From Streptomyces sp. NRRL F-525 (GTDB lineage: Bacteria > Actinomycetota > Actinomycetes > Streptomycetales > Streptomycetaceae): a DNA stretch of 64,000 nucleotides. The position numbers were made by a program, and so were the translations under genes. Below are positions 1-64,000 of the stretch, piece by piece. Location: positions 62,001 to 126,000 of the forward strand of contig NZ_JNXE01000025.1 in assembly GCF_000716605.1 (NCBI RefSeq), given 5' to 3'. The notes below the pieces were generated by a model. It was not told the DNA's origin, did not search any database, and saw only the letters and a program-made list of their open reading frames with translations. The number at the start of each line of letters is the position of its first letter. The first letter of the stretch is position 1.

Positions 1-3000
1 AGAGCGGCCAGCTGCCGTCCTCGCACCACGTCGCCACCGCGCTCGGCTTCGGCGCCTCCGCCGTCTACAGCCTCAGCGCCCGCCTGCGCGCCGAGGAGAA
101 GCACCCGAGCGCACCGGCCCCGGCGGGTGAAGTCACCGAGACCGACCGGGCGTTGGCGCGTTTCCGCAAGGCCGCCGAGAAGGCCCTCGCCAAGACCATG
201 GGCCGGGTCGGACTCTGCACCGCCGAGAGCTACATCGGCGGCGCGTTCTTCGAGCCGAACTACCTCGACACCCGCGACGACGTCTTCGCACGGGCCTTCC
301 CGCACATGGAGGCGCCGGTCGGCGGGGTCGGCTTCGCGCGCATCGCGCAGGCGGCGACCGAGTGGCACGAGCGCGCCCGAGCCGTCGAAACCGAGCAACA
401 AGTGCCGCTGCTGGGCCTGTTCAAGGAACGGTCGGACGGCGCCGGGCACTCCTTCGGTGTCTCGGCCGTGCGCGGCTTCGGTGACATGGCCGAAGAACAG
501 CCGGAGTTCGGGCGCGAGAGCGACCCGGATGCCCTCCGCCTCCTCACCCTCGGCCAGCTCGACGACGCCTTCGGCATCACCGACGCGGCCTACCGCAACA
601 CCGGCTACGACCAGCTCAGCGACGACGAGATCGACGCGTTCCGGATCACCCCCGGCTACCGCGCCTTCCTCCGCACCACGCACGAGGAACGCTCCCGTCG
701 CCCGTCCGCACTCCGTGACGTGCTGGCACTCCCGGCCGACGTCACCGGCCTGCGCACGGCGGAGGACTTCGCCCGCGAACTGGGCCGCTTCTCGACGGAC
801 GGCAACGCGAGCGTCACGGTCAGGGGCGTCGTCGCGACCGTCACCGAGCGGCCGACGGACGACGCGGTGACGGCCCGCCTCCAACTCGCCTCCCCCGCAG
901 CCGAGTTGCACACCGCCCTCGCCGACGGCCTGGCCCTCGCGCACCCCGGCGAGGTCAAGACCCTGGAGCTGCACGAGACCGGCGTCCTCGTCACCGCCAT
1001 CGGCACCGCCGCCCGCCTCCTCACCCTCCTCCGCAGCGCCCCCGACAGCCTCCAACTCCCCGACGTCCAACCGGCGCACGAGATCACCCGCGCCCTCGCC
1101 TCCGGCGCGATGAGCCACGGCGCGCTCGTCGCCACCGCGCACGAGGCCGTCGCGCACGGCACCAACATGGTCGGCGCGATGTCCAACAGCGGTGAGGGCG
1201 GCGAACACCGCTCCCGCTACGGCACCATCCGGGGCTCCCGGATCAAGCAGTTCGCGTCCGGACGCTTCGGCATCTGGGCGGGCTACCTCGCCGACCCGAT
1301 GCTCCAGGAACTGGAGATCAAGATCGGGCAGGGCGCGAAGCCCGGTGAGGGCGGCCAGTTGCCCGCGCCGAAGGTCACCGTCGACATCGCGGCGGCGCGC
1401 GGCGGAACCCCCGGCATCGAGCTGATCTCCCCGCCCCCGCACCACGACACCTACTCCATCGAGGACTTGGCCCAGCTCATCCACGACTGCAAGGCCGCGC
1501 GGGTCCGCGTGATCGTGAAGCTCGTGTCCTCGGAGGGCATCGGCACGATCGCGGTCGGCGTCGCGAAGGCGGGTGCGGACGTCATCAACGTCGCCGGAAA
1601 CACCGGCGGTACGGGTGCGGCGGCGGTCACCAGCCTCAAGTACGCGGGCCGTTCGGCCGAGATCGGCGTCGCCGAGGTCCACCAGGCCCTCGTAGCAAAC
1701 GGGTTGCGGCAGAAGGTCGTCCTGCGCTGCTCCGGCGCGCACCAGACGGGCAGCGACGTCGTGACGTCAGCGCTGCTCGGCGGAGACAGCTTCGAGTTCG
1801 GTACGACGGCCCTCATGATGCTCGGCTGCGTCATGGCGAAGAACTGCAACGTGAAGTGCCCGGCCGGACTCACCACCAACTCCGAGGCGTTCGAGGGCGA
1901 TCCGCGCGCCCTGGCCCAGTACCTCCTCAACATCGCGCACGACGTCCGCCAGATCCTCGCCCGCCTCGGCCTGCGCTCCCTGCGCGAGGCCCGGGGCCGC
2001 ACGGACCTGCTCCAGCTCCTCGACCACCCGGCGAGCGTGGGCCGCCTGGACGTACGGCGCCTCCTCGCCCACGTGCCGGAGAAGGTCGTAGCCGAACCGG
2101 AGTACCTGGAGAAGGACTTCACCACCGACGACGCCCTGATCGAACGCGTCCACGCCGCACTCGTGGACCGACGCGAACCGGCCCTCCTCGTCGAGGCCAT
2201 CCACCTCCGCAACAGCGACAAGTCGGTCGGCGGCCAGCTCTCGATCGACGTCGAGCGGCTCCTCAACTACCAACCAGGGATGGACATCCCGGCCGTCACC
2301 ACCGACGACCGGGGCCGACGCCGCCTGGTCGACGACGCGGTCCGCATCCGCACCACCGGCTCCGCCGGACAGTCCTACGGCGTCTTCTGCAACGACGGCA
2401 TCACCCTCGAACACACCGGCACCGCGAACGACGGCGTCGGCAAGAGCCAGAGCGGCGGCCGGATCGTGGTCCGCGCCCCGGGCGGCGGGAGCACCGAGCG
2501 CGGCGGCAACGTCCTCGTCGGCAACTTCGCGCTGTTCGGCGCGACGGGCGGGCGGACCTTCGTCCAGGGCGAGGCCGGCGACCGCTTCGCCGTACGAAAC
2601 TCCGGCGCCACAGCGGTGGTTGAGGGCCTCGGCGACTTCGGCTGCGAGTACATGACCGGCGGCACGGTCCTCAACCTCGGCGGCTTCGGCAAGGGCCTCG
2701 GCAACGGGATGAGCGGCGGTTTCCTCTACCAGTACGACCCCTCGGGCGAGTTGGGCCGCCAGGTGAGCGCCGACTCCCTCCTCGTCTTCTCCGTCACCGA
2801 CACCGCGCACGGCGCCTTCCACGAGGAGGCCGTACGCCTGCTGCTGGCCTGGCACGTGGAGGCGACCAACTCCCCGCTCGCGGCACGCCTGTTGGAGGAC
2901 TGGGAGGCCCAACGGCAGTACGTGTACTGCGGGATGCCCCGCTCGCTGCTCCTCTACCAGGACGCGGGCGAGATCCTCGCCGCCGCGACCCGGAACGAGT

Positions 3001-3566
3001 TGCTCGACGAGCTGGCCACCTCGATCGCCACCGACAAACTCCGCGCGTTCAAGGTCGATTACCGCGACCGCCGCACCGTACTGGGCGGCCGTGCACCGGC
3101 GTTCGGCGACCAGGGCAGCGACGACATGTTCTCGCTCCTGTCCTCGTACACGGTGCTCGGCGTCGCGCAGGACCTGGCGCTGCAACGGGTGCCGGGTGCG
3201 AGCGGCCCGGACGATCCGCGGGTCACCGAGGCCGTCCGCAACCTCGTCCTCACCGAGGACTTCTTCGTGAAGCAGCGGGTGGTGAAGTACCTGCGCGGGA
3301 CGCTGGAGCGGTTCGACGACGGCGAGTTGGCGACCCTCATCGCGAGCAAGCGCCTCGACGACTACAAGCGCGCCCTACGGCAGCGCAACAACCTCAGCGT
3401 GGACGCCCCCGGCACCTACGGCTGGATCGTCCACCAGACCACGAAGAACGCCGACCGGGTCCGCGCCGCCCGCTTCGACGAGCTGCTCGCGACAGCGGCC
3501 CTCGACGACATCGCCGCCCGCCACGCACACATCCCGCAGGCCCCGACCGAGACGGTGACCGCGTGA
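1..3566 (+). CDS. Glutamate synthase-like large subunit (GltB/GOGAT family), 5' end missing
   Basis: The frame is open from base 3, giving 1187 visible residues with no start, so the gene begins left of the window. Residues of about 370-640 match the FMN/synthase domain of GltB (HGALVATAHEAV, GAMSNSGEGGEH, KPGEGGQLP, GNTGGTGAA). Residues of about 805-930 form the glycine-rich GXGXG beta-helix domain. The iron-sulfur cysteines are C609, C615 and C619, a CX5CX3C pattern, whereas classical GltB has CX5CX4C. About 200 residues follow the GXGXG domain, longer than I recall for ordinary GltB. Known family role: ammonia plus 2-oxoglutarate to glutamate in the cytosol. No GltD follows. A diflavin reductase overlaps the stop codon instead and is the likely electron donor (inference). 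Whether an N-terminal amidotransferase domain exists cannot be seen here. Confidence 0.9.
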   Translation, partial: SGQLPSSHHVATALGFGASAVYSLSARLRAEEKHPSAPAPAGEVTETDRALARFRKAAEKALAKTMGRVGLCTAESYIGGAFFEPNYLDTRDDVFARAFPHMEAPVGGVGFARIAQAATEWHERARAVETEQQVPLLGLFKERSDGAGHSFGVSAVRGFGDMAEEQPEFGRESDPDALRLLTLGQLDDAFGITDAAYRNTGYDQLSDDEIDAFRITPGYRAFLRTTHEERSRRPSALRDVLALPADVTGLRTAEDFARELGRFSTDGNASVTVRGVVATVTERPTDDAVTARLQLASPAAELHTALADGLALAHPGEVKTLELHETGVLVTAIGTAARLLTLLRSAPDSLQLPDVQPAHEITRALASGAMSHGALVATAHEAVAHGTNMVGAMSNSGEGGEHRSRYGTIRGSRIKQFASGRFGIWAGYLADPMLQELEIKIGQGAKPGEGGQLPAPKVTVDIAAARGGTPGIELISPPPHHDTYSIEDLAQLIHDCKAARVRVIVKLVSSEGIGTIAVGVAKAGADVINVAGNTGGTGAAAVTSLKYAGRSAEIGVAEVHQALVANGLRQKVVLRCSGAHQTGSDVVTSALLGGDSFEFGTTALMMLGCVMAKNCNVKCPAGLTTNSEAFEGDPRALAQYLLNIAHDVRQILARLGLRSLREARGRTDLLQLLDHPASVGRLDVRRLLAHVPEKVVAEPEYLEKDFTTDDALIERVHAALVDRREPALLVEAIHLRNSDKSVGGQLSIDVERLLNYQPGMDIPAVTTDDRGRRRLVDDAVRIRTTGSAGQSYGVFCNDGITLEHTGTANDGVGKSQSGGRIVVRAPGGGSTERGGNVLVGNFALFGATGGRTFVQGEAGDRFAVRNSGATAVVEGLGDFGCEYMTGGTVLNLGGFGKGLGNGMSGGFLYQYDPSGELGRQVSADSLLVFSVTDTAHGAFHEEAVRLLLAWHVEATNSPLAARLLEDWEAQRQYVYCGMPRSLLLYQDAGEILAAATRNELLDELATSIATDKLRAFKVDYRDRRTVLGGRAPAFGDQGSDDMFSLLSSYTVLGVAQDLALQRVPGASGPDDPRVTEAVRNLVLTEDFFVKQRVVKYLRGTLERFDDGELATLIASKRLDDYKRALRQRNNLSVDAPGTYGWIVHQTTKNADRVRAARFDELLATAALDDIAARHAHIPQAPTETVTA

Positions 3567-5308
3567 CCCTCATGCCCCCGACCGGCGCCCTCATCCCGGC
3601 CGACGCCCCGTTCTCCGCCCAACAGGAGTCCTGGCTGGCCGGGTTCATCGCCGGCATCGCCGCCGCCGGACGCCGGAAGGACGCTTCGGGCGACGCCCCC
3701 ACGGCCACGGTCGACGTGCTCTTCGGCACCCAGACCGGCAACGCGGAGTTCCTCGCCGACGAACTGGTCGCCCGAGCACGAGCCCGAGGCCTCGCAGGCA
3801 CCGCGACCGCCCTCGACGCCGTGACTCCCGACCAACTCGCCGCGATGTCGCACGTGTTGGTGGTGACCTCGACCTACGGCGAGGGCGAACTCCCCGACAA
3901 CGCGGGCCTGTTCTGGGAAGCCCTCCAGTCCGACACGGCACCGCGCCTCGAAAGCGTCCGCTACGCCGTCCTCGGCCTCGGCGACCGCGGCTACGACGAC
4001 TTCTGCCAGGCCGCGAAACTCATCGACACCCGCCTCGAACAACTCGGCGCGGCCCGCCTCCACGAACGCGTCGACTGCGACGTCGACTTCGAGGAACCGG
4101 CGGCGGACTGGACGACGACGGTCCTGGACCAGTTGGCGGCCGAGACCGGCGCGACGGGCACAGGCGCAGGCGCGGAGGCGCCTACGTCCGCCGCCCCGCC
4201 CCGCTCCCCCTGGAACAAGCGCACCCCGTACCCCTCCCGCCTCGCGGTGAACAAGCTGCTCTCCGCCCCGCACAGCGCGAAGGAGATCCGCCACTACGAG
4301 TTCGACCTCGGCGACAGCGGCATCACCTACGAGGCGGGCGACGCGCTGGCCGTCGTACCGCTGAACGACGAGCGGTTGGTCGCCGCCCTGCTGGAGCACC
4401 TCGGCGCGAGCGACGACGGGGAAGCGGCTCACCTCCTGCGCACGGAACGCGAAATCCGCACCCCGTCCAAGGAGTTGATCGCCGACCTGGCCCAGCGAGC
4501 CCCCTCCGGCGAACTGGCGGCGGTCGTAGCACAAGGCACCCGCTCCGACCTCGACTCCTGGCTCTGGGGCCGGGACGTCCTGGACCTCCTCCGGGCCACC
4601 GACCCGTCCACCGCCCCCACCCTCCCCGAACTCCTCCCCCTCCTACGGCCGTTGCAGGCCCGCCAGTACTCGATCTCGTCCAGCCCGCTCGCCCACCCGG
4701 ACCGCATCCACCTCACGGTCGCGTCGGTGCGGTACGGCAGCGGGGACCGCCGGTACGAGGGCGTCGCGTCGACATACCTCGCGGACCGAACGGGCAGCGA
4801 GGGAACGGCCGTTGACGTGTACGTACAGCCCAACGCCTCCTTCGGCATCCCGGCGGACGACGACGCCCCGATGGTCATGATCGGCCCGGGCACCGGCATC
4901 GCACCGTTCCGCGGCTTCCTGCACGAGCGGGCCGCTCGGGGCGCGTCCGGTCGCAACTGGCTGTTCTTCGGCGACCGTCACCGCGAGACGGACTTCGTCT
5001 ACGAGGACGAGCTGACCGAGCTGCGAGCGCGCGGCGTCCTCACCGAACTCGACCTCGCCTTCTCCCGCGACCAGGCCGAGAAGGTCTACGTGCAGACGCG
5101 GATGCGGGAACGCTCAAGGGAGTTGTACGGCTGGCTGGAGGACGGCGCGCACGTGTACGTCTGCGGCGACGCCTCGCGCATGGCGAAGGACGTGGAGGCG
5201 GCGCTGCTGGGTGTCGTGGCCGAGCAGCGCGGGCGCGGGGACGACGACGCGGCGGAGTACCTCGCGGACCTGCGGCGGGCCAAGCGCTATGTACGGGACG
5301 TGTATTGA
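3563..5308 (+). CDS. Diflavin NADPH oxidoreductase (CysJ / P450-reductase type)
   Basis: The 581-residue protein has an N-terminal flavodoxin domain (LFGTQTGNAEFLADEL, STYGEGELPDNA, LGLGDRGYDDF). Next come a connecting FAD domain with RQYSISSSP and GVASTYLADR, and an NADPH domain with IGPGTGIAPFRGFL, FFGDRHRETDF and VYVCGDASRMAKDV. It ends in RDVY, as in CysJ. The expected role is hydride transfer from NADPH through FAD and FMN to a partner. The GTG start overlaps the TGA of the glutamate-synthase-like gene, so the two are probably translationally coupled. No sulfite reductase hemoprotein is nearby, so the likely partner is the upstream GOGAT-like enzyme. That pairing is inference; the domain call is secure. 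Confidence 0.92.
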   Translation: MTLMPPTGALIPADAPFSAQQESWLAGFIAGIAAAGRRKDASGDAPTATVDVLFGTQTGNAEFLADELVARARARGLAGTATALDAVTPDQLAAMSHVLVVTSTYGEGELPDNAGLFWEALQSDTAPRLESVRYAVLGLGDRGYDDFCQAAKLIDTRLEQLGAARLHERVDCDVDFEEPAADWTTTVLDQLAAETGATGTGAGAEAPTSAAPPRSPWNKRTPYPSRLAVNKLLSAPHSAKEIRHYEFDLGDSGITYEAGDALAVVPLNDERLVAALLEHLGASDDGEAAHLLRTEREIRTPSKELIADLAQRAPSGELAAVVAQGTRSDLDSWLWGRDVLDLLRATDPSTAPTLPELLPLLRPLQARQYSISSSPLAHPDRIHLTVASVRYGSGDRRYEGVASTYLADRTGSEGTAVDVYVQPNASFGIPADDDAPMVMIGPGTGIAPFRGFLHERAARGASGRNWLFFGDRHRETDFVYEDELTELRARGVLTELDLAFSRDQAEKVYVQTRMRERSRELYGWLEDGAHVYVCGDASRMAKDVEAALLGVVAEQRGRGDDDAAEYLADLRRAKRYVRDVY

Positions 5309-5310
5309 GC

Positions 5311-6228
5311 ATGGCGGACCACAACAACCCTTACCGGCCCTGCGCGTTCGAGGGGTGCTGCGGCGCGCGGCGGGGCGGGAGCGTGCGGCTGATCGACGCG
5401 CGGATGCCGGAGCTGGCGCGATGCCTGACGCTCTTCCAGTACGTCCAGGCGGTGACCGGAGGTCCGGTCGCCCGGATCGACCAGGCGGGCAGTTACGCCC
5501 AACCGAGTCTGCGCGGCGAGGCGTTCGCCGTCCGGCCCGGTTCGATCGCGCTGCGCCTCGACGGCGACGGGATCGACACGGCGGTGGTCGCGCGGGACGC
5601 GGACACCGGCGCGGTCGCGTTGCGCCTGCTCGACGTGGCGGGGCGGACCGTGCACCAGGGGCGGTTGCTGTCCGAGGGTGACCGGCTGTTGGTCGGTCTG
5701 GCTCCCACGGTCAACGCCGGCGCGCGGGCCGCCGTGGCGTCGGCGCCTCCCGAGGTCCCAGCCTGGGAGACCGGCGACCAACTCGCCCAGCTGGACGCGG
5801 TGTTGGCGGACGGCGGGGCCGCCCGGCGCGCCGCGTTCCACCGCTATCGCGGCGGTGAACACCGGGCGATCGAGATCGACGTAGTGGCGTCGGTGCTCGA
5901 CCACGTCTGCTCCGTCGGACTGCCCATCGGGGTGGCGGTGTTCGCCCCGGCGGTCATGCAGGCGTGCGCCGGACGGGTCCACGTCACCGATCGGACCGTG
6001 GGCGGACGGGTGTTCGCGGCGCTCGCGGAGAGCTCGGTGGAGATCGATCTGGCGGCCGTGCGGGCGTGCCGTCTCGTGCGTTCCGCGGCGGCGCACGGTC
6101 CGACCTCGGCGCTCGAACTCGACGACGAGGGCGGTCGATGCGTCGCTGTCGTCACGCAGTTCGGGATGGTCGGGGAGGACGTGCACGGGGCGTGGGAGGA
6201 CCTGGCGGCTTCGCTGCCGGACGCCTGA
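5311..6228 (+). CDS. Uncharacterised protein, weakly HemS/ChuX-like; third gene of the GOGAT-like operon
   Basis: The 305-residue protein starts at the ATG two bases after the reductase stop; an in-frame TTG at 5305 is the alternative. Near the N-terminus is a cysteine group, CAFEGCC. No signal peptide or membrane segment is seen. The C-terminal pattern, arginine-rich strand, then SALELDDEGGRCVAVVTQFG, then a tryptophan helix, recalls the repeated domain of hemin-degrading HemS proteins, with a possible related half at residues of about 20-150. I cannot confirm this by eye. Tight spacing puts it in the same operon as the GOGAT-like and diflavin reductase genes, so a cofactor or redox role for that enzyme is plausible. 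Reality of the gene is secure; function is unknown. Confidence 0.75.
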   Translation: MADHNNPYRPCAFEGCCGARRGGSVRLIDARMPELARCLTLFQYVQAVTGGPVARIDQAGSYAQPSLRGEAFAVRPGSIALRLDGDGIDTAVVARDADTGAVALRLLDVAGRTVHQGRLLSEGDRLLVGLAPTVNAGARAAVASAPPEVPAWETGDQLAQLDAVLADGGAARRAAFHRYRGGEHRAIEIDVVASVLDHVCSVGLPIGVAVFAPAVMQACAGRVHVTDRTVGGRVFAALAESSVEIDLAAVRACRLVRSAAAHGPTSALELDDEGGRCVAVVTQFGMVGEDVHGAWEDLAASLPDA

Positions 6229-6239
6229 CTGCGAGGAGG

Positions 6240-6263
6240 GGGTGGGGGATGGCTCCCCCACCC
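6240..6263. terminator. Bidirectional hairpin terminator
   Basis: A perfect 10-bp stem (6240-6249 with 6254-6263) closes a four-base loop. It lies between two convergent genes, 12 bases after one stop and 17 before the other, so it can end transcription from both sides. Confidence 0.7.
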
Positions 6264-6279
6264 ACCACCCGTCCCCAGG

Positions 6280-7230
6280 TCAGCCGATCTTGTCCGTGAA
6301 GCCCGTCGACAGGAACGTCTGATGGGTGACCTTGCCCTTGCTGGGCCCGGCCGTCCACGTGAAGGTGTACTCCAGGATCGCGCTGGTCTTCGGGTCGACG
6401 ATCACCTGGCCGAGGCTCTTGGCCTCCGCGAACTCAACTGCCGTACCACCGCGCCCCGTACTGTCCTTGACCTGGCCGAGCAGCTTGACGCCCTTCAGGC
6501 CGCCCATCGCCTTGAAGACCCCGGCCCGCAGTTTCGGGCTCGCCGGGGAGTCGGTGAGCAGGGTGACCGCCTGGTCGAAGGGCGAGATGCTCTTGGGCCG
6601 CGGCGGGGACTGCAGCAGGCCGAGCAACTTCCCCGAATCCGTGGTCAGTTGCTCCAGCCCCTTCCAGTCGAGGTCCTTCGGCCCGACCTGCCAGTCGGGC
6701 CGCAGCCCCTTCCGGTACGCCTTGCCGCCGTTGATGACGTAGTAGTCCATGGACTGCGAGATGTACGTGGTCCCGACCGTCGTCCGCGTCTTCCAGTACT
6801 TCCCCGAGGACACCGACTGACTGGCGGCCACCGTGGAGATGTCGTCCAGGAAGACGGTCGCGGTGTTCGCCCGGGCCTCGCTGTGCGTGCCGGTGCCCGC
6901 CGAGGTCGTGCCGTTGTTCGCGTACGTCACCACGCCGGTCGCCACCGCGGCCGTGGTCAGCAGCCCGATGAGGACCCGGCGCCGCCCGAACTGCCGCCCG
7001 AGCAGCCGCCGTTCCGGCATCGCGACGACAACGCCGGTCGCCCCCTTGGCGGTTACGGTCGCCCCTTCCGTCGCCACGGCCGCCTCGACCTCGGCCAGCA
7101 CCCTGGCCAACGCCCGTTCCGACAGCGGCTCGACGTGGCCCGCCGCCGCCAGTTCATCGGCGCCGGGGAAGTCCAGCAGTGCGCCTCGCTCGTTCATACC
7201 GTTCGCCTCCGTGTCGTCGTACATGGTCAT
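6280..7230 (-). CDS. CU044_5270-type membrane protein, likely ECF sigma partner/anti-sigma
   Basis: This 316-residue protein has a cytoplasmic N-terminal part with EPLSERALARVLAEVEAAV. One membrane segment follows at about residues 84-103 (VLIGLLTTAAVATGVVTY), then a long extracytoplasmic domain with WKTRTTVG and DYYVINGGK. This layout matches the actinobacterial CU044_5270 family that accompanies ECF sigma factors. Its ATG overlaps the TGA of the sigma gene by four bases, so they are co-translated. An anti-sigma or envelope-sensing role is inferred from position; the family has no firmly established biochemical function that I know of. Confidence 0.85.
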   Translation of the reverse strand: MTMYDDTEANGMNERGALLDFPGADELAAAGHVEPLSERALARVLAEVEAAVATEGATVTAKGATGVVVAMPERRLLGRQFGRRRVLIGLLTTAAVATGVVTYANNGTTSAGTGTHSEARANTATVFLDDISTVAASQSVSSGKYWKTRTTVGTTYISQSMDYYVINGGKAYRKGLRPDWQVGPKDLDWKGLEQLTTDSGKLLGLLQSPPRPKSISPFDQAVTLLTDSPASPKLRAGVFKAMGGLKGVKLLGQVKDSTGRGGTAVEFAEAKSLGQVIVDPKTSAILEYTFTWTAGPSKGKVTHQTFLSTGFTDKIG

Positions 7231-7805
7231 GCGAGGTCTCCCGTCGCGGTCAGGTTCCGTCCCGCCGGGCGGGGCGGTGTGAGGCGGTCGCGCAGTCGGC
7301 CGCGGGCCCGGTGCAGCCGCGAACGGGCGGTGCCGGCCGGGATCCCCACGACGGCGGCGGCCTCGGTCGGGCTGAGCTGCTCCCAGCTGATGAGAAGCAG
7401 CAACTCCCGCTCGTCCGCTGGGAGTTCGGCGAGTGCCCGGCGTAGCGCGGGAGCCATCGCGGCGGCGTCCAGCCGCTGGTCCACCACCTGCCAGGGGTCG
7501 GTGACATCCGGTCCCGGCGCGGGCTCTTGCCGTCCCGCCCGCCGCAGGTGCTGGTTGAGCACGTTGTGGGCCACCCCGAACAGCCAGCCCCGCGCCGAAC
7601 CGCGCGCCGGGTCGAACGTGCGCCGGGCGGCGAACGCCTGCAGCCAGGTCTCGGCGAGCAGATCCTCCGACGCGGCGGGCATGCGCCGGGCGAAGTAGCC
7701 GTGCAGGGCGGAGGAGTGGGCCTTCACGAGGTGGGTGAAGGCCGCCGAGTCGCCCTGCGCCGACCGCGTCAACTGGGCTTCGCTTCCCGGTTCATCCGGT
7801 TTCAC
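7227..7805 (-). CDS. ECF RNA polymerase sigma factor
   Basis: The 192-residue protein has sigma region 2 (residues of about 17-80: DSAAFTHLVKAH, LLAETWLQAFAARRTFDP, GWLFGVAHNVLNQHLRR) and region 4 (residues of about 115-172: ALRRALAELPADEREL, LSPTEAAAVVGIPAGTARSRLHRAR read as two pieces). Regions 1 and 3 are absent, as in ECF factors. It is the first gene of a two-gene unit with the CU044_5270-type protein. ECF factors often activate their own promoter, but no convincing promoter was picked out upstream. Target genes are not evident in the window. Confidence 0.92.
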   Translation of the reverse strand: MKPDEPGSEAQLTRSAQGDSAAFTHLVKAHSSALHGYFARRMPAASEDLLAETWLQAFAARRTFDPARGSARGWLFGVAHNVLNQHLRRAGRQEPAPGPDVTDPWQVVDQRLDAAAMAPALRRALAELPADERELLLLISWEQLSPTEAAAVVGIPAGTARSRLHRARGRLRDRLTPPRPAGRNLTATGDLA

Positions 7806-7920
7806 CGAGTCTCCGTTTCCGACCGCCGGACGACGGTCTCACCCCGTACTTGTCATCGGACCCCAAGAGCGTTCGCGCCCCCACCCCCACCAATACGCAA
7901 CCCCCATCATGAGAGTGGGC

Positions 7921-7967
7921 TTGCATAAAGAGAGTCCACCCCCTACCTTAATGAGAGCCAGCTCTCA
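7921..7967 (+). promoter_or_regulatory. Promoter with palindromic operator upstream of the hydrolase
   Basis: A -35-like TTGCAT (7921-7926) is 17 bases from a -10-like TACCTT (7944-7949). Immediately after, TGAGAGC-CA-GCTCTCA (7952-7967) is a perfect 7-bp inverted repeat placed about where transcription would start. This is the arrangement of a repressor site, most likely TetR-type. No regulator lies next to the gene. Confidence 0.55.
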
Positions 7968-8013
7968 GCAAGCGAAAACAAGCACCAGCACGCACAAGGA
8001 CAAGGACCTCACC

Positions 8014-8850
8014 ATGACCACCCCTGCCTCCACCCCCGCCCCCACCGCCCCCCGCACCGTCTCCCTCCCCGGCGGACTCACCGTCACCATCCAGGAGTTC
8101 GGCGAGAACACCGAGGGCACCGGCGTGCTGGTCCTCCACGGCGGCGCGGGCCCGCGCACGGTCGCCGGCATCTCCGCCGCCCTCTCCGAGCACGTGTACG
8201 TAGTGACGCCGACCCACCCCGGCTTCGACGGCACGCCCCGCCCGGAGCGCTTCGACACGGTCGCCGACCTGGCCATCGCCTACCTGGACCTGCTCGACAC
8301 GCTGGACCTCAAGGGCGTCATGGTGATCGGCAACTCGATCGGCGGCTGGATCGCGGCGGAGATGGCCCTCCGCGACAACCAGGGCCGCATCGGCGCGCTC
8401 ACCCTCCTCAACGCGGTCGGCATCCACGCCCACATGGTCGAGAACCGCGTCGTCGACCCGCGCACCCTGGCCCCCGCCGACGTCAGCCAACTCTCCTTCG
8501 CCAACGCCAAGTTCCGCCCCGACTTCGCCTCCTTCACCGACGAACAGCGCGCTGCCGCCGGCGCCAACCAGAAGACCCTCGCGGTCTACGGCGGCGACCA
8601 CTTCACCTACGACCCGAAGCTCCGCGCCCGCCTCCACCGCGTGACGGTCCCGGTCCTGGTCGTCTGGGGCGAGGAAGACGGCATAGCCCCCCTCAAGTAC
8701 GGCCGCGGCTACGCCGACTCCTTCCCCAACGGCCACTTCGCCCCGATCGCCGACGCGGCCCACTTCCCCCAGATCGAGGCGCTGGGCGCGACGCTGGGCG
8801 CGATCGGCAACTTCGTGAGCACGGTGGTGAAGCCGGGGGAGACCGACTGA
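8014..8850 (+). CDS. Alpha/beta hydrolase
   Basis: This 278-residue cytosolic enzyme has the alpha/beta-hydrolase fold signs: oxyanion region LVLHGGAGP, nucleophile elbow GNSIGGW (Ser108), a probable acid in WGEEDG and a probable catalytic His in DAAHFPQ. The start is the ATG at 8014, because the frame upstream runs through the promoter and operator. The substrate is unknown; the family includes esterases, epoxide hydrolases and C-C hydrolases. It stands alone, with a palindromic operator 46 bases upstream and a hairpin terminator downstream, so it is probably a repressor-controlled single gene. Confidence 0.9.
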   Translation: MTTPASTPAPTAPRTVSLPGGLTVTIQEFGENTEGTGVLVLHGGAGPRTVAGISAALSEHVYVVTPTHPGFDGTPRPERFDTVADLAIAYLDLLDTLDLKGVMVIGNSIGGWIAAEMALRDNQGRIGALTLLNAVGIHAHMVENRVVDPRTLAPADVSQLSFANAKFRPDFASFTDEQRAAAGANQKTLAVYGGDHFTYDPKLRARLHRVTVPVLVVWGEEDGIAPLKYGRGYADSFPNGHFAPIADAAHFPQIEALGATLGAIGNFVSTVVKPGETD

Positions 8851-8877
8851 GGCTGCTCCAGCCCGTATGCGCGGCCG

Positions 8878-8902
8878 GGGCCCGGGTCAGTGACCTGGGC
8901 CC
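8878..8902 (+). terminator. Hairpin terminator after the hydrolase
   Basis: Two 12-base arms (8878-8889 and 8891-8902) are complementary at 11 of 12 positions, with one base between them. The hairpin lies 28 bases after the hydrolase stop. There is no clear T-tract, which is common in high-GC actinomycetes. Confidence 0.6.
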
Positions 8903-9187
8903 TGGTTGTCGTACCTGACGAACTGCGGTCAACCCCTTCCCCAGGCACCGCCCATGAACCCAGGTGAACGCCCGCCCGCACCCCGGCACTCCGCAGCGTA
9001 CGGGCAGTCACTGACAAGGCCCGTGCACCACAGACGCTCCAGGATCTCCGGCGAAGTCGGCCCGAGGCGACGTCTCGTTCCGGCCAGATCCACCGTGAGA
9101 TGGAAAAACAGGGGCACGGCAGCGGGCATTGGGTGGCGATAATGTGCCCCGTCCCTCGTACGGTCCAAAGGCGCAGGAGGTCGCGGT
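8903..9187. other. Non-coding gap
   Basis: Between the hydrolase terminator and the AraC regulator I see no credible gene; the short open frames here have no ribosome site and poor composition. An AGGAGG at 9175-9180 serves the regulator that follows. The AraC promoter should lie here but no clear -35/-10 pair stands out. Confidence 0.5.
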
Positions 9188-10171
9188 ATGCACCACTCGC
9201 CCGACCAGGGCCAGGATGTGCTGAAGTTCCGGACGACGGATGTGGACGAGGCCAGGCAGGTCCTCCGAGACCGCTTCTACGCCAACTTCATCGACGTGCC
9301 CGACGGCAGCGCCCAGTTCACGGCCCGGTACGACATCGCCGCACTCGGTCCGTTCACAGTCGGACGACTCTCCTTCGGCGCGGAGGTACGCATACGGTTC
9401 GGGGAACTCGGCTCCTACCACGTGGACATCCCCCTGGGCGGCCATCTGGCCTGGCGGCAAGGACGGCACACCAACGCGGTGGCGACCACCGCGAACGCCG
9501 CCGTCTTCCAGCCGCACGGCGACACGGCCTTGGATCGGGTGAGCACCGACTGTTCCATGCTGGCCGTGAAGATCGACCCCAAGGCCCTCAACGATCAACT
9601 CGAACGCCTTCTCGGCCGACCGCTGCGCACCCCCGTCGTCCTCACGCCCGAACTCGACGTCGCGCACGGCGCGGGCCTGAGCTGGGTCCGGATGATCCGC
9701 GGGGTGTTCGACGAGATGCGGGCCGGCGGCCTGCTCGCCCGGCCGATGGTCGCCCGCCCGCTCCAGGAGGCCCTGCTGACCGGGCTCCTCCTCGCCACCG
9801 GCCACCGCTACCGCGACGAGCTCGACCGGCCAAAACCCGCCCTGCGCCCGGGCCCCGTCAAACGGGCTGTCGAGGCGATGCACAGCATGCCGCAACACCC
9901 GTTCACGGTAGGAGAGTTGGCCGTGCTCGCCGGGGTGAGCGTGCGGCGACTCCAGGAAGCCTTCCAGCAGTACGTCGGCATGACCCCGCTGGCCTACCTC
10001 ACCGACGTCCGCCTCACCCGCGCCCACGACGAGCTGCGCCGCGGCACACCGGGCGAAGTGAACGTGAGCGAGGTCGCCCATCGCTGGAGCTTCGACCACC
10101 TGGGCCGCTTCGCGTCCCGCTACCGGGCGCGCTTCGGCGAGTTGCCCTCGCAGACACTGCGTTCCGGGTGA
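9188..10171 (+). CDS. AraC-family transcriptional regulator
   Basis: The protein has 327 residues. An N-terminal cupin-like ligand domain of the AraC_binding_2 type (residues of about 20-190: FTVGRLSFGAEVRIRF, YHVDIPLGGHLAWRQG) is followed by a C-terminal double helix-turn-helix at about residues 225-325. Signature pieces are FTVGELAVLAGVSVRRLQ, MTPLAYLTDVRLTRAH and WSFDHLGRFASRYRARFGE. A strong ribosome site, AGGAGG, precedes the ATG. Its neighbours are the hydrolase upstream and a membrane-protein gene on the other strand downstream. No target is obvious; regulation of the hydrolase is possible but unproven. Confidence 0.92.
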   Translation: MHHSPDQGQDVLKFRTTDVDEARQVLRDRFYANFIDVPDGSAQFTARYDIAALGPFTVGRLSFGAEVRIRFGELGSYHVDIPLGGHLAWRQGRHTNAVATTANAAVFQPHGDTALDRVSTDCSMLAVKIDPKALNDQLERLLGRPLRTPVVLTPELDVAHGAGLSWVRMIRGVFDEMRAGGLLARPMVARPLQEALLTGLLLATGHRYRDELDRPKPALRPGPVKRAVEAMHSMPQHPFTVGELAVLAGVSVRRLQEAFQQYVGMTPLAYLTDVRLTRAHDELRRGTPGEVNVSEVAHRWSFDHLGRFASRYRARFGELPSQTLRSG

Positions 10172-10565
10172 CCACGGCCCACACCATCGCCCCGCGTTCC
10201 GCGGACAACAGCCGCGCTCAGCGGATCGTGCGCGGCGGCAACCACGCCCTAGATTCATGGTGTTCGCGCGTCCGCCCCTTCGGTCCGCCGCGCGGACATC
10301 GGCCGGCCCATATCCACCCCTTCGGGCCGGTCGCCGCCCGTCGGCGCCCCCCGACAGCTACGGGCGGGTCGGCAGCGCACACGCGGGCCTGGACCCCGCC
10401 GCGGTGTACTGCTCGACACCAGAGAAGGTCCGGGCCGGAGTCGGCGCCGGCCCGGACCTTGACCGTATCGACGGCACACCGATGACGCACCGATGAGGCA
10501 GAACCCCGCGTCCGGCCCTCGGACGGTCCCGGGTTCGCAGTCATCACGAAGAAGGAATTGCCGTA
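10172..10565. other. Convergent intergenic region
   Basis: This 394-base stretch separates the AraC regulator from the leftward HTTM gene. Apart from the hairpin at 10428-10457 I see no supported gene or RNA. Short open frames on both strands lack ribosome sites and look like GC-rich chance frames. Confidence 0.5.
10428..10457. terminator. Strong hairpin, probable bidirectional terminator
   Basis: A perfect 11-bp stem (10428-10438 with 10447-10457) closes an eight-base loop in the convergent region after the AraC gene and the HTTM gene. Confidence 0.6.
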
Positions 10566-11747
10566 TCACCCCGCCGAGGAGCCCTGACCTGCCGGTGCGG
10601 ACTGTGGGGGCACGCGCACCCTTGCCGCGCCAGACGGAGCCCCGGCCTCGCCGGCGGGTGTCCACCGGCCGGTGCGCTGCCAGAGTCGTCCCAGTGCTCG
10701 GTAGAAGCGGTCCGGCAGGAACGCGGCGTCCGCGATGATCATCGCGGAGGAGAAGAGCGGCAGTCCCATGAGGACGGCGATGCCCAGGTGCATGCCCAAC
10801 AACACGGTCAGGACCGGGTACTTGAGCCGTCCGAACAGGACGAACGGGAAGGCGACCTGCACCAGCACGGTCACGTAGCAGGCGACGGCGATCAGCACGT
10901 CGTGCTCGTCCGCCAGGAGGGAGAGCTCGGGCCAGGGCCGGAACAGGTCGAGGTTCAGGACGTAGTGGAGGGCTGTGCCGTTGCCCCAGGAGCCGCCCTG
11001 CACCTTGTAGAGGCCCGCGGATCCGTAGAGGAAGCAGACCTGGGCCGCGATGACGAACATGCCGCAGTTGTGGAGCACGGCCGTCAAGGTCCGTCGGGAG
11101 ACGCCCAGTTGGTGCCGTAGCCCGTCTGCTCCTGAGTCTGTCGAGCCGCTCTCCCCCTTCCCCGCGGAGGCCCGGCGACGGGCTCTGCGCGCGTCCAGGG
11201 ACCAGCGTCGGCCGCATGCGGTGAGGGTGAGGTAGAGAGCCATCAGGAGGATGAGGTTGTCTCCTCCGTCGGTCATGAAGATCGCCCTGGCGTGGAACGA
11301 CGCCACCACGACCGCGAACAGCACGGACACCGCCCGCGTCCGCCAGCCCAGCAGGAACAGCGCGGACGTGACGAGGGCCAGGGCGTAGCAGGTCTCGAAG
11401 TAGGGCCGGCTGTCGGACAGGGTGAGGATGCTGGCCCACCCGGTCTGACCGAACAACTCCCTGGCCAGCTCGGGTGTCCACGGTGACCCGGGCCCCCAGA
11501 TCTCGTCGCGGTGCGGAAACTCGCGCAGCAGGAAGACGAGGTAGAGGAGGCCGTAGCCGATGCGCAGAACGGCCGCGGCGTAGAGGGAGACCGGCCGCTC
11601 GGTCAGGACGGTGAGGAACGCACCGACCCGCTCCGGTCCGCGGCGCGGCGGGCCCGCGTCCGCCCCGTCGGGGACAGGGGGGACACCTCGGTGCGGAGCG
11701 AGTGCCTGCTGTGCCTGCTGTGCCTGCCGCGCCTGCTCAGTTTCCAT
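10566..11747 (-). CDS. HTTM-domain integral membrane protein (gamma-carboxylase-like membrane domain)
   Basis: The 393-residue protein has several hydrophobic segments between residues of about 55 and 340, for example YAAAVLRIGYGLLYLVFLL and LIAVACYVTVLVQVAFPFVL. A conserved stretch reads SAGLYKVQGGSWGNGTALHY. This is the HTTM domain, related to the membrane part of vitamin-K-dependent gamma-carboxylase. The N-terminus contains an AQQAQQ repeat made by a 9-bp microsatellite (11703-11738). The gene overlaps the end of the DUF5819 gene by 11 bases, so both are made together. Function is not established; a membrane modification or redox role is inferred only from the fold. Confidence 0.85.
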   Translation of the reverse strand: METEQARQAQQAQQALAPHRGVPPVPDGADAGPPRRGPERVGAFLTVLTERPVSLYAAAVLRIGYGLLYLVFLLREFPHRDEIWGPGSPWTPELARELFGQTGWASILTLSDSRPYFETCYALALVTSALFLLGWRTRAVSVLFAVVVASFHARAIFMTDGGDNLILLMALYLTLTACGRRWSLDARRARRRASAGKGESGSTDSGADGLRHQLGVSRRTLTAVLHNCGMFVIAAQVCFLYGSAGLYKVQGGSWGNGTALHYVLNLDLFRPWPELSLLADEHDVLIAVACYVTVLVQVAFPFVLFGRLKYPVLTVLLGMHLGIAVLMGLPLFSSAMIIADAAFLPDRFYRALGRLWQRTGRWTPAGEAGAPSGAARVRVPPQSAPAGQGSSAG

Positions 11748-12486
11748 CGGAGGTCACCTTCCACCAGGGCAGATACCGCGTCTCGACAGACTTCGGCGTG
11801 GCAGCGGCCGAGCCGGGGCCGGGCCCCTCGGCCGGCGCGGCGATGGGGATGGTGATCACCCGCAGCTGGACGGACTCGAACGTGCCGCCGCGATGGTCGG
11901 TGATGCGGTCCGCCGCGATGTCGGTCAGGTACTTCTGCATCATCAGCGCCCGCTCCGAGCGGGGCCGGTCGTCACCGCCATGGGTTTCGAGGTACGAACT
12001 CCAGGCCCGCCGCAGCATGTTCTGCGCGGTGTGGCTCGGGAAGACGTCGTGCTTCACCGCCGCGTTGTCGACGCCGCTCAGATCGAACCAGCCGCTCACG
12101 CGCACCCTGCCGTCCGGGGCGGTGTGCATGGTCCGTGCCGAGATCTGCCGGTTGACCGACTCCGGATCCGGTGCGAAGAGGCGCCAGTTCTGCTCGAACA
12201 GGGGGAAGACCCACGCGTTGACCTGGCGGCTGTACTGCCGGGAGAGCGGGTTCGGGGGCGCCACGTGCAGAAACACGAGGAGTACGTGGACCAGGGCCAT
12301 CGCCAGACACAGGGCCACGGCGGCGTTCGTCCCCACCCTCAGCCCCGCCCTCAGCAGGAGCGGCGGAGGCTTCGAACTCCCTTGGCGGGAAAGGGTTGTT
12401 CCACCCCGGTCCGGTGCGTCGACGTCCACCGTTTCGATGCCGCCCGGCATGCCCCCACCCGGCCTTTCCGTCCTGGCTTCTCTCAC
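11737..12486 (-). CDS. DUF5819 family membrane-anchored protein
   Basis: This 249-residue protein has one N-terminal membrane helix (about residues 55-75: VALCLAMALVHVLLVFLHV) and an extracytoplasmic domain with FEQNWRLFAPDPESVNRQI, the hallmark of DUF5819. I chose the GTG at 12486 because AGGAGAG stands just upstream. The longer frame starting at 12531 would begin inside the terminator of the previous gene. It is the first gene of a pair with the HTTM protein; the two families occur side by side in actinomycetes, suggesting one membrane complex. The biochemical role is unknown. Confidence 0.82.
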   Translation of the reverse strand: MREARTERPGGGMPGGIETVDVDAPDRGGTTLSRQGSSKPPPLLLRAGLRVGTNAAVALCLAMALVHVLLVFLHVAPPNPLSRQYSRQVNAWVFPLFEQNWRLFAPDPESVNRQISARTMHTAPDGRVRVSGWFDLSGVDNAAVKHDVFPSHTAQNMLRRAWSSYLETHGGDDRPRSERALMMQKYLTDIAADRITDHRGGTFESVQLRVITIPIAAPAEGPGPGSAAATPKSVETRYLPWWKVTSDGN

Positions 12487-12510
12487 TGTCTCTCCTGAGA
12501 TTTCGCCAAC

Positions 12511-12547
12511 GGCGCGCGACGGAATCGACAACGATCCGTCGCGCGCC
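12511..12547 (-). terminator. Terminator of the ice-binding-fold gene
   Basis: A perfect 13-bp stem (12511-12523 with 12535-12547) closes an 11-base loop, 32 bases past the stop of the gene at 12579. It separates that gene from the DUF5819/HTTM pair. Confidence 0.7.
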
Positions 12548-12578
12548 GCTCGTCCTGCCCGCTCAAGGGATGCCGGAG

Positions 12579-13802
12579 CTAGGCAGATTTCTTGTGGTGG
12601 CCTTCGTGAGCCCTGCCATAGCCCTCGGGCTTGTCGGGCTTGCCGTGATCCTGGCCGTAGCCGCCGTGCTCTTCGGGCTTCCCACCGTGGTCGTGACCGT
12701 TGGGCTTGTGTCCGTGGTCATGGCCGTTGGGCTTGTGGCCGTGATCGTGATGGCCGTTTCCACCGGTCGAGCCGCCTGTCGAACCGGCTGTCGCACCGCC
12801 GGTCGTACCGGCCGTGGTAGCGCCCGTGGTGCCGCTGGTGGTCGCGCCCGCGATGACACCGCCCAGGGCGCCGCCGGTGGTTCCACCCGAGGTCAGGACA
12901 CCGCCGAGAAGACCACCGGTTCCGCCGCCCGTCGGCACGCCGCCGATGACGCCGACCGTCGCGCTTCCCGTCGTGCCCGCTGTGGCACCGCCCGACGTGG
13001 CACCGGCCACGACGCCGCCCGTGATCAGACCACCGGTGGTTCCGCCTGCGGCACACGTACCGCGGTTGATCGTGTTGTTGTCCAGCGTCACGGCGCCGGT
13101 ACGGGCCAGCGCCCGGCCGGCGATGGTCGTTCCCGTCGTGACGGTGATCGACTCCTGGGCCATGATGGTGCCCACGAACGTGGAGTTGGTGCCGAGCGTG
13201 GCCGAACTGCCGATCTGCCAGTACACGTTGCACGGCGAGGCGCCGTTGACGAGCGACACGTTGCTGCCGGACGCCGTCGTCAGGGTCGAACCGATCTGGA
13301 AGACCCATACGGCATTGGGGTCCCCATGCGCGTCGAGCGTCAGCGTGCCGGTGATGCCCGCGGAGATGGGTGCCTTGTAGACGCCCGGATCCAGCGTCCT
13401 GCCACCGAGCTCCACGGGGTCGGGAGCGGTGGGGTAGGTGACGTCCGGCGCCTGACCGGCGGCGTTGTTGTACCCCGTGACCAGGTCGCTCTTGGCCTGG
13501 AGCGCCACCGCGTCCGCGGAGTGCTGGGCCCCGATCACGGTGCCGGGCGGAAATCCGGTGATGGCCGTTCCCGGCGACACACCGAGATCACCGGTGATCG
13601 ACGAGGGCCCGGTGTTGGTGACCTGCGAACCGGCCAGTACGGCGAAGCTGGTCGCCGTACCGAGAGGTACGGGTGTGGCAACGGCACTTGCGCGTGTCGG
13701 CGTCATCGCGAGCACGACAGCGGCGATCACCACGGCCGTCAGCGCCGCGAGCCAGACCGACATGGTGCGCCGTAGTGGAGCGTCAGGGATATTCAGCGTC
13801 AT
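12579..13802 (-). CDS. Secreted DUF3494 (ice-binding-like fold) protein with Gly/Thr linker and His-rich tail
   Basis: The 407-residue protein starts with a Sec signal (about residues 1-40, ending RASA). A DUF3494 beta-solenoid domain follows at about residues 45-255, with FAVLAGSQVTNTG, ITGDLGVSPGTAITGFPPG and GSSATLGTNSTFVGTIMA. Residues of about 255-345 are a Gly/Thr/Val-rich linker. The last 60 residues are packed with His, Gly, Lys and Pro in repeats like GHKPNGHDH. DUF3494 proteins in cold-adapted microbes bind ice, while in soil actinomycetes they may be adhesins. The tail looks able to bind metal ions. No cell-wall sorting signal is seen. An alternative start is the Met 13 codons later. 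A terminator follows. Confidence 0.9.
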   Translation of the reverse strand: MTLNIPDAPLRRTMSVWLAALTAVVIAAVVLAMTPTRASAVATPVPLGTATSFAVLAGSQVTNTGPSSITGDLGVSPGTAITGFPPGTVIGAQHSADAVALQAKSDLVTGYNNAAGQAPDVTYPTAPDPVELGGRTLDPGVYKAPISAGITGTLTLDAHGDPNAVWVFQIGSTLTTASGSNVSLVNGASPCNVYWQIGSSATLGTNSTFVGTIMAQESITVTTGTTIAGRALARTGAVTLDNNTINRGTCAAGGTTGGLITGGVVAGATSGGATAGTTGSATVGVIGGVPTGGGTGGLLGGVLTSGGTTGGALGGVIAGATTSGTTGATTAGTTGGATAGSTGGSTGGNGHHDHGHKPNGHDHGHKPNGHDHGGKPEEHGGYGQDHGKPDKPEGYGRAHEGHHKKSA

Positions 13803-14257
13803 CGAGGGGCCAATTCCTATCAGGGGATGGTGCCTGTTTGGTGGTTCTCGGTCGCGAGGAATCTCCTGCTATCTGTCACTGGCATATTACGCAGGAATAG
13901 AATCGAGTCACGATTCATTCGAGTGACTTCACTGGAATCGGCAAGCAATTCGCAAAATGCATAGAAATACATAATGGGCTGAATGGCCTCGACCCTTGTA
14001 ATATTGATCGCGGATTGGTGCGCTCTCACGTGCAACGTCCCGGAAGGGCGACTCCGGCCTGTACACGCCGGAGTCGTTGCGGGGCCGTCTGCGCGGGCGA
14101 CTACGTCGCCGATCCGGAGGGGGCGCAGAGTCGACACGCTCGAAGCGGCCCTCGGACTGGGGCACGGCAGTATGGCCTACGAACCGGGCGCCGGCGGCGA
14201 GCAGCACCTCGCGCGCCACTGAACGACCAGGTCGGGCCCAAGGGAGGTGTCGGAGTC
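13803..14257. other. AT-richer intergenic region upstream of the ice-binding-fold gene
   Basis: Bases of about 13830-14010 are clearly richer in A and T than the surroundings. They contain AGTCAC (13910-13915) and GTGACT (13922-13927) as an inverted repeat and a TAATAT box on the minus strand, so the promoter of the leftward secreted-protein gene is probably here. No protein gene is supported; the open frames lack ribosome sites. Confidence 0.4.
14049..14076. terminator. Perfect hairpin of unknown role
   Basis: CGACTCCGGC (14049-14058) pairs exactly with GCCGGAGTCG (14067-14076) across an eight-base loop. No gene ends just before it on either strand, so it may be a terminator left from a lost gene or a structured leader. 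Confidence 0.45.
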
Positions 14258-14425
14258 GTGGTGCTTTTCCTGCTGCTGGTCCTCGTGGCCGTCGTCCTGG
14301 GAATCATCGGCACGGCAGCCGAAGGCCTGGGCTATCTGCTGGCCATCGGCATCGCGGTCCTGGCGGCCGACGTGGCCTTCGCAGCCGTACGGCTGTCCCG
14401 GCGCAGTCGCCGCCCTCTCCGCTGA
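14258..14425 (+). CDS. Small hydrophobic membrane protein
   Basis: This 55-residue protein consists of a nearly continuous hydrophobic stretch (VVLFLLLVLVAVVLGIIG, then YLLAIGIAVLAADVAFAAV) and a basic tail, RLSRRSRRPLR. It matches the short single- or two-helix hydrophobic proteins that recur in Streptomyces genomes, with the same IIGTAAEGLGYLL centre. A ribosome site AGGGAGG lies 9 bases before the GTG; the next codon, also GTG, could equally serve. Function is unknown. It stands alone beside the tRNA-Gly remnant. Confidence 0.72.
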   Translation: MVLFLLLVLVAVVLGIIGTAAEGLGYLLAIGIAVLAADVAFAAVRLSRRSRRPLR

Positions 14426-14583
14426 CGGCAGCCGACCGCGGACAAGGCAACACCTTCCACATCGCGTCGCGCGAAGGATTCCTCGAGCGGAACGTCCCAC
14501 CACCCGAACGATGCGCGAGCTCCGTTCGCGCACAGGGCCTGCCCAGCGTTTTTCGAAGCCGTACAGCCCGGAACTCGTCCTCA

Positions 14584-14628
14584 CTTCCCAAGCTGAGAGC
14601 GCGAGTTCGATTCTCGCCACCCGCTCCA
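14584..14628 (+). tRNA. 3' fragment of tRNA-Gly(CCC), probable attachment-site remnant
   Basis: The stretch contains the anticodon loop TTCCCAA (anticodon CCC), the 3' half of the anticodon stem, and a perfect T arm, GCGAG-TTCGATT-CTCGC. It then has the acceptor 3' strand CACCCGC, a discriminator base and CCA. The 5' half (acceptor, D arm) is absent: the upstream bases do not pair or match. A tRNA copy truncated at the anticodon loop is what integrase crossover within a tRNA gene leaves. No integrase is in the window, so this is best read as an att remnant of an integrated or decayed element. Confidence 0.65.
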
Positions 14629-14789
14629 GGAGAAACCCCCCGGGTCGTTGGCCTGGAGATTCTTTGATGTCTGGGCCACGGGGCGGGGCGCACCACAAAC
14701 TGGACGAGCCGAGCAACAACTCGGTCATGACACAACGCCTGAGCCTCCCAAGGCGAGGTCCCGTCAGCGCGCCGAAGTTGGTCAAGGCC

Positions 14790-15386
14790 TCATCGAGGCC
14801 GACCGCTGTCATGGACGACGACCGCGTGCGTCACGTAGCACCTGTCGTCGACCCCCAAGCGCGGCACCATCTCAGGAGGTGGATGGCACGCGTACTGGAA
14901 GGACGAGGGACCGGACAACGGCCCACTGACCGAGCAAGTGCTTGCCTGGCTGGTCACATCCAAGGGACGAGCAACCCCGATCACCGTCGACGCCCACAAC
15001 CACGTGGACGATCCCGGGAGCGCTGACCGCCTCAGCCCACCTGGGGAGAATTGAGACGCCTCCCCCGCCCCGCGAGGACCAGCCAGGCTCCCCCCGCGAG
15101 ACGGCCGTCCATGCAGCCAATCACCGCCCGCACCGCGCACCTGGACGCGATCGGCGTCCACCTGCCAGACGATGCCGTAGAGCGTGGTGTCGGGGAGGTC
15201 CACCCTGACGATGTCGTAGACGTCCAGGTCATCCTCGACCTGCCGAGTCCACGCATGCGCACAGTGATCGCAGTGGTAGCCAACCGCATCGCGTCCCCCA
15301 ACAGTCATCGGCTTGCCCGGACGGACCGCTTCAACGCGGCAGCGCGGGCACGGATCGGCAGTGTGCGCGCCTGCTGATCGGGACAT
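14790..15386 (-). CDS. Possible zinc-ribbon hypothetical protein, 3' part doubtful
   Basis: From an ATG at 15386 the first 75 or so residues look like protein. They include a zinc-ribbon pair, CPRC and CDHC, followed by DDLDVYDIVRVDLPDTTLYG. The frame stays open to 14790, but its last third has poor composition and runs antisense to a convincing protein fragment on the other strand (14839-15054). The true gene is probably shorter or frameshifted. No strong ribosome site is seen. It lies in the degraded stretch after the tRNA-Gly remnant. Function unknown. Confidence 0.35.
   Translation of the reverse strand: MSRSAGAHTADPCPRCRVEAVRPGKPMTVGGRDAVGYHCDHCAHAWTRQVEDDLDVYDIVRVDLPDTTLYGIVWQVDADRVQVRGAGGDWLHGRPSRGGSLAGPRGAGEASQFSPGGLRRSALPGSSTWLWASTVIGVARPLDVTSQASTCSVSGPLSGPSSFQYACHPPPEMVPRLGVDDRCYVTHAVVVHDSGRPR
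14839..15054 (+). pseudogene. Orphan protein fragment without a start codon
   Basis: Between an in-frame TAG at 14836 and a TGA at 15052-15054, the frame encodes a well-composed sequence: GTISGGGWHAYWKDEGPD, then PLTEQVLAWLVTSKGR and PITVDAHNHVDDPGSADR. There is no ATG, GTG or TTG until midway. A different frame opens upstream at 14812 with MDDDRVRHV, so one indel near 14835 would join them. This looks like a recently broken small gene. No family was recognised. Confidence 0.4.
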
Positions 15387-15552
15387 CCTTCGATCCTGCT
15401 GTACACCGACGAAGTCCAGCAACCGGCAGCGCCCAACGCCGACCCACACCACAGGCCACTGCCTACGTCCTCTTCGGCTGTCGACCCCCGCCGAATTGTT
15501 GTCCCGCGGCCGCAGTAGGGTCCTTCTGTCCTGGGGATAGGGGGGTCTACCG

Positions 15553-15807
15553 ATGACGCTGTACCAACTCGGTGAACGGCTGGGAGAGTGGACCGTCTGG
15601 ATCGCCCTGGCCTTGGCGGCAGTCTGGATAGGAACAGGCCGATGGCGGGATTACCCACGACCTGACGGCAGGGACACAGAACAGCTCACCACCGTGGTGC
15701 GGCACCGGACCCGGCTGGTCAAACGCTCCGTCTTCGGTGTCGCGGCCCTGTGGGTCCTGACGATGGTTGTCATCGATGTCTGGGCCGTACACAGCAGTTA
15801 CTACTAG
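15553..15807 (+). CDS. Small two-helix membrane protein
   Basis: The 84-residue frame has two hydrophobic segments (WIALALAAVWIGTG and VFGVAALWVLTMVVIDVWAV) joined by a charged loop, RWRDYPRPDGRDTEQ. A purine-rich GGGGG tract lies just ahead of the ATG. No family is recognised. It sits in the accessory stretch between the tRNA-Gly remnant and the sugar locus. The charged loop and sensible composition favour a real gene, but this is not certain. Confidence 0.5.
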   Translation: MTLYQLGERLGEWTVWIALALAAVWIGTGRWRDYPRPDGRDTEQLTTVVRHRTRLVKRSVFGVAALWVLTMVVIDVWAVHSSYY

Positions 15808-15973
15808 CGGCTCTTCGAGCGTTCGAGGCGGCCCTCCAGGACGAACCCGCAGAGCCCAGATGCCAGCGCAGGGCTGCCAGAACCGGGGCCGGTGTGTCGT
15901 CGCGCAGGAAGGAGGAGAAGACAACTTCGTAGTGGTCGCTCGTGGCGCGCGTTGTGTCCGACAGCAGTGACAT
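15770..15973 (-). pseudogene. Possible truncated hypothetical gene
   Basis: From an ATG at 15973 the minus strand reads HYEVVFSSFLRDDTPAPV and LAALRWHLG. This resembles the start of a recurrent Streptomyces hypothetical family with an FLRDDTP...LRWHLG pattern, as far as I recall it. After about 35 residues the sequence turns Arg/Ser-rich and stops, overlapping the end of the small membrane-protein gene. It is probably a 5' remnant; a chance frame is possible. Confidence 0.3.
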
Positions 15974-16165
15974 CACGATGTGGTCGGTGACAGGCCACGT
16001 GCCAGACGTGTGCCAGATCGCGCGGAGAATCACGGGGAACGCCGGGCACCAGCCGACCGCCCACCAAACCCCTATGCTGCTTCACCGCAGGTCAGCCCCA
16101 GAACGAGCCGCAGATACCCTCAGCTCCCCAACCCCAGGGCCAGTCGATGCCACTAGCCTGAACCC
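15808..16165. other. Gap with remnant only
   Basis: Beyond the possible truncated gene on the minus strand I see no supported feature here. The last bases hold a TAGCCT box (16154-16159) placed so that transcription would begin at the GTG at 16166. Confidence 0.4.
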
Positions 16166-16690
16166 GTGTCGATGGATCAAGGGTCAGCCGGTGCCCTTCA
16201 GCTGAAGTGGGAACTCTCGGGGCATGGTTGGGCGAGGTGCCACCTGTCCGATGACTCCCGTACGGCATCGGTGATCGCCAGCTACTGCACTGACGCGTTG
16301 GCGGACCTTGTAGCGGGAGCAGGCGAGTTGTACGGGCAGCAGCGCTCAGCCCGGTTCTTCTTCGACGCCGAGCCGCAGGAGCTTCGCTGGGTGCTCCGCA
16401 CGACGGATGACGCGGTCAACGTGACCATCCACCAGTTCCCCGACATCTCCGTCAGCCTCGACCTTCCGGACTCCCACGGCACGGTGATGTGGCAGGCGAC
16501 CTATCCGCGTTCGGCCTTCGCCCACGCCGTTTTGGAAGCGGCCCACACTGTGCTGAAGGAGCACGGCGAGGCCGGCTATCTCGGCAAGTGGGCCATGCAT
16601 CCCTACCCCGTCGCACTCGTCCAGGACCTCCGCAGGCTGCACATCCGCGACGACGCCTGCGACCTGCCTCACGACCTGTCGTGCCCGTAG
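16166..16690 (+). CDS. Hypothetical cytosolic protein, probably leaderless
   Basis: The 174-residue protein has no signal peptide or membrane segment. It alternates beta strands and helices: LKWELSGHGWARCHLSDD, RFFFDAEPQELRWVLR, then AVLEAAHTVLKEHGEAGY and WAMHPYPVALVQDL. A -10-like TAGCCT ends six bases before the GTG at 16166, suggesting a leaderless transcript; the ATG at 16172 is the alternative. No family is named with confidence. The length and its accessory neighbours (an Imm32-like gene next door) would suit an immunity protein, but no toxin is visible. Confidence 0.75.
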   Translation: MSMDQGSAGALQLKWELSGHGWARCHLSDDSRTASVIASYCTDALADLVAGAGELYGQQRSARFFFDAEPQELRWVLRTTDDAVNVTIHQFPDISVSLDLPDSHGTVMWQATYPRSAFAHAVLEAAHTVLKEHGEAGYLGKWAMHPYPVALVQDLRRLHIRDDACDLPHDLSCP

Positions 16691-16819
16691 GCGGCCCGCG
16701 CCGCCGTCTCAGTTTCCGTCTCATCCAGCCCCGTTCACGTCCGTTCAACAAGGACGGCGCCTTTGGAAAATGTGCGCCCCCAACGCCACATGGCCCCTTG
16801 GGGTGAGCGACCCTTGAGC

Positions 16820-17110
16820 ATGCCCCCCGGACCCAGCCCCGCTCCCTCGACCAGCACTCAAGTCACCGCGTTCACCGACGGAGTCGCCACAGTCTTCACG
16901 TGGGAGGAAGGCGCCCGCATCGAGGTCCGCAACCTCGGCCGGGAGATCGTCATCGAGGCCAACTCCGCCGGGCTGAAGACCCTGGCCGGCCACCTCCTCA
17001 CGCTCGCCCAGGACGGCACACCGGACGGCGCGCATCTCCACCTGGAGGAGCACAACGGCCTCGAAGCCGGGTCCGCGAGCCTCGTTCTGGAAAGGTGCGA
17101 CGACGAATGA
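16820..17110 (+). CDS. Imm32-like small protein (tentative)
   Basis: The 96-residue product has EVRNLGREIVIEANSAG, then LKTLAGHLLTLAQDGTPDG, HLHLEEHNGLEAGSASLV and a short tail. This order (beta strands, EANxxGL helix, HxHL, GS..LV) resembles the immunity protein 32 family as I remember it. I chose the ATG at 16820 with GGTGAGCG upstream; a TTG 19 codons earlier is less likely. Imm32 members protect against polymorphic toxins, but no toxin gene is in the window, so it may be an orphan immunity gene. The family call is moderate; the gene is likely real. Confidence 0.65.
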   Translation: MPPGPSPAPSTSTQVTAFTDGVATVFTWEEGARIEVRNLGREIVIEANSAGLKTLAGHLLTLAQDGTPDGAHLHLEEHNGLEAGSASLVLERCDDE

Positions 17111-17317
17111 GTCGTAGCAGGTTGCGCGGGAAGCGGCGAGGAGCAGCAGGTACCGGATCAGCGCACGGCAGGGGATCCCCAACCTCGCCTGGCCGAAGGC
17201 CAGCACGGCACCAGGTCGGCCGGGGAATCCGAGTCAGGGAATCCTGGGTCGGTTGCAACTCACCCTCGCCCGAAACTCGTTGAGGGCACGCCCGGTCGCC
17301 GTCATAGGGTCCATCCC

Positions 17318-17995
17318 ATGCCGAGACATCCCTGGTTCGAGGTCGACGACCCGGACGACGAATGCGAGTTCACCGACGACGAGAGAGCCTTCGCCTCGGC
17401 GCTGAGCGGGCACTGCGCGGCCTGGGCGCCGGCCGATGTGACCGGGGAAGTCGGGCGTCCCGAGGACTGGGAGGCGCTGCTCGCCTGGGTCAGCCTGTCC
17501 GACCAGGCACACCCTCAGCACCTGAGCCTGGTCGATCTGGGTGTGCGCCTGGTCGGTGACCGTGTCCGGGGCGATCGTCTGCACAATCAGTTGTACACGC
17601 TGCCGGATCGGCCCCACGCATGGGCACTTGACGCCACCGGAACGACGGACCAACTCGCCCAGGCAGCAGCCGACTGGTTCCGCACCGTCCTCGACAAGCC
17701 GATCGTGCTGTACGTCTGGCTCCACGAGGGCTACGCCTACGCAGCTCGCTACGCCTTCGCCGACAGTGGCGAGACGCTCTGCCAGAGCTACGCGAAGACG
17801 ATCGCCCCGGACGGCCAGGAAGCCGAGTTGACCGCGGCGGGGCACGTGCACGGCAAAGGGTGGATCCAGACCATCGGCCTGCCAACTCCCAGTCTGTACC
17901 TGCACATCCGGGGCGACCTCGACCAGGGCGACGTCATACCCGGAGTCCCGGCGAGGACCAAGCGCGGTCCCCTTCCGGGACTTTGGTACGAGTGA
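17318..17995 (+). CDS. Hypothetical protein, probably leaderless
   Basis: This 225-residue acidic protein lacks signal or membrane segments. Features include DDPDDECEFTDDERAFASAL near the N-terminus, WFRTVLDKPIVLYVWLHEG centrally and a C-terminal GLWYE. A TAGGGT box at 17305-17310 ends seven bases before the ATG, typical of leaderless actinomycete genes. I do not recognise the family. It is the last gene of the accessory stretch before the sugar locus and runs toward the leftward beta-helix gene. Confidence 0.75.
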   Translation: MPRHPWFEVDDPDDECEFTDDERAFASALSGHCAAWAPADVTGEVGRPEDWEALLAWVSLSDQAHPQHLSLVDLGVRLVGDRVRGDRLHNQLYTLPDRPHAWALDATGTTDQLAQAAADWFRTVLDKPIVLYVWLHEGYAYAARYAFADSGETLCQSYAKTIAPDGQEAELTAAGHVHGKGWIQTIGLPTPSLYLHIRGDLDQGDVIPGVPARTKRGPLPGLWYE

Positions 17996-18075
17996 ACGCC
18001 TCCCCCGCCGTGCGACGCACCCCCGGATCACAGACCTGGGGGTGCGTCGTGCGGGTGGCGATCAAAAGGGCTTGA

Positions 18076-20589
18076 TCAGGGCAGCTTCACCACCGTGAAG
18101 TCGTCGCAATACCCCGCCGCCGAACCGGAGTTCTTGTAGCAGTACACCGACGCCGAGGTGCTGGAGACGCCCGTCGTGAAGAAGATCGGCTCCTGTGCGT
18201 ACGTCGTTGTCGAGCCCCGCAGGTACGTCTCCGTGCCGCCGAAGCTCTTGACGCCGACCGCGACTTCCTCACCCGCGGTGCCCACCTTCGCCCACGCCGC
18301 CAGCAGGTAACTGCCCCCGGACGTAAGACCGGTGACCGTCTGGATGGCTCCGCTCGCGCTCGCCGCCGTCTGCAACGCGTACGTTCCGGTACGGGAGTTG
18401 GACGCGACGACACTCGACGCCGTGCCCGTGCTCTGGGTCCACGGGGTCAACGCGCCTGTTTCGAAACCCGGGTTGGTGACCGCGTTCGTAGCCGACGACA
18501 GTGGTTCTACGGCCAGGTCGTCGCAGTAACCCGCCCCCGTGCCGCCCGCGTTCTTCCAGCAGTAGACCGTCGCCGAGGTCGACGACGAGCCCGTGGTGAA
18601 GACGATCGCCGCCTGGGAGTACGACGTCGAGGCCACGTTGGTGTACGTCTCCGTGCCGCCGAAGCTCTTCACTCCGATCGCCAGGGTTTCGCCCGCCGTC
18701 GCCACCTTGCCCCAGCCCGTCAGCAGGTACGTGGTGGAAGGCGAGAGGCCGGTCAGGGACTGGTTCGCGCCGCTGCCGCTTGCCGCTGTGGTCAACGCGT
18801 CAGCTCCCGTACGGGAGTTGGACGCCGTCACCGAGGACGCCGTGCCGCTCGCCTGGGTCCACGGGGACAACGCGCCTGTCTCGAAGCCCGCGTTGGAGAG
18901 CAGGTTGCCGCCGGTGCCGTTGTACGCGCCGATGTTGGGGGCCGCCGTAGCCGACACCGCGTTGCCGTAGGCGTCGTAGCCGCCGTTTGACGCGATGACC
19001 GCGCCCGCCCGGATCACCGGGGACGACGGGTGGACCTGGTACGCGTTCTTGCCCGTGTACGACGACGACGTGTTCGTGTTGCCCGCGTTGCGGAACTCCG
19101 GGTCCGACGTCACCTTGGCCGCGTCCGCGGGTTCGCGGGACGGGTGGTTGCCGTAGAAGAGGTTGTTGGAGAACGTCGAACTGCCGGTGGTGGTGAAGTA
19201 ATTGCCGGAGCCGTAGTTGAAGATCGCGTTGTTCTGGAAGGAGAGCGCGCCGCTGATCGAGGTGCCCGCGCGGGAGTACAGGATCGGCGTGCTCAGGCCG
19301 TCCCGCACCGAGAACGTGTTGTTGTAGAAGAGCGGGATCGCGGACGAACTGCCGCTCTGGTTCGGGACTCCGCCCACGAAGTGGAGGACTCCGCCGCCGT
19401 GGGTCTGGGTGCCCGACGTCGGGCAGCCCGAGTTGCTGCCGTCGTTCTCGCTGATGTTGTAGCGGACGACCGTGCCGTCGCTGGGGACCGTCGACGTGGG
19501 CTCGTTGGCGATGGTGAAGGGGGGCATCACCAGGAGGAAGCCGCCGAGGTTCTGGTGGCTGTAGTTGTACTGGAACGTGGTGTTGTGGTTGCCCCAGTCC
19601 ACGTCGAAGCCGGTGCCGTCGGCGCCGTTGACGTGGCAGTAGACCTCGTTGTTCTGGACGACGGTGTTGCTGCTGCCGGACATCCAGATGCCGGCGGAGG
19701 CGCCGTTGCAGTACTGACCGGACGGCGGGCAGGTCGACTTGGCGCCGCCGTAGCCCGCCTTGTTGCCGTCGATCAGGGCGCCGTCGTTCTTGACGACGAG
19801 GATGTCGTCCGCGCCGTCGTACGTCATCGTGTTGTTGCGGATGACGGTGCCGGTGGTGAGGCCCGTGCCCTGGCCGTCCGCGTCCGGTGTCACCGCCACC
19901 GCTATGCGGTCCACGTGGTCGAACGTGTTGTTCTCGACCACCACGTCGTTCCAGGTGGAGACGGGGGTGGTGTGGTCGGTCTGGACGCCGACGCCGGCGT
20001 TCGTCGCGTACCAACCGCCGCCGTAGCCCGCGATGTTGTGGATGTACATGTCGTGGACGCGGATGTGGTTCAGGACGCCGCCGGAGCTGTTCTCGGCCAG
20101 GACGCCCGAACGGTACGCGGGGGACGAGGAGTTGTCGATCAGCTCCAGGCCGCCGATGTCCCAGTACTGCTGGTTGAGGAGGTGGATGACCGCGCCCGTC
20201 GCGCCCGCCGCGTCGATGACCGGCTTCGCGCCCGAACCGTACGACGCCATCGAGATGTTGCTGCCGGAGGAGCCTGAACCGCCTGGGGCGAGTTGGCCGG
20301 TGCAGGTGGTGCCGGCCTTGAAGAGGATGTTGTCGCCTGCGGTGAAGGTCGTGCTGTTGACCGCCGTCACCGAGTTCCAGGGGCTGGCGCTGGTGCCGGT
20401 GCCGTTGGACGAGGCCGAGCAGTCGACGTAGTAACTCGTGCCCGCTGCCGCCGCGTTGGTCGCGGTGACCGGGACGAGCAGGGCGCCCGTCACTGCGGCC
20501 AGCAGGGCCAGGATCTTTGAAGTCCGCCGCCTTGTGCGGGGGTTGGCGGGAAGTGGTCTGTCGGGAGAACCGAATCTGCGACGCTTCAT
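18076..20589 (-). CDS. Secreted parallel beta-helix protein with two C-terminal carbohydrate-binding-like repeats
   Basis: The 837-residue protein has a basic Sec signal (about residues 1-49, ending AAAA) and a right-handed beta-helix domain from about residue 53 to 540. Typical pieces are YYVDCSASSNGTGTSASPW, VVENNTFDHVD and YNYSHQNLGGF. It ends in two copies of a domain of about 130 residues, each with NPGFETGALTPWTQ or SNAGFETGALSPW, followed by SSV.ASNSRTG and GYCDD, of the CBM type. Beta-helix proteins of this kind are often polysaccharide lyases or glycosidases. A good ribosome site, AAGGAG, precedes the ATG. Its place beside the sugar-acid genes suggests it frees the sugar that the ABC importer takes up. 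The exact substrate cannot be read. Confidence 0.88.
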   Translation of the reverse strand: MKRRRFGSPDRPLPANPRTRRRTSKILALLAAVTGALLVPVTATNAAAAGTSYYVDCSASSNGTGTSASPWNSVTAVNSTTFTAGDNILFKAGTTCTGQLAPGGSGSSGSNISMASYGSGAKPVIDAAGATGAVIHLLNQQYWDIGGLELIDNSSSPAYRSGVLAENSSGGVLNHIRVHDMYIHNIAGYGGGWYATNAGVGVQTDHTTPVSTWNDVVVENNTFDHVDRIAVAVTPDADGQGTGLTTGTVIRNNTMTYDGADDILVVKNDGALIDGNKAGYGGAKSTCPPSGQYCNGASAGIWMSGSSNTVVQNNEVYCHVNGADGTGFDVDWGNHNTTFQYNYSHQNLGGFLLVMPPFTIANEPTSTVPSDGTVVRYNISENDGSNSGCPTSGTQTHGGGVLHFVGGVPNQSGSSSAIPLFYNNTFSVRDGLSTPILYSRAGTSISGALSFQNNAIFNYGSGNYFTTTGSSTFSNNLFYGNHPSREPADAAKVTSDPEFRNAGNTNTSSSYTGKNAYQVHPSSPVIRAGAVIASNGGYDAYGNAVSATAAPNIGAYNGTGGNLLSNAGFETGALSPWTQASGTASSVTASNSRTGADALTTAASGSGANQSLTGLSPSTTYLLTGWGKVATAGETLAIGVKSFGGTETYTNVASTSYSQAAIVFTTGSSSTSATVYCWKNAGGTGAGYCDDLAVEPLSSATNAVTNPGFETGALTPWTQSTGTASSVVASNSRTGTYALQTAASASGAIQTVTGLTSGGSYLLAAWAKVGTAGEEVAVGVKSFGGTETYLRGSTTTYAQEPIFFTTGVSSTSASVYCYKNSGSAAGYCDDFTVVKLP

Positions 20590-20660
20590 TGCGCGCTCCT
20601 TGGATGGGTGGATGTGTCCCTTGCCGCTGCGTGCGGCGAGATTCCCCTCTTCACCAGGCG

Positions 20661-20673
20661 CGTTGACCGGTTG
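20661..20673. promoter_or_regulatory. Possible LacI-type site upstream of the beta-helix gene
   Basis: An ACCGGT core (20666-20671) within TTGACCGGTTG resembles the core of the candidate operator before the ABC importer genes (AACCGGTT). It lies about 75 bases upstream of the beta-helix start. ACCGGT is not rare at this GC content, so this is only suggestive. Confidence 0.3.
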
Positions 20674-20699
20674 CCGCCGGTGCGCCTGGAGCGTGTGGT

Positions 20700-20736
20700 G
20701 CTGTCCCGACGCCGGATTCGACGGCGTCGGGGCAGC
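20700..20736 (-). terminator. Strong terminator after dgoD
   Basis: A 10-bp perfect core stem (20705-20714 with 20722-20731) extends to about 15 pairs including one G-U, with a seven-base loop. It sits 46 bases past the dgoD stop and ahead of the beta-helix gene, so the latter probably has its own promoter. Confidence 0.75.
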
Positions 20737-20781
20737 GCTGTGCCAAGTCCCCCTGAAATCAGGCCCTTTACCGGCCTTCGG

Positions 20782-21927
20782 CTACCAACTCGCCAGTGAG
20801 CCGTCCGCGTTGCGCCACACCGGATTGCGCCAGCGGTGGCCGCGTTCGGCGGCGGAGCGGACCTTGTCCTCGTCGACGGTGATGCCGAGGCCGGGTGCCG
20901 TCAGGCGGTGGATGTAACCGTCCTGGACCTCGAACGGCGAGGCGTCCGCGAGGTAGCCGAGCAGGCCGCTGCTGTCGCCGTAGCCGATGCCGAGGGACTG
21001 TTCCTGGATGAGGAAGTTCGGTACGGCGAAGTCGAGTTGGAGGCTGGCGGCGAGTGCGATGGGGCCGAGCGGGCAGTGCGGGGCGACGAGTACGTCGTAG
21101 GCCTCGGCCATCGCGGCGATGCGGCGGGTCTCCGAGATGCCGCCCGCGTGGCTGATGTCGGGCTGCGCCACCGCGATGCCGGCGCCGAGGACCTCCCTGA
21201 AGTCCCAGCGGGAGAAGAGGCGTTCGCCGGTCGCGATGGGGATGGAGGTGGCGCGGACGACGTCGCCGAGGTCGCGGGTGAACTCCGGGAGGACCGGTTC
21301 CTCCACGAACATCGGCAACAGCGGTTCCAGGTAAGGGAGTACGCGCCTCGACATCGCTCCGCTGAAGCGGCCGTGGAAGTCCAGCGCCAGGTCGCGGTCG
21401 GGGCCGATGGCTTCGCGTACGGCGCTCACCCGGGCCACGATCGCGTCGATCGCCGCGGGGGTGGCGAGCGGCTCAAGTTGCGCGCAGGGGTTCATCTTCA
21501 CGGCGGTCAGGCCCTTGGCGACCTGGCCTGCCGCCGATTCCGCGAGTTCCTCGGGACTCTCGCCGTAGAGCCAGCCGTAGATGCGGACGCGGTCGCGGAC
21601 GTGGCCGCCGAGGAGTTGGTGCACGGGGACGCCGTGGGTCTTGCCCGCGATGTCCCACAGGGCCTGGTCGATACCGGCGAGGGCGCTGCTGAGGACCGGG
21701 CCGCCGCGGTAGAAACCGCCCTTGGCGAGCATCTGCCAGTGTTCCTCGATGCGGGCGGGGTCCTGGCCGGTCAGGTAGTCGAACATCTCCTCGACCGCCC
21801 GGGCCGTGGTGTGGGCCTTGCCCTCCACAATGGGCTCGCCCCAGCCGGATATGCCCTCGTCGGTGTCGACGCGCAGGAAGAGCCAGCGCGGTTCGACGAG
21901 GAACAGCTCGTATCCGGTGATTTTCAT
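20782..21927 (-). CDS. dgoD: D-galactonate dehydratase (enolase superfamily)
   Basis: The 381-residue protein closely follows DgoD throughout: WGEPIVEGKAHT, GFYRGGPVLSSALAGIDQAL, LDFHGRFSGAM, FVEEPVLPEF, ATGERLFSRWDF, ISHAGGISETRRIA, LVAPHCPLGPIALAA and WRNPVWRNADGS. The metal-binding acids (in LDFHG, EEPV, GERLF) and general-base His (in APHCPLG) are all present. It dehydrates D-galactonate to 2-dehydro-3-deoxygalactonate in the cytosol. It lies downstream of the SDR gene on the same strand, with 9-bp repeats in between. It supplies the substrate for the kinase and aldolase encoded to the right. A related sugar acid as substrate cannot be excluded. Confidence 0.9.
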   Translation of the reverse strand: MKITGYELFLVEPRWLFLRVDTDEGISGWGEPIVEGKAHTTARAVEEMFDYLTGQDPARIEEHWQMLAKGGFYRGGPVLSSALAGIDQALWDIAGKTHGVPVHQLLGGHVRDRVRIYGWLYGESPEELAESAAGQVAKGLTAVKMNPCAQLEPLATPAAIDAIVARVSAVREAIGPDRDLALDFHGRFSGAMSRRVLPYLEPLLPMFVEEPVLPEFTRDLGDVVRATSIPIATGERLFSRWDFREVLGAGIAVAQPDISHAGGISETRRIAAMAEAYDVLVAPHCPLGPIALAASLQLDFAVPNFLIQEQSLGIGYGDSSGLLGYLADASPFEVQDGYIHRLTAPGLGITVDEDKVRSAAERGHRWRNPVWRNADGSLASW

Positions 21928-21942
21928 GCTGCGGACCTCCGG

Positions 21943-22073
21943 GTCCTACGGGGCCTATGGGTACGGGGTCTACGGGTACGGGGTCTACGGGTACCGGACC
22001 TGCGGGCACGGCGAACTGGCCGCGCCCTTACGGGTCTTACGGGTCCTACGGGTCCTACGGGTCCTACGGGTCC
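21943..22073. repeat. TACGGG-based tandem repeats between SDR and dgoD
   Basis: Five head-to-tail copies of a 9-mer, TACGGGTCC (first copy TACGGGTCT), occupy 22029-22073. A second block around 21960-21994 has two copies of a 15-mer containing GGGTACGGGGTCTAC. The array fills the gap between the SDR stop and the dgoD start. A related array flanks the other side of the SDR gene. Confidence 0.85.
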
Positions 22074-22106
22074 GGGGAGCGGCTCTCCCTGGCAGCGGAC
22101 CCGGTG

Positions 22107-22910
22107 TCACTCCTGCGAGCTGATGCTGCGCCCGCCGTCCACGACCAGGTTCTGGCCGGTGATGAACGACGCGTCGTCGGAGCCGAGGAAGGCGACGGCG
22201 GCGGCGATGTCCTCGGGTTCGCCGAGCCGCCCGACCGGGGTACGGGCCGCCGTCTGGGCGCGGTACTCGTCCGGCGCGTCGATCCACAGACCGGTCTCCA
22301 CGGCACCTGGCACCACCGCGTTGAACCTGATCCGGCCCGCGTACTCGACCGCCAACTGCCGTACCAGCGCGCTGACTCCGCCCTTCGCAGCCGCGTACGC
22401 CGGGAAGCCGCTGAACCCGAGCACCGCGTGCACGGAGCCGGTGACGACGACCGCGCCGGCCCCGGATGCGGTGAGCAGTGGTACGGCCGCCCGGACGCCG
22501 TAGAAGACGGAGTCGAGGGCGAGGCGGAGGTGGTCGTGCCAGGAGGTGTCGTCGAGTTCGTGGATCGCGCCGGGGAGGTTGCGGCCGGCGTTGAGGTGGA
22601 GGAGGTCGAGGCGGCCGGTCCACTCCTCGACCGTCCGGATCGCCTCGGGCCAGGCCTCGGGGTTCGTGACGTCGAGCCCTAGGTGACGGGCTCGGCCGCC
22701 CTTCGCGCGGACCTCGTCGGCCACCTTCTCCGCACCGGCCGCGTCCACGTCCGTGACCAGCACGGACGCGCCCTCCTCGGCGAGACGGCGGACGGTGGCG
22801 GCACCGATGCCGGAGGCGGCGGCGGTGAGGAGAGCGGTACGGCCGGTGAAGCGGGCGGGGCGGTGGCCGGGGTGACTGTCGGCGTGGCTCTCGGGGATGG
22901 TGCGGCTCAT
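22107..22910 (-). CDS. SDR-family oxidoreductase, probable sugar dehydrogenase
   Basis: The 267-residue short-chain dehydrogenase has the cofactor region TAAASGIGAATVRRLA, where the usual first Gly of TGxxxGxG is Ala. It also has LLHLNAGRN, the catalytic serine region VVTGSVHAVLG, the YAAAK active-site motif and a C-terminal FITGQNLVVDGG. I chose the ATG at 22910 because GAGAGGAA stands before it. Position between lacI and dgoD suggests it oxidises the aldose (galactose or a relative) to the lactone, the first step of a De Ley-Doudoroff pathway. That substrate is inferred from context. Confidence 0.88.
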   Translation of the reverse strand: MSRTIPESHADSHPGHRPARFTGRTALLTAAASGIGAATVRRLAEEGASVLVTDVDAAGAEKVADEVRAKGGRARHLGLDVTNPEAWPEAIRTVEEWTGRLDLLHLNAGRNLPGAIHELDDTSWHDHLRLALDSVFYGVRAAVPLLTASGAGAVVVTGSVHAVLGFSGFPAYAAAKGGVSALVRQLAVEYAGRIRFNAVVPGAVETGLWIDAPDEYRAQTAARTPVGRLGEPEDIAAAVAFLGSDDASFITGQNLVVDGGRSISSQE

Positions 22911-22946
22911 GGCGTTCCTCTCGGCGTGACCGGCCCGTCCGGTCAT

Positions 22947-23095
22947 CCGTCGTACGTCCTACGGGCGTGCCCTTCCGGGTCGGCCTACGGCTCGGGCCGA
23001 CCGGTCCGGTCAGGTCGTGCGGGTACTACGGGTCGTACGGGTCAGGCCGCAGTCGCGCACCCAGGTCGTACGGGTACTACGGGTACTACGGGTCA
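22947..23095. repeat. Two 34-35 bp direct repeats built from GGGTACTAC units
   Basis: Near-identical copies lie at about 23011-23044 and 23062-23095, each containing CGGGTACTACGGGT units. The second runs into the lacI stop codon. A GACCGGTC palindrome (22999-23006), like a LacI-type core, precedes them. The block lies between lacI and the SDR gene and is related to the array on the other side of the SDR gene. Confidence 0.8.
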
Positions 23096-24133
23096 GCTCC
23101 CCCCGGCGGCCATCGGCCCCGCCGTGGACCCCCGCAACACCAACCGCGGCTCGGTCGGCACCACCACATCCCCCGGCGACTCCCCCCGGATCTCCGCGAC
23201 CAGCGCGTCGACCGCCGCCGTGCCCAGTTCGTGCAGCGGCATCGCGACCGTCGTCAGCGGCGGGGTCAGGTAACCGGCGACCGGGAGGTCGTCGTTGCCG
23301 ACCAGGGAGATGTCCTCGGGGATGCGCAGGCCGCGCTCGTGGATGGCGCGCATCGCCCCGATGGCCTGGGCCAGCGAGCTGGTGTACAGCGCGGTGACCT
23401 GCGGTCGGCCCTCGACCGGAGTCAGGAGTTCGCGGGCGGCACCCGCGCCGCCCTCCTCGGTGAAGTCGCCGGAGGCGACCGGTGCCGCGACGAGTCCCAG
23501 TACGGCGGCGTGCCGTAGGAACGCGTCCCGGCGGTCCTCGCTGGGGGTGATCCCCGAGGGGCCGGCGATGTGGCCGATCACCCGGTGACCGAGTGCGTGG
23601 AGGTGGTCCAGCGCGGTGACGCTCGAACGCGCCACGTCCATCGTGACGTTGCGGCCCGAGTCCTTGACGGCGCGGTTGAGGAAGACGTGCGGAACCGGGT
23701 TGCGGCTCAGGGTCTCCAGTAGGGGATGGTTCGGGCGGGCGGAGGCGATCAGCAGGCCGTCCACCCGGCCCTCCTTGACCAGGTCGTTGAAGGTGTCGTC
23801 GGCCTCCTGGCCGTCGAAGTCCTCGGCGAGCAGGGAGAGATAGCCCAGTTCACGGGCGCGTTGGTAGGCACCGCGCGAAATGGTCACGTACGTAGGGTTG
23901 TTGAGGGCCGGCACCAGCAGGGCCAGGGCGTGGGTGCTGGCCCCGGCCAGGGCGCGGGCCCCGGAGTGCGGGCGGTAGCCCAGGGCTTCGGCGACCTCGT
24001 GGACGCGCTGTCTGGTCTCGGGGCGGACGGACAGGTCCTGCCGTCCGTTGAGCACCTTGGACACCGTCGCCTTGGAGACTCCCGCCTCCCGTGCGACGTC
24101 CACCAGCCGTGCCCGTAGGGGCTGTTCAGCCAC
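23093..24133 (-). CDS. LacI-family transcriptional regulator of the sugar locus
   Basis: The 346-residue protein has an N-terminal LacI helix-turn-helix (VDVAREAGVSKATVSKVL), the hinge LGYRPHSGARAL and a periplasmic-binding-like ligand domain with DGLLIASARPNHPLL, GHIAGPSG and DISLVGNDDLPVAGY. I chose the GTG at 24133, because AGGGAGG lies just ahead of it and the longer TTG start would include that site. It divides two divergent arms of a sugar-catabolism locus and most likely represses both until an inducing sugar binds. Candidate operators are noted at 24149-24159 and 24298-24305. Confidence 0.92.
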   Translation of the reverse strand: MAEQPLRARLVDVAREAGVSKATVSKVLNGRQDLSVRPETRQRVHEVAEALGYRPHSGARALAGASTHALALLVPALNNPTYVTISRGAYQRARELGYLSLLAEDFDGQEADDTFNDLVKEGRVDGLLIASARPNHPLLETLSRNPVPHVFLNRAVKDSGRNVTMDVARSSVTALDHLHALGHRVIGHIAGPSGITPSEDRRDAFLRHAAVLGLVAAPVASGDFTEEGGAGAARELLTPVEGRPQVTALYTSSLAQAIGAMRAIHERGLRIPEDISLVGNDDLPVAGYLTPPLTTVAMPLHELGTAAVDALVAEIRGESPGDVVVPTEPRLVLRGSTAGPMAAGGS

Positions 24134-24148
24134 GCGAACCCTCCCTGT

Positions 24149-24159
24149 CAACGACGTTG
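24149..24159. promoter_or_regulatory. Palindrome at the lacI start, possible autoregulatory site
   Basis: CAACG-A-CGTTG is a perfect 5-bp inverted repeat around one base, just upstream of the lacI start codon. It could be an operator for LacI control of its own gene. Confidence 0.35.
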
Positions 24160-24249
24160 TCGACCACTCTGCCAGCTGTGCGAATCGTCCCCGGCTGCCG
24201 TATTCGCCGGGGGTGTGGCGTTCGGCATGCGGTGTTGCGTTTGACCTCT

Positions 24250-24305
24250 TGACACCTTCTGGCGCCGCAACCTAGCGTTCGCCGAAGTCGTTGGTCAACC
24301 GGTTT
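24250..24305 (+). promoter_or_regulatory. Promoter and LacI-type operator of the ABC/catabolic operon
   Basis: TTGACA (24250-24255) and TAGCGT (24274-24279) are 18 bases apart, a good -35/-10 pair. The palindrome AACCGGTT (24298-24305), with the central CG typical of LacI-family operators, lies about 20 bases after the -10, where a bound repressor would block transcription. A further ATGGAT/ATCCAT inverted repeat follows at 24313-24335. Confidence 0.6.
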
Positions 24306-24354
24306 CCTTGGATGGATTTCAGTGATATATCCATTCAGGCCCGGCAAAACAGCA

Positions 24355-24400
24355 CGGTCCACGCACAGCCGACGGGACTCGGCGAGCATCGCGGACCGTC
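24355..24400 (+). other. Nested stem-loop in the 5' leader of the ABC operon
   Basis: ACGGTCC (24355-24361) pairs with GGACCGT (24394-24400), enclosing a smaller GCCGA/TCGGC hairpin (24369-24373 with 24380-24384). The structure lies in the leader, about 180 bases long, of the substrate-binding-protein gene. It may affect stability or processing of the mRNA. Confidence 0.35.
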
Positions 24401-24467
24401 AACTTTCTTCACAAACCCCTGCAAGCACGACGAAATCGGCATGCGCCGATGATGGGTGAGGTGTGCA

Positions 24468-25736
24468 ATGAAGCGCTCCGGGAGACTGCTCGCGGTCGCC
24501 ACCACGGTCGCCGCCCTGGCGACGTCGCTCGCCGCCTGTGGCGGCGGGTCGGGCTCGACCTCGGCGGACGGGACGGTCACGCTCCACGTGGAGGCGTGGA
24601 AGGGCGGCGGCGCGGAGCCGGCGAACATCGCGGAGATCAACAAGGCCTTCGAGAAGGCGCACCCGAAGATCAAGATCGACTTCAAGTACACCACCGCGGA
24701 CCCGACCTACACACAGAAGCTGCAGCCCGAGCTGCTGGGCGGCAAGGCCGGCGACGTCATCATGGTCGACGCGGACAAGATGAAGAAGTGGGGCGCCTCC
24801 GGCTACCTCGCGGACCTCTCGAACGAGTCGTGGGTCAGCTCCATATCCTCGGCGGCGAAGCCGTTCACGCGGAGCGACGGCAAGACGCTGGCCATGCCGA
24901 TGGAGCTGATCGGCATCGGGCTCTACGCCAACATGGACCTGCTGAAGAAGGCCGGGATCACCGAGGTCCCCGCCGACTGGCCGACGTTCCTCGCCGACCT
25001 CGCGAAGCTCAAGAAGGCCGGGATCACGCCCATCTCGCTGCCGGACAAGGCGGGTTGGACCGGCAGCTCCATCTTCCAGGCGAGCGGTTCGACGACCGTC
25101 TACCAGAAGAACAAGCAGTGGGACGCGGACTTCCTGGCCGGCAAGGCGTCCTTCGGCTCGGACTGGAAGGAGCCGCTCGACCAGCTCAAGTCCCTTGGTG
25201 ACAAGGGGTATGTGAACTGGAAGAACGAACTCGGCGTCGACGAGTGGTCCCAGGGCCCACAGGACTTCAGCGCCGGCAAGAGCGCGTTCTGGTACCAGGG
25301 TGCCTGGCAGGTCTCCAACATCAAGAAGGCCGGTTTCCCGGTCTCGTTCGCGCCCTGGCCGGGCGGCGCCGCGGGCACCAAGCCGAACGCGATGCTGTTC
25401 TCCGGTACGGCGTGGGGCGTCAACTCCCAGTCGCAGCACGCGGACGCGGCGAAGGAGTACGTCAAGTTCTGGTCGCAGAGCGCGAATCTGGCGAAGTACC
25501 TGGACGCCGAGCACGCCGAGTCCCCGTTCACGGGCGGCACCACGCCCGACTCGACGGAGACGACGATCTTCAACACCGCCTTCAACGAGGGCCGTTACCG
25601 CGTCCTCCCCTCCAACACCTGGTACGGCACCCAGGCGGAGACCGACACCGGCTCCAAGATCCAGTCGTTCCTGCTGGGCCAGTCCGACGCGGCGAAGACG
25701 CTGAAGGACATCCAGACCGCCGCGTCCGCCAAGTAG
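24468..25736 (+). CDS. Sugar ABC transporter substrate-binding lipoprotein
   Basis: The 422-residue protein has a lipoprotein signal with lipobox LAAC (Cys24). The mature part has family 1 solute-binding features: VTLHVEAWKGGGAEP, INKAFEKAHPKIKIDF, GDVIMVDADKMKKWGASG, GKSAFWYQGAWQVSNIKKAG. It captures a sugar or oligosaccharide outside the membrane and hands it to the two permeases downstream. The ATG at 24468 is preceded by GTGAGGTG and gives a normal signal peptide. No ATPase gene is in the locus; such importers in Streptomyces usually share the MsiK ATPase encoded elsewhere (established for several sugar systems). Confidence 0.92.
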   Translation: MKRSGRLLAVATTVAALATSLAACGGGSGSTSADGTVTLHVEAWKGGGAEPANIAEINKAFEKAHPKIKIDFKYTTADPTYTQKLQPELLGGKAGDVIMVDADKMKKWGASGYLADLSNESWVSSISSAAKPFTRSDGKTLAMPMELIGIGLYANMDLLKKAGITEVPADWPTFLADLAKLKKAGITPISLPDKAGWTGSSIFQASGSTTVYQKNKQWDADFLAGKASFGSDWKEPLDQLKSLGDKGYVNWKNELGVDEWSQGPQDFSAGKSAFWYQGAWQVSNIKKAGFPVSFAPWPGGAAGTKPNAMLFSGTAWGVNSQSQHADAAKEYVKFWSQSANLAKYLDAEHAESPFTGGTTPDSTETTIFNTAFNEGRYRVLPSNTWYGTQAETDTGSKIQSFLLGQSDAAKTLKDIQTAASAK

Positions 25737-25916
25737 CCGCATCTGTACGGACGTTGGGCTGCCCGGCCAGTCGAACAACGGCCGGGTGGCCAGACCGGCG
25801 GGGTCATCGAACCGGCCGGTCGTACGGGACCGCCGCGGCCCGCCAACTCCCGTCTCGCTCACCCCCGTTACGCCCACTCCCCCAAGGGGCCTGTCGGCCA
25901 AGGAGGTTGATCCCCC

Positions 25917-26789
25917 GTGTTCCACCGACGGCGTGCCACCATGGCCGCCTTCCTGCTCCCCGCGATCGCCGTGTACGCACTCTTCATCCTGTATCCGCTG
26001 TTCAAGGGCGTGTACTTGAGCTTCACCGACAGCGTCGGCGGCCCGATCTCCCACTTCGTCGGCACGGACCAGTACAAGGCGATGGCGGACGACTCACAGG
26101 TCTCCGCGGCCCTGTGGCACACGGTCCTCTACGCCGTCGTGGTCGTCGTCGTGCAGAACGGCCTCGGGCTGCTCTTCGCGTCGATGCTGTTCCGCCGCCC
26201 GAGGGTCCGAAAGGCCCTGAACGTCGTCCTGTTGACCCCGACGCTGATCTCGCCGCTGATGGCCGCGTTCATCTGGTCGTACCTCTTCGCACCGAACGGC
26301 GGCCTCAACGCGCTGCTCGACGGGGTCGGCCTCGGCGTGCTCAAGCACGTCTGGCTCGGCGACCCGTCCACCGCGCTGTACTCGGTGGCGACGGTCAACA
26401 TCTGGATGTTCACCGGCTACTCGTGCGCGATCTTCCTCGCCAGCTATATGAGCATGCCGACCGAACTCCTGGAGGCCGCCGCCCTCGACGGCGCGAGCGG
26501 CTGGCGGCGCTTCCGCAGCATCGAATGGCCGCTGCTGGCACCGGCGTTGACGGTCAACGTGACGCTCAGCCTGATCGGTTCGCTCAAGGTCTTCGAGTTC
26601 CCGCTCGTCCTGACCAACGGCGGCCCGGCCGGCGCCACCGACACCCTGACCCTGCTCGTGTACCGGAACATCTTCGGCGGCGGGAAGTTCGCCTACGGCG
26701 TCGCCCTCGCGGTGCTGCTCCTCATGACCGTGGTCGTCCTGTCCAGCGCGACCAACTCCCTGCTCAGACTGCGCGAACGGCGCGTGTGA
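25917..26789 (+). CDS. Sugar ABC transporter permease (MalF/UgpA type)
   Basis: The 290-residue protein has about six membrane helices starting with FLLPAIAVYALFILYPLF. It has the permease coupling motif at ELLEAAALDGASGWRRF (EAA loop). The GTG at 25917 is preceded by a strong AGGAGG at 25901-25906. A 180-base gap separates it from the binding-protein gene, but no terminator is evident. It pairs with the next permease in the membrane. Confidence 0.9.
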   Translation: MFHRRRATMAAFLLPAIAVYALFILYPLFKGVYLSFTDSVGGPISHFVGTDQYKAMADDSQVSAALWHTVLYAVVVVVVQNGLGLLFASMLFRRPRVRKALNVVLLTPTLISPLMAAFIWSYLFAPNGGLNALLDGVGLGVLKHVWLGDPSTALYSVATVNIWMFTGYSCAIFLASYMSMPTELLEAAALDGASGWRRFRSIEWPLLAPALTVNVTLSLIGSLKVFEFPLVLTNGGPAGATDTLTLLVYRNIFGGGKFAYGVALAVLLLMTVVVLSSATNSLLRLRERRV

Positions 26790-26856
26790 CGCCGTACGGA
26801 CGCCTCCAAGGACGTACGCACCCCGTCGGCACCGTTGGAATCGGACGGATCACCCC

Positions 26857-27774
26857 ATGACCTCACCCCTCTCAACCACGGTCCCCGCGACCGAAGTTGG
26901 CCGCCCCACCGGGAAACGTGACGCGCCCCGGCCCCGCACCGCCGAGCCATGGACCCCGCGCAGGCTCGCCGCCGGGCTCGGCACCGCGGTGCTCTGTCTC
27001 GGCACGGTCCTCTTCGTGCTGCCGTTCGTGTTCACGATCGTCACCTCGCTGCGCACGGCGGCGGACGTGGCACGCTCCCCGCTGGGCGTGCCGCACTCCT
27101 TCACGCTGAAGAACTTCACGCAGGCCTTCAGCCAGATCCACTACGGCACCAGCACCCTCAACACCCTTCTGATCACCGGGCTTTCGTGCGCGTTGATCAC
27201 GGTGCTGGGCGCGCTCGCGGGCTACCCGCTGGCTCGGATCACCGCGGGCTGGTCGACGGCGGTGTACCGGCTGTTCATCCTCGGCACGTCGATCCCGGTG
27301 TTCGTCGTCGTCGCCCCCCTGTACCTGCTGATGCGCGACCTGAACCTGCTGGACACCTACGCGGGCGTCGTCTTCATCTACACCGCGCTCAACCTGCCGT
27401 TGGCCGTGTTCTTCTACACCAGTTTCATCCGCCAGATCCCGACCGACCTGGAGGAGGCCGCGGCCCTCGACGGCTGCGGCGCGCTGCGCACGTTCTTCGT
27501 CATCATCCTGCCGCTGCTACGGCCGGTCACCAGCACCCTGTTGACGTTCATCTCGCTCCAGATCTGGAACGACCTGCTGGTCCCGCTCGTATTCCTCCAG
27601 GACCCGGGCAAGCGCACGGTCATGGTGAACGCGTACTCCTTCATCGACCCGCACACCGTGCAGCCGACCACCCTCTTCCCCGCGGCCCTGTTGGGCGTGC
27701 TGCCCCTCTTCGTCATCTTCATCTTCTTCCAGCGCCAGATGGTCGCCGGGATGTCGGCGGGAGCAGTGAAATGA
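26857..27774 (+). CDS. Sugar ABC transporter permease (MalG/UgpE type)
   Basis: The 305-residue permease has an N-terminal cytoplasmic stretch and about six helices (GTVLFVLPFVFTIVTSL, LLITGLSCALITVLGALAG). The coupling loop reads LEEAAALDGCGALRTFFV. It forms the importer with the preceding permease and the shared ATPase. Its TGA overlaps the ATG of the aldolase gene (ATGA), so import and catabolism are one transcript. Confidence 0.9.
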   Translation: MTSPLSTTVPATEVGRPTGKRDAPRPRTAEPWTPRRLAAGLGTAVLCLGTVLFVLPFVFTIVTSLRTAADVARSPLGVPHSFTLKNFTQAFSQIHYGTSTLNTLLITGLSCALITVLGALAGYPLARITAGWSTAVYRLFILGTSIPVFVVVAPLYLLMRDLNLLDTYAGVVFIYTALNLPLAVFFYTSFIRQIPTDLEEAAALDGCGALRTFFVIILPLLRPVTSTLLTFISLQIWNDLLVPLVFLQDPGKRTVMVNAYSFIDPHTVQPTTLFPAALLGVLPLFVIFIFFQRQMVAGMSAGAVK

Positions 27775-28457
27775 CGGAGCATCACATTCTCGAACGGCCC
27801 GTTGTCACACCCCAGTTGACTGGCACCCGCGTCATGGCCATCCTCAGGTCGACCGACGCGGCCGGGCTGCCCGCCGCGGCCCGTGCGCTCGCGGCCGGCG
27901 GGGTCACCTGCCTGGAGGTCACCCTCACCACCGGGGGCGCGCTGGACGCGATCGCCCGTATCAAGGACGAACTCGGCGCCTCCGTCTCGGTGGGCGCCGG
28001 TACGGTCCTCACCGCGGCCGACACCCGGGACGCGCTGGCGGCGGGCGCAGAGTTCCTGGTCGCGCCCAACGTCGAACCGGACGTCATCCGGGCCGCCGCG
28101 GATCTCAACGTCCCCTTCTATCCAGGGGCTTGGACGGCGACCGAGGTGATCACCGCGTGGCGGGCGGGCGCGGCGGCCGTGAAACTCTTCCCGGCATGCA
28201 CGGGCGGCCCGACCCACCTCGCCCAACTCCGCGCCCCGCTACCGGAGATACCGCTCATGGCGGTAGGCGGCGTGGACCTCGAAGCGGCGGGTCGGTACAT
28301 GGCCGCGGGGGCGCTCGCCGTGGGCGTCGGCTCCCCGCTGCTGCACGGCGCCGACCGGGACCCCGCACCCGAGGCGCTGAGCGCTCTCACGGCACGGGCA
28401 CGCGCACTGCTGAAGACGGTCAGGCCCGACACCGGGGCCGAGGAGAAGCATCTGTGA
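27771..28457 (+). CDS. 2-dehydro-3-deoxy-6-phosphogalactonate/gluconate aldolase
   Basis: The 228-residue class I aldolase has the KDPG-aldolase features VMAILR, CLEVTLTT (general acid/base Glu49), VSVGAGTVL, EFLVAPN and the Schiff-base lysine in AAVKLFPA (Lys138). It cleaves the phosphorylated deoxy sugar acid to pyruvate and glyceraldehyde-3-phosphate. Around residue 119 the usual PGxxTPTE appears as PGAWTATE. It overlaps the permease before and the kinase after by four bases each. With DgoD nearby, the galacto configuration is the likely substrate, but the fold cannot tell galactonate from gluconate. Confidence 0.9.
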   Translation: MTEHHILERPVVTPQLTGTRVMAILRSTDAAGLPAAARALAAGGVTCLEVTLTTGGALDAIARIKDELGASVSVGAGTVLTAADTRDALAAGAEFLVAPNVEPDVIRAAADLNVPFYPGAWTATEVITAWRAGAAAVKLFPACTGGPTHLAQLRAPLPEIPLMAVGGVDLEAAGRYMAAGALAVGVGSPLLHGADRDPAPEALSALTARARALLKTVRPDTGAEEKHL

Positions 28458-29425
28458 ACACCCGTAAGCCTGTTGAGAGTGACGAGCCCTACCTCGTCAC
28501 CGTGGGCGAGACCCTGGGCGTCCTGTCCGCCGCCGGGCCCGGCCCGCTCGCCCTGGGCACCACCCTGCGCCTCGGCATCGCCGGCGCGGAGTCGAACGTG
28601 GCGGTCGGCGTCAGCCGCCTGGGCGGCCGGGCGACATGGATCGGCCGGGTGAGCGACGACGAACTGGGTGAACTGGTCCTACGAGAGCTGCGGGCCGAGG
28701 GCGTCACGGCGCTGGCGGTCCGCGATCCGGCGCCAACTTCCCTGCTCCTCAAGGAGAAACGGACGAGTACGCAGCACCGGATGCGGTACTACCGGACCGC
28801 GACGGCAGGTGTCCGCCTGTCACCCGAGGACATCCCGGAGGAGGTGGTGGCGGGGGCGGCGGCCCTCCACATCACCGGCATCACACCGGCGTTGGGGGAC
28901 GGTCCGGCGCGGGCGGTCCGCCGTGCGGTGGATGTGGCAAGGGGCGCAGGGGTGTTGGTGTCGCTCGACATCAACTTCCGTTCCCTGCTCTGGAACGAGG
29001 CCGAGGCGAGGGAGGCGGTCCTGCCCCTCCTCCGGGACAGCGACCTGGTGTTCGCGGGCCCGCACGAGGCGCGGCTGGCGGTACCGGACCGCCACGAACC
29101 CGAGGAACTGGCCAAGGGGATCTGCGACTTGGGCCCGTCGGGTGCGGTGATCAAACTGGGCGCGGAGGGAGCTTTCGCGCTCGTCGACGGCCGGCCGTAC
29201 CGCCAACCCGCGCTGCCTGCACGGGTCTACGACTCGGTCGGTGCCGGAGATGCCTTTGTGGCGGGCTACTTGGCCGAGCTGCTGGCGGGCGCCGGTCCTG
29301 AAATCCGGCTGGACACGGCGGCCCGGCTGGGCGCGTTCGCGGTCGGCACGGAGGGCGACTGGGAGGGTCTGCCGCGCCGGGCCGAACTCGCTCTGCTGGA
29401 TCACCACGACGACGTACTCCGCTGA
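28454..29425 (+). CDS. PfkB-family 2-dehydro-3-deoxy sugar-acid kinase
   Basis: The 323-residue ribokinase-family enzyme has the first signature GAESNVAVGVSRLGG, a substrate-type region RMRYYRTATAGVRLSPED as in KDG kinases, the DINFR strand and the ATP/anion-hole signature DSVGAGDAFVAGY with its catalytic Asp. It phosphorylates the DgoD product before aldol cleavage. The GTG start overlaps the aldolase stop. In this locus it fills the role of DgoK although it is a PfkB-type enzyme. Confidence 0.9.
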   Translation: MNTRKPVESDEPYLVTVGETLGVLSAAGPGPLALGTTLRLGIAGAESNVAVGVSRLGGRATWIGRVSDDELGELVLRELRAEGVTALAVRDPAPTSLLLKEKRTSTQHRMRYYRTATAGVRLSPEDIPEEVVAGAAALHITGITPALGDGPARAVRRAVDVARGAGVLVSLDINFRSLLWNEAEAREAVLPLLRDSDLVFAGPHEARLAVPDRHEPEELAKGICDLGPSGAVIKLGAEGAFALVDGRPYRQPALPARVYDSVGAGDAFVAGYLAELLAGAGPEIRLDTAARLGAFAVGTEGDWEGLPRRAELALLDHHDDVLR

Positions 29426-29439
29426 GGGACTGAACTCAT

Positions 29440-30531
29440 ATGTCACGAGAGACAGTTGACGATGCATCAATCATGGCTGGAACAGGGGTAGTTGTTGTCC
29501 TGACCGGTTCGTACACACCCGACACGGGTGGTGAGGGCGTCGGCGTGACGGCCCTGCGCTTCACGCCAGGGGACGGCGCTCTGAGTGTGGTGGACGCGGT
29601 GGCGGCGAGCGGTGCGTCGTACCTGGCGGCGCACCCGACCCTGCCCGTCGTCTATACGACGCACGAGTCGACGGCGGGTGCGGTGAGCGCGTTCGGTCTG
29701 CGGGAGGACGCGGCACCGGTACCGCTGGGAGCACCCCTGACCAGCGGCGGCGCGAACCCGTGCCACCTGACCGTCCACCCGGGCGGCGAGTACCTCCTCA
29801 CCGCCAACTACGGCACGGACACGCTCCCCAGCACGGTGGCGGTCCACCGCCTGGACGCCGACGGCAGGCTCGTGGACCTGACGGACGTGGTCGAGCACAA
29901 GGGTTCGGGCCCGGTGACCGGCCGCCAGGAGGGCACGCATGCCCACCAGGTCGTCGTCGACCCGGCGGGCCGCTACGTCCTGGCGACCGACCTCGGCGCG
30001 GACACGGTGTTCACGTACGAACTGGACACCAACGCGGGCAAGTTGAAGCTGGTGTCCGCCTCCCAACTCCGCCCGGGTTCCGGCCCCCGCCACCTCGCCT
30101 TCGCCCCGAGCGGCGACCTGGTCCTCAGCGCCGACGAACTCTCCTCGACGGTGACCTGCCACCGCTACGACGCCGAGACGGGCACCCTGCACGAGTTGTC
30201 GCGGGTGCCGGCGACGGCCGTAGAGGATATCCCCAACCAGCCGGGTGGGATCGTAACTTCGGACTGCGGGCGATACGTCTGGGTCACCAATCGGGGTGCG
30301 GACACGGTGGCGGCGTTCCGGATCACGGGTTCGGAGCTCGCGCCGCTCGGTGAGGTTCCGAGCGGGGGTAGCTGGCCTCGGGGGCTGACCGCGGCGCCGG
30401 GGTGTCTGCTGGTGGCCAACCAACACAGCGGGACTGTCGCGGTGTTGGGGGTTGCGGGGGACGGGTCGTTGGTGGAGGCGGGGGCGGCGGTGGTCGCCGT
30501 GGCGTCGGTGGTGTGTGCGCTCGCCGTGTGA
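29440..30531 (+). CDS. Lactonase-family beta-propeller protein
   Basis: The 363-residue protein is a seven-bladed propeller of the 6-phosphogluconolactonase/YbhE type. It shows GSYTPDTGG, NPCHLTVHPGGEYLLTANY, GTHAHQVVVDPAGRYVLATDLG and SGPRHLAFAPSG. No signal peptide is obvious. It starts 14 bases after the kinase gene and ends the rightward operon. It likely hydrolyses the aldonolactone made by the SDR enzyme, completing the set dehydrogenase, lactonase, dehydratase, kinase, aldolase. The first 12 residues may be extra, with the Met at residue 12 as an alternative start. Confidence 0.88.
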   Translation: MSRETVDDASIMAGTGVVVVLTGSYTPDTGGEGVGVTALRFTPGDGALSVVDAVAASGASYLAAHPTLPVVYTTHESTAGAVSAFGLREDAAPVPLGAPLTSGGANPCHLTVHPGGEYLLTANYGTDTLPSTVAVHRLDADGRLVDLTDVVEHKGSGPVTGRQEGTHAHQVVVDPAGRYVLATDLGADTVFTYELDTNAGKLKLVSASQLRPGSGPRHLAFAPSGDLVLSADELSSTVTCHRYDAETGTLHELSRVPATAVEDIPNQPGGIVTSDCGRYVWVTNRGADTVAAFRITGSELAPLGEVPSGGSWPRGLTAAPGCLLVANQHSGTVAVLGVAGDGSLVEAGAAVVAVASVVCALAV

Positions 30532-30549
30532 CGGTCCGATCCGGCCGGG

Positions 30550-31101
30550 CTAGAGGTAGGAGTCCCTCAGGCCGCGGTCCACCGTGATGGTGGCGCGGTC
30601 CAGCGCGGGCAGCCCCAGGTGGTCACAGATCAGCTGGGTCAACTGCTCCTCGTAGGTCTCGCTCCTGTGGTCCAGTCCGGCCGCCGTGATGAGGGGGGCC
30701 AGCTTGTTGGGCCAGTACGCCCCGGCGTAGTCGGGATCCTCGTAGTCGACGCAGGACGAGGCCTGGCCGTCCTTGTAGTGGTACGCGTGGGGTCCGTGGC
30801 CCTTGGCGATGGACGGGTTGGGGACGAACACCGTCAACTCCACGCCCTGAGAGCACAGTTCGCGGTAGTTGACGCCCTCGTAGTCGTTGCGGGCGGGGTT
30901 GAACATGTGGTGCACGATCACACCCCAGTCGCCGGGTGCCGGGGCCTTGCCGTAGGCGAACGGCGGGCGGTGTTGTGCGGACAGTCCTTCGGCGAGGGCG
31001 GCCGGGGCGATTCCCTTGAAGTAGACCAGGACGGTTTCGTCGTCTCCGGACCAGTCTTCGTCCATCCACGCCATGACGCCGTAGCGGATCCAACTACTCA
31101 T
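30550..31101 (-). CDS. Hypothetical protein
   Basis: The 183-residue protein begins MSSWIRYGVMAWMDEDW and contains WGVIVHHMFNPARNDYEGVN, YHYKDGQASSCVDYEDPDY and a C-terminal DRATITVDRGLRDSYL. It is acidic and aromatic-rich, without signal or membrane segments. The ATG at 31101 is favoured over a start 24 codons upstream, where composition is poor. It faces the lactonase gene tail to tail. I do not recognise the family. Confidence 0.72.
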   Translation of the reverse strand: MSSWIRYGVMAWMDEDWSGDDETVLVYFKGIAPAALAEGLSAQHRPPFAYGKAPAPGDWGVIVHHMFNPARNDYEGVNYRELCSQGVELTVFVPNPSIAKGHGPHAYHYKDGQASSCVDYEDPDYAGAYWPNKLAPLITAAGLDHRSETYEEQLTQLICDHLGLPALDRATITVDRGLRDSYL

Positions 31102-31233
31102 GTCCGACAACGTATTGGACGCCACTGACAAACCGGCGGACCTCGCCGCCGCACCGCCGCGCCGCCTTGGCACCCCCTCTACCCGACCCCAGCGTGATCG
31201 ATGAACGCGCTCAGGGCACGCCCCGGGCCCGTA

Positions 31234-32085
31234 TCAGCGGAACGCGTCCACATGGCGCGCGGCCCAGTCCGCGAACGGGCGCGGGGCGCGGCCGAGGACC
31301 CGTTCGACGTCGGGGCTGATGCGCAGTTCGGCCGGGCTGGGGGAACCGAGGATGGTCAGGGTGTCCTCGGCGAGTTCCGCCGGCATGCTCTGGGACATGG
31401 CGGCCTTGGCCTCCTCGCGGGTGAGGTCGTGGAACCGTACCGGCGAGCCCAGCGCGGCGGCGATGGCCTCCGCCTGCCCACGCGGGGTGATCACCTCGGG
31501 GCCGGTCAACTCGTAGACCCCACCGGTGTGTTGGCCGTCCAGCAGACAGGCCGCCGCGACCTCGGCGATGTCCGCGGGGTCGACGATCGGCAGCCCGATG
31601 TCACCGAAGGGCGCGGCTACGGTCCCTCGCGTGCGGATGGACTCGGCCCACCACAGCGCGTTGGAGGCGAAGCCGCCCGGCCGCAGGATCGCCCACTCCA
31701 GGCCGGACTCCCGCAGTACGTCCTCCAGCGCGCGCATCGCGACCCGCGTCGCGCCGAACGGCCTGGTCGAGACGCCCTGGGTGGAGAGCAGGACGACCCT
31801 GCGGACCCCGGCGGCCTCGGCCACGCCGATGATGTCGGCCGGGTTGGCCCCGGTGGCGTGCAGGTCGCCGGAGAGCAGCAGGAACAGCGCCTTCGCTCCG
31901 GTCAACTCGGGCTTGAGGCCTGCCGGTTGGGCGAGATCGGCGGCCACATGGCGGACGCCGTCCGGCAACGGCGCCGTAGGCGTCGGCGCGTGCCGCGACA
32001 CCGCCGTCACCTGCTGCCCCGCCGCCGCCAACGCCCGCGTCAACGGCCGGCCAATGTTCCCGGTAGCCCCGGTCACCACGATCAT
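31234..32085 (-). CDS. NmrA-type NAD(P)-binding protein / NAD(P)H:quinone-reductase-like
   Basis: The 283-residue atypical SDR has an N-terminal Rossmann motif VTGATGNIGRPL, then AGVRRVVLLSTQGVSTR, an ILRPGGFASNALWW motif and DPADIAEVAAACL. It lacks the YxxxK catalytic pair of classical SDRs, as is normal for NmrA/HSCARG relatives. The frame is open far upstream, but the ATG at 32085 with AGGGAGCTG before it matches the family start. It diverges from an HxlR regulator, the common pairing for electrophile- or quinone-responsive reductases. Confidence 0.9.
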   Translation of the reverse strand: MIVVTGATGNIGRPLTRALAAAGQQVTAVSRHAPTPTAPLPDGVRHVAADLAQPAGLKPELTGAKALFLLLSGDLHATGANPADIIGVAEAAGVRRVVLLSTQGVSTRPFGATRVAMRALEDVLRESGLEWAILRPGGFASNALWWAESIRTRGTVAAPFGDIGLPIVDPADIAEVAAACLLDGQHTGGVYELTGPEVITPRGQAEAIAAALGSPVRFHDLTREEAKAAMSQSMPAELAEDTLTILGSPSPAELRISPDVERVLGRAPRPFADWAARHVDAFR

Positions 32086-32144
32086 GTTCAGCTCCCTTGT
32101 CGCCTGTACTTCTACGGCCGTCACGCTAGGAGCTGGGCTAACTT

Positions 32145-32172
32145 TTGGTAAGGACATACCCCGAGGTAAGCT
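32145..32172 (+). promoter_or_regulatory. hxlR promoter with GGTAAG repeats
   Basis: TTGGTA (32145-32150) and TAAGCT (32167-32172) are 16 bases apart, and the latter ends six bases before the HxlR ATG, suggesting a leaderless transcript. GGTAAG occurs twice (32147-32152 and 32165-32170), 18 bases apart, and GGTA...TACC (32147-32160) is inverted. These are plausible HxlR contacts covering the promoter. Confidence 0.45.
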
Positions 32173-32178
32173 CATAAC

Positions 32179-32577
32179 ATGACGGAAGGCGTGCAGGAGA
32201 GAAGGGTCGAGCCGGGTCCGCGGTATGAGGTGTTTCACACCGACTGCCTCGCCCGCGACCTGGTCGACCACGTGACCAGCAGATGGGGCGTCTGGGTGCT
32301 GATCGCCCTGCGCGGCACCAGCCTCCGCTTCTACGAACTCCGCGAGAGCATCCAGGGCATCAGCGAGAAGATGCTCGCCCAGACCCTCCGCACCCTGGTC
32401 CAGGACGGCCTCCTCTGGCGCGAGGTCGAACCGACGACACCGCCCCAAGTCACGTACGGGCTGACCGAGTTCGGCCGGGAGGTCGGCGAGCCGTTGTCGG
32501 AGCTGTTCGACCGGATCACGCGGCGGCTGTCGGCGGACGGCGCGGGACAGCGACCCCGACCCGGGGCCAATACCTAG
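32179..32577 (+). CDS. HxlR-family transcriptional regulator
   Basis: The 132-residue winged-helix protein has the HxlR start CLARDLVDHVTSRWGVWVL, then LRFYELRESIQGISEKMLAQTL and the wing VTYGLTEFGREVGEPL. A cysteine stands just before the first helix, as in redox- or electrophile-sensing members. It is divergent from the NmrA-type gene and most likely represses it through the 93-base intergenic region. Confidence 0.93.
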   Translation: MTEGVQERRVEPGPRYEVFHTDCLARDLVDHVTSRWGVWVLIALRGTSLRFYELRESIQGISEKMLAQTLRTLVQDGLLWREVEPTTPPQVTYGLTEFGREVGEPLSELFDRITRRLSADGAGQRPRPGANT

Positions 32578-32692
32578 GCGCCTTCGAGCGGTAGGCGGTC
32601 GCGGCAGTACTGCGATTCCAGCCACGAGCAACATCTGCGGGCCCGTGACCGCGTCCAGTGCGACTTCGCGCGGCAGCTCCCAGTGCTCCCGC

Positions 32693-33331
32693 TCACCTCG
32701 CCCGTCCCCCGGGTCCCCCCACCCCCGCCAACACCTCCGCACAAGCCACCGCATAAGGCCATATCGCCGCCCCGATCTCCTCCGGCGTCCCCGGACAGTC
32801 CCGCCGTAGCCAATCCATGATCGTGCCCAGTACCGCGCCCGCCAGGAAGGCGGAGACCGGGTCGTGCGGGAAGTCTTCCGCGGCGGATTCCTCATCGGCG
32901 TCCAGGCCGCGGCTGATGCGGGCCGCCAGTGTGATCCGGTGGAGGAGGTGGTTGATCATGCGGGCGCTGCCCTCGTCGCAGAGGAGGGCCCGGTACAGGG
33001 CGGCGTTGGTGGCGACATGGGTGAACAGGGCCGGCAGGGGGTTCGGCAACGGCGCGCCGTCCGGGGTCAGTTGGCCGTGCGGGATCGGGGCTACGGCCAC
33101 CAACTCGTCGTACGTCGACGTGCAGGCCGCCACCGCCAGGTCGTGGACGTCGGCGTAGTGCTCGTAGAACGTCGAGCGGTTGACGCCGGCGCGTTTGGTG
33201 AGGTCCGCGACGGATATCTGGCGCAGTTCGCGCTCGGTGATCAGGTCGCGGAGAGCGGATTCCAGGGCGGCGCGGGAGCGGAGGACCCGGCGGTCGGGGA
33301 GGCCGTGGCGTTCAGGGGGTTGCGCTGGCAT
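32693..33331 (-). CDS. TetR/AcrR-family regulator
   Basis: The 212-residue protein has an N-terminal TetR DNA-binding domain at about residues 18-65 (ALESALRDLITERELRQIS, VADLTKRAGVNRSTFYEHY) and a helical ligand domain with VSAFLAGAVLGTIMDWL. I chose the ATG at 33331, as upstream residues do not fit the family. It diverges from an alpha/beta-hydrolase gene with a 10-base-arm inverted repeat between them, so it likely controls that gene. Confidence 0.9.
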   Translation of the reverse strand: MPAQPPERHGLPDRRVLRSRAALESALRDLITERELRQISVADLTKRAGVNRSTFYEHYADVHDLAVAACTSTYDELVAVAPIPHGQLTPDGAPLPNPLPALFTHVATNAALYRALLCDEGSARMINHLLHRITLAARISRGLDADEESAAEDFPHDPVSAFLAGAVLGTIMDWLRRDCPGTPEEIGAAIWPYAVACAEVLAGVGGPGGRAR

Positions 33332-33349
33332 GCCGTAACAGTATTCTCC

Positions 33350-33381
33350 CCAACATCTGCTGGTTATCCGACAGTTGTTGG
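33350..33381. promoter_or_regulatory. Inverted repeat between tetR and hydrolase, likely operator
   Basis: CCAACATCTG (33350-33359) and CAGTTGTTGG (33372-33381) are complementary at 9 of 10 positions with 12 bases between. The site fills the 64-base gap between the divergent TetR and hydrolase genes. Confidence 0.55.
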
Positions 33382-33395
33382 ATAGGAGTCCCCCC

Positions 33396-34115
33396 ATGGC
33401 CACGTTCGTTCTCGTGCACGGCGGCAGTCACGGTGGTTGGTGCTATCAGCGCGTCGCGCGGATCCTGCGGGCGAGCGGGCACGACGTCTACGCCCCGACG
33501 CTCACCGGGCTCGGCGAGCGGGCCCATCTGCTCACGTCCGGGGTCGATCTCGACACCCACATCACCGATGTCGTTCAACTCCTCGTGTATGAGGGGCTGT
33601 TCGACGCCATTCTCGTCGGGCACAGTTATGGCAGCATGGTCATCACCGGTGTCGCCGACCGCGCCCTCGACCGCGTCGGCCACCTCGTCTACCTGGACGC
33701 GGCCACCCCGGCGAACGGGCAGTCCCTCGCCGAACTGGCACCGGAGTTGATGGGCGCTTCGCGGGCCATGGGACGGGTGGTCGACGGGGTGGAACTCGTC
33801 AACTTCCCCGGTGAAGGGCCCATGCCCCACTACGGGTTGACCGATCCGGACGACATCGCCTGGCTGGCGCCGAAGATCACCCCGCATCCGTGGAAGTGCT
33901 TCGACCAGCCGCTGCGGCTCCACGACGAGGCGGGCGTGCGGGCGCTTCCGCAGTCCCAGATCGTATGCACGTCGACGCTGCCGTACCGCGACCCGGCGGA
34001 TCTCCAACCGGCGCGCGCCGCCGGGCGGTTGTGGGACATCGACACCGGTCACGATCTGATGGTGAGCGAACCGCAGGCCGTGGCCGGGTTCCTGGAGCTG
34101 GTGGCGGCGGCATGA
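33396..34115 (+). CDS. Alpha/beta hydrolase (salicylate esterase/hydroxynitrile-lyase-like)
   Basis: The 239-residue enzyme begins MATFVLVHGGSHGGWCYQ and has the elbow GHSYGS (Ser77) and a likely catalytic His in DTGHDLMVSEP. The pattern LTGLGERAHLL after the second strand is typical of the subgroup related to plant methylesterases and hydroxynitrile lyases. AGGAG lies before the ATG at 33396. It diverges from a TetR gene and is presumably induced by that regulator's ligand. The substrate is unknown. Confidence 0.9.
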   Translation: MATFVLVHGGSHGGWCYQRVARILRASGHDVYAPTLTGLGERAHLLTSGVDLDTHITDVVQLLVYEGLFDAILVGHSYGSMVITGVADRALDRVGHLVYLDAATPANGQSLAELAPELMGASRAMGRVVDGVELVNFPGEGPMPHYGLTDPDDIAWLAPKITPHPWKCFDQPLRLHDEAGVRALPQSQIVCTSTLPYRDPADLQPARAAGRLWDIDTGHDLMVSEPQAVAGFLELVAAA

Positions 34116-34178
34116 CCGCCGGCCGGTAACCCGCTCACAGAAACAGCTGACCGTCAGTCACATTACCGAAACGTAACC

Positions 34179-34218
34179 TACCGGCGGGTATCACGAGTAA
34201 CTTACCCACAGGTAAGTT
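34179..34218. promoter_or_regulatory. Two TACC-N4-GGTA palindromes upstream of the lipase
   Basis: TACC-GGCG-GGTA (34179-34190) and AACTTACC-CACA-GGTAAGTT (34199-34218) share the same core and spacing and are centred 24 bases apart. The second is a perfect 8-bp inverted repeat. They lie 46-85 bases before the lipase start, in its promoter, and look like paired repressor sites. The cognate regulator is not identified. Confidence 0.6.
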
Positions 34219-34263
34219 CCAGGCGAACCATTCTCCGGACGGCCGCTCCACAGGAGGTTCGCC

Positions 34264-35607
34264 ATGCCCGCACGCATGCCCGCCCGCACACGAGACCTGC
34301 TCGCCGCCGCGATCACCGCCGCCGCCTGCCTCACCGCCCAGTGCCTCGCCCTCACCACCGCCAGCGCCTCGGACGAGGTCGTGTCCAGAGGCGTCACCAT
34401 CCCCGAGTTCTACAACCCACCCACCACCCTGCCCGCCGCCGACGGCACCGTCGTCCGCAGCGAGCCCCTCCCCCTCGCCCTGAGCCTGCCCGGCCTCGAC
34501 GGCAGCACCCTGCCCGGCACCGCGACCCGCCTGATGTACAAGTCCACCGACTCGAACGGCCGGCCCGTCGCCGTCACCGGCGCCTACGTCGAACCCTCCG
34601 CCGACTGGTCCGGCACCGGCCCGCGCCCCCTCGTCGCCGTCGCCCCCGGCACCCTGGGACAGGGCGACCAGTGCTCCGCGTCCATGGGGCTGGAGCACCC
34701 GCTGTCCCTCAACAGCCAGACGGTGTCGGTCGGTTACGAGGATCTGGCGATCTACCGGCTCCTCGCCGAGGGTGTCGCCGTCGTCGTCACCGACTACGTG
34801 GGGCTGGGTGCCACCGACCGGCTGCACACCTACGTCAACCGGATCGACGAGGCACACGCGGTGCTGGACGCCGTGCGCGCCGCGCGCTCCCTCGACGGGG
34901 CAACTGTCGGCGCCGCCTCACCAGTTGGGCTCTACGGCTACAGCCAGGGCGGCGGGGCGACCGCGGCCGCCGCCGAACTCCAGTCCTCCTACGCCCCCGA
35001 CGTCACCCTCTCCGGAACGTACGCCGGTGCCCCGCCCGCCGACCTGACCTCCGTCACCAAGGCCATCGACGGCAGCGAACTCGCGGGCGCGCTCGGCTGG
35101 TCGCTCAACGGGTTCCTCCAGTCCGACCCGGACCTGAAGCCCCTTGCGGAAGCGCATCTCAACGACGGCGGGAAGGCCGCGCTCACCGATCTGTCGACGA
35201 TGTGCGTCGGGGACGCGCTCCTCGGCTACGGCTATACCCGGAGCAGCAGTTGGACCACCGACGGGGAGTCCGTCAGCGACATCATCGCCTCGACTCCCGC
35301 GCTCCAGAAGTTCCTTGACGAGCAGCGCATCGGGACGCTGAAACCGTCCGGGCCCGTCCGCCTCGCCACCGGCGTCAGCGACAACCTCGTCCCGCACGCG
35401 CAGGCCCGCCGACTCGCCCTCGACTGGTGCGCGTTGGGCGGCGACGTCACGTACAAGGCCGTCGTCCTGCCCAGTGTCGGCAGCGCGCTCCTCAACCACT
35501 TCGCGCCGCTGCTCACCGACCAGGGCGACGCGATCTCCTGGCTCACCGACCGCCTCGCGGGCAGGCCCACCGCCTCCAACTGCTGGACCATGCCGGTACA
35601 GCCCTGA
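34264..35607 (+). CDS. Secreted lipase (secretory lipase, LIP family)
   Basis: The 447-residue protein has a Sec signal (residues 1 to about 36, ending ASA) and an alpha/beta-hydrolase core: PLVAVAPGTLGQGDQC, VVTDYVGLGATDRLHTYVN, elbow YGYSQGGG (Ser228), then a likely acid in TGVSDNLVPHAQA and a His in LLNHFAP. This is the secretory lipase family, acting outside the cell on acylglycerols. AGGAGG precedes the ATG by 7 bases. Two related palindromes stand upstream. It runs toward the leftward Ser/Thr kinase gene and ends 3 bases before it. Confidence 0.9.
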   Translation: MPARMPARTRDLLAAAITAAACLTAQCLALTTASASDEVVSRGVTIPEFYNPPTTLPAADGTVVRSEPLPLALSLPGLDGSTLPGTATRLMYKSTDSNGRPVAVTGAYVEPSADWSGTGPRPLVAVAPGTLGQGDQCSASMGLEHPLSLNSQTVSVGYEDLAIYRLLAEGVAVVVTDYVGLGATDRLHTYVNRIDEAHAVLDAVRAARSLDGATVGAASPVGLYGYSQGGGATAAAAELQSSYAPDVTLSGTYAGAPPADLTSVTKAIDGSELAGALGWSLNGFLQSDPDLKPLAEAHLNDGGKAALTDLSTMCVGDALLGYGYTRSSSWTTDGESVSDIIASTPALQKFLDEQRIGTLKPSGPVRLATGVSDNLVPHAQARRLALDWCALGGDVTYKAVVLPSVGSALLNHFAPLLTDQGDAISWLTDRLAGRPTASNCWTMPVQP

Positions 35608-35610
35608 CAG

Positions 35611-37584
35611 TCACCGGTCCGCCAGTCTCCTCGCGATGTTGTGCACGACGACCGACGCGAACTCCGCCGCGCTGTCGCACAGTTGGCGGGTCGACTCCGG
35701 GGCGTAGACCGTCAACTGGACGATCTCCGTGGTGCGTTCGCCGGCGGAGTCCGTGTAGGTGCGGTGCGGGGTGCGTACGGTGCAGCTGTCGTCCTCGACG
35801 TCGTTCGCGGTGTAGTAGCTCTTGGTGCCGGCGACGTTCACCAGCGTTCCGTCGTCGCCGTCCAGCGAGTTGTCCCGGCTGAACTGGATCTGCACCTCGC
35901 GGTCGCCGTTCCCGTCGCTGGACCAGTCGCACTCCCAAGAGCCGAAACCTCGGTCCTGGTTGGCGGATCGAACGCCGGGCAGCCGCTTGAGTTCGGCGGC
36001 GTCGAGCAGCGTGCAGGCGTCGAGGCCGACCAGGGACTTCGCGGCCGGCGCCACCGTACGCCGGGGTACCGGGCCGTGGGCCAGCACGCCGACCACGTGA
36101 TCGGTGGCCGTGTCGGCCAATTGGCAGGGGTCGGGTGCCGGGTCGCCCAACTGGTGCCCGCTGACCTTGACTTGTCTGCCGTCCGGGGTCAGCACGGCCC
36201 GTTCACAGAACTCCTTGTCCCGCTTGAGCGTCACGACCGTGAGCTGGGTGCCGGGCACCAGATGGGTGCTCTGGATGTTGTCGAAGGTGTCGCGGTCGGA
36301 GTCGAGGTCGACCTGCACATCCGCGTTGTCGTCACCGCTGTTGTTGAGCACGATGACGTCGCACCGGTCGATCTCGCCGTAGTCCGGGTCCAGCACGGTG
36401 TCCCCGAACCGGCTCAGCGAGGCGGCGTCGATCAGCCCGCAGGGGTCGGCCGTGCGCTCGTCGCCGATGGTGCCGGCCCGCGCCGGGGCCGAGGGCTTCG
36501 CGTCGGTCCGGGCGGTGTCCGTGCCGTCCGAGCCCTTCGAGTCCCAGGGGGCGAGGAACACCAGCCCGGCCGCGAGCGCACCGGCCGTGACCACCGCCGC
36601 GGCCGTGATCACCAGGGCGCGCGGGCGCCTGGTCGGGACCGTGACGGCGTCCCGGGTACGGCGCAGGGCCTGGCCCAGCCGGATGGTCGGGGAGGTGAGC
36701 GCGAGGGTGCCGCGGTCGATCCGGTCCTGGACGTCCGCGGGTGGCGGGGTGGCGCTCCGCAGCAGCTTGAGCGCCCGCGCGGCGTCGGGCCTGTCCCGGG
36801 GCTCCACCTCCAGCAACTCACCGAGTGGTCCGGTCAGTTGGCCGGCCCGGGTGGTGGGCTCGATGCGTCCCTCGACCGCCCGGGCCAGATACGTCATCAG
36901 GTGCTCGGCCTCGCCGTACGGCGACTGCCCCTCGACCGCCGTGAACAGCGAGGCGCCCAGGGAGAACACGTCCGCCTTCTGGCCGACCGGCTGCCCCTTG
37001 GCCACCTCGGGGGCCAGATACCGGGGTTTGCCGCGCACACTGCCCGTCGCACTCTGGGTGACGTCGTTGCCCAGGGCCCGGGAGATCCCGAAGTCGGTGA
37101 GTCTGGCGATGCCTTCGTCGGTGACGAGGATGTTCTCCGGGGTCACATCGCCGTGCACCACGCCCGCGCGATGCGACTTCACCAGCGCGTCCGCGATCTG
37201 GCAGCCGATCGACCCGGCCTCCTCCGGCGCCAACGGGCCGCGTTCCGCCATGAGTTGGGCGAGGCTGCGGGAGGGGACGTACTCCATGACGATCCAGCAG
37301 GTGGTGCCCTCGTCGATGTAGTCGAAGACGGCCACGATGTTCGGGTGGTGCAGCCGTCCCGCGTTGCGCGCCTCGTCCATGAGCCGCCGGGTGGCCCGAT
37401 CGTCGTCCAGGCGTGCGCACTTGACCGCGACCCAGCGCTGCAGCCGTTCGTCCCACGCCCGCCAGACGACGCCCATGCCGCCGGTGCCGATGGGCTCGTG
37501 CAGGAGATACCGGCCGTCGATCCTGTCCCCGGCCGCTGGCGTCACCGACACCGTCCCACCCCTCGCCCTCACGCACGTATGCAC
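35611..37584 (-). CDS. Membrane Ser/Thr protein kinase with HGD catalytic loop
   Basis: The 657-residue protein has a Hanks-type kinase domain at about residues 25-290: Gly loop GTGGMG (33-38), Lys55, catalytic loop HGDVTPEN (144-151) and DFG (164-166). The usual HRD is HGD, making it a non-RD kinase, but the catalytic Asp, Lys and Asn are kept. A basic juxtamembrane stretch leads to one membrane helix at about 328-350, then an extracytoplasmic domain of about 300 residues. This holds repeated CGLIDAASLSRF / CTLLDAAELKRLPG patterns and paired cysteines, recalling DUF3558. PASTA repeats are absent. A sensor role is inferred. An internal GTG start around residue 12 is possible. Confidence 0.92.
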   Translation of the reverse strand: MHTCVRARGGTVSVTPAAGDRIDGRYLLHEPIGTGGMGVVWRAWDERLQRWVAVKCARLDDDRATRRLMDEARNAGRLHHPNIVAVFDYIDEGTTCWIVMEYVPSRSLAQLMAERGPLAPEEAGSIGCQIADALVKSHRAGVVHGDVTPENILVTDEGIARLTDFGISRALGNDVTQSATGSVRGKPRYLAPEVAKGQPVGQKADVFSLGASLFTAVEGQSPYGEAEHLMTYLARAVEGRIEPTTRAGQLTGPLGELLEVEPRDRPDAARALKLLRSATPPPADVQDRIDRGTLALTSPTIRLGQALRRTRDAVTVPTRRPRALVITAAAVVTAGALAAGLVFLAPWDSKGSDGTDTARTDAKPSAPARAGTIGDERTADPCGLIDAASLSRFGDTVLDPDYGEIDRCDVIVLNNSGDDNADVQVDLDSDRDTFDNIQSTHLVPGTQLTVVTLKRDKEFCERAVLTPDGRQVKVSGHQLGDPAPDPCQLADTATDHVVGVLAHGPVPRRTVAPAAKSLVGLDACTLLDAAELKRLPGVRSANQDRGFGSWECDWSSDGNGDREVQIQFSRDNSLDGDDGTLVNVAGTKSYYTANDVEDDSCTVRTPHRTYTDSAGERTTEIVQLTVYAPESTRQLCDSAAEFASVVVHNIARRLADR

Positions 37585-37732
37585 TCACTCACGGTTCTGA
37601 CGGGTAACGGAGTGTACAGACCGGGCACTTGGGGGTGATCGGATTCACCGGACTTCGGACGGACCCACCCCGAACCGCCACACCACGCGACGGCAACTAC
37701 CCTCTCTCTCAAGAGAATTGCATTTCCGTTTG

Positions 37733-37763
37733 TTGACAATGACATGTCCGATCGCGCTACGCT
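37733..37763 (+). promoter_or_regulatory. Candidate promoter of the GMC oxidoreductase
   Basis: TTGACA (37733-37738) is followed 19 bases later by TACGCT (37758-37763), 42 bases before the ATG. The spacing is a little long. Confidence 0.4.
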
Positions 37764-37805
37764 CCCGGCGACTCGCACTCCCCCTACGGTTGCCGGAGTC
37801 CCCCC

Positions 37806-39404
37806 ATGCCCGAACGCATCTCCCCCCACCCCACCCTCAGCCGCCGCAGCCTGCTCGCCGCGACGGCGATCGGCGCGGCGGCCACCCTGGCCGGCACCAC
37901 CAAGGCACACGCGGCGACCGCGCCCGCCGTCACCGAACTCCGCGAACGGGCCGTCGTCGTCGGCACCGGTTTCGGCGGCGGAGTCACCGCGTTACGGCTG
38001 GCCCAAGCCGGCGTCTCCACCCTCGTGTTGGAGCGCGGAAGGCGCTGGCCGACCGGCCCGAACGCGACGACGTTCTGCCGCTTCGCGAACATGGACAACC
38101 GCTCCGCCTGGCTCACCGACCACGCCATCGTCGGCGGCGGCACCCAGACCTGGACCCCCTACACGGGCGTCCTCGAAGCCGTCGTAGGAAACGGCATGAC
38201 CGCCATGTGCGGCGCGGCCGTCGGCGGCGGATCGATCATGTACCACGGCATGACCCTGCAGCCCACGAAGGCCGACTTCGCCACGTCCATCCCCCAGGCG
38301 GCCGGCCTCTACGACGACCTCGACCTCTGGGCCTACCCGACCGTCGCCCGGATGCTGGGCATCTCCACCATCCCCTACGACGTGCTCGCCTCCGACCCCT
38401 ACAAGTCGTCCCGGCTCTTCCAGGACATCGCGCCTAAGGCGGGCCTGACCCCGTTCAAGGTCCCGCTGCCCATCGACTGGGCCTACGCGCGGGGGGAGTT
38501 GGCGGGTCTGTACGACCCGACGTACACCACCAGCGACATCGCCTTCGGCGTCAACAACGGCGGCAAGCACTCCATCGACGTCACCTATCTCGCGCAGGCG
38601 GAGTCGACCGGACTCGTGCAGGTGGCGCCCCTCCACATCGTCCGCGACCTCGCGATGGACGCGAACAAGAAGTGGGTGCTGTCCGTCGACCGCATCGACA
38701 CGGCGGGCACCGTCCAGGAGCAGATCCGGATCACGGCGGACGCGGTCTTCCTCAACGCGGGCTCGCCCGGGACCACCCGTCTCCTGGTCAAGTCCCGTGC
38801 CAAGAACCTGATTCCGGACCTGCCCGACGCCATCGGCACCGGCTGGGGCAACAACGGCGACCGCATCTGGGCCTGGATCAACCCGACCGGCGACGCGGGC
38901 ACCCAACAGGGCGGCCCGGCCTGCGTCGGCGGCCGCGACCCGAGCAGCGCGATCCCGCTGACGGTCGTGCACGCCGGATCTCCCATACAGCAGACGGGAG
39001 TTACGGCCCTGACCGTCGTCGGCTTCGGCATCGTCGACGGCGCGGGCACCTGGGCCTACGACGCCTCGACCGACGACGCCGTCCTCACCTGGCCGACGGA
39101 CACGGACGCCGAGTTGCAGACGCTGATCGCCGGCAAGATGCAGGACATCGCCACCGCGGGCGGCGGCCTGATGATCGACACCAACGCCCAAGCCCCCTCC
39201 ACCTGGCACTCGTTGGGCGGAGTCCCGTTCGGCGACGCCGTCGACCTCACCGGCCGCGTGCTGGGCCACAAGGGTCTCTACGTCCTCGACGGCGCCCGCA
39301 TCCCCGGCTCCACCGGCGCCTGCAACCCGTCGATGACGATCGCCGCGCTGGCGGAACACAGCATGCGGACGATCGTGCAGCAGGACCTCGGGCGGGTGTT
39401 CTGA
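37806..39404 (+). CDS. Tat-exported GMC oxidoreductase, cholesterol-oxidase-like
   Basis: The 532-residue flavoenzyme has a twin-arginine signal (SRRSLLAAT, residues 12-20; cleavage near AHA-A), then the FAD dinucleotide motif GTGFGGG (53-59), ALRLAQAGVSTLVLERG and the GMC region GNGMTAMCGAAVGGGSIMY. The C-terminal FAD/substrate region reads LYVLDGARIPGSTGACNPSMTIAALAEHS when split after IPGSTG. The pattern is close to class I Streptomyces cholesterol oxidases, which oxidise 3-beta-hydroxysterols outside the cell with oxygen. No P450 partner precedes it as in the classical choP-choA operon, though a P450 gene ends 9 bases after it on the opposite strand. Confidence 0.88.
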   Translation: MPERISPHPTLSRRSLLAATAIGAAATLAGTTKAHAATAPAVTELRERAVVVGTGFGGGVTALRLAQAGVSTLVLERGRRWPTGPNATTFCRFANMDNRSAWLTDHAIVGGGTQTWTPYTGVLEAVVGNGMTAMCGAAVGGGSIMYHGMTLQPTKADFATSIPQAAGLYDDLDLWAYPTVARMLGISTIPYDVLASDPYKSSRLFQDIAPKAGLTPFKVPLPIDWAYARGELAGLYDPTYTTSDIAFGVNNGGKHSIDVTYLAQAESTGLVQVAPLHIVRDLAMDANKKWVLSVDRIDTAGTVQEQIRITADAVFLNAGSPGTTRLLVKSRAKNLIPDLPDAIGTGWGNNGDRIWAWINPTGDAGTQQGGPACVGGRDPSSAIPLTVVHAGSPIQQTGVTALTVVGFGIVDGAGTWAYDASTDDAVLTWPTDTDAELQTLIAGKMQDIATAGGGLMIDTNAQAPSTWHSLGGVPFGDAVDLTGRVLGHKGLYVLDGARIPGSTGACNPSMTIAALAEHSMRTIVQQDLGRVF

Positions 39405-39412
39405 CCACAGGG

Positions 39413-40612
39413 CTACGGCGCCCAGGTCACCGGGAGTTCCCGCAGGCCGTACACGATGTTGTCCTGGTTGTAGGTGAGTTGGTCGGCGGGGACGGCGAGG
39501 CGCAGGGTGGGCAGGCGGCGTAGCAGCGTCGTGAGGATGATCTGGAGTTCCACGCGGGCCAGGGTCTGGCCCAGGCACTGGTGGATGCCGTAGCCGAAGG
39601 CGACATGGCGGCGGGCGTCGCGGGTGAGGTCGAAGTCGTCGCCGGACGCGAAGAGTTGCTCGTCCCGGTTGGCGGTGGACAGCATGCAGATCACGCCCTC
39701 GCCCGCCGGGATCGTCACCTCGCCCACCCGCACGGTCTCGGTCGCCGCCCGGCCGAGGCCGAGGTGGATGATCGTGAGGTGCCGCAGGAGTTCTTCCACG
39801 GCGCCTCGCACCAACTCCGGTTGCTCGCGCAGGAGTTCCGCCTGGTCGGGGCGGCGCAGCAGGGCGAGCACGCTGACGGCGGTCATGTTGGCGGTGGACT
39901 CGTGCCCGGTGACCAGGAGGAGGAAGCCGAGTGACGCGGTCTCCTGGTCGGTCAGGTCGTCGCGGGCGGCGAGGCGGCTGAGGATGTCGTCACCGGGCTC
40001 GCGACGCTTGCGCTCCGCCAACTCCGCCAGATAGCCCATGAGTTGAGCGTGCGCCCGCTCCGCCTCCGGGCGGGTGGTGCGGTTGTCGAGGAGGGTACGG
40101 CTGAGGGACTGGAACAGGTCGTGGTCCTCGTACGGCACCCCGAGCATCAGACAGATGACCAGCGACGGGATCGGCAGCGCGAAGTCCGCTACCAGGTCGG
40201 CCTCGGTGCGGTCCTCGGTCATGCGGTCCACGGCCCGGTCGACGATGTCCTGGATGCCCGGGCGCAGTTCCTCGATCCGCTTGACCAGAAAGTCCTTGGT
40301 GACCATCCGGCGCAGGCGGGCGTGCTCGGGGTCGTCCATGCGGATGAAACTCGGCTTGGCGGTGGCCAGTTCACGCTGCCCGGCGGACAGGAACGGGAAC
40401 CCCAGTGTGCGCGCGTCCGCGCTGAAGCGGGCGTCTGCCAGCACGGCCCGTACCTCGTCGTACCCGGTGACCAGCCAGCACGCGGTGCCGTCCGGGAGCG
40501 TGGCCCGGGTGACGGCGGCCTCGCGGGCGGCGGCGGTGTAGGCGGGCGGCGGGTCGAAAGGGCAACTGCCATAGGGGGCCGGGAGGTTGAGGGCAGTGGC
40601 GGTCGCTGTCAT
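39413..40612 (-). CDS. Cytochrome P450 of the ketosynthase cluster
   Basis: The 399-residue bacterial P450 has I-helix LLLVTGHESTANM (Ser in place of the usual first Thr of GHETT), the K-helix ExxR in EELLRHL and the heme motif FGYGIHQCLG (Cys346). It is soluble and of class I, needing a ferredoxin. Its ATG overlaps the TGA of the ferredoxin-fusion gene (ATGA), so that protein is its probable redox partner. The start at 40612 gives a typical N-terminus. As the last gene of the cluster it likely hydroxylates or desaturates the acyl product. The cluster product is unknown. Confidence 0.93.
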   Translation of the reverse strand: MTATATALNLPAPYGSCPFDPPPAYTAAAREAAVTRATLPDGTACWLVTGYDEVRAVLADARFSADARTLGFPFLSAGQRELATAKPSFIRMDDPEHARLRRMVTKDFLVKRIEELRPGIQDIVDRAVDRMTEDRTEADLVADFALPIPSLVICLMLGVPYEDHDLFQSLSRTLLDNRTTRPEAERAHAQLMGYLAELAERKRREPGDDILSRLAARDDLTDQETASLGFLLLVTGHESTANMTAVSVLALLRRPDQAELLREQPELVRGAVEELLRHLTIIHLGLGRAATETVRVGEVTIPAGEGVICMLSTANRDEQLFASGDDFDLTRDARRHVAFGYGIHQCLGQTLARVELQIILTTLLRRLPTLRLAVPADQLTYNQDNIVYGLRELPVTWAP

Positions 40613-41379
40613 GGGTGGGCTGTCTCCTCGTGGTCGACGAGCGTGATGGCCCCGCTGGGGCACAGGTCGGCGGCGAAGCGCACCTCGTCGGCGTACCGCG
40701 CGTCCGGCTCCGGCACGAGCAGCGCCACCCGGCCGTCCGCCTCGTCCTGCTCGAACACCTCGGGCGCCACACCCACGCACTGGCCCGCGCTGCAACAGCG
40801 GTTCCGTTCCAGGAGCACGGTGAGCGAGGGCTGCCGGTCGGAGGGGGTGCGGAGGGTGTTGAGCGTCGTGCACATGGTGGCGGTCTGACCGGCCAGGACC
40901 AGGAGTTCGACGAGTTGCTCGGGGGTGAGGGCGCGGGCGAGGCGGTCCCAAAGTCCCTCGGGGATGGAGGAGTTGACGGACAGCAGGTCGGCCGCCTCCA
41001 GGAGGGCGCGGTCCTCGGGCTGCCAGGGGTGGACGGCCAGGTCGGCAGCCGTCGCGTCGATCTCCACGGCCGTCAGTCCGGCATCCTCGGCCCGGGTGCG
41101 GTGCCGACCGTGGACGTAGGGCGCGTCGAGGCGGTGGGCCACCCGCAGCACGATCAACTCCCGTCTGCGGTGGCCGAGTGTGCCCTCGTGGGTGAGGACC
41201 CGGGCGAGGGAGAGCCAGGCGTGCGCGAGGACCGGGTGGTGGGCGAGGGTGCCGAACAGGTTCTCCCGGCCGGGGCCGTCCTGCCGGGAGTCGGCGAGCA
41301 ACGACCGGAGGACCGGGGGCCATTGGGCGGGCGGGAGGGGTGGGATTCGGGGAGTGTGGGGGGTGCGGGTCGGGGTCAT
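40609..41379 (-). CDS. Carboxymuconolactone-decarboxylase-like / 3Fe-4S ferredoxin fusion
   Basis: The 256-residue protein joins two families. Residues of about 15-180 resemble the CMD/AhpD alpha-helical fold (FGTLAHHPVLAHAWLSLAR, HRRRELIVLRVAHRLDAPY), without the CxxC of peroxidase-type AhpD. Residues of about 186-250 are a P450-type single-cluster ferredoxin: RNRCCSAGQCVGVAPEVFE with Cys195, Cys201 and Cys240-Pro, preceded by an extra Cys196. No internal stop or clear restart separates the halves. It overlaps the P450 gene and so probably delivers electrons to it. What the CMD-like half does is unknown; it may dock, dehydrate or isomerise a substrate. The ATG at 41379 is the best start. Confidence 0.85.
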   Translation of the reverse strand: MTPTRTPHTPRIPPLPPAQWPPVLRSLLADSRQDGPGRENLFGTLAHHPVLAHAWLSLARVLTHEGTLGHRRRELIVLRVAHRLDAPYVHGRHRTRAEDAGLTAVEIDATAADLAVHPWQPEDRALLEAADLLSVNSSIPEGLWDRLARALTPEQLVELLVLAGQTATMCTTLNTLRTPSDRQPSLTVLLERNRCCSAGQCVGVAPEVFEQDEADGRVALLVPEPDARYADEVRFAADLCPSGAITLVDHEETAHP

Positions 41380-41447
41380 GGCGCCTTGTGCCTTCGCGTT
41401 CGTACGGTGTCGGGGGCTGGGGAGTTGTCGTGATGGGCCGGCGACGT

Positions 41448-42443
41448 TCACCAGCGGCACACGACCACCCCCGCGCTCGCCCCGCTCGCGAAGCCGAACA
41501 TGCCGACCAGGTCGCCGCGTTGGAGGCGGCCGCTGTCGAGGGCAGCGGCGAGTTGGAGGGGGATGGTGTTGGTGGCGACGTTGCCATGGGTGGGGAAGGT
41601 CGCCAGGATGCGGCTCTGGTCCACGCCCACCCAGTCGCAGACGACCTTGGTGAACGGCACCGACGGCTGGTGCACACAGACGAGGTCGAGGTCGTCGCCC
41701 GTGACGCCCAACTCCCGCAGCGCGCCCCGCACTTTGTCGGGCAGCCCGTCGAACGACCCCACCAACTCGGCGGAGTCGATGCGGAGATGGCCGAGTGTGC
41801 GGTGCTGCGCGTACGGGTTGGGCAGGGTCGCCGCGCGCCAGCCCCAGGAGTTGGCGAAGAAGCGCGAGCCGAGGATGCCGGGCCGGTCACCCGCCTCCAC
41901 CAGCAGGGCCGAGCCCATGTCGCCGGTGCTGAGGCTGGGTAGCGCGGTCAACAGGTCGGCGGGGTCGTCCAGTTGCCACCGGCTCTCCCGGGTGCTGACC
42001 TCGGCGGTGGTCACCATCACCCGCCGGTACTGCCCGCTCCGGATGAACGCGTCGGCGACCTCAAGGGCGTTGAGGACTCCGTTGCAGGCGTTCTTCAGGT
42101 CGAACACCGGGCAGCCCAGGCCGAGTTTGTCGGCGACGACATGGGCGGTGGCCGGCTCCTCCATGTCGGCGAGGATCCCGGCGTAGAGGAGCAGGTCGAC
42201 GGCGCCAGGTTCGGTGCCGGTGTCCTCGAACAGGCGCCGGGCCGCGTGCGCGGCCAGGTCGGAGGGCTGCTCCAGGTCGTCGGCCACGGTGCGCTCGGCC
42301 AGGCCGTACATGCGCTGGAGCACCCCGCGCGAGAGCGGTACGGCGGGGCTGCCCGCCCGGAACCGGTCCTCGACGGCGGCCACGGTCTGGCGTCCCTCGG
42401 GGATGTGGACGGTGGCGTGAACGATGGTGCTGTGAACGGTCAT
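41448..42443 (-). CDS. KAS III-like acyl-condensing or acyl-transfer enzyme
   Basis: The 331-residue thiolase-fold protein has the catalytic triad of KAS III: Cys120 (KNACNGVLNAL), His258 (VCVHQPS) and Asn288 (THGNVATNT). It lacks the typical FabH N-terminal signature and looks like the divergent group that joins two acyl chains or transfers an acyl group in secondary metabolism. The ATG at 42443 is preceded by GAGGGA. It lies 40 bases after the FabF-like gene. A terminal head-to-head or ester-forming condensation is a reasonable but unproven guess. Confidence 0.88.
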   Translation of the reverse strand: MTVHSTIVHATVHIPEGRQTVAAVEDRFRAGSPAVPLSRGVLQRMYGLAERTVADDLEQPSDLAAHAARRLFEDTGTEPGAVDLLLYAGILADMEEPATAHVVADKLGLGCPVFDLKNACNGVLNALEVADAFIRSGQYRRVMVTTAEVSTRESRWQLDDPADLLTALPSLSTGDMGSALLVEAGDRPGILGSRFFANSWGWRAATLPNPYAQHRTLGHLRIDSAELVGSFDGLPDKVRGALRELGVTGDDLDLVCVHQPSVPFTKVVCDWVGVDQSRILATFPTHGNVATNTIPLQLAAALDSGRLQRGDLVGMFGFASGASAGVVVCRW

Positions 42444-42483
42444 TGGTCCCTCCTCGGTCGTCGGTCTGGGCTCGGGCCCCGGC

Positions 42484-43719
42484 TCAGTCCCCGGCGGTGA
42501 GGAGGAGCACGACGTTGTGCCCGCCGAACCCGAAGGAGTGGCTGACGGCGGCCCGGACGCGCTGGCCGCGGGGCTCGCCCGTGACGCAGTCCAGGTCGAA
42601 GGGGAGGTTGTCCGGGGTGAGGTTGGCGATCGGCGGGACGGTGGAGCGGTGGATGGTGAGGGCGGTGAGCGCCGCTTCGATCGCACCGGCCGCGCCGAGG
42701 CTGTGGCCCAGAACTCCCTTGGCGGCGGTGACACTTGGCCGGTGCGGCAGCACCCGCGCGATCAACTCCGCCTCGGTCAGGTCGTTCAGCGGTGTCGAGG
42801 TCCCGTGCGCGTTGACGTGATCGACGTCGGCCGGGCGCAGCCCCGCCTCCGCGAGCGCCGCCCGCAGCGCGGCCTCGGCGTGAACTCCCCCCGGCGCGGG
42901 GGCAGTCGGGTGATGCGCGTCGGAGGTCTGACCGGCGCCCGCGAGCCGGGCGTACCGCCGCACTCCACGCGCCCGCGCGTCCGCCTCGCGTTCGAGGACG
43001 AGGACCGCGGCGCCCTCGGAGATCACGAACCCGTCCCGGTCCACCGCGAACGGCCGTGAGGCGGCGGCGGGTTCGTCGACCCGGGACGACAGCGCGCCCA
43101 TCCGCTGGAAGCCGGAGGCGATCACCGGGGTGACGGCCGCCTCCGCGCCGCCCGCCACCGCGATGTCGCACAACCCGGCGAGCAGCAGCCCCCGTGCGAC
43201 GGCCAGGGCACTGGCCCCGGACGCGCACGCGGTCTCGGTCGCCAGGGACGGGCCGTGCGCGCCGAGGTCCAACGACACTTCCCCGGCGGCCATGTTGGAG
43301 ATCAGCATGGGCACGAGCGCGGGTGACACCAGCTCGGGTCCGCCCTGGTGATGGCGGATCGTCTGGTCCTCCAGATGCGCGGCCCCGGCCAGCCCCGAGC
43401 CGATCACCACGGCGACCCGCGTCCCGTCCCACCCGGCCGGGTCGAGCCCGGCGTCGGCGACGGCCTCGCGTGCCGCGAGCAGGGCGAGTTGGCTGAACCG
43501 GCCCATCCGCCAGGCCTTTCCGCCGCCGATCCGCGCCTGCTCCGGGGTCATCAGCGGGATACGGCAGGACAAGTCCACGGCGCAGCCCTTGAGTTCGGGG
43601 TCGGTGGCACCGGTTGACCGCCCGCTCAGGACCCCCTTCCAGGTCTCCTCGCGGCCGACCCCGGCCGGGGTGATGAGCCCCAGGCCGGTGACGGACACGG
43701 GCGCGGACGCCGCCTTCAT
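42484..43719 (-). CDS. Beta-ketoacyl-ACP synthase, FabF type
   Basis: The 411-residue condensing enzyme shows Cys165 (TETACASGAS), His305 (NAHGTSTPLND), Lys334 and His339 (TAAKGVLGHSLGAAGA) and the closing SHSFGFGGHN. All catalytic residues of an active elongating ketosynthase are present. Its start overlaps the ACP stop by four bases. There is no separate chain-length-factor partner as in aromatic type II PKS. It therefore probably elongates chains on the dedicated ACP while borrowing reduction steps from primary metabolism. Confidence 0.93.
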   Translation of the reverse strand: MKAASAPVSVTGLGLITPAGVGREETWKGVLSGRSTGATDPELKGCAVDLSCRIPLMTPEQARIGGGKAWRMGRFSQLALLAAREAVADAGLDPAGWDGTRVAVVIGSGLAGAAHLEDQTIRHHQGGPELVSPALVPMLISNMAAGEVSLDLGAHGPSLATETACASGASALAVARGLLLAGLCDIAVAGGAEAAVTPVIASGFQRMGALSSRVDEPAAASRPFAVDRDGFVISEGAAVLVLEREADARARGVRRYARLAGAGQTSDAHHPTAPAPGGVHAEAALRAALAEAGLRPADVDHVNAHGTSTPLNDLTEAELIARVLPHRPSVTAAKGVLGHSLGAAGAIEAALTALTIHRSTVPPIANLTPDNLPFDLDCVTGEPRGQRVRAAVSHSFGFGGHNVVLLLTAGD

Positions 43720-43952
43720 CGCTCCCGCTTGGCGTTCAGCGCGGCGACGAGCTCACCCACGGTGCTGTGCTTGGCGGCCTCTTCCTCCGCGACCGGAACC
43801 CCGAGCTGCTCCTGGAGCGCGAGGGCGAGTTCGGCCAGCGCGAGGGAGTCTAGGTCGAGGCTCTCCAGGGTGGCCTCCGGCCGGATGCTCTCGGCGCTGA
43901 CCTCGAACTTCTCGGTGAGTACGGCGGTCACGGCGGTCTGGGCGGGGGACAT
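43716..43952 (-). CDS. Acyl carrier protein
   Basis: The 78-residue acidic protein has the phosphopantetheine site LDLDSLALAEL (Ser36) and the usual four-helix spacing (TLESLDLDSL, then STVGELVAALNAK). AAAGGACCCCC lies ahead of the ATG. It is translationally coupled to the FabF-like ketosynthase and is the dedicated carrier of this cluster. No phosphopantetheinyl transferase gene is nearby. Confidence 0.93.
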   Translation of the reverse strand: MSPAQTAVTAVLTEKFEVSAESIRPEATLESLDLDSLALAELALALQEQLGVPVAEEEAAKHSTVGELVAALNAKRER

Positions 43953-44084
43953 GGGGGTCCTTTCGGTGGGGCGAGCGGTGTTCCAGGGCGAGAGGCGTTC
44001 CGGAACCGAGGCGTCCGACCTGTTTTTTGCGGTGCGGACGCCGAGGGGGGCGAGCGGCGGGCGTACGCGGGGACGGGCGGGGTT

Positions 44085-44168
44085 GGTCTGAGGTGAGGTC
44101 GGTCTCGAACGGGGCTGATGTCAGACGAGGTTGATGTGAGGCGAGGTTGATGTTGGGTGAGGCTGGTC
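44085..44168. repeat. Degenerate 17-bp repeats between KAS III and ACP
   Basis: Units resembling GAGGTTGATGT recur about every 17 bases (for example 44133-44165) in the 216-base gap between the KAS III stop and the ACP start. They have no palindromic character and no gene is seen here. Confidence 0.5.
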
Positions 44169-45407
44169 TCAGGCGATCTGGGTCCGCGGGGCCGGGTCGG
44201 TGGCGGGGTCGGCCACGTCGGTAACCGGGTCGGCCGGGTCGGTAGCCGCCTGGGTAGCCGGGTCGATATCTTCGGCCAGGTCGGTGGCCGGGTCGGCCAG
44301 GTCGGCAGCGGGTACGGGTACGGGTACGGGTACGACCTCGGCATCCGCGCCGGCTGTGTCGACGTGCGGCACGGGCGGCAGTTCCGGCCACACCAGGGCC
44401 GCCGAGCCCCAGGTGAGTCCGGCGCCGAAGGCGGTCAGCAACACCCTTTCCCCGGAGCGGAGTTCACCCCGCGCGGCGGCGTCGGCCAGGGCCAGCGGGA
44501 TGGACGCGGCGCCGGTGTTGCCGACGCGCGCGATGTTGGTGACGTGCCGTTCGCCGGGGACCGGGATGCGGTCGCCGACGGCGGACAGGATGCGGGCGTT
44601 GGCCTGATGGGCGCAGAACCGGTCCACATCCTCGGCCGCCCAGTCCGCGCGCTTGAGCACGGCGTGGGCGGACTGGGTCATACGGGTCACCGCATGCTGG
44701 TACACCTCACGCCCCCGCATACGGAAGTAACGGTCGTCCGGGCCGAATTCACCGGGCCGGGAACGCTCGCGCGCACCACCGCCGGGCACCTGGATCAGCT
44801 CCTCGCCCGAACCGTCGCCGCCGAGGTCCAGCGCCAGCACGGCACCCGGCTCGTCGCGCTCACCGCGCCGTAGGACCACCGCCCCCGCGCCGTCGCCGAA
44901 CAGGATTCCGGCGGAACGATCCTGCGGGTCCAGCAGCGTCGAGTACACCTCGGCCGCGACCAGCAGGACCCGGTCGGCGCATCCCGAGGTCAGAGCGCCG
45001 ACGGCGGCGGCAAGGCCGTAGACGAAACCGCTGCACGCGGCGGAGACGTCCCACGCGGCGATCTCGCCGAGGCCGAGGCGGGTGGCCAGTCGGGGCGCCA
45101 TGGCGGGCATCGGTCGGTCCGAGGTCGAGGTGGCGACGATCACGGCGTCGACCAGGGGGCCGCCGGCGACCGCGAGCGCGCGGCCGGCCGCCTCCAGCGC
45201 GAGGTCGCCGGTGGTCACGCCCGGTGCCGCGCGGCGGCGTTCGCCGATGCCGGTGCGGCGGCGGACCCAGGCGTCGTCGACGTCCCACGCGGCGGGCAGG
45301 GCGTGGTTCGGCACCGCGTCCGGGGGGACGAAACCGGCGATGCCCTCGAGGACCGCCGTCTGCGGCGTTCTCAAGAGCGGGGCTGCGCTGGGCAGTCGGA
45401 AGGTCAC
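44169..45407 (-). CDS. KAS III / FabH-like initiating ketosynthase with repetitive acidic tail
   Basis: The 412-residue protein has FabH hallmarks: WVRRRTGIGERR, Cys125 (DVSAACSGFVYGL), His267 (CAHQANARI), Asn297 (RVGNTGAASIP) and LLTAFGAGLTWGSA. It should start chains by condensing an acyl-CoA with malonyl-ACP. About 65 extra residues follow the domain. They start with a VPVPVPVP run (from a GGGTAC hexamer repeat) and continue with Asp/Ala/Thr/Pro repeats such as DPATD and ADPVTDVADPATD. Ordinary FabH ends near residue 345. The GTG start has GAGG upstream. It is the first gene of the cluster. Confidence 0.9.
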   Translation of the reverse strand: MTFRLPSAAPLLRTPQTAVLEGIAGFVPPDAVPNHALPAAWDVDDAWVRRRTGIGERRRAAPGVTTGDLALEAAGRALAVAGGPLVDAVIVATSTSDRPMPAMAPRLATRLGLGEIAAWDVSAACSGFVYGLAAAVGALTSGCADRVLLVAAEVYSTLLDPQDRSAGILFGDGAGAVVLRRGERDEPGAVLALDLGGDGSGEELIQVPGGGARERSRPGEFGPDDRYFRMRGREVYQHAVTRMTQSAHAVLKRADWAAEDVDRFCAHQANARILSAVGDRIPVPGERHVTNIARVGNTGAASIPLALADAAARGELRSGERVLLTAFGAGLTWGSAALVWPELPPVPHVDTAGADAEVVPVPVPVPAADLADPATDLAEDIDPATQAATDPADPVTDVADPATDPAPRTQIA

Positions 45408-45458
45408 ACACGCCTCGATGGGGAAGTGATCTTGGACGAGCGTGCACGACTGTAGATC

Positions 45459-45500
45459 GGATCAAGATCCGGGCGGGGGCGTGACGCGATTCGAACGCGT
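45459..45500 (-). promoter_or_regulatory. Two palindromes upstream of the ketosynthase cluster
   Basis: GGATC-AA-GATCC (45459-45470) is a perfect palindrome. ACGCG (45484-45488) and CGCGT (45496-45500) flank seven bases, ATTCGAA. Both lie 50-95 bases before the first cluster gene and could be regulator sites. The second looks superficially like a tRNA T arm on the minus strand, but no other tRNA part is present. Confidence 0.4.
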
Positions 45501-45643
45501 GACCAGTTCGGGCCCGTTTTCGACATAAGCGCAGCTCAGAGCACGAAGTGAGGAAACGTTACGTCTGTTATGTAGCTCGCAGATCACCCGAAAGAGGGCG
45601 CTTGGAGGCGGCCGTTCGACGCACAACCGCCCATGGGGTCATG

Positions 45644-45877
45644 TCAGTTCGTGACGGCTGGCGTGGGCGTGGGCGGCCGCGATGTCGGCGGGGCGCCAAC
45701 GGGCTTAATGGTCAAGGCAGTTCGGGTGCGGTTCTCCGTGAACAGGACCTGGGCGTCGACGGTGATGCGGCCGAGGGCCGGATGGAGGATCGCCCTGCTC
45801 CCGCCGTAGCACTGGGCGACCTCTTGGAATTCGCCTTGTCGATCAGCGTCCAGAAAACCACGATGGCCCTGAACCAT
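45644..45877 (-). pseudogene. C-terminal fragment of a regulator-like protein (tentative MmyB-type)
   Basis: From an ATG at 45877 the 77-residue frame reads DADRQGEFQEVAQCYGG, SRAILHPALGRITVDAQ and VLFTENRTRTALTI, then a low-complexity Pro/Thr end. The HP.LG.I..DAQVL pattern resembles the end of the ligand-binding domain of XRE/MmyB-type regulators. It begins 20 bases after the stop of the XRE gene. It looks like the remnant of a larger gene, with no helix-turn-helix part left. The family call is weak. Confidence 0.3.
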
Positions 45878-45897
45878 CCCGGCAGGCGTGTGGAGCG

Positions 45898-47145
45898 TCA
45901 GTCGAACTCGCCGAGCATGGTGACGAGTTGGCGCCCCTCCTGCGCCCCACGGCGCAGTAACACGGCGGCCGTCGTGTGGAGTTCGTTCCAGGCGTGAGGA
46001 CGGCCGATGGCGTCGGCGTCCGGCACCGCTTCCGCGGCTACCGCGAGGGCCTGAGCGGCTTCACCTGCCCCGGCCAAGGCGTGCGCGAGGCACGTTTTGT
46101 ACCAGGTCCGGTCGCGCCGGTAGTCGTCGGGCAGAGCGGCCAGACCGACCGTCAGGTGATCGACGGCCGTCTGCCAGTCTCGCAAGTGCATGGCGGCCAT
46201 GCCGCGTTGCAGCGTGAACCATGTCTCGCCGTAGAAGTACATCCACGGCGGTTCGTCCTCCGGGTGTTCGGCCGCCCGGCTGATCATGTCCTGCGCCTCG
46301 TCCAGGAGGCGTTCCGCGTCGTCGCCGTCGCCGTTGAGGGCGTGCCCCCGGGCGGCCATCTGAGCGGCCATGCCCTGAATCCCCAGGGACGTGCCAGGGG
46401 CCGACCAACGCGCCGCGTCGGCCAGCCGGACGGCCCGGTCTCCGCGACCGCCGGACCACGCCATGTGGGCCTTCATGGACAGCGTGGTCGCGGCCATGTT
46501 GGCGTCCCCGGCCTCCAGCGCCCATTCGTGGCTGCGGTCGTACCACGCCAGCGCGGCGGCCGTCTGCCCCTGGTCCTGCGCCATCCATGCGAGGAACTGC
46601 GCGTGTTCGGAAGCCAGCCGGACAACTCGGTCGGCCAGTGGGCCACGGGCGCTCGCGTACAGGTCGACCACCGTGCCGAGCTGCTGCCGCATGATCCCGA
46701 CGAGCGGGCGCGATCCGATCTCGTCCTCCGCCCTGCGGTGTTCGGCCAGGAGTCGGTCCAGCCAGTCGAGAGTGGGGGCGTCGACCTTGTTGCCGTTGCC
46801 GACAACGGTCGTCACCCGGGTCAGCAGATCATCGTCAGGGCCCGGCCCCGGGAGGACCAGACCGGCGACCGCCTGAGCCGGGGCCATGGACCCCGCACGG
46901 ATGAGGTCGGCCGGAATTCCGAGCCCGGCTGCGATCCGCTGCCGCACCTCGGCGGACGTCACCCTGCGGCGGCCCCGCTCGATCTCGGACACGTCCGGCT
47001 GCACCAGGCCGATCCGTTCCCCGATCTTGGTCTGCGACAGGCCGGTCAGCTTCCGGTAGGTGCGGAGGACAGCACCCCAGTCCCCGGCCGCGACGGCTGC
47101 GATGAGCTGCGGATGCGTCCACAGATCGGGGCGCATGTTCTCCAT
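45898..47145 (-). CDS. XRE-family regulator with TPR-like C-terminal domain
   Basis: The 415-residue protein has an N-terminal Cro/C1-type helix-turn-helix (about residues 25-65: YRKLTGLSQTKIGERIGLV, PDVSEIERGRRRV). A long helical region of TPR-like pairs follows, with AQDQGQTAAALAWYDRSHE, AERLLDEAQDMISRAAEH and DWQTAVDHLTVGLAAL. The ATG at 47145 lies seven bases after a TATATT box, so the mRNA may be leaderless. It diverges from three overlapping tiny genes. Such regulator plus small-gene sets are frequent and often multi-copy in Streptomyces, where relatives act in development and antibiotic control. Confidence 0.9.
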   Translation of the reverse strand: MENMRPDLWTHPQLIAAVAAGDWGAVLRTYRKLTGLSQTKIGERIGLVQPDVSEIERGRRRVTSAEVRQRIAAGLGIPADLIRAGSMAPAQAVAGLVLPGPGPDDDLLTRVTTVVGNGNKVDAPTLDWLDRLLAEHRRAEDEIGSRPLVGIMRQQLGTVVDLYASARGPLADRVVRLASEHAQFLAWMAQDQGQTAAALAWYDRSHEWALEAGDANMAATTLSMKAHMAWSGGRGDRAVRLADAARWSAPGTSLGIQGMAAQMAARGHALNGDGDDAERLLDEAQDMISRAAEHPEDEPPWMYFYGETWFTLQRGMAAMHLRDWQTAVDHLTVGLAALPDDYRRDRTWYKTCLAHALAGAGEAAQALAVAAEAVPDADAIGRPHAWNELHTTAAVLLRRGAQEGRQLVTMLGEFD

Positions 47146-47150
47146 GGATC

Positions 47151-47173
47151 GAATATAGGGCGCTCCTATAGGG
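47151..47173. promoter_or_regulatory. Promoter/operator between XRE gene and small genes
   Basis: TATAGG (47154-47159) and CCTATA (47165-47170) form an inverted repeat with five bases between. On the minus strand TATATT (47152-47157) is a good -10 box for the XRE gene. The repressor may bind its own promoter here. Confidence 0.5.
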
Positions 47174-47238
47174 CCGCGGGATGGGAACGGCCGGCGTCCG
47201 CCGTAAGGGTGGGTGACCTGCGAGGGGAGCGAAAGATC

Positions 47239-47433
47239 ATGATCACGAAGACGACGGAGACCGGCCCCGTCCACCTGGGACTGCCAGACCCTGAGCCGGT
47301 GCCGGCCGACGACTGCGACGTCTGCGCGGTGCTCGCGCGGAACCGGGAGACGGCACGTCGGGACGGCGACCTGTCCAAGGTCACGGACCTCAACATCGAA
47401 ATGCGGACGCATCAGGGGAGTGGGTGCGCATGA
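47239..47433 (+). CDS. Tiny Cys-pair protein, first of three overlapping small genes
   Basis: The 64-residue acidic protein has CDVC in the middle (VPADDCDVCAVLARNRETA) and a C-terminal Cys-Ala. A purine-rich GAGGGGAGCGAAAG precedes the ATG. It ends ATGA, overlapping the next gene. Similar small proteins accompany XRE regulators in Streptomyces as I recall; function is unknown. The Cys pair could bind metal or sense redox state. Confidence 0.75.
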   Translation: MITKTTETGPVHLGLPDPEPVPADDCDVCAVLARNRETARRDGDLSKVTDLNIEMRTHQGSGCA

Positions 47434-47648
47434 ACGTGTTCATTCCGGAAATCGGAGATCTTGTGTACGACGTGGCGACCGGCAAGGTCGGCCAGGCCAT
47501 GGGACACGAGGGGCGGCACTGGCAGCTGCGGCCGGTCGGCGGGGGCCGCGAGTGGGACGCCGAAGGGCCGATCCGGCCGCCCACCGATGCCGAGCGGCTG
47601 TCGGCGGGCGTGGCCGTGGCCAACGCCCGCAGCCGGAGTGGGCTGTGA
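47430..47648 (+). CDS. Tiny protein, second of three overlapping small genes
   Basis: The 72-residue protein reads FIPEIGDLVYDVATGKVGQ, then HWQLRPVGGGREWD and IRPPTDAERLSAGVAVA. This looks like a small beta-barrel of the KOW/SH3 sort. ATGA and GTGA overlaps join it to the genes before and after, so the three are co-translated under the control region shared with the XRE gene. Function unknown. Confidence 0.75.
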   Translation: MNVFIPEIGDLVYDVATGKVGQAMGHEGRHWQLRPVGGGREWDAEGPIRPPTDAERLSAGVAVANARSRSGL

Positions 47649-47803
47649 GCGCGCCGGTCGGCAAGGTGACGTCGTCGGCGTCGTACGACGTTGCCGCGTA
47701 CCGCAGGCTTCTTGACCACGGGCAGTCGTGCCAGGCGTGCGTGAAGGCCATGTGCCCCCAGGCCCGGTCCCTCTGGCGGATGGTCAAAAGACGGGAGCCG
47801 TAG
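47645..47803 (+). CDS. Tiny Cys-containing protein, third of three overlapping small genes
   Basis: The 52-residue basic protein has CQACVKAMC (three cysteines) near the middle. It starts at a GTG that overlaps the previous stop. With the first gene it shares a CxxC pair. Function is unknown; it completes the small-gene set facing the XRE regulator. Confidence 0.65.
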   Translation: MSAPVGKVTSSASYDVAAYRRLLDHGQSCQACVKAMCPQARSLWRMVKRREP

Positions 47804-47954
47804 ACACCTCAACAGGGAGCAGGGCACCTACGGATGATCAGTCGGCCGGCACCCGCCTGATCCGGCCCCTCCGGCTCCAGGCCACCTGGGCGGACCTGGT
47901 GCGCCGGGTGACCCACGACGGAACCGGCCCGGCGCCGACTGGGAGAATGACCCC

Positions 47955-48317
47955 ATGAGCATCGTCAAGATCAACGTACTCACCGTCCCCGAGGAGCAGC
48001 GCGAGACGCTGGAGAAGCGGTTCGCGAACCGGGCCGGGACGGTGGACAGCTCGGACGGGTTCGAGTGGTTCGAGCTGCTGCGTCCCGTCGAGGGCACCGA
48101 CACCTACCTCGTGTACACGCGCTGGCGCGCCGAGGAGGACTTCCAGAACTGGATGTCGGGGATGGGGCAGGCCGCCCACCGGGGTGCGTCCCAGGAGGGC
48201 GGCGCGCAGGGATCCGCCGAGGGTTCCCCTCAGGGTGAGCGGCCGAGGCCCGCCGCCACGGACGCGACGCTGTGGACGTTCGAGGTGGTGCAGCAGGCGG
48301 GGCCCAAGGAGGGCTAG
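47955..48317 (+). CDS. ABM-domain (antibiotic biosynthesis monooxygenase-like) protein
   Basis: The 120-residue protein starts MSIVKINVLTVPEEQR and has LEKRFANRAGTVDSSDGFEWFELLRP read in pieces, plus YLVYTRWRAEEDFQNWM. This is the dimeric alpha-beta barrel of the ABM family, close to heme-degrading MhuD/IsdG-type members. Between the W..WM helix and the last strand (LWTFEVVQQ) lies a Gly/Ser/Glu-rich insert of about 30 residues. GGGAG precedes the ATG. It appears to be a single gene; heme oxygenase activity is possible but unproven. Confidence 0.85.
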   Translation: MSIVKINVLTVPEEQRETLEKRFANRAGTVDSSDGFEWFELLRPVEGTDTYLVYTRWRAEEDFQNWMSGMGQAAHRGASQEGGAQGSAEGSPQGERPRPAATDATLWTFEVVQQAGPKEG

Positions 48318-48340
48318 GGCGTCTGCACGTCTGAAGCGGC

Positions 48341-48441
48341 TCGTGCACGACCGTCCTTGTCCACGACGGATCGTGCACGACGTCCTCCTCTTCTACGACG
48401 GCTCACGCACGACCGTCCTCCTCCTCTACGACGGCTCACGC
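48341..48441. repeat. About three degenerate copies of a 32-bp repeat
   Basis: Units begin TCGTGCACGAC (48341, 48371) or TCACGCACGAC (48403) and end CTACGACGGC or CCACGACGGA. The last unit runs into the final codons of the leftward membrane-protein gene. Each unit has GTGCAC-type symmetry, so hairpins could form in this convergent gap. Confidence 0.7.
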
Positions 48442-49958
48442 ACAGCCACCCCCAACTCCCGCAGCACCACCGCCAAGTCATCCGGCGCCGCAGCCAGCCT
48501 CACCAGCCGCCCCCCGTCGTCGAGTTCGGCGATGTGCCACCCGCTGGGCACGGTCTCTCCGTCACCGCCCCGCACCCGCCGTACCGTCCGCACGGTGAGC
48601 CGTTCCACCGGTATCCGGCGTGCCGCGAACCGGCCCGGGCCCGGGGTCACCGCGGGCGGGCCGGTGCCGAGGGCGATGTGGGTGCCGAAGCCGTACGGGT
48701 TGTAGTCGGTGTGCTCCAGGAAGCGCGCGGGCAGGAACACCTCGCCGTCCAACTCGGGGAGTTCCGCGGTCACTTCGGCCGGTCGGGGTGCGCGGACGCG
48801 GGTCGCGCGCCAGGCCCAGCCGAAGAGTGCGGCCGTGCCGAGCGTGCCCGCCGCCGCCCACGTGATCGTCGTGGCGGAGGCGAACAGGGTCGTGGGGTGG
48901 AGGTAGCAGAGGGGGACCAGCCACACCGCCGTACCGGCCAGCACCAGCGTGAACGGCAAGGCGGAGGGCAGGACTTCGTCGCCGGGGAGGCGGCGGCCGC
49001 GCAGGCTCTGCAGGATCTGGGCGCCGGGGTAGCCCGCGGCGAGAGCGGCGACGGCGGCGATGGCGGCCAGCACCGCGGCGGACTGGACGTGCTGGTGCCA
49101 GACGTAGCGCGAACCGGTGATCGTCCTCACCTCGTGGCGCCAGAAGGTGAGTTGGACCTTGTCACCGGCGCGGAACCCGTCGGCGGCCTCGACCGGGACC
49201 CGCAGGCGCTCGAACGGCCGGTTGTCGGTGAAGTACAGCCAGCTGTCGGTCCTGGGCCGGTTGGGGTCGGTCCGGGCGATCACGGCCGAGGTGTAGGTCA
49301 GGCACTCCGAGCGCTGTGCGACCGGTGTCGCGGCCGTGCACGGAACGGCCGCCTCCCAGGCCCGCTGGTCCGCCGCGACGTCCGACACGAACCCCGCCGC
49401 CATGCCCGCGCAGATCAGCAGCGTCGCGCACCAGGCGACCGCCCACACCGGGACGCTCCCGGCGGTGCGGTCCGAGACGACACGGATGCGGGCGGGCTCC
49501 GGGACGTCGGTTCCGTAGCGCTGGTGCAGTGCGCGCAGGGCCGTCAACCGGTCGTGGAATTCGGCGAGTTCGGCGGCCCGGCCGACCGGCAGGGGCAGGG
49601 TCCGTCGGTGTCCGTTCCGCAGCAGCACACTCACCCGGCAGAACTCACTGCTCCGCGAGCTTCTGTGTCTCAGCCGGATCTGCAGGTCGGCGACCTCGTA
49701 CCAGGGCAGGCTCCAGCGCCGTAGCAACGTCCGGGACCGCAGGCCGCGGGCGTCGGCGTCCACCCGGGCGGTGACCGCGTGGAGCGCCACGAAGGCGATG
49801 AACGCGAGCGACGAGCCGAGGGCCAGCGCCGGCGGGTCCGGGCCCCGGTACGTCGTCCACGCCCCGGCGACAACCGCCCCAGCCGCCCCGAACGCGACGA
49901 AGAACCACAGGGCGCGGCGCGCCCCGGGACGGCAGGTCACCTCACCGACTTCGGTCAT
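48426..49958 (-). CDS. Multi-pass membrane protein with PH-like cytoplasmic segment
   Basis: The 510-residue protein has two N-terminal helices (about residues 15-60: ALWFFVAFGAAGAVVAGAW). A PH-like stretch follows at about 70-140 (RSRTLLRRWSLPWYEVADLQIRL, LLRNGHRRTLPLPVG). Then come a helix at about 170-190, an outside segment with CTAATPVAQRSECLTYTSA, and four more helices. The ATG at 49958 replaces a longer frame with poor composition. The PH-like part resembles bacterial PH domains, and a signal-transfer role is only a guess. Family otherwise unknown. Confidence 0.8.
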   Translation of the reverse strand: MTEVGEVTCRPGARRALWFFVAFGAAGAVVAGAWTTYRGPDPPALALGSSLAFIAFVALHAVTARVDADARGLRSRTLLRRWSLPWYEVADLQIRLRHRSSRSSEFCRVSVLLRNGHRRTLPLPVGRAAELAEFHDRLTALRALHQRYGTDVPEPARIRVVSDRTAGSVPVWAVAWCATLLICAGMAAGFVSDVAADQRAWEAAVPCTAATPVAQRSECLTYTSAVIARTDPNRPRTDSWLYFTDNRPFERLRVPVEAADGFRAGDKVQLTFWRHEVRTITGSRYVWHQHVQSAAVLAAIAAVAALAAGYPGAQILQSLRGRRLPGDEVLPSALPFTLVLAGTAVWLVPLCYLHPTTLFASATTITWAAAGTLGTAALFGWAWRATRVRAPRPAEVTAELPELDGEVFLPARFLEHTDYNPYGFGTHIALGTGPPAVTPGPGRFAARRIPVERLTVRTVRRVRGGDGETVPSGWHIAELDDGGRLVRLAAAPDDLAVVLRELGVAVREPS

Positions 49959-50074
49959 GCCCTGAACGGTGCCTCGGCCGACGCGGCGGGCGCTTGTGCG
50001 TTCTCCGGCAGTGTTGTGGCAGGCCAGGCTGCCCGCAGGAGGCAAGGAGAGGGCGAGAAGAGGGTGAGAAAAAA

Positions 50075-51247
50075 GTGGTGCGCCAGATGTTTGAACCGCC
50101 GCGGAGCGGTGAGGCGAGCCGAATGCGTGCTTCTCCCACCGCCTCCGCCGAGACCCCCGGCTCCACCCGGCCGACCCCGACCACCGCCCCCACGGCGGAG
50201 CCCACCGCGTCGGTGCGCGGCCCCGGAAAGCAACGCGACCCCTTCTTCGACAACGCCAAGTACCTGGCGATCGTGCTGGTGGCGATCGGCCACTCCTGGG
50301 AGCCGCTGCGCTCCGGCAGCCGTAGCGTCACCGCGTTGTACACGCTCGTGTACGCCGTGCACATGCCGGCGTTCATCGTGATCTCCGGGTACTTCTCGCG
50401 GAGCTTCCGCGCGACTCCGCCGCAAATTCGGCGGCTGCTGGGGGGAGTTGTCGTGCCGTACGTCGTCTTCGAGACGGCGTACACGCTGTACACGCGCTGG
50501 ACGGACCACCAACCCGACCGCGCCATCAGCCTGTTGGACCCGCTGTACCTGACGTGGTTCCTGGCGGCGCTCTTCGCCTGGCGGCTGACCACGCCGATCT
50601 GGAAGCACGTGCGCCACCCTCTGCCGGTGGCGCTGGTGATCGCGATGCTGGCGACGCTGTCCCCCTCCATCGGCAACGACCTTGATCTGCAACGGGTGTT
50701 GCAGTTCCTGCCGTACTTCGTGCTCGGGCTGTGTCTGAAGCCGGAGCACTTCCAGCTCGTACGGCGGCCTGAGGTACGGCAGTTGGCGGTCCCGGTGTTC
50801 GTCGTCGCGCTCGCCGTGGCGTACTGGGCGGTCCCGCGCTTCGACTACGCCTGGCTGTTCCACAACGCGAGCGCGGAGCAACTCGGCGCCCCCGACTGGG
50901 AAGGGCCGCTGATGACGCTGGCCCTGTTCGCCTGCTCGACGCTCCTGGTCGCGTGCTTCCTGGCCTGGGTGCCGCGCCGCCGCACCTGGTTCACCGCGCT
51001 GGGCGCGGGCACGCTCTACGGCTATCTGCTGCACGGGTTCGTCGCGCAGGGCGCCAAGTCCTGGGGCTGGTACGACCCTTCGTGGATGCGGGGCCCCCTC
51101 GGCGAGGTCACGGTGACCGTGGTCGCCGCGATCGTCGTGACCGCGCTGTGCACCCCGCCGGTGCGGCGGGTCTTCCGGGGCGTGATGGAACCGGAGTTGC
51201 GGTGGGCGTTCCGTCGTGACGCAGACGAACTGGCCCGTACCCCTTAG
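50075..51247 (+). CDS. Acyltransferase family (AT3-like) integral membrane protein
   Basis: The 390-residue protein starts at a GTG (ATG 50087 possible) after GAGGGTGAG. The first 50 residues are Pro/Thr/Ser-rich. Then comes the acyltransferase-3 start FFDNAKYLAIVLVAIGHSWE with the conserved His, HMPAFIVISGYFSR and about ten membrane helices to the end (YGYLLHGFVAQGAKSW). Such enzymes O-acetylate or acylate cell-surface sugars. It stands alone between the PH-like gene (divergent) and the RTX protein. Acceptor unknown. Confidence 0.88.
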   Translation: MVRQMFEPPRSGEASRMRASPTASAETPGSTRPTPTTAPTAEPTASVRGPGKQRDPFFDNAKYLAIVLVAIGHSWEPLRSGSRSVTALYTLVYAVHMPAFIVISGYFSRSFRATPPQIRRLLGGVVVPYVVFETAYTLYTRWTDHQPDRAISLLDPLYLTWFLAALFAWRLTTPIWKHVRHPLPVALVIAMLATLSPSIGNDLDLQRVLQFLPYFVLGLCLKPEHFQLVRRPEVRQLAVPVFVVALAVAYWAVPRFDYAWLFHNASAEQLGAPDWEGPLMTLALFACSTLLVACFLAWVPRRRTWFTALGAGTLYGYLLHGFVAQGAKSWGWYDPSWMRGPLGEVTVTVVAAIVVTALCTPPVRRVFRGVMEPELRWAFRRDADELARTP

Positions 51248-51449
51248 CGAGGGTTGGAGGTGATCGGCGGTCCAGTTCATGAATTCGCGCTGAATCACGG
51301 CTGACACTTCACGGGGATACGCCACGCGTGCGAAAGGGGGCACAACCAAGGGCCGAGAGGGAGGGTCAGACGCTGTGCCGGAATCCGGACCACCCGGTCC
51401 CGGCACCTCGGTTTCTGTCAACTCCCTTACGTTCCACGGAGGTTGTGCG

Positions 51450-52352
51450 ATGTCCTCTCGTTCTTCCCGTCGCCGTACGCTGCGCTCCGCCTCGGCGCTG
51501 ACGCTCGCGCTCGGCACCGCGCTTCTCGCTCCGCTGCTCCTCGCCGGGACGGCGGGCGCGGCCACGGCACCGGCCACCGCCGCGCTGGGCAACGGCGGCA
51601 ACGAGGTCCTGTACACGGCCGCCGCGGGCCAGACCAACAAGGTGGTCGTCACCGCGTCGACGACCAACCTCTCGACCATCACCTACGTCATCGACGACGT
51701 CGTCACCATCAAGGCGGGCACGGGCTGCGCGTACCCGAGCGCCTCGGACCACACCAAGGTGTCCTGCACGGTGACGACCTTCGACAGTCAAGACCCGTAC
51801 CCCACCGTGCAGTTGACGCTCGGCAACGGCAACGACACGCTCGCTTACCACAACAGGACGAACCAGACGTACTACTTCGCCTCGATCGACCTGGGCGCCG
51901 GCAACGACAAGGCCACCGACGACGGCAGCGTCGACGGCAACTACGTCTCGGGCGGGACCGGCAACGACACCCTCGCCCTGGGCAAGTACTCGGTGGGCTG
52001 GGGAGACGACGGCAACGACACCATCAAGGCCGCCGCGGGCACCATCGCCCAGGGCGGCAACGGCAACGACACCATCACGACCACCGGCGACGCGGCCGAC
52101 GGCGGGGCCGGCAACGACGTCATCACCGGTGGCGCGGCCGCCCAGAGCCTGACCGGCGGCACCGGCAACGACCGGATCCACGGCGGCGCCGGGAACGACT
52201 TCATCTACGGCGGCACGGGCAACGACGTCCTCTACGGCGACGCCGGCGCCGACACGATCTACGGCAACTCGGGCAACGACACCCTGTGGGGCGGCACCGG
52301 CACGGACGTCCTGTCCGGCGGCCCGGGCCACAACGTCGTCCACCAGAACTGA
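51450..52352 (+). CDS. Secreted RTX-type calcium-binding repeat protein
   Basis: The 300-residue protein has a Sec signal (about residues 1-37, ending AGAA), an N-terminal domain of about 90 residues, then around ten glycine-aspartate nonapeptides of the GGxGxDxU type: GNGNDTLAY, GGTGNDTLAL, GGNGNDTIT, GGAGNDVIT, GGTGNDVLYGD. These form a calcium-dependent beta-roll. Unlike proteobacterial RTX toxins there is no type I secretion gene nearby; a Sec signal is used. The ATG at 51450 follows ACGGAGGTTG. It may be a surface or matrix protein. Confidence 0.9.
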   Translation: MSSRSSRRRTLRSASALTLALGTALLAPLLLAGTAGAATAPATAALGNGGNEVLYTAAAGQTNKVVVTASTTNLSTITYVIDDVVTIKAGTGCAYPSASDHTKVSCTVTTFDSQDPYPTVQLTLGNGNDTLAYHNRTNQTYYFASIDLGAGNDKATDDGSVDGNYVSGGTGNDTLALGKYSVGWGDDGNDTIKAAAGTIAQGGNGNDTITTTGDAADGGAGNDVITGGAAAQSLTGGTGNDRIHGGAGNDFIYGGTGNDVLYGDAGADTIYGNSGNDTLWGGTGTDVLSGGPGHNVVHQN

Positions 52353-52377
52353 CGCACGCCGACCTCTGAGCACCGGC

Positions 52378-52905
52378 TCAGGGCGTGGTGTAGCTGACCA
52401 CGGCCCGGGCCGGTCCGCGGAACGCCTCGTCGAACAGCGTGGACCGCTCGACGACGACGTCGACGGCTGTGCCGTTCGCGGCGGTCGACCGGTACTCCCA
52501 GGCGGGTACGCGCAGCGCCGAACCGCACAGCCCGTCCGGCAACGGGATCTCGGTGACGGCGTCCACGGGCATCCCGTACTTCTTGTCGAACAGCGCCCTC
52601 CCCTCCGGGAGGATGCCCGCACGGCGCAGGAAGTCCTTCGTCCGGCGGCTGGTGAACGTGACCTGGGCGCCGCCGTTCCGTGTGTAGTAGTGCACGTCGG
52701 TCGCGTCGGCGGGCAGCGGAGCACCTGCGGCGGTGATCACACCCGACAGCTTCAGATCGCTCCCGGCACAGGCCCGCGCGTCCCCGAACGGAGGGAACAA
52801 CTCGTCCCGCAGCAGCCAGACGGTCCCACCGGCCAGCGCCGCGAGCACCAGCACGACGATCCCCAGGCACGACCACCGGCGTCGCCGTCCGCCCCCGTCA
52901 CCCAT
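52378..52905 (-). CDS. Membrane-anchored hypothetical protein
   Basis: The 175-residue protein has a short basic N-terminus (GGGRRRRW), one membrane helix (CLGIVVLVLAALAGGTVWLL) and an outside domain with CAGSDLKLSGVITAAGAPLP, VHYYTRNGGAQVTF and an apparent second Cys in LPDGLCGSALRV, probably disulfide-bonded. GAGGGGGCG precedes the ATG at 52905. It faces the RTX gene tail to tail. No family recognised. Confidence 0.8.
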   Translation of the reverse strand: MGDGGGRRRRWSCLGIVVLVLAALAGGTVWLLRDELFPPFGDARACAGSDLKLSGVITAAGAPLPADATDVHYYTRNGGAQVTFTSRRTKDFLRRAGILPEGRALFDKKYGMPVDAVTEIPLPDGLCGSALRVPAWEYRSTAANGTAVDVVVERSTLFDEAFRGPARAVVSYTTP

Positions 52906-53117
52906 GAACGCCCCCTCGTCCACACCGGCCGACAGCCTTCCAGCACCGGCCTGGCGCAACAACTCCTTTCCCACCTGTCACAGCCATGTCATACGCTGCT
53001 CCCAGCAGCCGCGCCCCGCGCGTCACCGCGTCTCTCATCCGCGGTCACGTCCGGGTGTTGCGCGGCGCTCTCAACTCCCGGTCTCCTGACCGGTTTTCCT
53101 TGTGGGGGGAACAGCAC

Positions 53118-55064
53118 GTGCGGATGCGCAGCATCTCGACCGCGACAGCGCTCGCGGTCCTTCTCGGCTCGGCGGCGCTCAGCGTCGTAGCGACAGGTAC
53201 GGCCTCGGCGGCGACCGCCAACGTGACCACGCCCGGCGGCCTCGTCGCGGACGGCGCCCTCAAGCGGGTGTTCGTCGGCGACGGGTCGGCCGGGACGGTC
53301 GCGGCCACGGACTACTCGGGCAACGTCCTCGCCTCGGTCGGCGGCATCAGCGGGGTCACCGCCCTGGCCGTGTCCGACGACGGGACCACCGTGTACGCGG
53401 CGGCCCAGGGCACGCACGAGATCGTGGCGCTCGACGCGGCCACCCTCGACGTCAAGGCCCGCTACGCGGTGGCCACCACTGTGGGCCCGCGCTACGTCGC
53501 CTTCACCTCGGGCAAGCTCTGGTTCACCTACGGCGACCAGTGGGACAGCAACGTCGGCTCGGTCGACCCGGCCGTGGACCCGGCGAGCGGCACCGACCCG
53601 GTGACGCTCGGCCAACAGCCCGAGGGCATCTCGATCGACAACCCGGGCTTCCTCGACGCCGCCGCGTCCAGGCCCGGTGTCCTCGCCCTCGGCGAGACCG
53701 GCATCTCCACCGACTCGATGGCCGTCCTGGACGTCTCGGGGGCCACCCCGCAGAAGGTCGCCTACTACTCCGGCGACTACTCGCTCAACAGCGGTATCCA
53801 CGACATCGACCTGGTGCCCGGCGCCGACGAGGTGCTGGTCAACGGCGCGGTGCGGGACGCGTACGCAGACGGCAAGTTCACCCAGTCGGGCACCTATCCG
53901 AGCGGGCAGCAGGCCGACATCGCCCCGGACGGGACGGTCGCGTCGGTCAGCGACACCTCGGTCACGACGTACCGACCGAACGCCACGAAGGCGATCCGCA
54001 CGTACAACGTCGGCTCCTTCGACACGGCCGCCCTGGCCTGGGCGCCGGACAACTCGCGGATCTTCGCGCTCGTCGGCAGGTCGGGCGGCGGCTACGCGCT
54101 CAAGGCGCTGACCGACCCGGAGAAGAACGTCCCGACCCTCACGGTCAGCGCGCCCTCCTCCGCGCCCCGCGCCAAGAAGCTCACCGTCACCGGCAAGCTC
54201 TCGGCGAGCGTCGCGCTCCCGGCCGGCGCGAAGCTCCAGGTCACGCGCACCGACCTGGAGTCCACGAAGGGCAAGGCGCTGCCCGCCGTCACGGTGAAGG
54301 CGAACGGCACCTACTCCTTCACGGACACCCCGCCGGCCGGCGGCACCGTCACGTACAAGGTGAGCTACGCGGGCGACGCCGGGCACGCGGCGGTCAGCGC
54401 CTCCGACAAGGTCGCCGTCTCCCGCTCGGCCACCACCCTGAGCCTGAACAACAACGGCAAGCTGTACTCGTACGGCGCCGACGTGAAGTTCACCGCGCAC
54501 CTCGGCAAGACCTACAAGAACCGCACGGTCGCGATCTACTCGGACCCCTTCGGCGCCGACAAGCCGAAGAAGCTGGTCAAGACCGGCAAGGTCAACTCCA
54601 GCGGCAACATCTCCGTGACCGTGGACATGACCCGCGACACCGCCGTCTCCGCGGTCTTCGCCGGTGACGCCCGCTACGCCTCCAAGACGGTGAAGGCCAC
54701 GGCGTACGCCAAGGTCAAGGTCTCCACCGCGATCACCAAGCACTACAAGAAGGCGAAGATCGGCTCGACGTCGTACTACTGGTTCCACAAGAACTCGGCG
54801 CCGGTCGTCACCACGACGATGACCTACTACCAGAACCGCCAGGAGCGGCTGGACCTGCAGGTCTACTACGACGGCAGGTGGTACGACTCCGACTCGGAGT
54901 ACTTCGCCCTGAACACGAACGGCAAGGTCGCGGTGAGCCTCGGCGCACCCGGCGAGTCCGGCATCAAGGCCCGCATCCGGGCCGCGTACATCAACGGTTC
55001 GTCCGGCGACAACGTCAACTCGACGACGTACACGGGGTGGAAGTACCTGTACTTCTCCAACTAG
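53118..55064 (+). CDS. Secreted beta-propeller plus Ig-like surface protein
   Basis: The 648-residue protein has a Sec signal (about residues 1-32, ending ASAA). A YncE-like propeller region follows at about 35-330 (FVGDGSAGTVAATDYSGN, LAVSDDGTTVYAAAQGT, VLVNGAVRDAY). Next are one or two Ig-like/Big_3 domains at about 335-540 (KKLTVTGKLSASVALPAG, VTYKVSYAGDAGHAAVSA) and a C-terminal Tyr/Lys-rich beta domain. The GTG at 53118 has GGGGGGA upstream; ATG 53124 is the alternative. No anchor is visible, so it is probably released or held non-covalently. A strong terminator follows. Confidence 0.85.
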   Translation: MRMRSISTATALAVLLGSAALSVVATGTASAATANVTTPGGLVADGALKRVFVGDGSAGTVAATDYSGNVLASVGGISGVTALAVSDDGTTVYAAAQGTHEIVALDAATLDVKARYAVATTVGPRYVAFTSGKLWFTYGDQWDSNVGSVDPAVDPASGTDPVTLGQQPEGISIDNPGFLDAAASRPGVLALGETGISTDSMAVLDVSGATPQKVAYYSGDYSLNSGIHDIDLVPGADEVLVNGAVRDAYADGKFTQSGTYPSGQQADIAPDGTVASVSDTSVTTYRPNATKAIRTYNVGSFDTAALAWAPDNSRIFALVGRSGGGYALKALTDPEKNVPTLTVSAPSSAPRAKKLTVTGKLSASVALPAGAKLQVTRTDLESTKGKALPAVTVKANGTYSFTDTPPAGGTVTYKVSYAGDAGHAAVSASDKVAVSRSATTLSLNNNGKLYSYGADVKFTAHLGKTYKNRTVAIYSDPFGADKPKKLVKTGKVNSSGNISVTVDMTRDTAVSAVFAGDARYASKTVKATAYAKVKVSTAITKHYKKAKIGSTSYYWFHKNSAPVVTTTMTYYQNRQERLDLQVYYDGRWYDSDSEYFALNTNGKVAVSLGAPGESGIKARIRAAYINGSSGDNVNSTTYTGWKYLYFSN

Positions 55065-55105
55065 TACCTGTTTCCCCAGGCGTTGGGGTTCACGGGGTGC
55101 CTGGG

Positions 55106-55146
55106 CAGCCCCGCTTCGAGGACCGTGTGTCCTCGGGGCGGGGCTG
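55106..55146 (+). terminator. Strong terminator after the surface-protein gene
   Basis: Eighteen-base arms (55106-55123 and 55129-55146) match at 16 of 18 positions around a five-base loop, 41 bases after the stop. It lies between convergent genes and may serve both. Confidence 0.8.
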
Positions 55147-55162
55147 TTCGCGTGTCCGCCGG

Positions 55163-55798
55163 CTAAACCGCGTCCAGCCCCGTCATGAGCTGTCCGTACG
55201 CCCCCTCCGCGGCCGCGACCGCGTCGTCGTACGCCTCGTCGGCGGTGCGCCCTGACGTGATCGTCCGCCAGTTCTCGTGCCCCAACTCCTGCTGTACGGC
55301 GATCAGATGGGACGCGGCCAGGTGTCTGACGATCGGTGGCGCGGCGCCGGAGCCGGTCGGCAGGGCGTCCGCGAGCGCGTCGATGTCCTGGCTGGTGTAC
55401 CGCTGTCTCATGCCGACGCGGAGGGTGGGCGTGCGGTGGATGAGGTCCTGGAAGGACAGGATCTCGGGGTGGTCGTTCAGCCCGGTGATCGGGTCGCGGG
55501 CGGCGAGTCCGGCCAGGAAGTGGTCGCGCAGGGCCGCGGTCGGGGTCAGACCGGCGGGGCGCTCCCGCACCACGCGGGCCGCTTCGCCGAGGTGGTCGGC
55601 GAAGCGGTGCAGGACCAGGTCCTCCTTGGTCGGGAAGTACCGGAACAGCGTGGCCTTGGAGACCTCGGCCGCCGCCGCGACCTCGACGACGGACACCTCG
55701 TCGAAACCCTGGGCGCGGAAGAGGCGGAGGGCTTCCTGAGCGATGAGGTTCCGCGTGCGTTCCTTCTTGCGCTCGCGGAGACCGGCGGGTTCGTCCAT
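55163..55798 (-). CDS. TetR-family regulator of the FAD monooxygenase
   Basis: The 211-residue protein has a TetR helix-turn-helix at about residues 10-60 (RTRNLIAQEALRLFRAQGF, EVAAAAEVSKATLFRYFPT) and a helical ligand domain ending LMTGLDAV. The ATG at 55798 gives the standard N-terminus. It diverges from the FAD monooxygenase, and three TGAGAC repeats lie between them. Repression of the monooxygenase until a phenolic or polyketide ligand appears is the usual logic of this pairing. Confidence 0.92.
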   Translation of the reverse strand: MDEPAGLRERKKERTRNLIAQEALRLFRAQGFDEVSVVEVAAAAEVSKATLFRYFPTKEDLVLHRFADHLGEAARVVRERPAGLTPTAALRDHFLAGLAARDPITGLNDHPEILSFQDLIHRTPTLRVGMRQRYTSQDIDALADALPTGSGAAPPIVRHLAASHLIAVQQELGHENWRTITSGRTADEAYDDAVAAAEGAYGQLMTGLDAV

Positions 55799-55820
55799 GC
55801 CCTCGACTTTACCAGAATGA

Positions 55821-55860
55821 TGAGACTCGGGATTGGATGAGACCGAGAATCTTCTGAGAC
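55821..55860. promoter_or_regulatory. Three TGAGAC direct repeats spaced 17 bp
   Basis: TGAGAC occurs at 55821-55826, 55838-55843 and 55855-55860, exactly 17 bases apart. CTCGG/CCGAG inverted elements accompany the first two. The array occupies the gap between divergent tetR and monooxygenase genes and is a candidate TetR operator. Confidence 0.5.
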
Positions 55861-55937
55861 CGGGTTGCATTTTCTCGCGGACCGATGTTCCATGGACGGA
55901 CGACGACGCGTGGACACACGACGACGAGGGGATCTCC

Positions 55938-57467
55938 ATGACCGACGACGGTGTACTGATCGTGGGCGCCGGGCCGACCGGGCTCACGCTGGCCATCGAG
56001 CTGGCCCGGCGCGGTGCGGGGGTGCGGATCGTGGACGCGGCCCCGGTCCCGCACCGGGAGTCGCGGGGCAAGGGCCTGCAGCCGCGCACCCTGGAGGTTC
56101 TGGAGGACGTCGGCATCACCGGGCGCGCCCTCGCGGCCGGGACGACACGGATGCCGTTCCGCAAGTACTTCGACGGCGCGCACGTGAACGACACGGACCC
56201 CTTCGCGGACGCCCGCCCCACCCCCGACGCGCCGTACGAGCGAGGGGTCCTCATAGGGCAGTGGCAGGTGGAGAAGCTCTTGCGCGAGCGGCTCGCGGAG
56301 TTCGGGGTCGCCGTCGAGGGCGGCACGGAGGTCACCGGGTTCGGGCAGGACGAGGGCGGTGTCACCGCCGTCCTCGCCGACGGGGAGCGGATCCGGGCCG
56401 GTTATCTCGTCGGCTGCGACGGCGGGCGCAGCCGGATCCGCAAGGCGATGGGGGTGCGTTTCGACGGCACGACGGACGAGACCCAGTCGATGGTCGTCGG
56501 TGACGTCGAGGCCGAGGGGATCAGCCGGGACGTCTGGCATCAGTGGTTCGCGTCGGACGGGAGCGGAGTCATGCTCTGCCCCATGCCCGGCACGGACTCC
56601 TTCCAGTTCCAGGCCGGCCCCGAACTCGACGCGAGCGGCGAGCCGTTGCCGCCGTCACTGGAGAGCTTCCAGCGGATCTTCGACCGGTACGCGCAGGTAC
56701 CCGGCATCACGCTGACCGACCCGACCTGGCTCTCCCTCTGGCGGGTCAACGTCCGCATGGTCGACCGGATGCGCGTCGGCCGGGTCCTCCTGGCCGGGGA
56801 CGCCGCCCACATCCACCCGATCGCCGGCGGCCTCGGCATGAACACCGGCATCCAGGACGCCTACAACCTGGGCTGGAAACTGGCCCTCGCGACCGCCGGG
56901 CAGGCGGGCCCCGGACTGCTGGACACCTACGAGGAGGAGCGCCTCCCGGTGGCCGCCTGGACGCTGGGCATCACCAGCGACCTGTACGCCCGGGTGCGCG
57001 AGGCGGTCAAGGAACCCGGCACCGGCGTGGAGGCCGCGGCCCCGCCCCCTATGGGCACCGGTTACCGCTGGAGTTCCCTCGCCGCCACCGCGACCGCCGG
57101 TGACCCCGCCGTCCTGCGCCCCGGCGACCGCGCTCCCGACGCTCCGTGCCTGGACGCCTCGGGCAGCCCGGTCCGGCTCTTCCAGGTGTACGCGGACCCG
57201 CGCTTCACGCTGCTCGGCTTCGGGGCCGAAGTCGCGGACGCGGTCGGCAAGTTGGGGGCCGAGCACGGCGATCTGCTGCAGGCGTTCGCGGTGGACGGCG
57301 GCGGTGAGCTGCGGGACCACGAGGGGCACGCCCGTCGCGCGTACGGCGTCACCGGCCCGGCGCTGGTGCTGGTCCGCCCCGACAACCACATGGCGCTGCT
57401 CACCCGGGACCCGGCAGAAGTGGCCGACTACCTAACCCGAATCACCACATTCCCCCCGAAAGAGTGA
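55938..57467 (+). CDS. FAD-dependent aromatic/polyketide monooxygenase
   Basis: The 509-residue flavoprotein hydroxylase has GAGPTGLTLAIELARRG, an RGKGLQPRTLEVL motif, the second motif GCDGGRSRIRKAMG and the FAD-ribityl motif LLAGDAAHIHPIAGGLGMN. A C-terminal thioredoxin-like domain (about 400-509) is typical of class A resistance and polyketide hydroxylases such as rifampicin or tetracycline-modifying relatives. GAGGGGATCTCC leads to the ATG at 55938. It is divergent from its TetR gene. The natural substrate is unknown. Confidence 0.92.
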   Translation: MTDDGVLIVGAGPTGLTLAIELARRGAGVRIVDAAPVPHRESRGKGLQPRTLEVLEDVGITGRALAAGTTRMPFRKYFDGAHVNDTDPFADARPTPDAPYERGVLIGQWQVEKLLRERLAEFGVAVEGGTEVTGFGQDEGGVTAVLADGERIRAGYLVGCDGGRSRIRKAMGVRFDGTTDETQSMVVGDVEAEGISRDVWHQWFASDGSGVMLCPMPGTDSFQFQAGPELDASGEPLPPSLESFQRIFDRYAQVPGITLTDPTWLSLWRVNVRMVDRMRVGRVLLAGDAAHIHPIAGGLGMNTGIQDAYNLGWKLALATAGQAGPGLLDTYEEERLPVAAWTLGITSDLYARVREAVKEPGTGVEAAAPPPMGTGYRWSSLAATATAGDPAVLRPGDRAPDAPCLDASGSPVRLFQVYADPRFTLLGFGAEVADAVGKLGAEHGDLLQAFAVDGGGELRDHEGHARRAYGVTGPALVLVRPDNHMALLTRDPAEVADYLTRITTFPPKE

Positions 57468-57479
57468 TACTCGGAGTAT
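57467..57479. promoter_or_regulatory. Palindrome over the DUF6479 start
   Basis: ATACTC-G-GAGTAT is a perfect 6-bp inverted repeat around one base, starting at the last base of the monooxygenase gene and covering the first ATG of the next. It may be an operator or a translation-affecting hairpin. Confidence 0.4.
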
Positions 57480-57849
57480 GAGCATGGCAACGTATGAAGT
57501 GCTGGCCGCGTCGCACAACACGCTCGACGTGGGCGCCGCCTTTCTCGGTGGCCTGCTGATCGCGGGCGCGCTGGTCTGGGCCATCTACTTCGGCATGAAG
57601 GTCCGGGACCAGGAACTTCCACGGCCGCTCCCCGAGGAGCAGCCCCACCTCCCCGCGGGCGGCGCCGTCCACGAGATGAGCGAGATGCGGGAGCCCGACG
57701 AGATGCCCGTCGCCTCGGAGGAGAAGGAGCGGCTGATGCCGTACCAGCTCCATCACTCCGGGACCAGGACGGGCAAGGACCAGAGCCGGCTGCGCTGGCT
57801 GCCCGGGAGGAGCGGTTCCTTCGGCGGGGGCGGCATAGGCCACGTGTGA
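57478..57849 (+). CDS. DUF6479 family small membrane protein
   Basis: The 123-residue protein has one membrane helix near the N-terminus (FLGGLLIAGALVWAIYFGMKV), then RDQELPRPLPEEQPHLPAGG, the pattern of DUF6479, and a long hydrophilic Glu/Met-rich tail. ATG 57478 or 57484 can start it. It follows the monooxygenase by 10 bases and may be co-transcribed. Function unknown; these proteins are common in Streptomyces. Confidence 0.75.
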   Translation: MSMATYEVLAASHNTLDVGAAFLGGLLIAGALVWAIYFGMKVRDQELPRPLPEEQPHLPAGGAVHEMSEMREPDEMPVASEEKERLMPYQLHHSGTRTGKDQSRLRWLPGRSGSFGGGGIGHV

Positions 57850-57870
57850 CCGCTGGGTGACGGTGTGGCC

Positions 57871-58983
57871 TCAGGCCTCCGCCGCGGGCAGCGTCACCTC
57901 GAACCGGCAGCCGCCCGACACGTTCCGTACGGCGGCCCGTCCCTGATGCGCCTCTACGATCCCGCGCACGATGGCGAGCCCCAGCCCGGCTCCGGCGGGC
58001 GGGGTCCGGGCGTGCGTGCCGCGCCACCCGGTGTCGAAGACGCGCGGCAGATCGTCCTCCGGGATCCCGCCGCACCCGTCCGTCACCGACAGCACGACCC
58101 CGTCGGCGGTCCGCTCGGCGGCGATGGCCACCGTGCCGTCGGCGGGCGTCCGGCGGATCGCGTTGACCAGCAGATTCCCCAGCACCCGGCTCATCTCCTT
58201 GCCGTCGACCTCGACGGGCACCGGTTCGATCCGGTCGCCGACCAGCCGTACGCCGTGCTCGCGCGCGAGCGGGTCCGCGCCGGCGAGGGCGTCGCCGATG
58301 AGGTCGTACAGGGACATGCGGGAGCGGGTGAGGGCGAGCGAGCCGGCGTGGATGCGGGAGAGTTCGAAGAGGTCGCCGACCATGTCGTTGAGGCGTTCCA
58401 CCTCGGTGCGGATCTGGCGGAGGTAGCGGCCGGGGTCGGCGGCGACCCCGTCCTCCAGGGCCTCGGACATCGCGCGGAGACCGGCCAGCGGGGTGCGCAG
58501 GTCGTGCGAGATCCAGGCGACGAGTTCACGGCGGGAGGACTCCAACGCCCGTTCGCGGTCGCGGGATTCGGCGAGTTTGGCGCTGGTGGCGGCCAACTCG
58601 CGGCTGACGTCGGCGAGTTCGGCATTGGCGGGGCGGGCCGGGGCGGAGTAGTCGCCGCCGTCGCCGAAGTCGCGGGCGGCGAGGACGAGTTCGCGGCTGC
58701 GGGCGACGACCCAGCGGCCGAGCAGCAGGGCGGTGAGCAGGGAGACGACGGCGGCCATCGCGACCACGGTCGTGACCACGGACAGATCGTGCCGGGACAG
58801 GAACATCGCCTGCGCCACGGCGAGCGTCCCGGCGAGCATCGCGGTCACCGCGACCGCGGCGACGACGGACACGGACGCGGTGAGCGAGCGTCGGCGCAGC
58901 AACCACAGGGCACCGGCCCCGAGCACTCCGGCGGCAGCGGCTCCGAGAAAGGCGAACAGGGCGATGAGCAGGGCGTCACGCAT
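57871..58983 (-). CDS. Sensor histidine kinase
   Basis: The 370-residue kinase has two pairs of N-terminal helices (about residues 3-30 and 36-90) with almost no outside loop. A HAMP-like linker, the DHp box [13 protein letters not shown] (His160) and a HATPase domain with [16 protein letters not shown] and [11 protein letters not shown] follow. The very short extracytoplasmic part suggests it senses changes within or near the membrane. Its start lies 6 bases after the response-regulator stop, so both form one operon. Confidence 0.92.
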
Positions 58984-58989
58984 GACCGG

Positions 58990-59727
58990 TCAGTCCTCCT
59001 CGGTGCCGGTGGGATCGAAGCGGTATCCGATCCCCCACACCGTCTGGATGAACCGCGGCCGCCCCGGATCGTCCTCGACCTTCCCGCGCAGCCGCCGTAC
59101 GTGCACGGTGACGGTCGACAGATCACCGAAGTCCCACCCCCACACCTCGCGCATCAGATCCTCCCGCCCGTACACCCGCCCCGGATTCCGGAGGAAGAAG
59201 GCGAGAAGGTCGAACTCCCGGTGGGTGAGGGAGAGTTCGGCACCGTCCTTGGTGGCGCGGCGGGCGGCGCGGTCGAGGGTCAGTCCCCCGGCGCTGAGCG
59301 GGGTCGCGGGTCCGACGGGCGACCGGGACCGCCGCAGCACCGACTCCACCCGCAGCACCAGCTCCCTCGGGCTGAACGGCTTGGTGACGTAGTCGTCGGC
59401 CCCGACCTCCAGCCCCAGGATCCGGTCGTCCTCGTCCCCGCGAGCGGTCAGCATGATCACCGGCACGGGCCCGCGCCCCCGCATCCGCCGGCAGACCTCC
59501 AGCCCGTCCATCCCCGGCAGCATCAGATCGAGCACGACGAGATCGGGCCAGTGGGCGTCGGCCCGGGCCAGCGCCTCCGGCCCGTCGGCGGCCCGTTCCA
59601 CGACATATCCGGCCCGGTCGAGATACCCGGAGACGACCTCGGCGACGGTCGGATCGTCATCGACGACCAGCACCCGGGCGCCGACCGCCCCCTCGGCCTT
59701 CCCGGCCTTCTCGTACGACTGCTGCAT
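58990..59727 (-). CDS. OmpR-family response regulator
   Basis: The 245-residue protein has a receiver domain with phospho-acceptor Asp67 (VLDLMLPGMDG), the DDD acidic pocket, and KPFSPREL. A winged-helix domain follows (LTHREFDLLAFFLRNPGRV, DLSTVTVHVRRLRGKVEDD, WGIGYRF). It is the first gene of the operon with the histidine kinase. Target genes are not evident; envelope genes nearby are candidates. Confidence 0.94.
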   Translation of the reverse strand: MQQSYEKAGKAEGAVGARVLVVDDDPTVAEVVSGYLDRAGYVVERAADGPEALARADAHWPDLVVLDLMLPGMDGLEVCRRMRGRGPVPVIMLTARGDEDDRILGLEVGADDYVTKPFSPRELVLRVESVLRRSRSPVGPATPLSAGGLTLDRAARRATKDGAELSLTHREFDLLAFFLRNPGRVYGREDLMREVWGWDFGDLSTVTVHVRRLRGKVEDDPGRPRFIQTVWGIGYRFDPTGTEED

Positions 59728-59815
59728 GCGGCCAGCCTCGCACCACGACGACTCCGACGTGCCGCCGCACCGGCTCCGGGCACCGGACGTCCGTGTTTCG
59801 TAAGATCCGCCGGCC

Positions 59816-60097
59816 TCAGCCGAACCGCCTGCGGACCGACAGAAGCGCGATGTATCCGCCCACCGCCAGGGGCACGCCCACCGCGCACAGCAGGACGCTC
59901 GCGGCCGAGCCGAAGGCCGTCAGTGACGTCCCGGTCAGGGCCACCGCGGCAGCGGCGGACTCCGCCCGGAGCTGCGGCGCCGTACGCCTGCTGCTCCCGG
60001 GCTTGACGAGCTGGCGGCCGAGAAGGATCTGCACGGCGTTGACCGCGGCCATGACGGCGGCGAGCACGCCCACGACGAGCATGTATATGTCGGGCAC
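59816..60097 (-). CDS. Small membrane protein
   Basis: The 93-residue protein has two hydrophobic segments (YMLVVGVLAAVMAAVNAVQIL and SAASVLLCAVGVPLAVGGYIALL) separated by a basic, Ala-rich loop. No family recognised. It lies 88 bases upstream of the response-regulator gene on the same strand, so it could be in the same transcript. Confidence 0.65.
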   Translation of the reverse strand: MPDIYMLVVGVLAAVMAAVNAVQILLGRQLVKPGSSRRTAPQLRAESAAAAVALTGTSLTAFGSAASVLLCAVGVPLAVGGYIALLSVRRRFG

Positions 60098-60246
60098 GGC
60101 GAGAAACTACCGTGCCCGCACCAGCCGGAACGCGCCGCCCTCGGCGTCGGCTTCTTCATGAGGGGCTACGGCGGCGCGCCCGTCCAGCGCCGCCGGCCTG
60201 GAGCGGGCCGTGGCGGCGGGACGGGCGGGGGTGGTGGCGCGGGTCT

Positions 60247-60762
60247 CTAGCGCCTGGCCCCGGACGCCGCCGGGTCGTACACCGCCAGGGCCCAGATCAC
60301 GAACACGTCCACCGCGATCATGATCACCGACCAGACCGGGGCGTACGGGAGGAACATGAACTGGAGGATCGCGCTGAGGCTCGCGAGGACGATGCCGCAG
60401 ACGCGGGCCCAGCTCATGCCGCTGAGGATGCCCCAGCCGGTGATCGCGCCCACCGCGCCGAGGCAGATGAGGATGACGCCCCAGCCGGTGAGGTTGATGC
60501 TGTAGACGTACGAGCCGACGCGGGTGTACACGTCGTCCTTCGCGAGGGCGGAGATGCCCTGGAGGATGGCGATGACACCGTTCATCAGCATCAGGACACC
60601 GGCGAAGACCGCGCCGCCGGCCGCGAGGCCGCCGCCGGACGGGGGCGCGCCGTGGCCCCGGGTGCCGGGGGCCTGGCCGGCGTCGTTCCAGGCCGGGGGC
60701 TGCTCCTGGCCGCCGGCGGACGGCGAGTGCGGCTGCTGCGTCGAGTGCGGCTGCTGGGTCAT
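60247..60762 (-). CDS. DUF7144-type four-helix membrane protein
   Basis: The 171-residue protein has a Gln/Pro/Gly-rich N-terminal tail (about 60 residues with TQQPHSTQQPHS). Four helices follow: FAGVLMLMNGVIAILQGI, GWGVILICLGAVGAITGWG, ARVCGIVLASLSAILQFMF and VIMIAVDVFVIWALAVY. This matches the DUF7144 family. The ATG at 60762 is preceded by GAGAGGTGGGG. Function unknown. Confidence 0.82.
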   Translation of the reverse strand: MTQQPHSTQQPHSPSAGGQEQPPAWNDAGQAPGTRGHGAPPSGGGLAAGGAVFAGVLMLMNGVIAILQGISALAKDDVYTRVGSYVYSINLTGWGVILICLGAVGAITGWGILSGMSWARVCGIVLASLSAILQFMFLPYAPVWSVIMIAVDVFVIWALAVYDPAASGARR

Positions 60763-60834
60763 GGCCGTACCCCACCTCTCTGTGGTGTGTGGTGCTTCGA
60801 CCATCCGGCCGCCGCACCCCCTCCACCAGGGGGG

Positions 60835-62115
60835 TTACGCCATACGGGTGACACCCGACGGAGCGCCCGGTTCGGGCCCCGGACCCGGTTCCGCCGCCAG
60901 GAACTCCACCACCGCCAGCGCGAAGAGCAGCGCGAGGCCCAGCCCGACCACCACCCACCCCGTCGGACGCGACCACAGCAGATACGCCAGCAGCGCCCCG
61001 CCCACCAGCACCCAGCCGAGCCACGTCCGGTACCGGCGCACGAACGGCCCCACCGGCCCGGTCCGCAGCCCCGCCCCGTCGGCGACCGCCCGCACCGCCC
61101 CGATCCCGGACGTCCACAGCCGTCGTACGAGACCGGCCCGGCGGCCCGGGCCCGTCAGCCAGGCGGCCAGCGCGACCACCACGCCGAGCGCCACGACCAT
61201 CCGTACGCTCGTGTGCAGGAAACGGGTCAGCGCGTCGTACACCGCGGCGGCCGCCCCCGGTGACACTCCCGCCGGGAGCGCGTCCAGGTAGACGGCGCGG
61301 AAGATCCGTAGCGCGATGCCCAGCAGGGCCGTCGCGGCGGCCACGCCCAGCGCGCCCGTCACCAGCGCGCGCCGCCTCCGTCGCGCCAGCAGGACGCCCG
61401 CCGCGACCAGCAGCACGGCCACCAACGGCAGCCAGGTACCGGCGAGTTGGAGGAGGCGGAAGTACGTCTTGTACGTGTCGAGGTCGTCGCTCTTGAGGAG
61501 CGTGATCGACGTGTGGATCTCGGGGAGCTTCCCGGCGACGGTCATCCCCTCGTCGACCAGCCGCTGTTTCACCTGGTCCACCACTGGCCCCACGTCGAGC
61601 GTCACCGCGCCGTCGTCGAGCCGTACCGCACCACCGCCACTGCCGGTCAGGGCTTTGTCCACAGCGCTGTGGACACGGCGGTTCGCGTCCTTCCAGATCG
61701 TGGCGAAGGCGCGCGATGCCGCGACCGCCTGCGCCTTGTCGTGGACGAAGGCGCGGACCGAGTCCTCCAGCGAACCGCCCAGCGCCCCCAACGCCTTTTC
61801 CAGCAGCGGTCGTTGGGCGGGCGCCACACCGGACAGCAGGGCGGTGAGGTCGAGGCGGTCCATCACGGCCGAGGTCACCCGGTTCGCGACGGCGTTCTGG
61901 ATGTCCGGGTCGGAGGCGAGCGGCGCGACGGTCTTCACGTAGCGGTCCGTGTCCCCCACCGTGTCCGCCGTCCACGCGGCCACCACGCCGAGCGGCGCGA
62001 GCACACACCCCACGATCACCAGCACCACGGCGAGCAGCGAACGCACCCGGTGCCGCGGCCGCCGCTCCGCCTCCAGCTCGGCCACCCGCGCCCGCAGCCG
62101 GTCGAGTTCCGTCAC
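60835..62115 (-). CDS. Integral membrane protein with large extracytoplasmic loop
   Basis: The 426-residue protein begins with a short coiled-coil-like stretch (ELDRLRARVAELEAERR), then one helix (LLAVVLVIVGCVLAPLGVV). An outside domain of about 180 residues follows (DTDRYVKTVAPLASDPDIQNAV, VVDQVKQRLVDEGMTV), then about five helices. The pattern TDRYVxTVAPLAxDPxIQ recurs in actinobacterial membrane proteins of unknown function. It is divergent from the lipoprotein gene. Confidence 0.85.
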   Translation of the reverse strand: MTELDRLRARVAELEAERRPRHRVRSLLAVVLVIVGCVLAPLGVVAAWTADTVGDTDRYVKTVAPLASDPDIQNAVANRVTSAVMDRLDLTALLSGVAPAQRPLLEKALGALGGSLEDSVRAFVHDKAQAVAASRAFATIWKDANRRVHSAVDKALTGSGGGAVRLDDGAVTLDVGPVVDQVKQRLVDEGMTVAGKLPEIHTSITLLKSDDLDTYKTYFRLLQLAGTWLPLVAVLLVAAGVLLARRRRRALVTGALGVAAATALLGIALRIFRAVYLDALPAGVSPGAAAAVYDALTRFLHTSVRMVVALGVVVALAAWLTGPGRRAGLVRRLWTSGIGAVRAVADGAGLRTGPVGPFVRRYRTWLGWVLVGGALLAYLLWSRPTGWVVVGLGLALLFALAVVEFLAAEPGPGPEPGAPSGVTRMA

Positions 62116-62264
62116 CTCTGCCTCCTCCGCGCGTGTGCCTCCCAGCGCATCCCCGATGACCCGGGGCCGCGAGCAGTGCCGCGCCGTTCGGGTGACGCCG
62201 GCATGCGGCCGTACGGCATCGGAACTTCACTGGAGGGACGACCCGACCGACTCACGGAGGCGAC

Positions 62265-62756
62265 ATGGCCCGGAACAGGCGCGCTGCGGTACGTGCGGCG
62301 GCAGCTGTGTCGCTTGGCCTAACCGGTCTGGCCGGGTTGACCGGTTGTTCTGACGACAGCACTCCGGCCTCCGTCGCCAGCAAGGCCGCGTCCGCCGTCG
62401 CGTCCGTCGGCGCGCAGGCCACCGGCGCGATCGCGTCGGCCACCGCCGAGGCCGGCCGCAAGCTCGACGACGTCAAGAACGGCGTCGACGCGAAGGACGC
62501 CGTCCACCTCGCCGCCCCCACCACCGACTCGGCCGGCCGCAGCACCGTCGAGGTCACCGTCGACAACACCGCCGGCTCGGCCAAGTCCTTCGCCGTACAG
62601 GTGGAGTTCAAGGACGAGGGCGGCAATCTGCTCGACACCGTCGTCGTCACCGTCTCCCACGTCCCGTCCCACAAGTCCGCCACGGCGACCGCCCGCAGCA
62701 ACCGCAAGCTGTCCGGCGGCGTGAAGGCCGACGTGGGGACGGCGCTGCGGTACTGA
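62265..62756 (+). CDS. FxLYD-type lipoprotein
   Basis: The 163-residue protein has a lipoprotein signal with LTGC (Cys28), an Ala/Ser-rich linker and a beta-sandwich domain, STVEVTVDNTAGSAKSFAVQVEF followed by GGNLLDTVVVTVSHVPSHKSA when read in pieces. This resembles FxLYD/DUF3426-like domains that describe corrections to a tail of substituents on secreted proteins. GGAGGCGAC precedes the ATG. It is anchored outside the membrane. Function unknown; it runs toward the M20 peptidase gene. Confidence 0.8.
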   Translation: MARNRRAAVRAAAAVSLGLTGLAGLTGCSDDSTPASVASKAASAVASVGAQATGAIASATAEAGRKLDDVKNGVDAKDAVHLAAPTTDSAGRSTVEVTVDNTAGSAKSFAVQVEFKDEGGNLLDTVVVTVSHVPSHKSATATARSNRKLSGGVKADVGTALRY

Positions 62757-62761
62757 GTCCC

Positions 62762-64000
62762 CTACCGCTGCCGCGCCTTCGCGAACTCCCTGAGGAACAG
62801 CGCCTCTACGTGCGCCATGTGCTCGATCTCCGAGGGGTCGACGCTCTCGTTCGGGGCGTGGATGAGGCACCGGGGTTCCTCGACGCCCATGAGGATGATT
62901 TCGGCGCGGGGGTAGGTCTCGGCGAGGACGTTGCACAGCGGGATGGAGCCGCCCTGGCCGAGGAAGGCGAGGGGTTTGCCGTAGACCTGCTCCATCGCGG
63001 TGCCGAGCGCGGTGTACGCCGGGCCGTCGGTGGCCGCGCGGAACGGTGAGCCGGTGCCCTCCGTCTCGACCGTCACCTTCGCACCCCAAGGGGCCGCGTC
63101 CGTAAGGTGGTTGGTCAATGCCTCGCGGGCGGCGCCGGGGTCCGTGCCGGGCGGTACGCGCAGGCTGACGCGGGCGCGGGCGGTCGCGGGTACGGCCGCC
63201 GCCGAGCCGACCACCGGCGGGCAGTCGATGCCGAGGACGGTGACGGCGGGGCGGGACCAGAGGCGGTCGGCGACGGTTCCGGTGCCGGTCAGCTCTACGC
63301 CGTCCAGGACGCCCGCGTCCGTACGGAACTGTTGCTCGTCGTAGCCGACACCGTCCCAAGTCCCTTCGCAGTCCAGGCCGTTGACGACCGTGGCGCCGGT
63401 CTCCGGGTCGCGGAGCGAGGACAGGATCTGGATCAGGGCGGCGAGGGCATCGGGCGCCGGCCCGCCGAACATGCCCGAATGGACCTCGCCCGCAAGGGTG
63501 TTGACCGTGACGACGACGTTCGCGAGCCCGCGCAGGGTGGTGGTCGCGGTGCCGACGCCGACCGCCGCGTTGCCCGTGTCGCAGATCAGCAGCGCGTCCG
63601 CGAGGAACTTCTCCGGGTGCTGGGCGACGTACTGCTCAAGGCCGCCCGTGCCCTGCTCCTCCGAGCCCTCCGCGACGAACTTCAGCCCGACCGGGAGGTC
63701 TTCGCCCAGCGCGCGCAGGGCGGTGAGGTGCATGACGATGTTGCCCTTGCAGTCGGCGGTGCCGCGTCCGTACCAGCGGCCGTCGCGCTCGGTGAGCGTG
63801 AAGGGCGGAGTCGTCCACGCCTTGTCGTCGAGCGGGGGCTGGACGTCGTAGTGGCAGTACAGGAGGACGGTGGGGGCGCCGGGCGGGGGCGGGCGGTGGC
63901 CGATCACGGCGTGGCTGCCGTCCGGGGTCTCCGCGAGGTGCACGTCCCGCAGGCCCGCCTCGGTGAACGCGTCGGCGACCCACTGGGCGGCCTTGTGGCA
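62762..64000 (-). CDS. M20-family dipeptidase, 5' end beyond window
   Basis: The frame stays open to base 64000, giving about 412 visible residues without a true start; a GTG at 63943 is internal to the domain. M20 motifs are clear: YCHYDVQPP (metal His/Asp), GRGTADCKGNIVM, EGSEEQGTGGLE (catalytic Glu), LLICDTGN and the C-terminal His in CLIHAPNESVD. A dimerisation domain lies between. It hydrolyses dipeptides or similar amides in the cytosol with two metal ions, probably zinc. It is convergent with the lipoprotein gene, five bases apart. Confidence 0.93.
   Translation of the reverse strand, partial: CHKAAQWVADAFTEAGLRDVHLAETPDGSHAVIGHRPPPPGAPTVLLYCHYDVQPPLDDKAWTTPPFTLTERDGRWYGRGTADCKGNIVMHLTALRALGEDLPVGLKFVAEGSEEQGTGGLEQYVAQHPEKFLADALLICDTGNAAVGVGTATTTLRGLANVVVTVNTLAGEVHSGMFGGPAPDALAALIQILSSLRDPETGATVVNGLDCEGTWDGVGYDEQQFRTDAGVLDGVELTGTGTVADRLWSRPAVTVLGIDCPPVVGSAAAVPATARARVSLRVPPGTDPGAAREALTNHLTDAAPWGAKVTVETEGTGSPFRAATDGPAYTALGTAMEQVYGKPLAFLGQGGSIPLCNVLAETYPRAEIILMGVEEPRCLIHAPNESVDPSEIEHMAHVEALFLREFAKARQR

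Follow-up and report, generated by a model that had tools for sequence, protein, structure and literature searches.

The window, the whole stretch of 64,000 nucleotides analysed here, lies in a Streptomyces genome of 10.9 Mb in 241 contigs and carries six minus-strand genes that form one conserved biosynthetic operon, which is probably transferable. From its sequence, the divergent second KAS III of the operon (KS3b) can be placed as an OleA-type enzyme. We consider it fairly probable that a dedicated FabH/ACP/FabF set, working with the reductive enzymes of the host FAS, supplies acyl chains, that KS3b joins two of them, and that a CMD protein and a cytochrome P450 process the resulting keto acid or ketone. 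The operon appears to be a variant of the known hydrocarbon/beta-lactone (OleA) pathway.

A conserved operon of six genes

The original prediction of six minus-strand genes with mostly overlapping or close ends was borne out. All six frames are open, with no internal stops, no TTA codons and a GC3 of 0.88-0.93, and each domain was confirmed by Pfam/NCBIfam profile searches. The genes follow one another in the order FabH, ACP, FabF, KS3b, CMD-ferredoxin and P450, with 4-base overlaps at the ACP-FabF and CMD-P450 junctions, 216 bases between FabH and ACP, and 40 and 68 bases in the other two gaps.

The FabH-type KAS III for starter condensation (44169..45407, minus strand) begins with GTG, scores 344 bits against NCBIfam PRK09352 (cut-off 249) and ends in a low-complexity C-terminal tail of about 70 residues. 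The ACP (43716..43952, minus strand; 78 residues; Pfam PF00550, 51 bits) has the attachment motif DLDSL. The FabF-type KAS II (42484..43719, minus strand; PRK07314, 401 bits, cut-off 387) retains its Cys/His/His residues; since it has the motifs TACASG, HGTST and GHSLGAAG, it is not a chain-length factor, and both the intact FabF and the lack of a chain-length factor had been foreseen. KS3b (41448..42443, minus strand; 331 residues) is the predicted head-to-head condensing enzyme, with the expected intact triad C120/H258/N288 and with Glu96-Pro97; Cys-His-Asn is likewise intact in FabH. The fifth gene (40609..41379, minus strand; 256 residues) encodes an AhpD-like CMD domain without CxxC and a fused ferredoxin domain (Pfam PF02627 and PF06902; ferredoxin motif CCSAGQC...CPSGA). 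The P450 gene (39413..40612, minus strand; Pfam PF00067, 102.5 bits) has intact I-helix, ExxR and heme motifs (TGHEST, ELLR and FGYGIHQCLG). As had also been claimed, none of the six genes encodes a ketoreductase (KR), dehydratase (DH), thioesterase or ligase.

Scanning a genome collection with KS3b as the query gave 28 loci, and 73 locus records were then examined for gene content. Of these, 23 are of operon type; they correspond to 20 distinct loci and three duplicates (L013/L098, L014/L099 and L017/L100), and these 20 loci, all besides the window, have KS3b at an identity of at least 74%. All six genes occur in the same order in 14 further loci (L004, L006, L008, L009, L011, L013-L016 and L076-L080), a repetition which indicates that the arrangement is more than chance. 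Two of these 14, L014 and L016, have several genes split into two or three frames, which may reflect decay or sequencing error. Five operon-type loci (L003, L005, L007, L010 and L012) end at contig edges; L005 and L007 break off within the CMD gene, whose beginning is visible, and in L010 just 225 bases precede KS3b, too few and too odd to show the preceding gene. L017 is a decayed remnant in which only pieces of FabH and KS3b are left.

KS3b as an OleA-type enzyme

When aligned to Xanthomonas OleA, KS3b has Glu96-Pro97 at the position of OleA E117, and this pair is present in all 71 KS3b rows; a second alignment of 43 sequences has Glu in 43 and Pro in 42. C120, H258 and N288 are invariant in both alignments (71/71 and 43/43). 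Glu117 is described in excerpts of the literature as essential in OleA, and Glu-Pro as near-universal in OleA (PMC7064751). Both operon FabHs that were aligned have Met at the Glu position, and none of the five KAS III enzymes aligned from the same genome, which include the operon FabH and leave out a partial match on contig C68, has Glu there (they have Met, Cys, Gly, Thr or Ser).

The KS3b tree points in the same direction. All 19 operon-type rows form one clade (support 100/99), which falls inside a set of 30 rows (100/99); of the 11 others, six have OleBCD-like neighbours, three lie beside AurF, ACP and FabF genes, and two have neither, so that an AurF-like oxygenase or OleBCD adjoins most non-operon members. 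The tree singles out no one branch as sister to the operon clade. It was built without L073, L030, L018, L106 and L024, which had long branches or lacked a clear context, and without L098 and L099, which come from the same contigs as L013 and L014; with these seven retained, the same clade appears with 21 rows (SH-aLRT 99). L016, L017 and L100, whose best stretch is below 250 residues, were kept out of both trees.

The OleA-type placement draws on these two lines: Glu-Pro in every KS3b row and no Glu in the FabHs compared, and an operon clade nested in a set where most of the remaining members have OleBCD or AurF neighbours. The same base Glu, shared with OleA and PpyS, and the OleA-context tree position fit the earlier suggestion of an oxidised, doubly condensed fatty-acyl product. 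KS3b is, however, only 22-24% identical to characterised OleA (the Xanthomonas structures), which counts against the OleA reading. It scores 139 bits on NCBIfam PRK09258 (cut-off 285), a model that we take to cover OleA; L066, a relative in an OleBCD context, scores 164.5 and is also below the cut-off. In a fold comparison (VIA-align) OleA tops the list, but FabH structures tie with it within 1 Z unit, and we dropped this comparison as a means of telling OleA from FabH.

A probable secondary chain-building set

Apart from the operon, the genome has a primary fabD-fabH-acpP-fabF group on contig C58 (fabD assigned by eye). The operon proteins are distant from it, with identities of 37% for FabH, 34% for ACP (over 38 residues only) and about 40% for FabF. 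In own-genome comparisons the operon FabF is 40-42% identical to the primary FabF and 58% identical to that of a second trio on contig C7. The operon has the trait of a secondary FAS starter set of the RedPQR or mkp type: FabH, ACP and FabF genes are adjacent, lie off the primary fab operon and come without KR or DH genes. In most Streptomyces, genes for KR, DH and the enoyl reductase (ER) are described as lying apart from fabD-fabH-acpP-fabF (PMC10616846, in excerpt), and the missing KR, DH and ER are therefore no anomaly.

FabF sequences from other loci connect this set to OleA-type genes. Thirteen other loci have ACP and FabF beside an OleA-type gene, and the operon FabF is 66-68% identical to FabF in nine of them and 49-55% identical in the remaining four. 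In a FabF tree of 37 rows the operon FabFs form one clade (19 rows, 100/98), which joins nine OleA-associated FabFs (28 rows, 97/95), with the C7 and primary FabFs outside this group; six other OleA-associated FabFs fall outside these 28 rows, beyond the C7 FabF. From these sequences, OleA, ACP and FabF seem to have been inherited together as a module in this region of the tree, though not throughout it.

CMD and P450 in place of OleBCD

In OleABCD pathways, OleD, OleC and OleB reduce the OleA product and close it to a beta-lactone or olefin. No OleB, OleC or OleD gene was found in any of the 23 operon-type records (20 distinct loci, five of them cut by contig ends). An OleC- and/or OleD-like gene, by contrast, lies near KS3b in 36 of the 50 other loci, some of the matches being weak (24-33% identity); 14 of the 50 have no such neighbour. 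In the operon, CMD and P450 occupy the place of OleBCD.

The CMD appears to have lost the peroxidase chemistry of its family. Counted in AhpD numbering, both peroxidatic Cys of the CxxC pair of AhpD/CMD peroxidases are present in none of 92 CMD sequences and the first Cys in nine, while Glu78 is kept in 90 and His97 in 91. The CMD/ferredoxin fusion that had been reported is indeed present in the window but is not a constant feature, being found in eight of the 14 other complete loci; in the other six only the CMD part was found. The best PDB match of the P450 is 2z36, a compactin 3'',4''-hydroxylase (E 3.7e-108).

Speculatively, the CMD might work on a 2-alkyl-3-keto acid, by decarboxylation or isomerisation. 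Keto-acid processing by the CMD and oxidation by the P450, which we infer from these features, make up the weakest step of the model. It is possible, though somewhat doubtful, that the redox-dead CMD serves as a decarboxylase or cyclase devoted to the handling of beta-keto acids, and that its product is passed to the P450 for oxidation, by way of the fused ferredoxin in those loci that have one. Beta-lactones and olefins would then be replaced by a new class of head-to-head lipids in Streptomyces, either ketones or pyrones, and CMD-P450 would be a further, previously undescribed finish to OleA chemistry.

Proposed pathway and alternatives

In the pathway that we favour, FabH, ACP and FabF would act as a secondary starter and elongation set, with FabD, ketoreductase, dehydratase and enoyl reductase borrowed from the host FAS. 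KS3b, to judge from its residues, would link two acyl thioesters head to head in a non-decarboxylative Claisen condensation, with Glu96 of the partner subunit as the base. The CMD domain, with Glu and His kept and both Cys lost, may then act on the 2-alkyl-3-keto acid, and the P450 would oxidise the long-chain ketone or keto acid with electrons from the fused ferredoxin where there is one. The expected product would be an oxidised lipid with two acyl chains joined head to head.

The main rival is a route like that of PpyS/PyrS, in which KS3b would couple an unreduced beta-ketoacyl-ACP made by FabH and FabF with another acyl thioester; hydroxylation of the resulting dialkyl alpha-pyrone would then fall to the P450. 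PpyS shares the catalytic Glu of KS3b, and the operon has no ketoreductase of its own, which would make 3-oxoacyl-ACP a natural intermediate; one group of PpyS homologues, among them Nocardia and Streptomyces proteins, was without a known product in the 2015 description (PMC4578411). We nevertheless regard this route as unlikely, because relatives of KS3b neighbour OleC and OleD, enzymes that act on OleA-type keto acids, and because it leaves the CMD domain without an obvious role. Also, KS3b might be a KAS III of the conventional or the acyl-transferring kind, with a simple modified fatty acid as the product of the operon, as with starter sets of the RedPQR or mkp type. The FabH-like fold, with FabH and OleA structures tied in Z, would allow this, and the mkp cluster, in the excerpts available, likewise unites FabH, ACP, KS and P450. 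Glu-Pro is, however, found in all 71 KS3b rows, the operon already has a separate FabH, and CorB and MxnB are described as having Val at the Glu position (PMC4578411, in excerpt); we judge this reading distinctly improbable.

Least probable of all, and hardly credible, is a beta-lactone or olefin made with OleC, OleD and OleB enzymes that the genome encodes outside the operon. Sister KS3b genes do adjoin OleBCD-like genes, but searches of the window's own genome for OleD and OleC gave best matches of 60 and 121 bits, compared with 313 and 457 bits for the proteins of L066, and with such weak matches for the two enzymes searched we dropped a route through genome-encoded OleC/OleD. The head-to-head pathway ending in CMD and P450 remains our preferred reading.

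Comparison with known systems

OleA chemistry leads to beta-lactone drugs such as lipstatin and to membrane olefins. With OleABCD/OleACD systems (Xanthomonas campestris OleA; lipstatin; nocardiolactone), KS3b shares the KAS III fold, Cys-His-Asn and the equivalent of Glu117-Pro, and its relatives adjoin OleBCD-like genes; the operon itself, in contrast, was found to have no OleB, OleC or OleD and adds its own FabH, ACP, FabF, CMD and P450. A secondary set of FabH, ACP and KS, comparable to that of the operon, is known from RedPQR of undecylprodiginine. The OleA-glycosyltransferase-OleC-P450-OleD cluster of the Actinoplanes atraurantiacus type, as far as its excerpted description goes, has OleA and P450 in common with the operon but also has OleC and OleD, which were not found in the operon (PMC7064751); it resembles L069/L070, which belong to a different KS3b clade from that of the operon. 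PpyS and PyrS, the photopyrone and pseudopyronine synthases, are FabH-derived, have the catalytic Glu, like KS3b, and join two acyl chains, as proposed for KS3b, whereas the excerpts mention no CMD or P450 with them; they were compared by description (PMC4578411).

The mkp cluster for alpha-methyl-KAPA, as excerpted, has a secondary FabH with ACP, KS and P450, as in the operon, but differs in its BioF-like finishing enzyme, and neither an OleA-type enzyme nor a CMD appears in the text at hand; use of endogenous FabD is proposed there, and the FabH gene is dispensable (PMC13336041). Island GI-9 of S. ambofaciens (sphydrofuran-type) shares two KAS III, an ACP, a KAS-family gene and a CMD gene with the operon, but the excerpt lists an AvrD-like butenolide synthase, aldo/keto reductases and a thioesterase, the order differs and its table has no P450 (PMC11195616). 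We rejected GI-9 as a match because of this different gene set, and the lipothrenin cluster, in its excerpted description, because it has no OleA-type enzyme.

No described cluster with the operon's gene set was recognised among the matches listed in the open-licence literature. The original view that the genes match no known pathway goes too far, since the condensing step is of a kind known from OleA and the separation of KR, DH and ER is normal in Streptomyces. A conserved operon in which an OleA-type enzyme comes with oxidative enzymes and a chain-building set of its own, but not with OleBCD, suggests that there is a still unexplored branch of lipid natural products in bacteria; a CMD protein stripped of its peroxidase cysteines would also gain a role. 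The prediction is compact, involving six genes in about 6 kb.

Distribution and flanking genes

The distribution of the operon among Streptomyces genomes is patchy. In 392 Streptomyces genomes, one per species, a KS3b-like match at E 1e-60 was found in 29 and KS3b at an identity of at least 76% in 10, among them one decayed remnant and one frameshifted copy. Among 394 genomes drawn from the class, 22 had a match at E 1e-55, and no KS3b above 51% identity was found in them except in the window's own genome.

The genes flanking the operon vary between loci. Only in close relatives were the GMC oxidoreductase, kinase and "mono" genes seen near the operon, and the upstream XRE-type regulator had no match among the 28 loci at a threshold of E 1e-6; none of these was taken as a cluster member. 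Among the named relatives, the hosts of the operon are Streptomyces and one Umezawaea, Umezawaea tangerina (L015), which carries the same six genes. In the KS3b tree Umezawaea is nested among Streptomyces (99/90, with L079), but in the FabF tree it takes a basal position in the operon clade (92/81); horizontal transfer of the operon is suggested only tentatively by these two placements.

Seven loci from the genome-collection scans with KS3b, the second, OleA-type KAS III of the operon, carry an AurF-like gene, an ACP and a FabF beside the OleA-type gene, as read from the gene content of the locus records (L062, L063, L071, L072, L073, L115 and L120; the AurF-like gene was checked as Pfam PF11583 in L062 alone). 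Six of these gene sets contain no match to OleB, OleC or OleD, the finishing enzymes of known OleA pathways; the exception is L063, which has OleC- and OleD-like genes in addition to the AurF-like gene. The set of OleA-type, ACP, FabF and AurF-like genes may represent a further alternative way of completing OleA chemistry.

A GMC-type oxidoreductase gene (37806-39404) is convergent with the P450 gene of the operon, with 8 bases between the stops. It also adjoins the operon in L004, L008, L009 and L080, whereas in L003 and L006 some 5 kb separate the two; none was found when the neighbourhoods of more distant operon loci were compared. Upstream of FabH is a small gene with no assigned role (47955-48317), which has counterparts in the close relatives L004, L005, L006, L008, L009, L016 and L080, likewise upstream of FabH, at distances of 0.3 to 5 kb.

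FabH itself has a low-complexity tail of ~70 residues (44169-44390), rich in D, P, A and T, which two aligned relatives lack; the FabH match in L007 reaches residue 395.

The same genome holds a second FabH-ACP-FabF trio, likewise secondary (L129; G000:C7:62496-70180), 52, 43 and 59% identical to the respective window proteins and preceded by one further FabH.

Decayed and fused forms also occur. At about 6746-7572 of the contig shared by the duplicate records L017 and L100, a decayed remnant of the operon has a fragment of FabH immediately ahead of a fragment of KS3b. In P0045, a 308-residue protein, the first part of KS3b continues into the ferredoxin domain, an arrangement that looks like a deletion of the intervening sequence.
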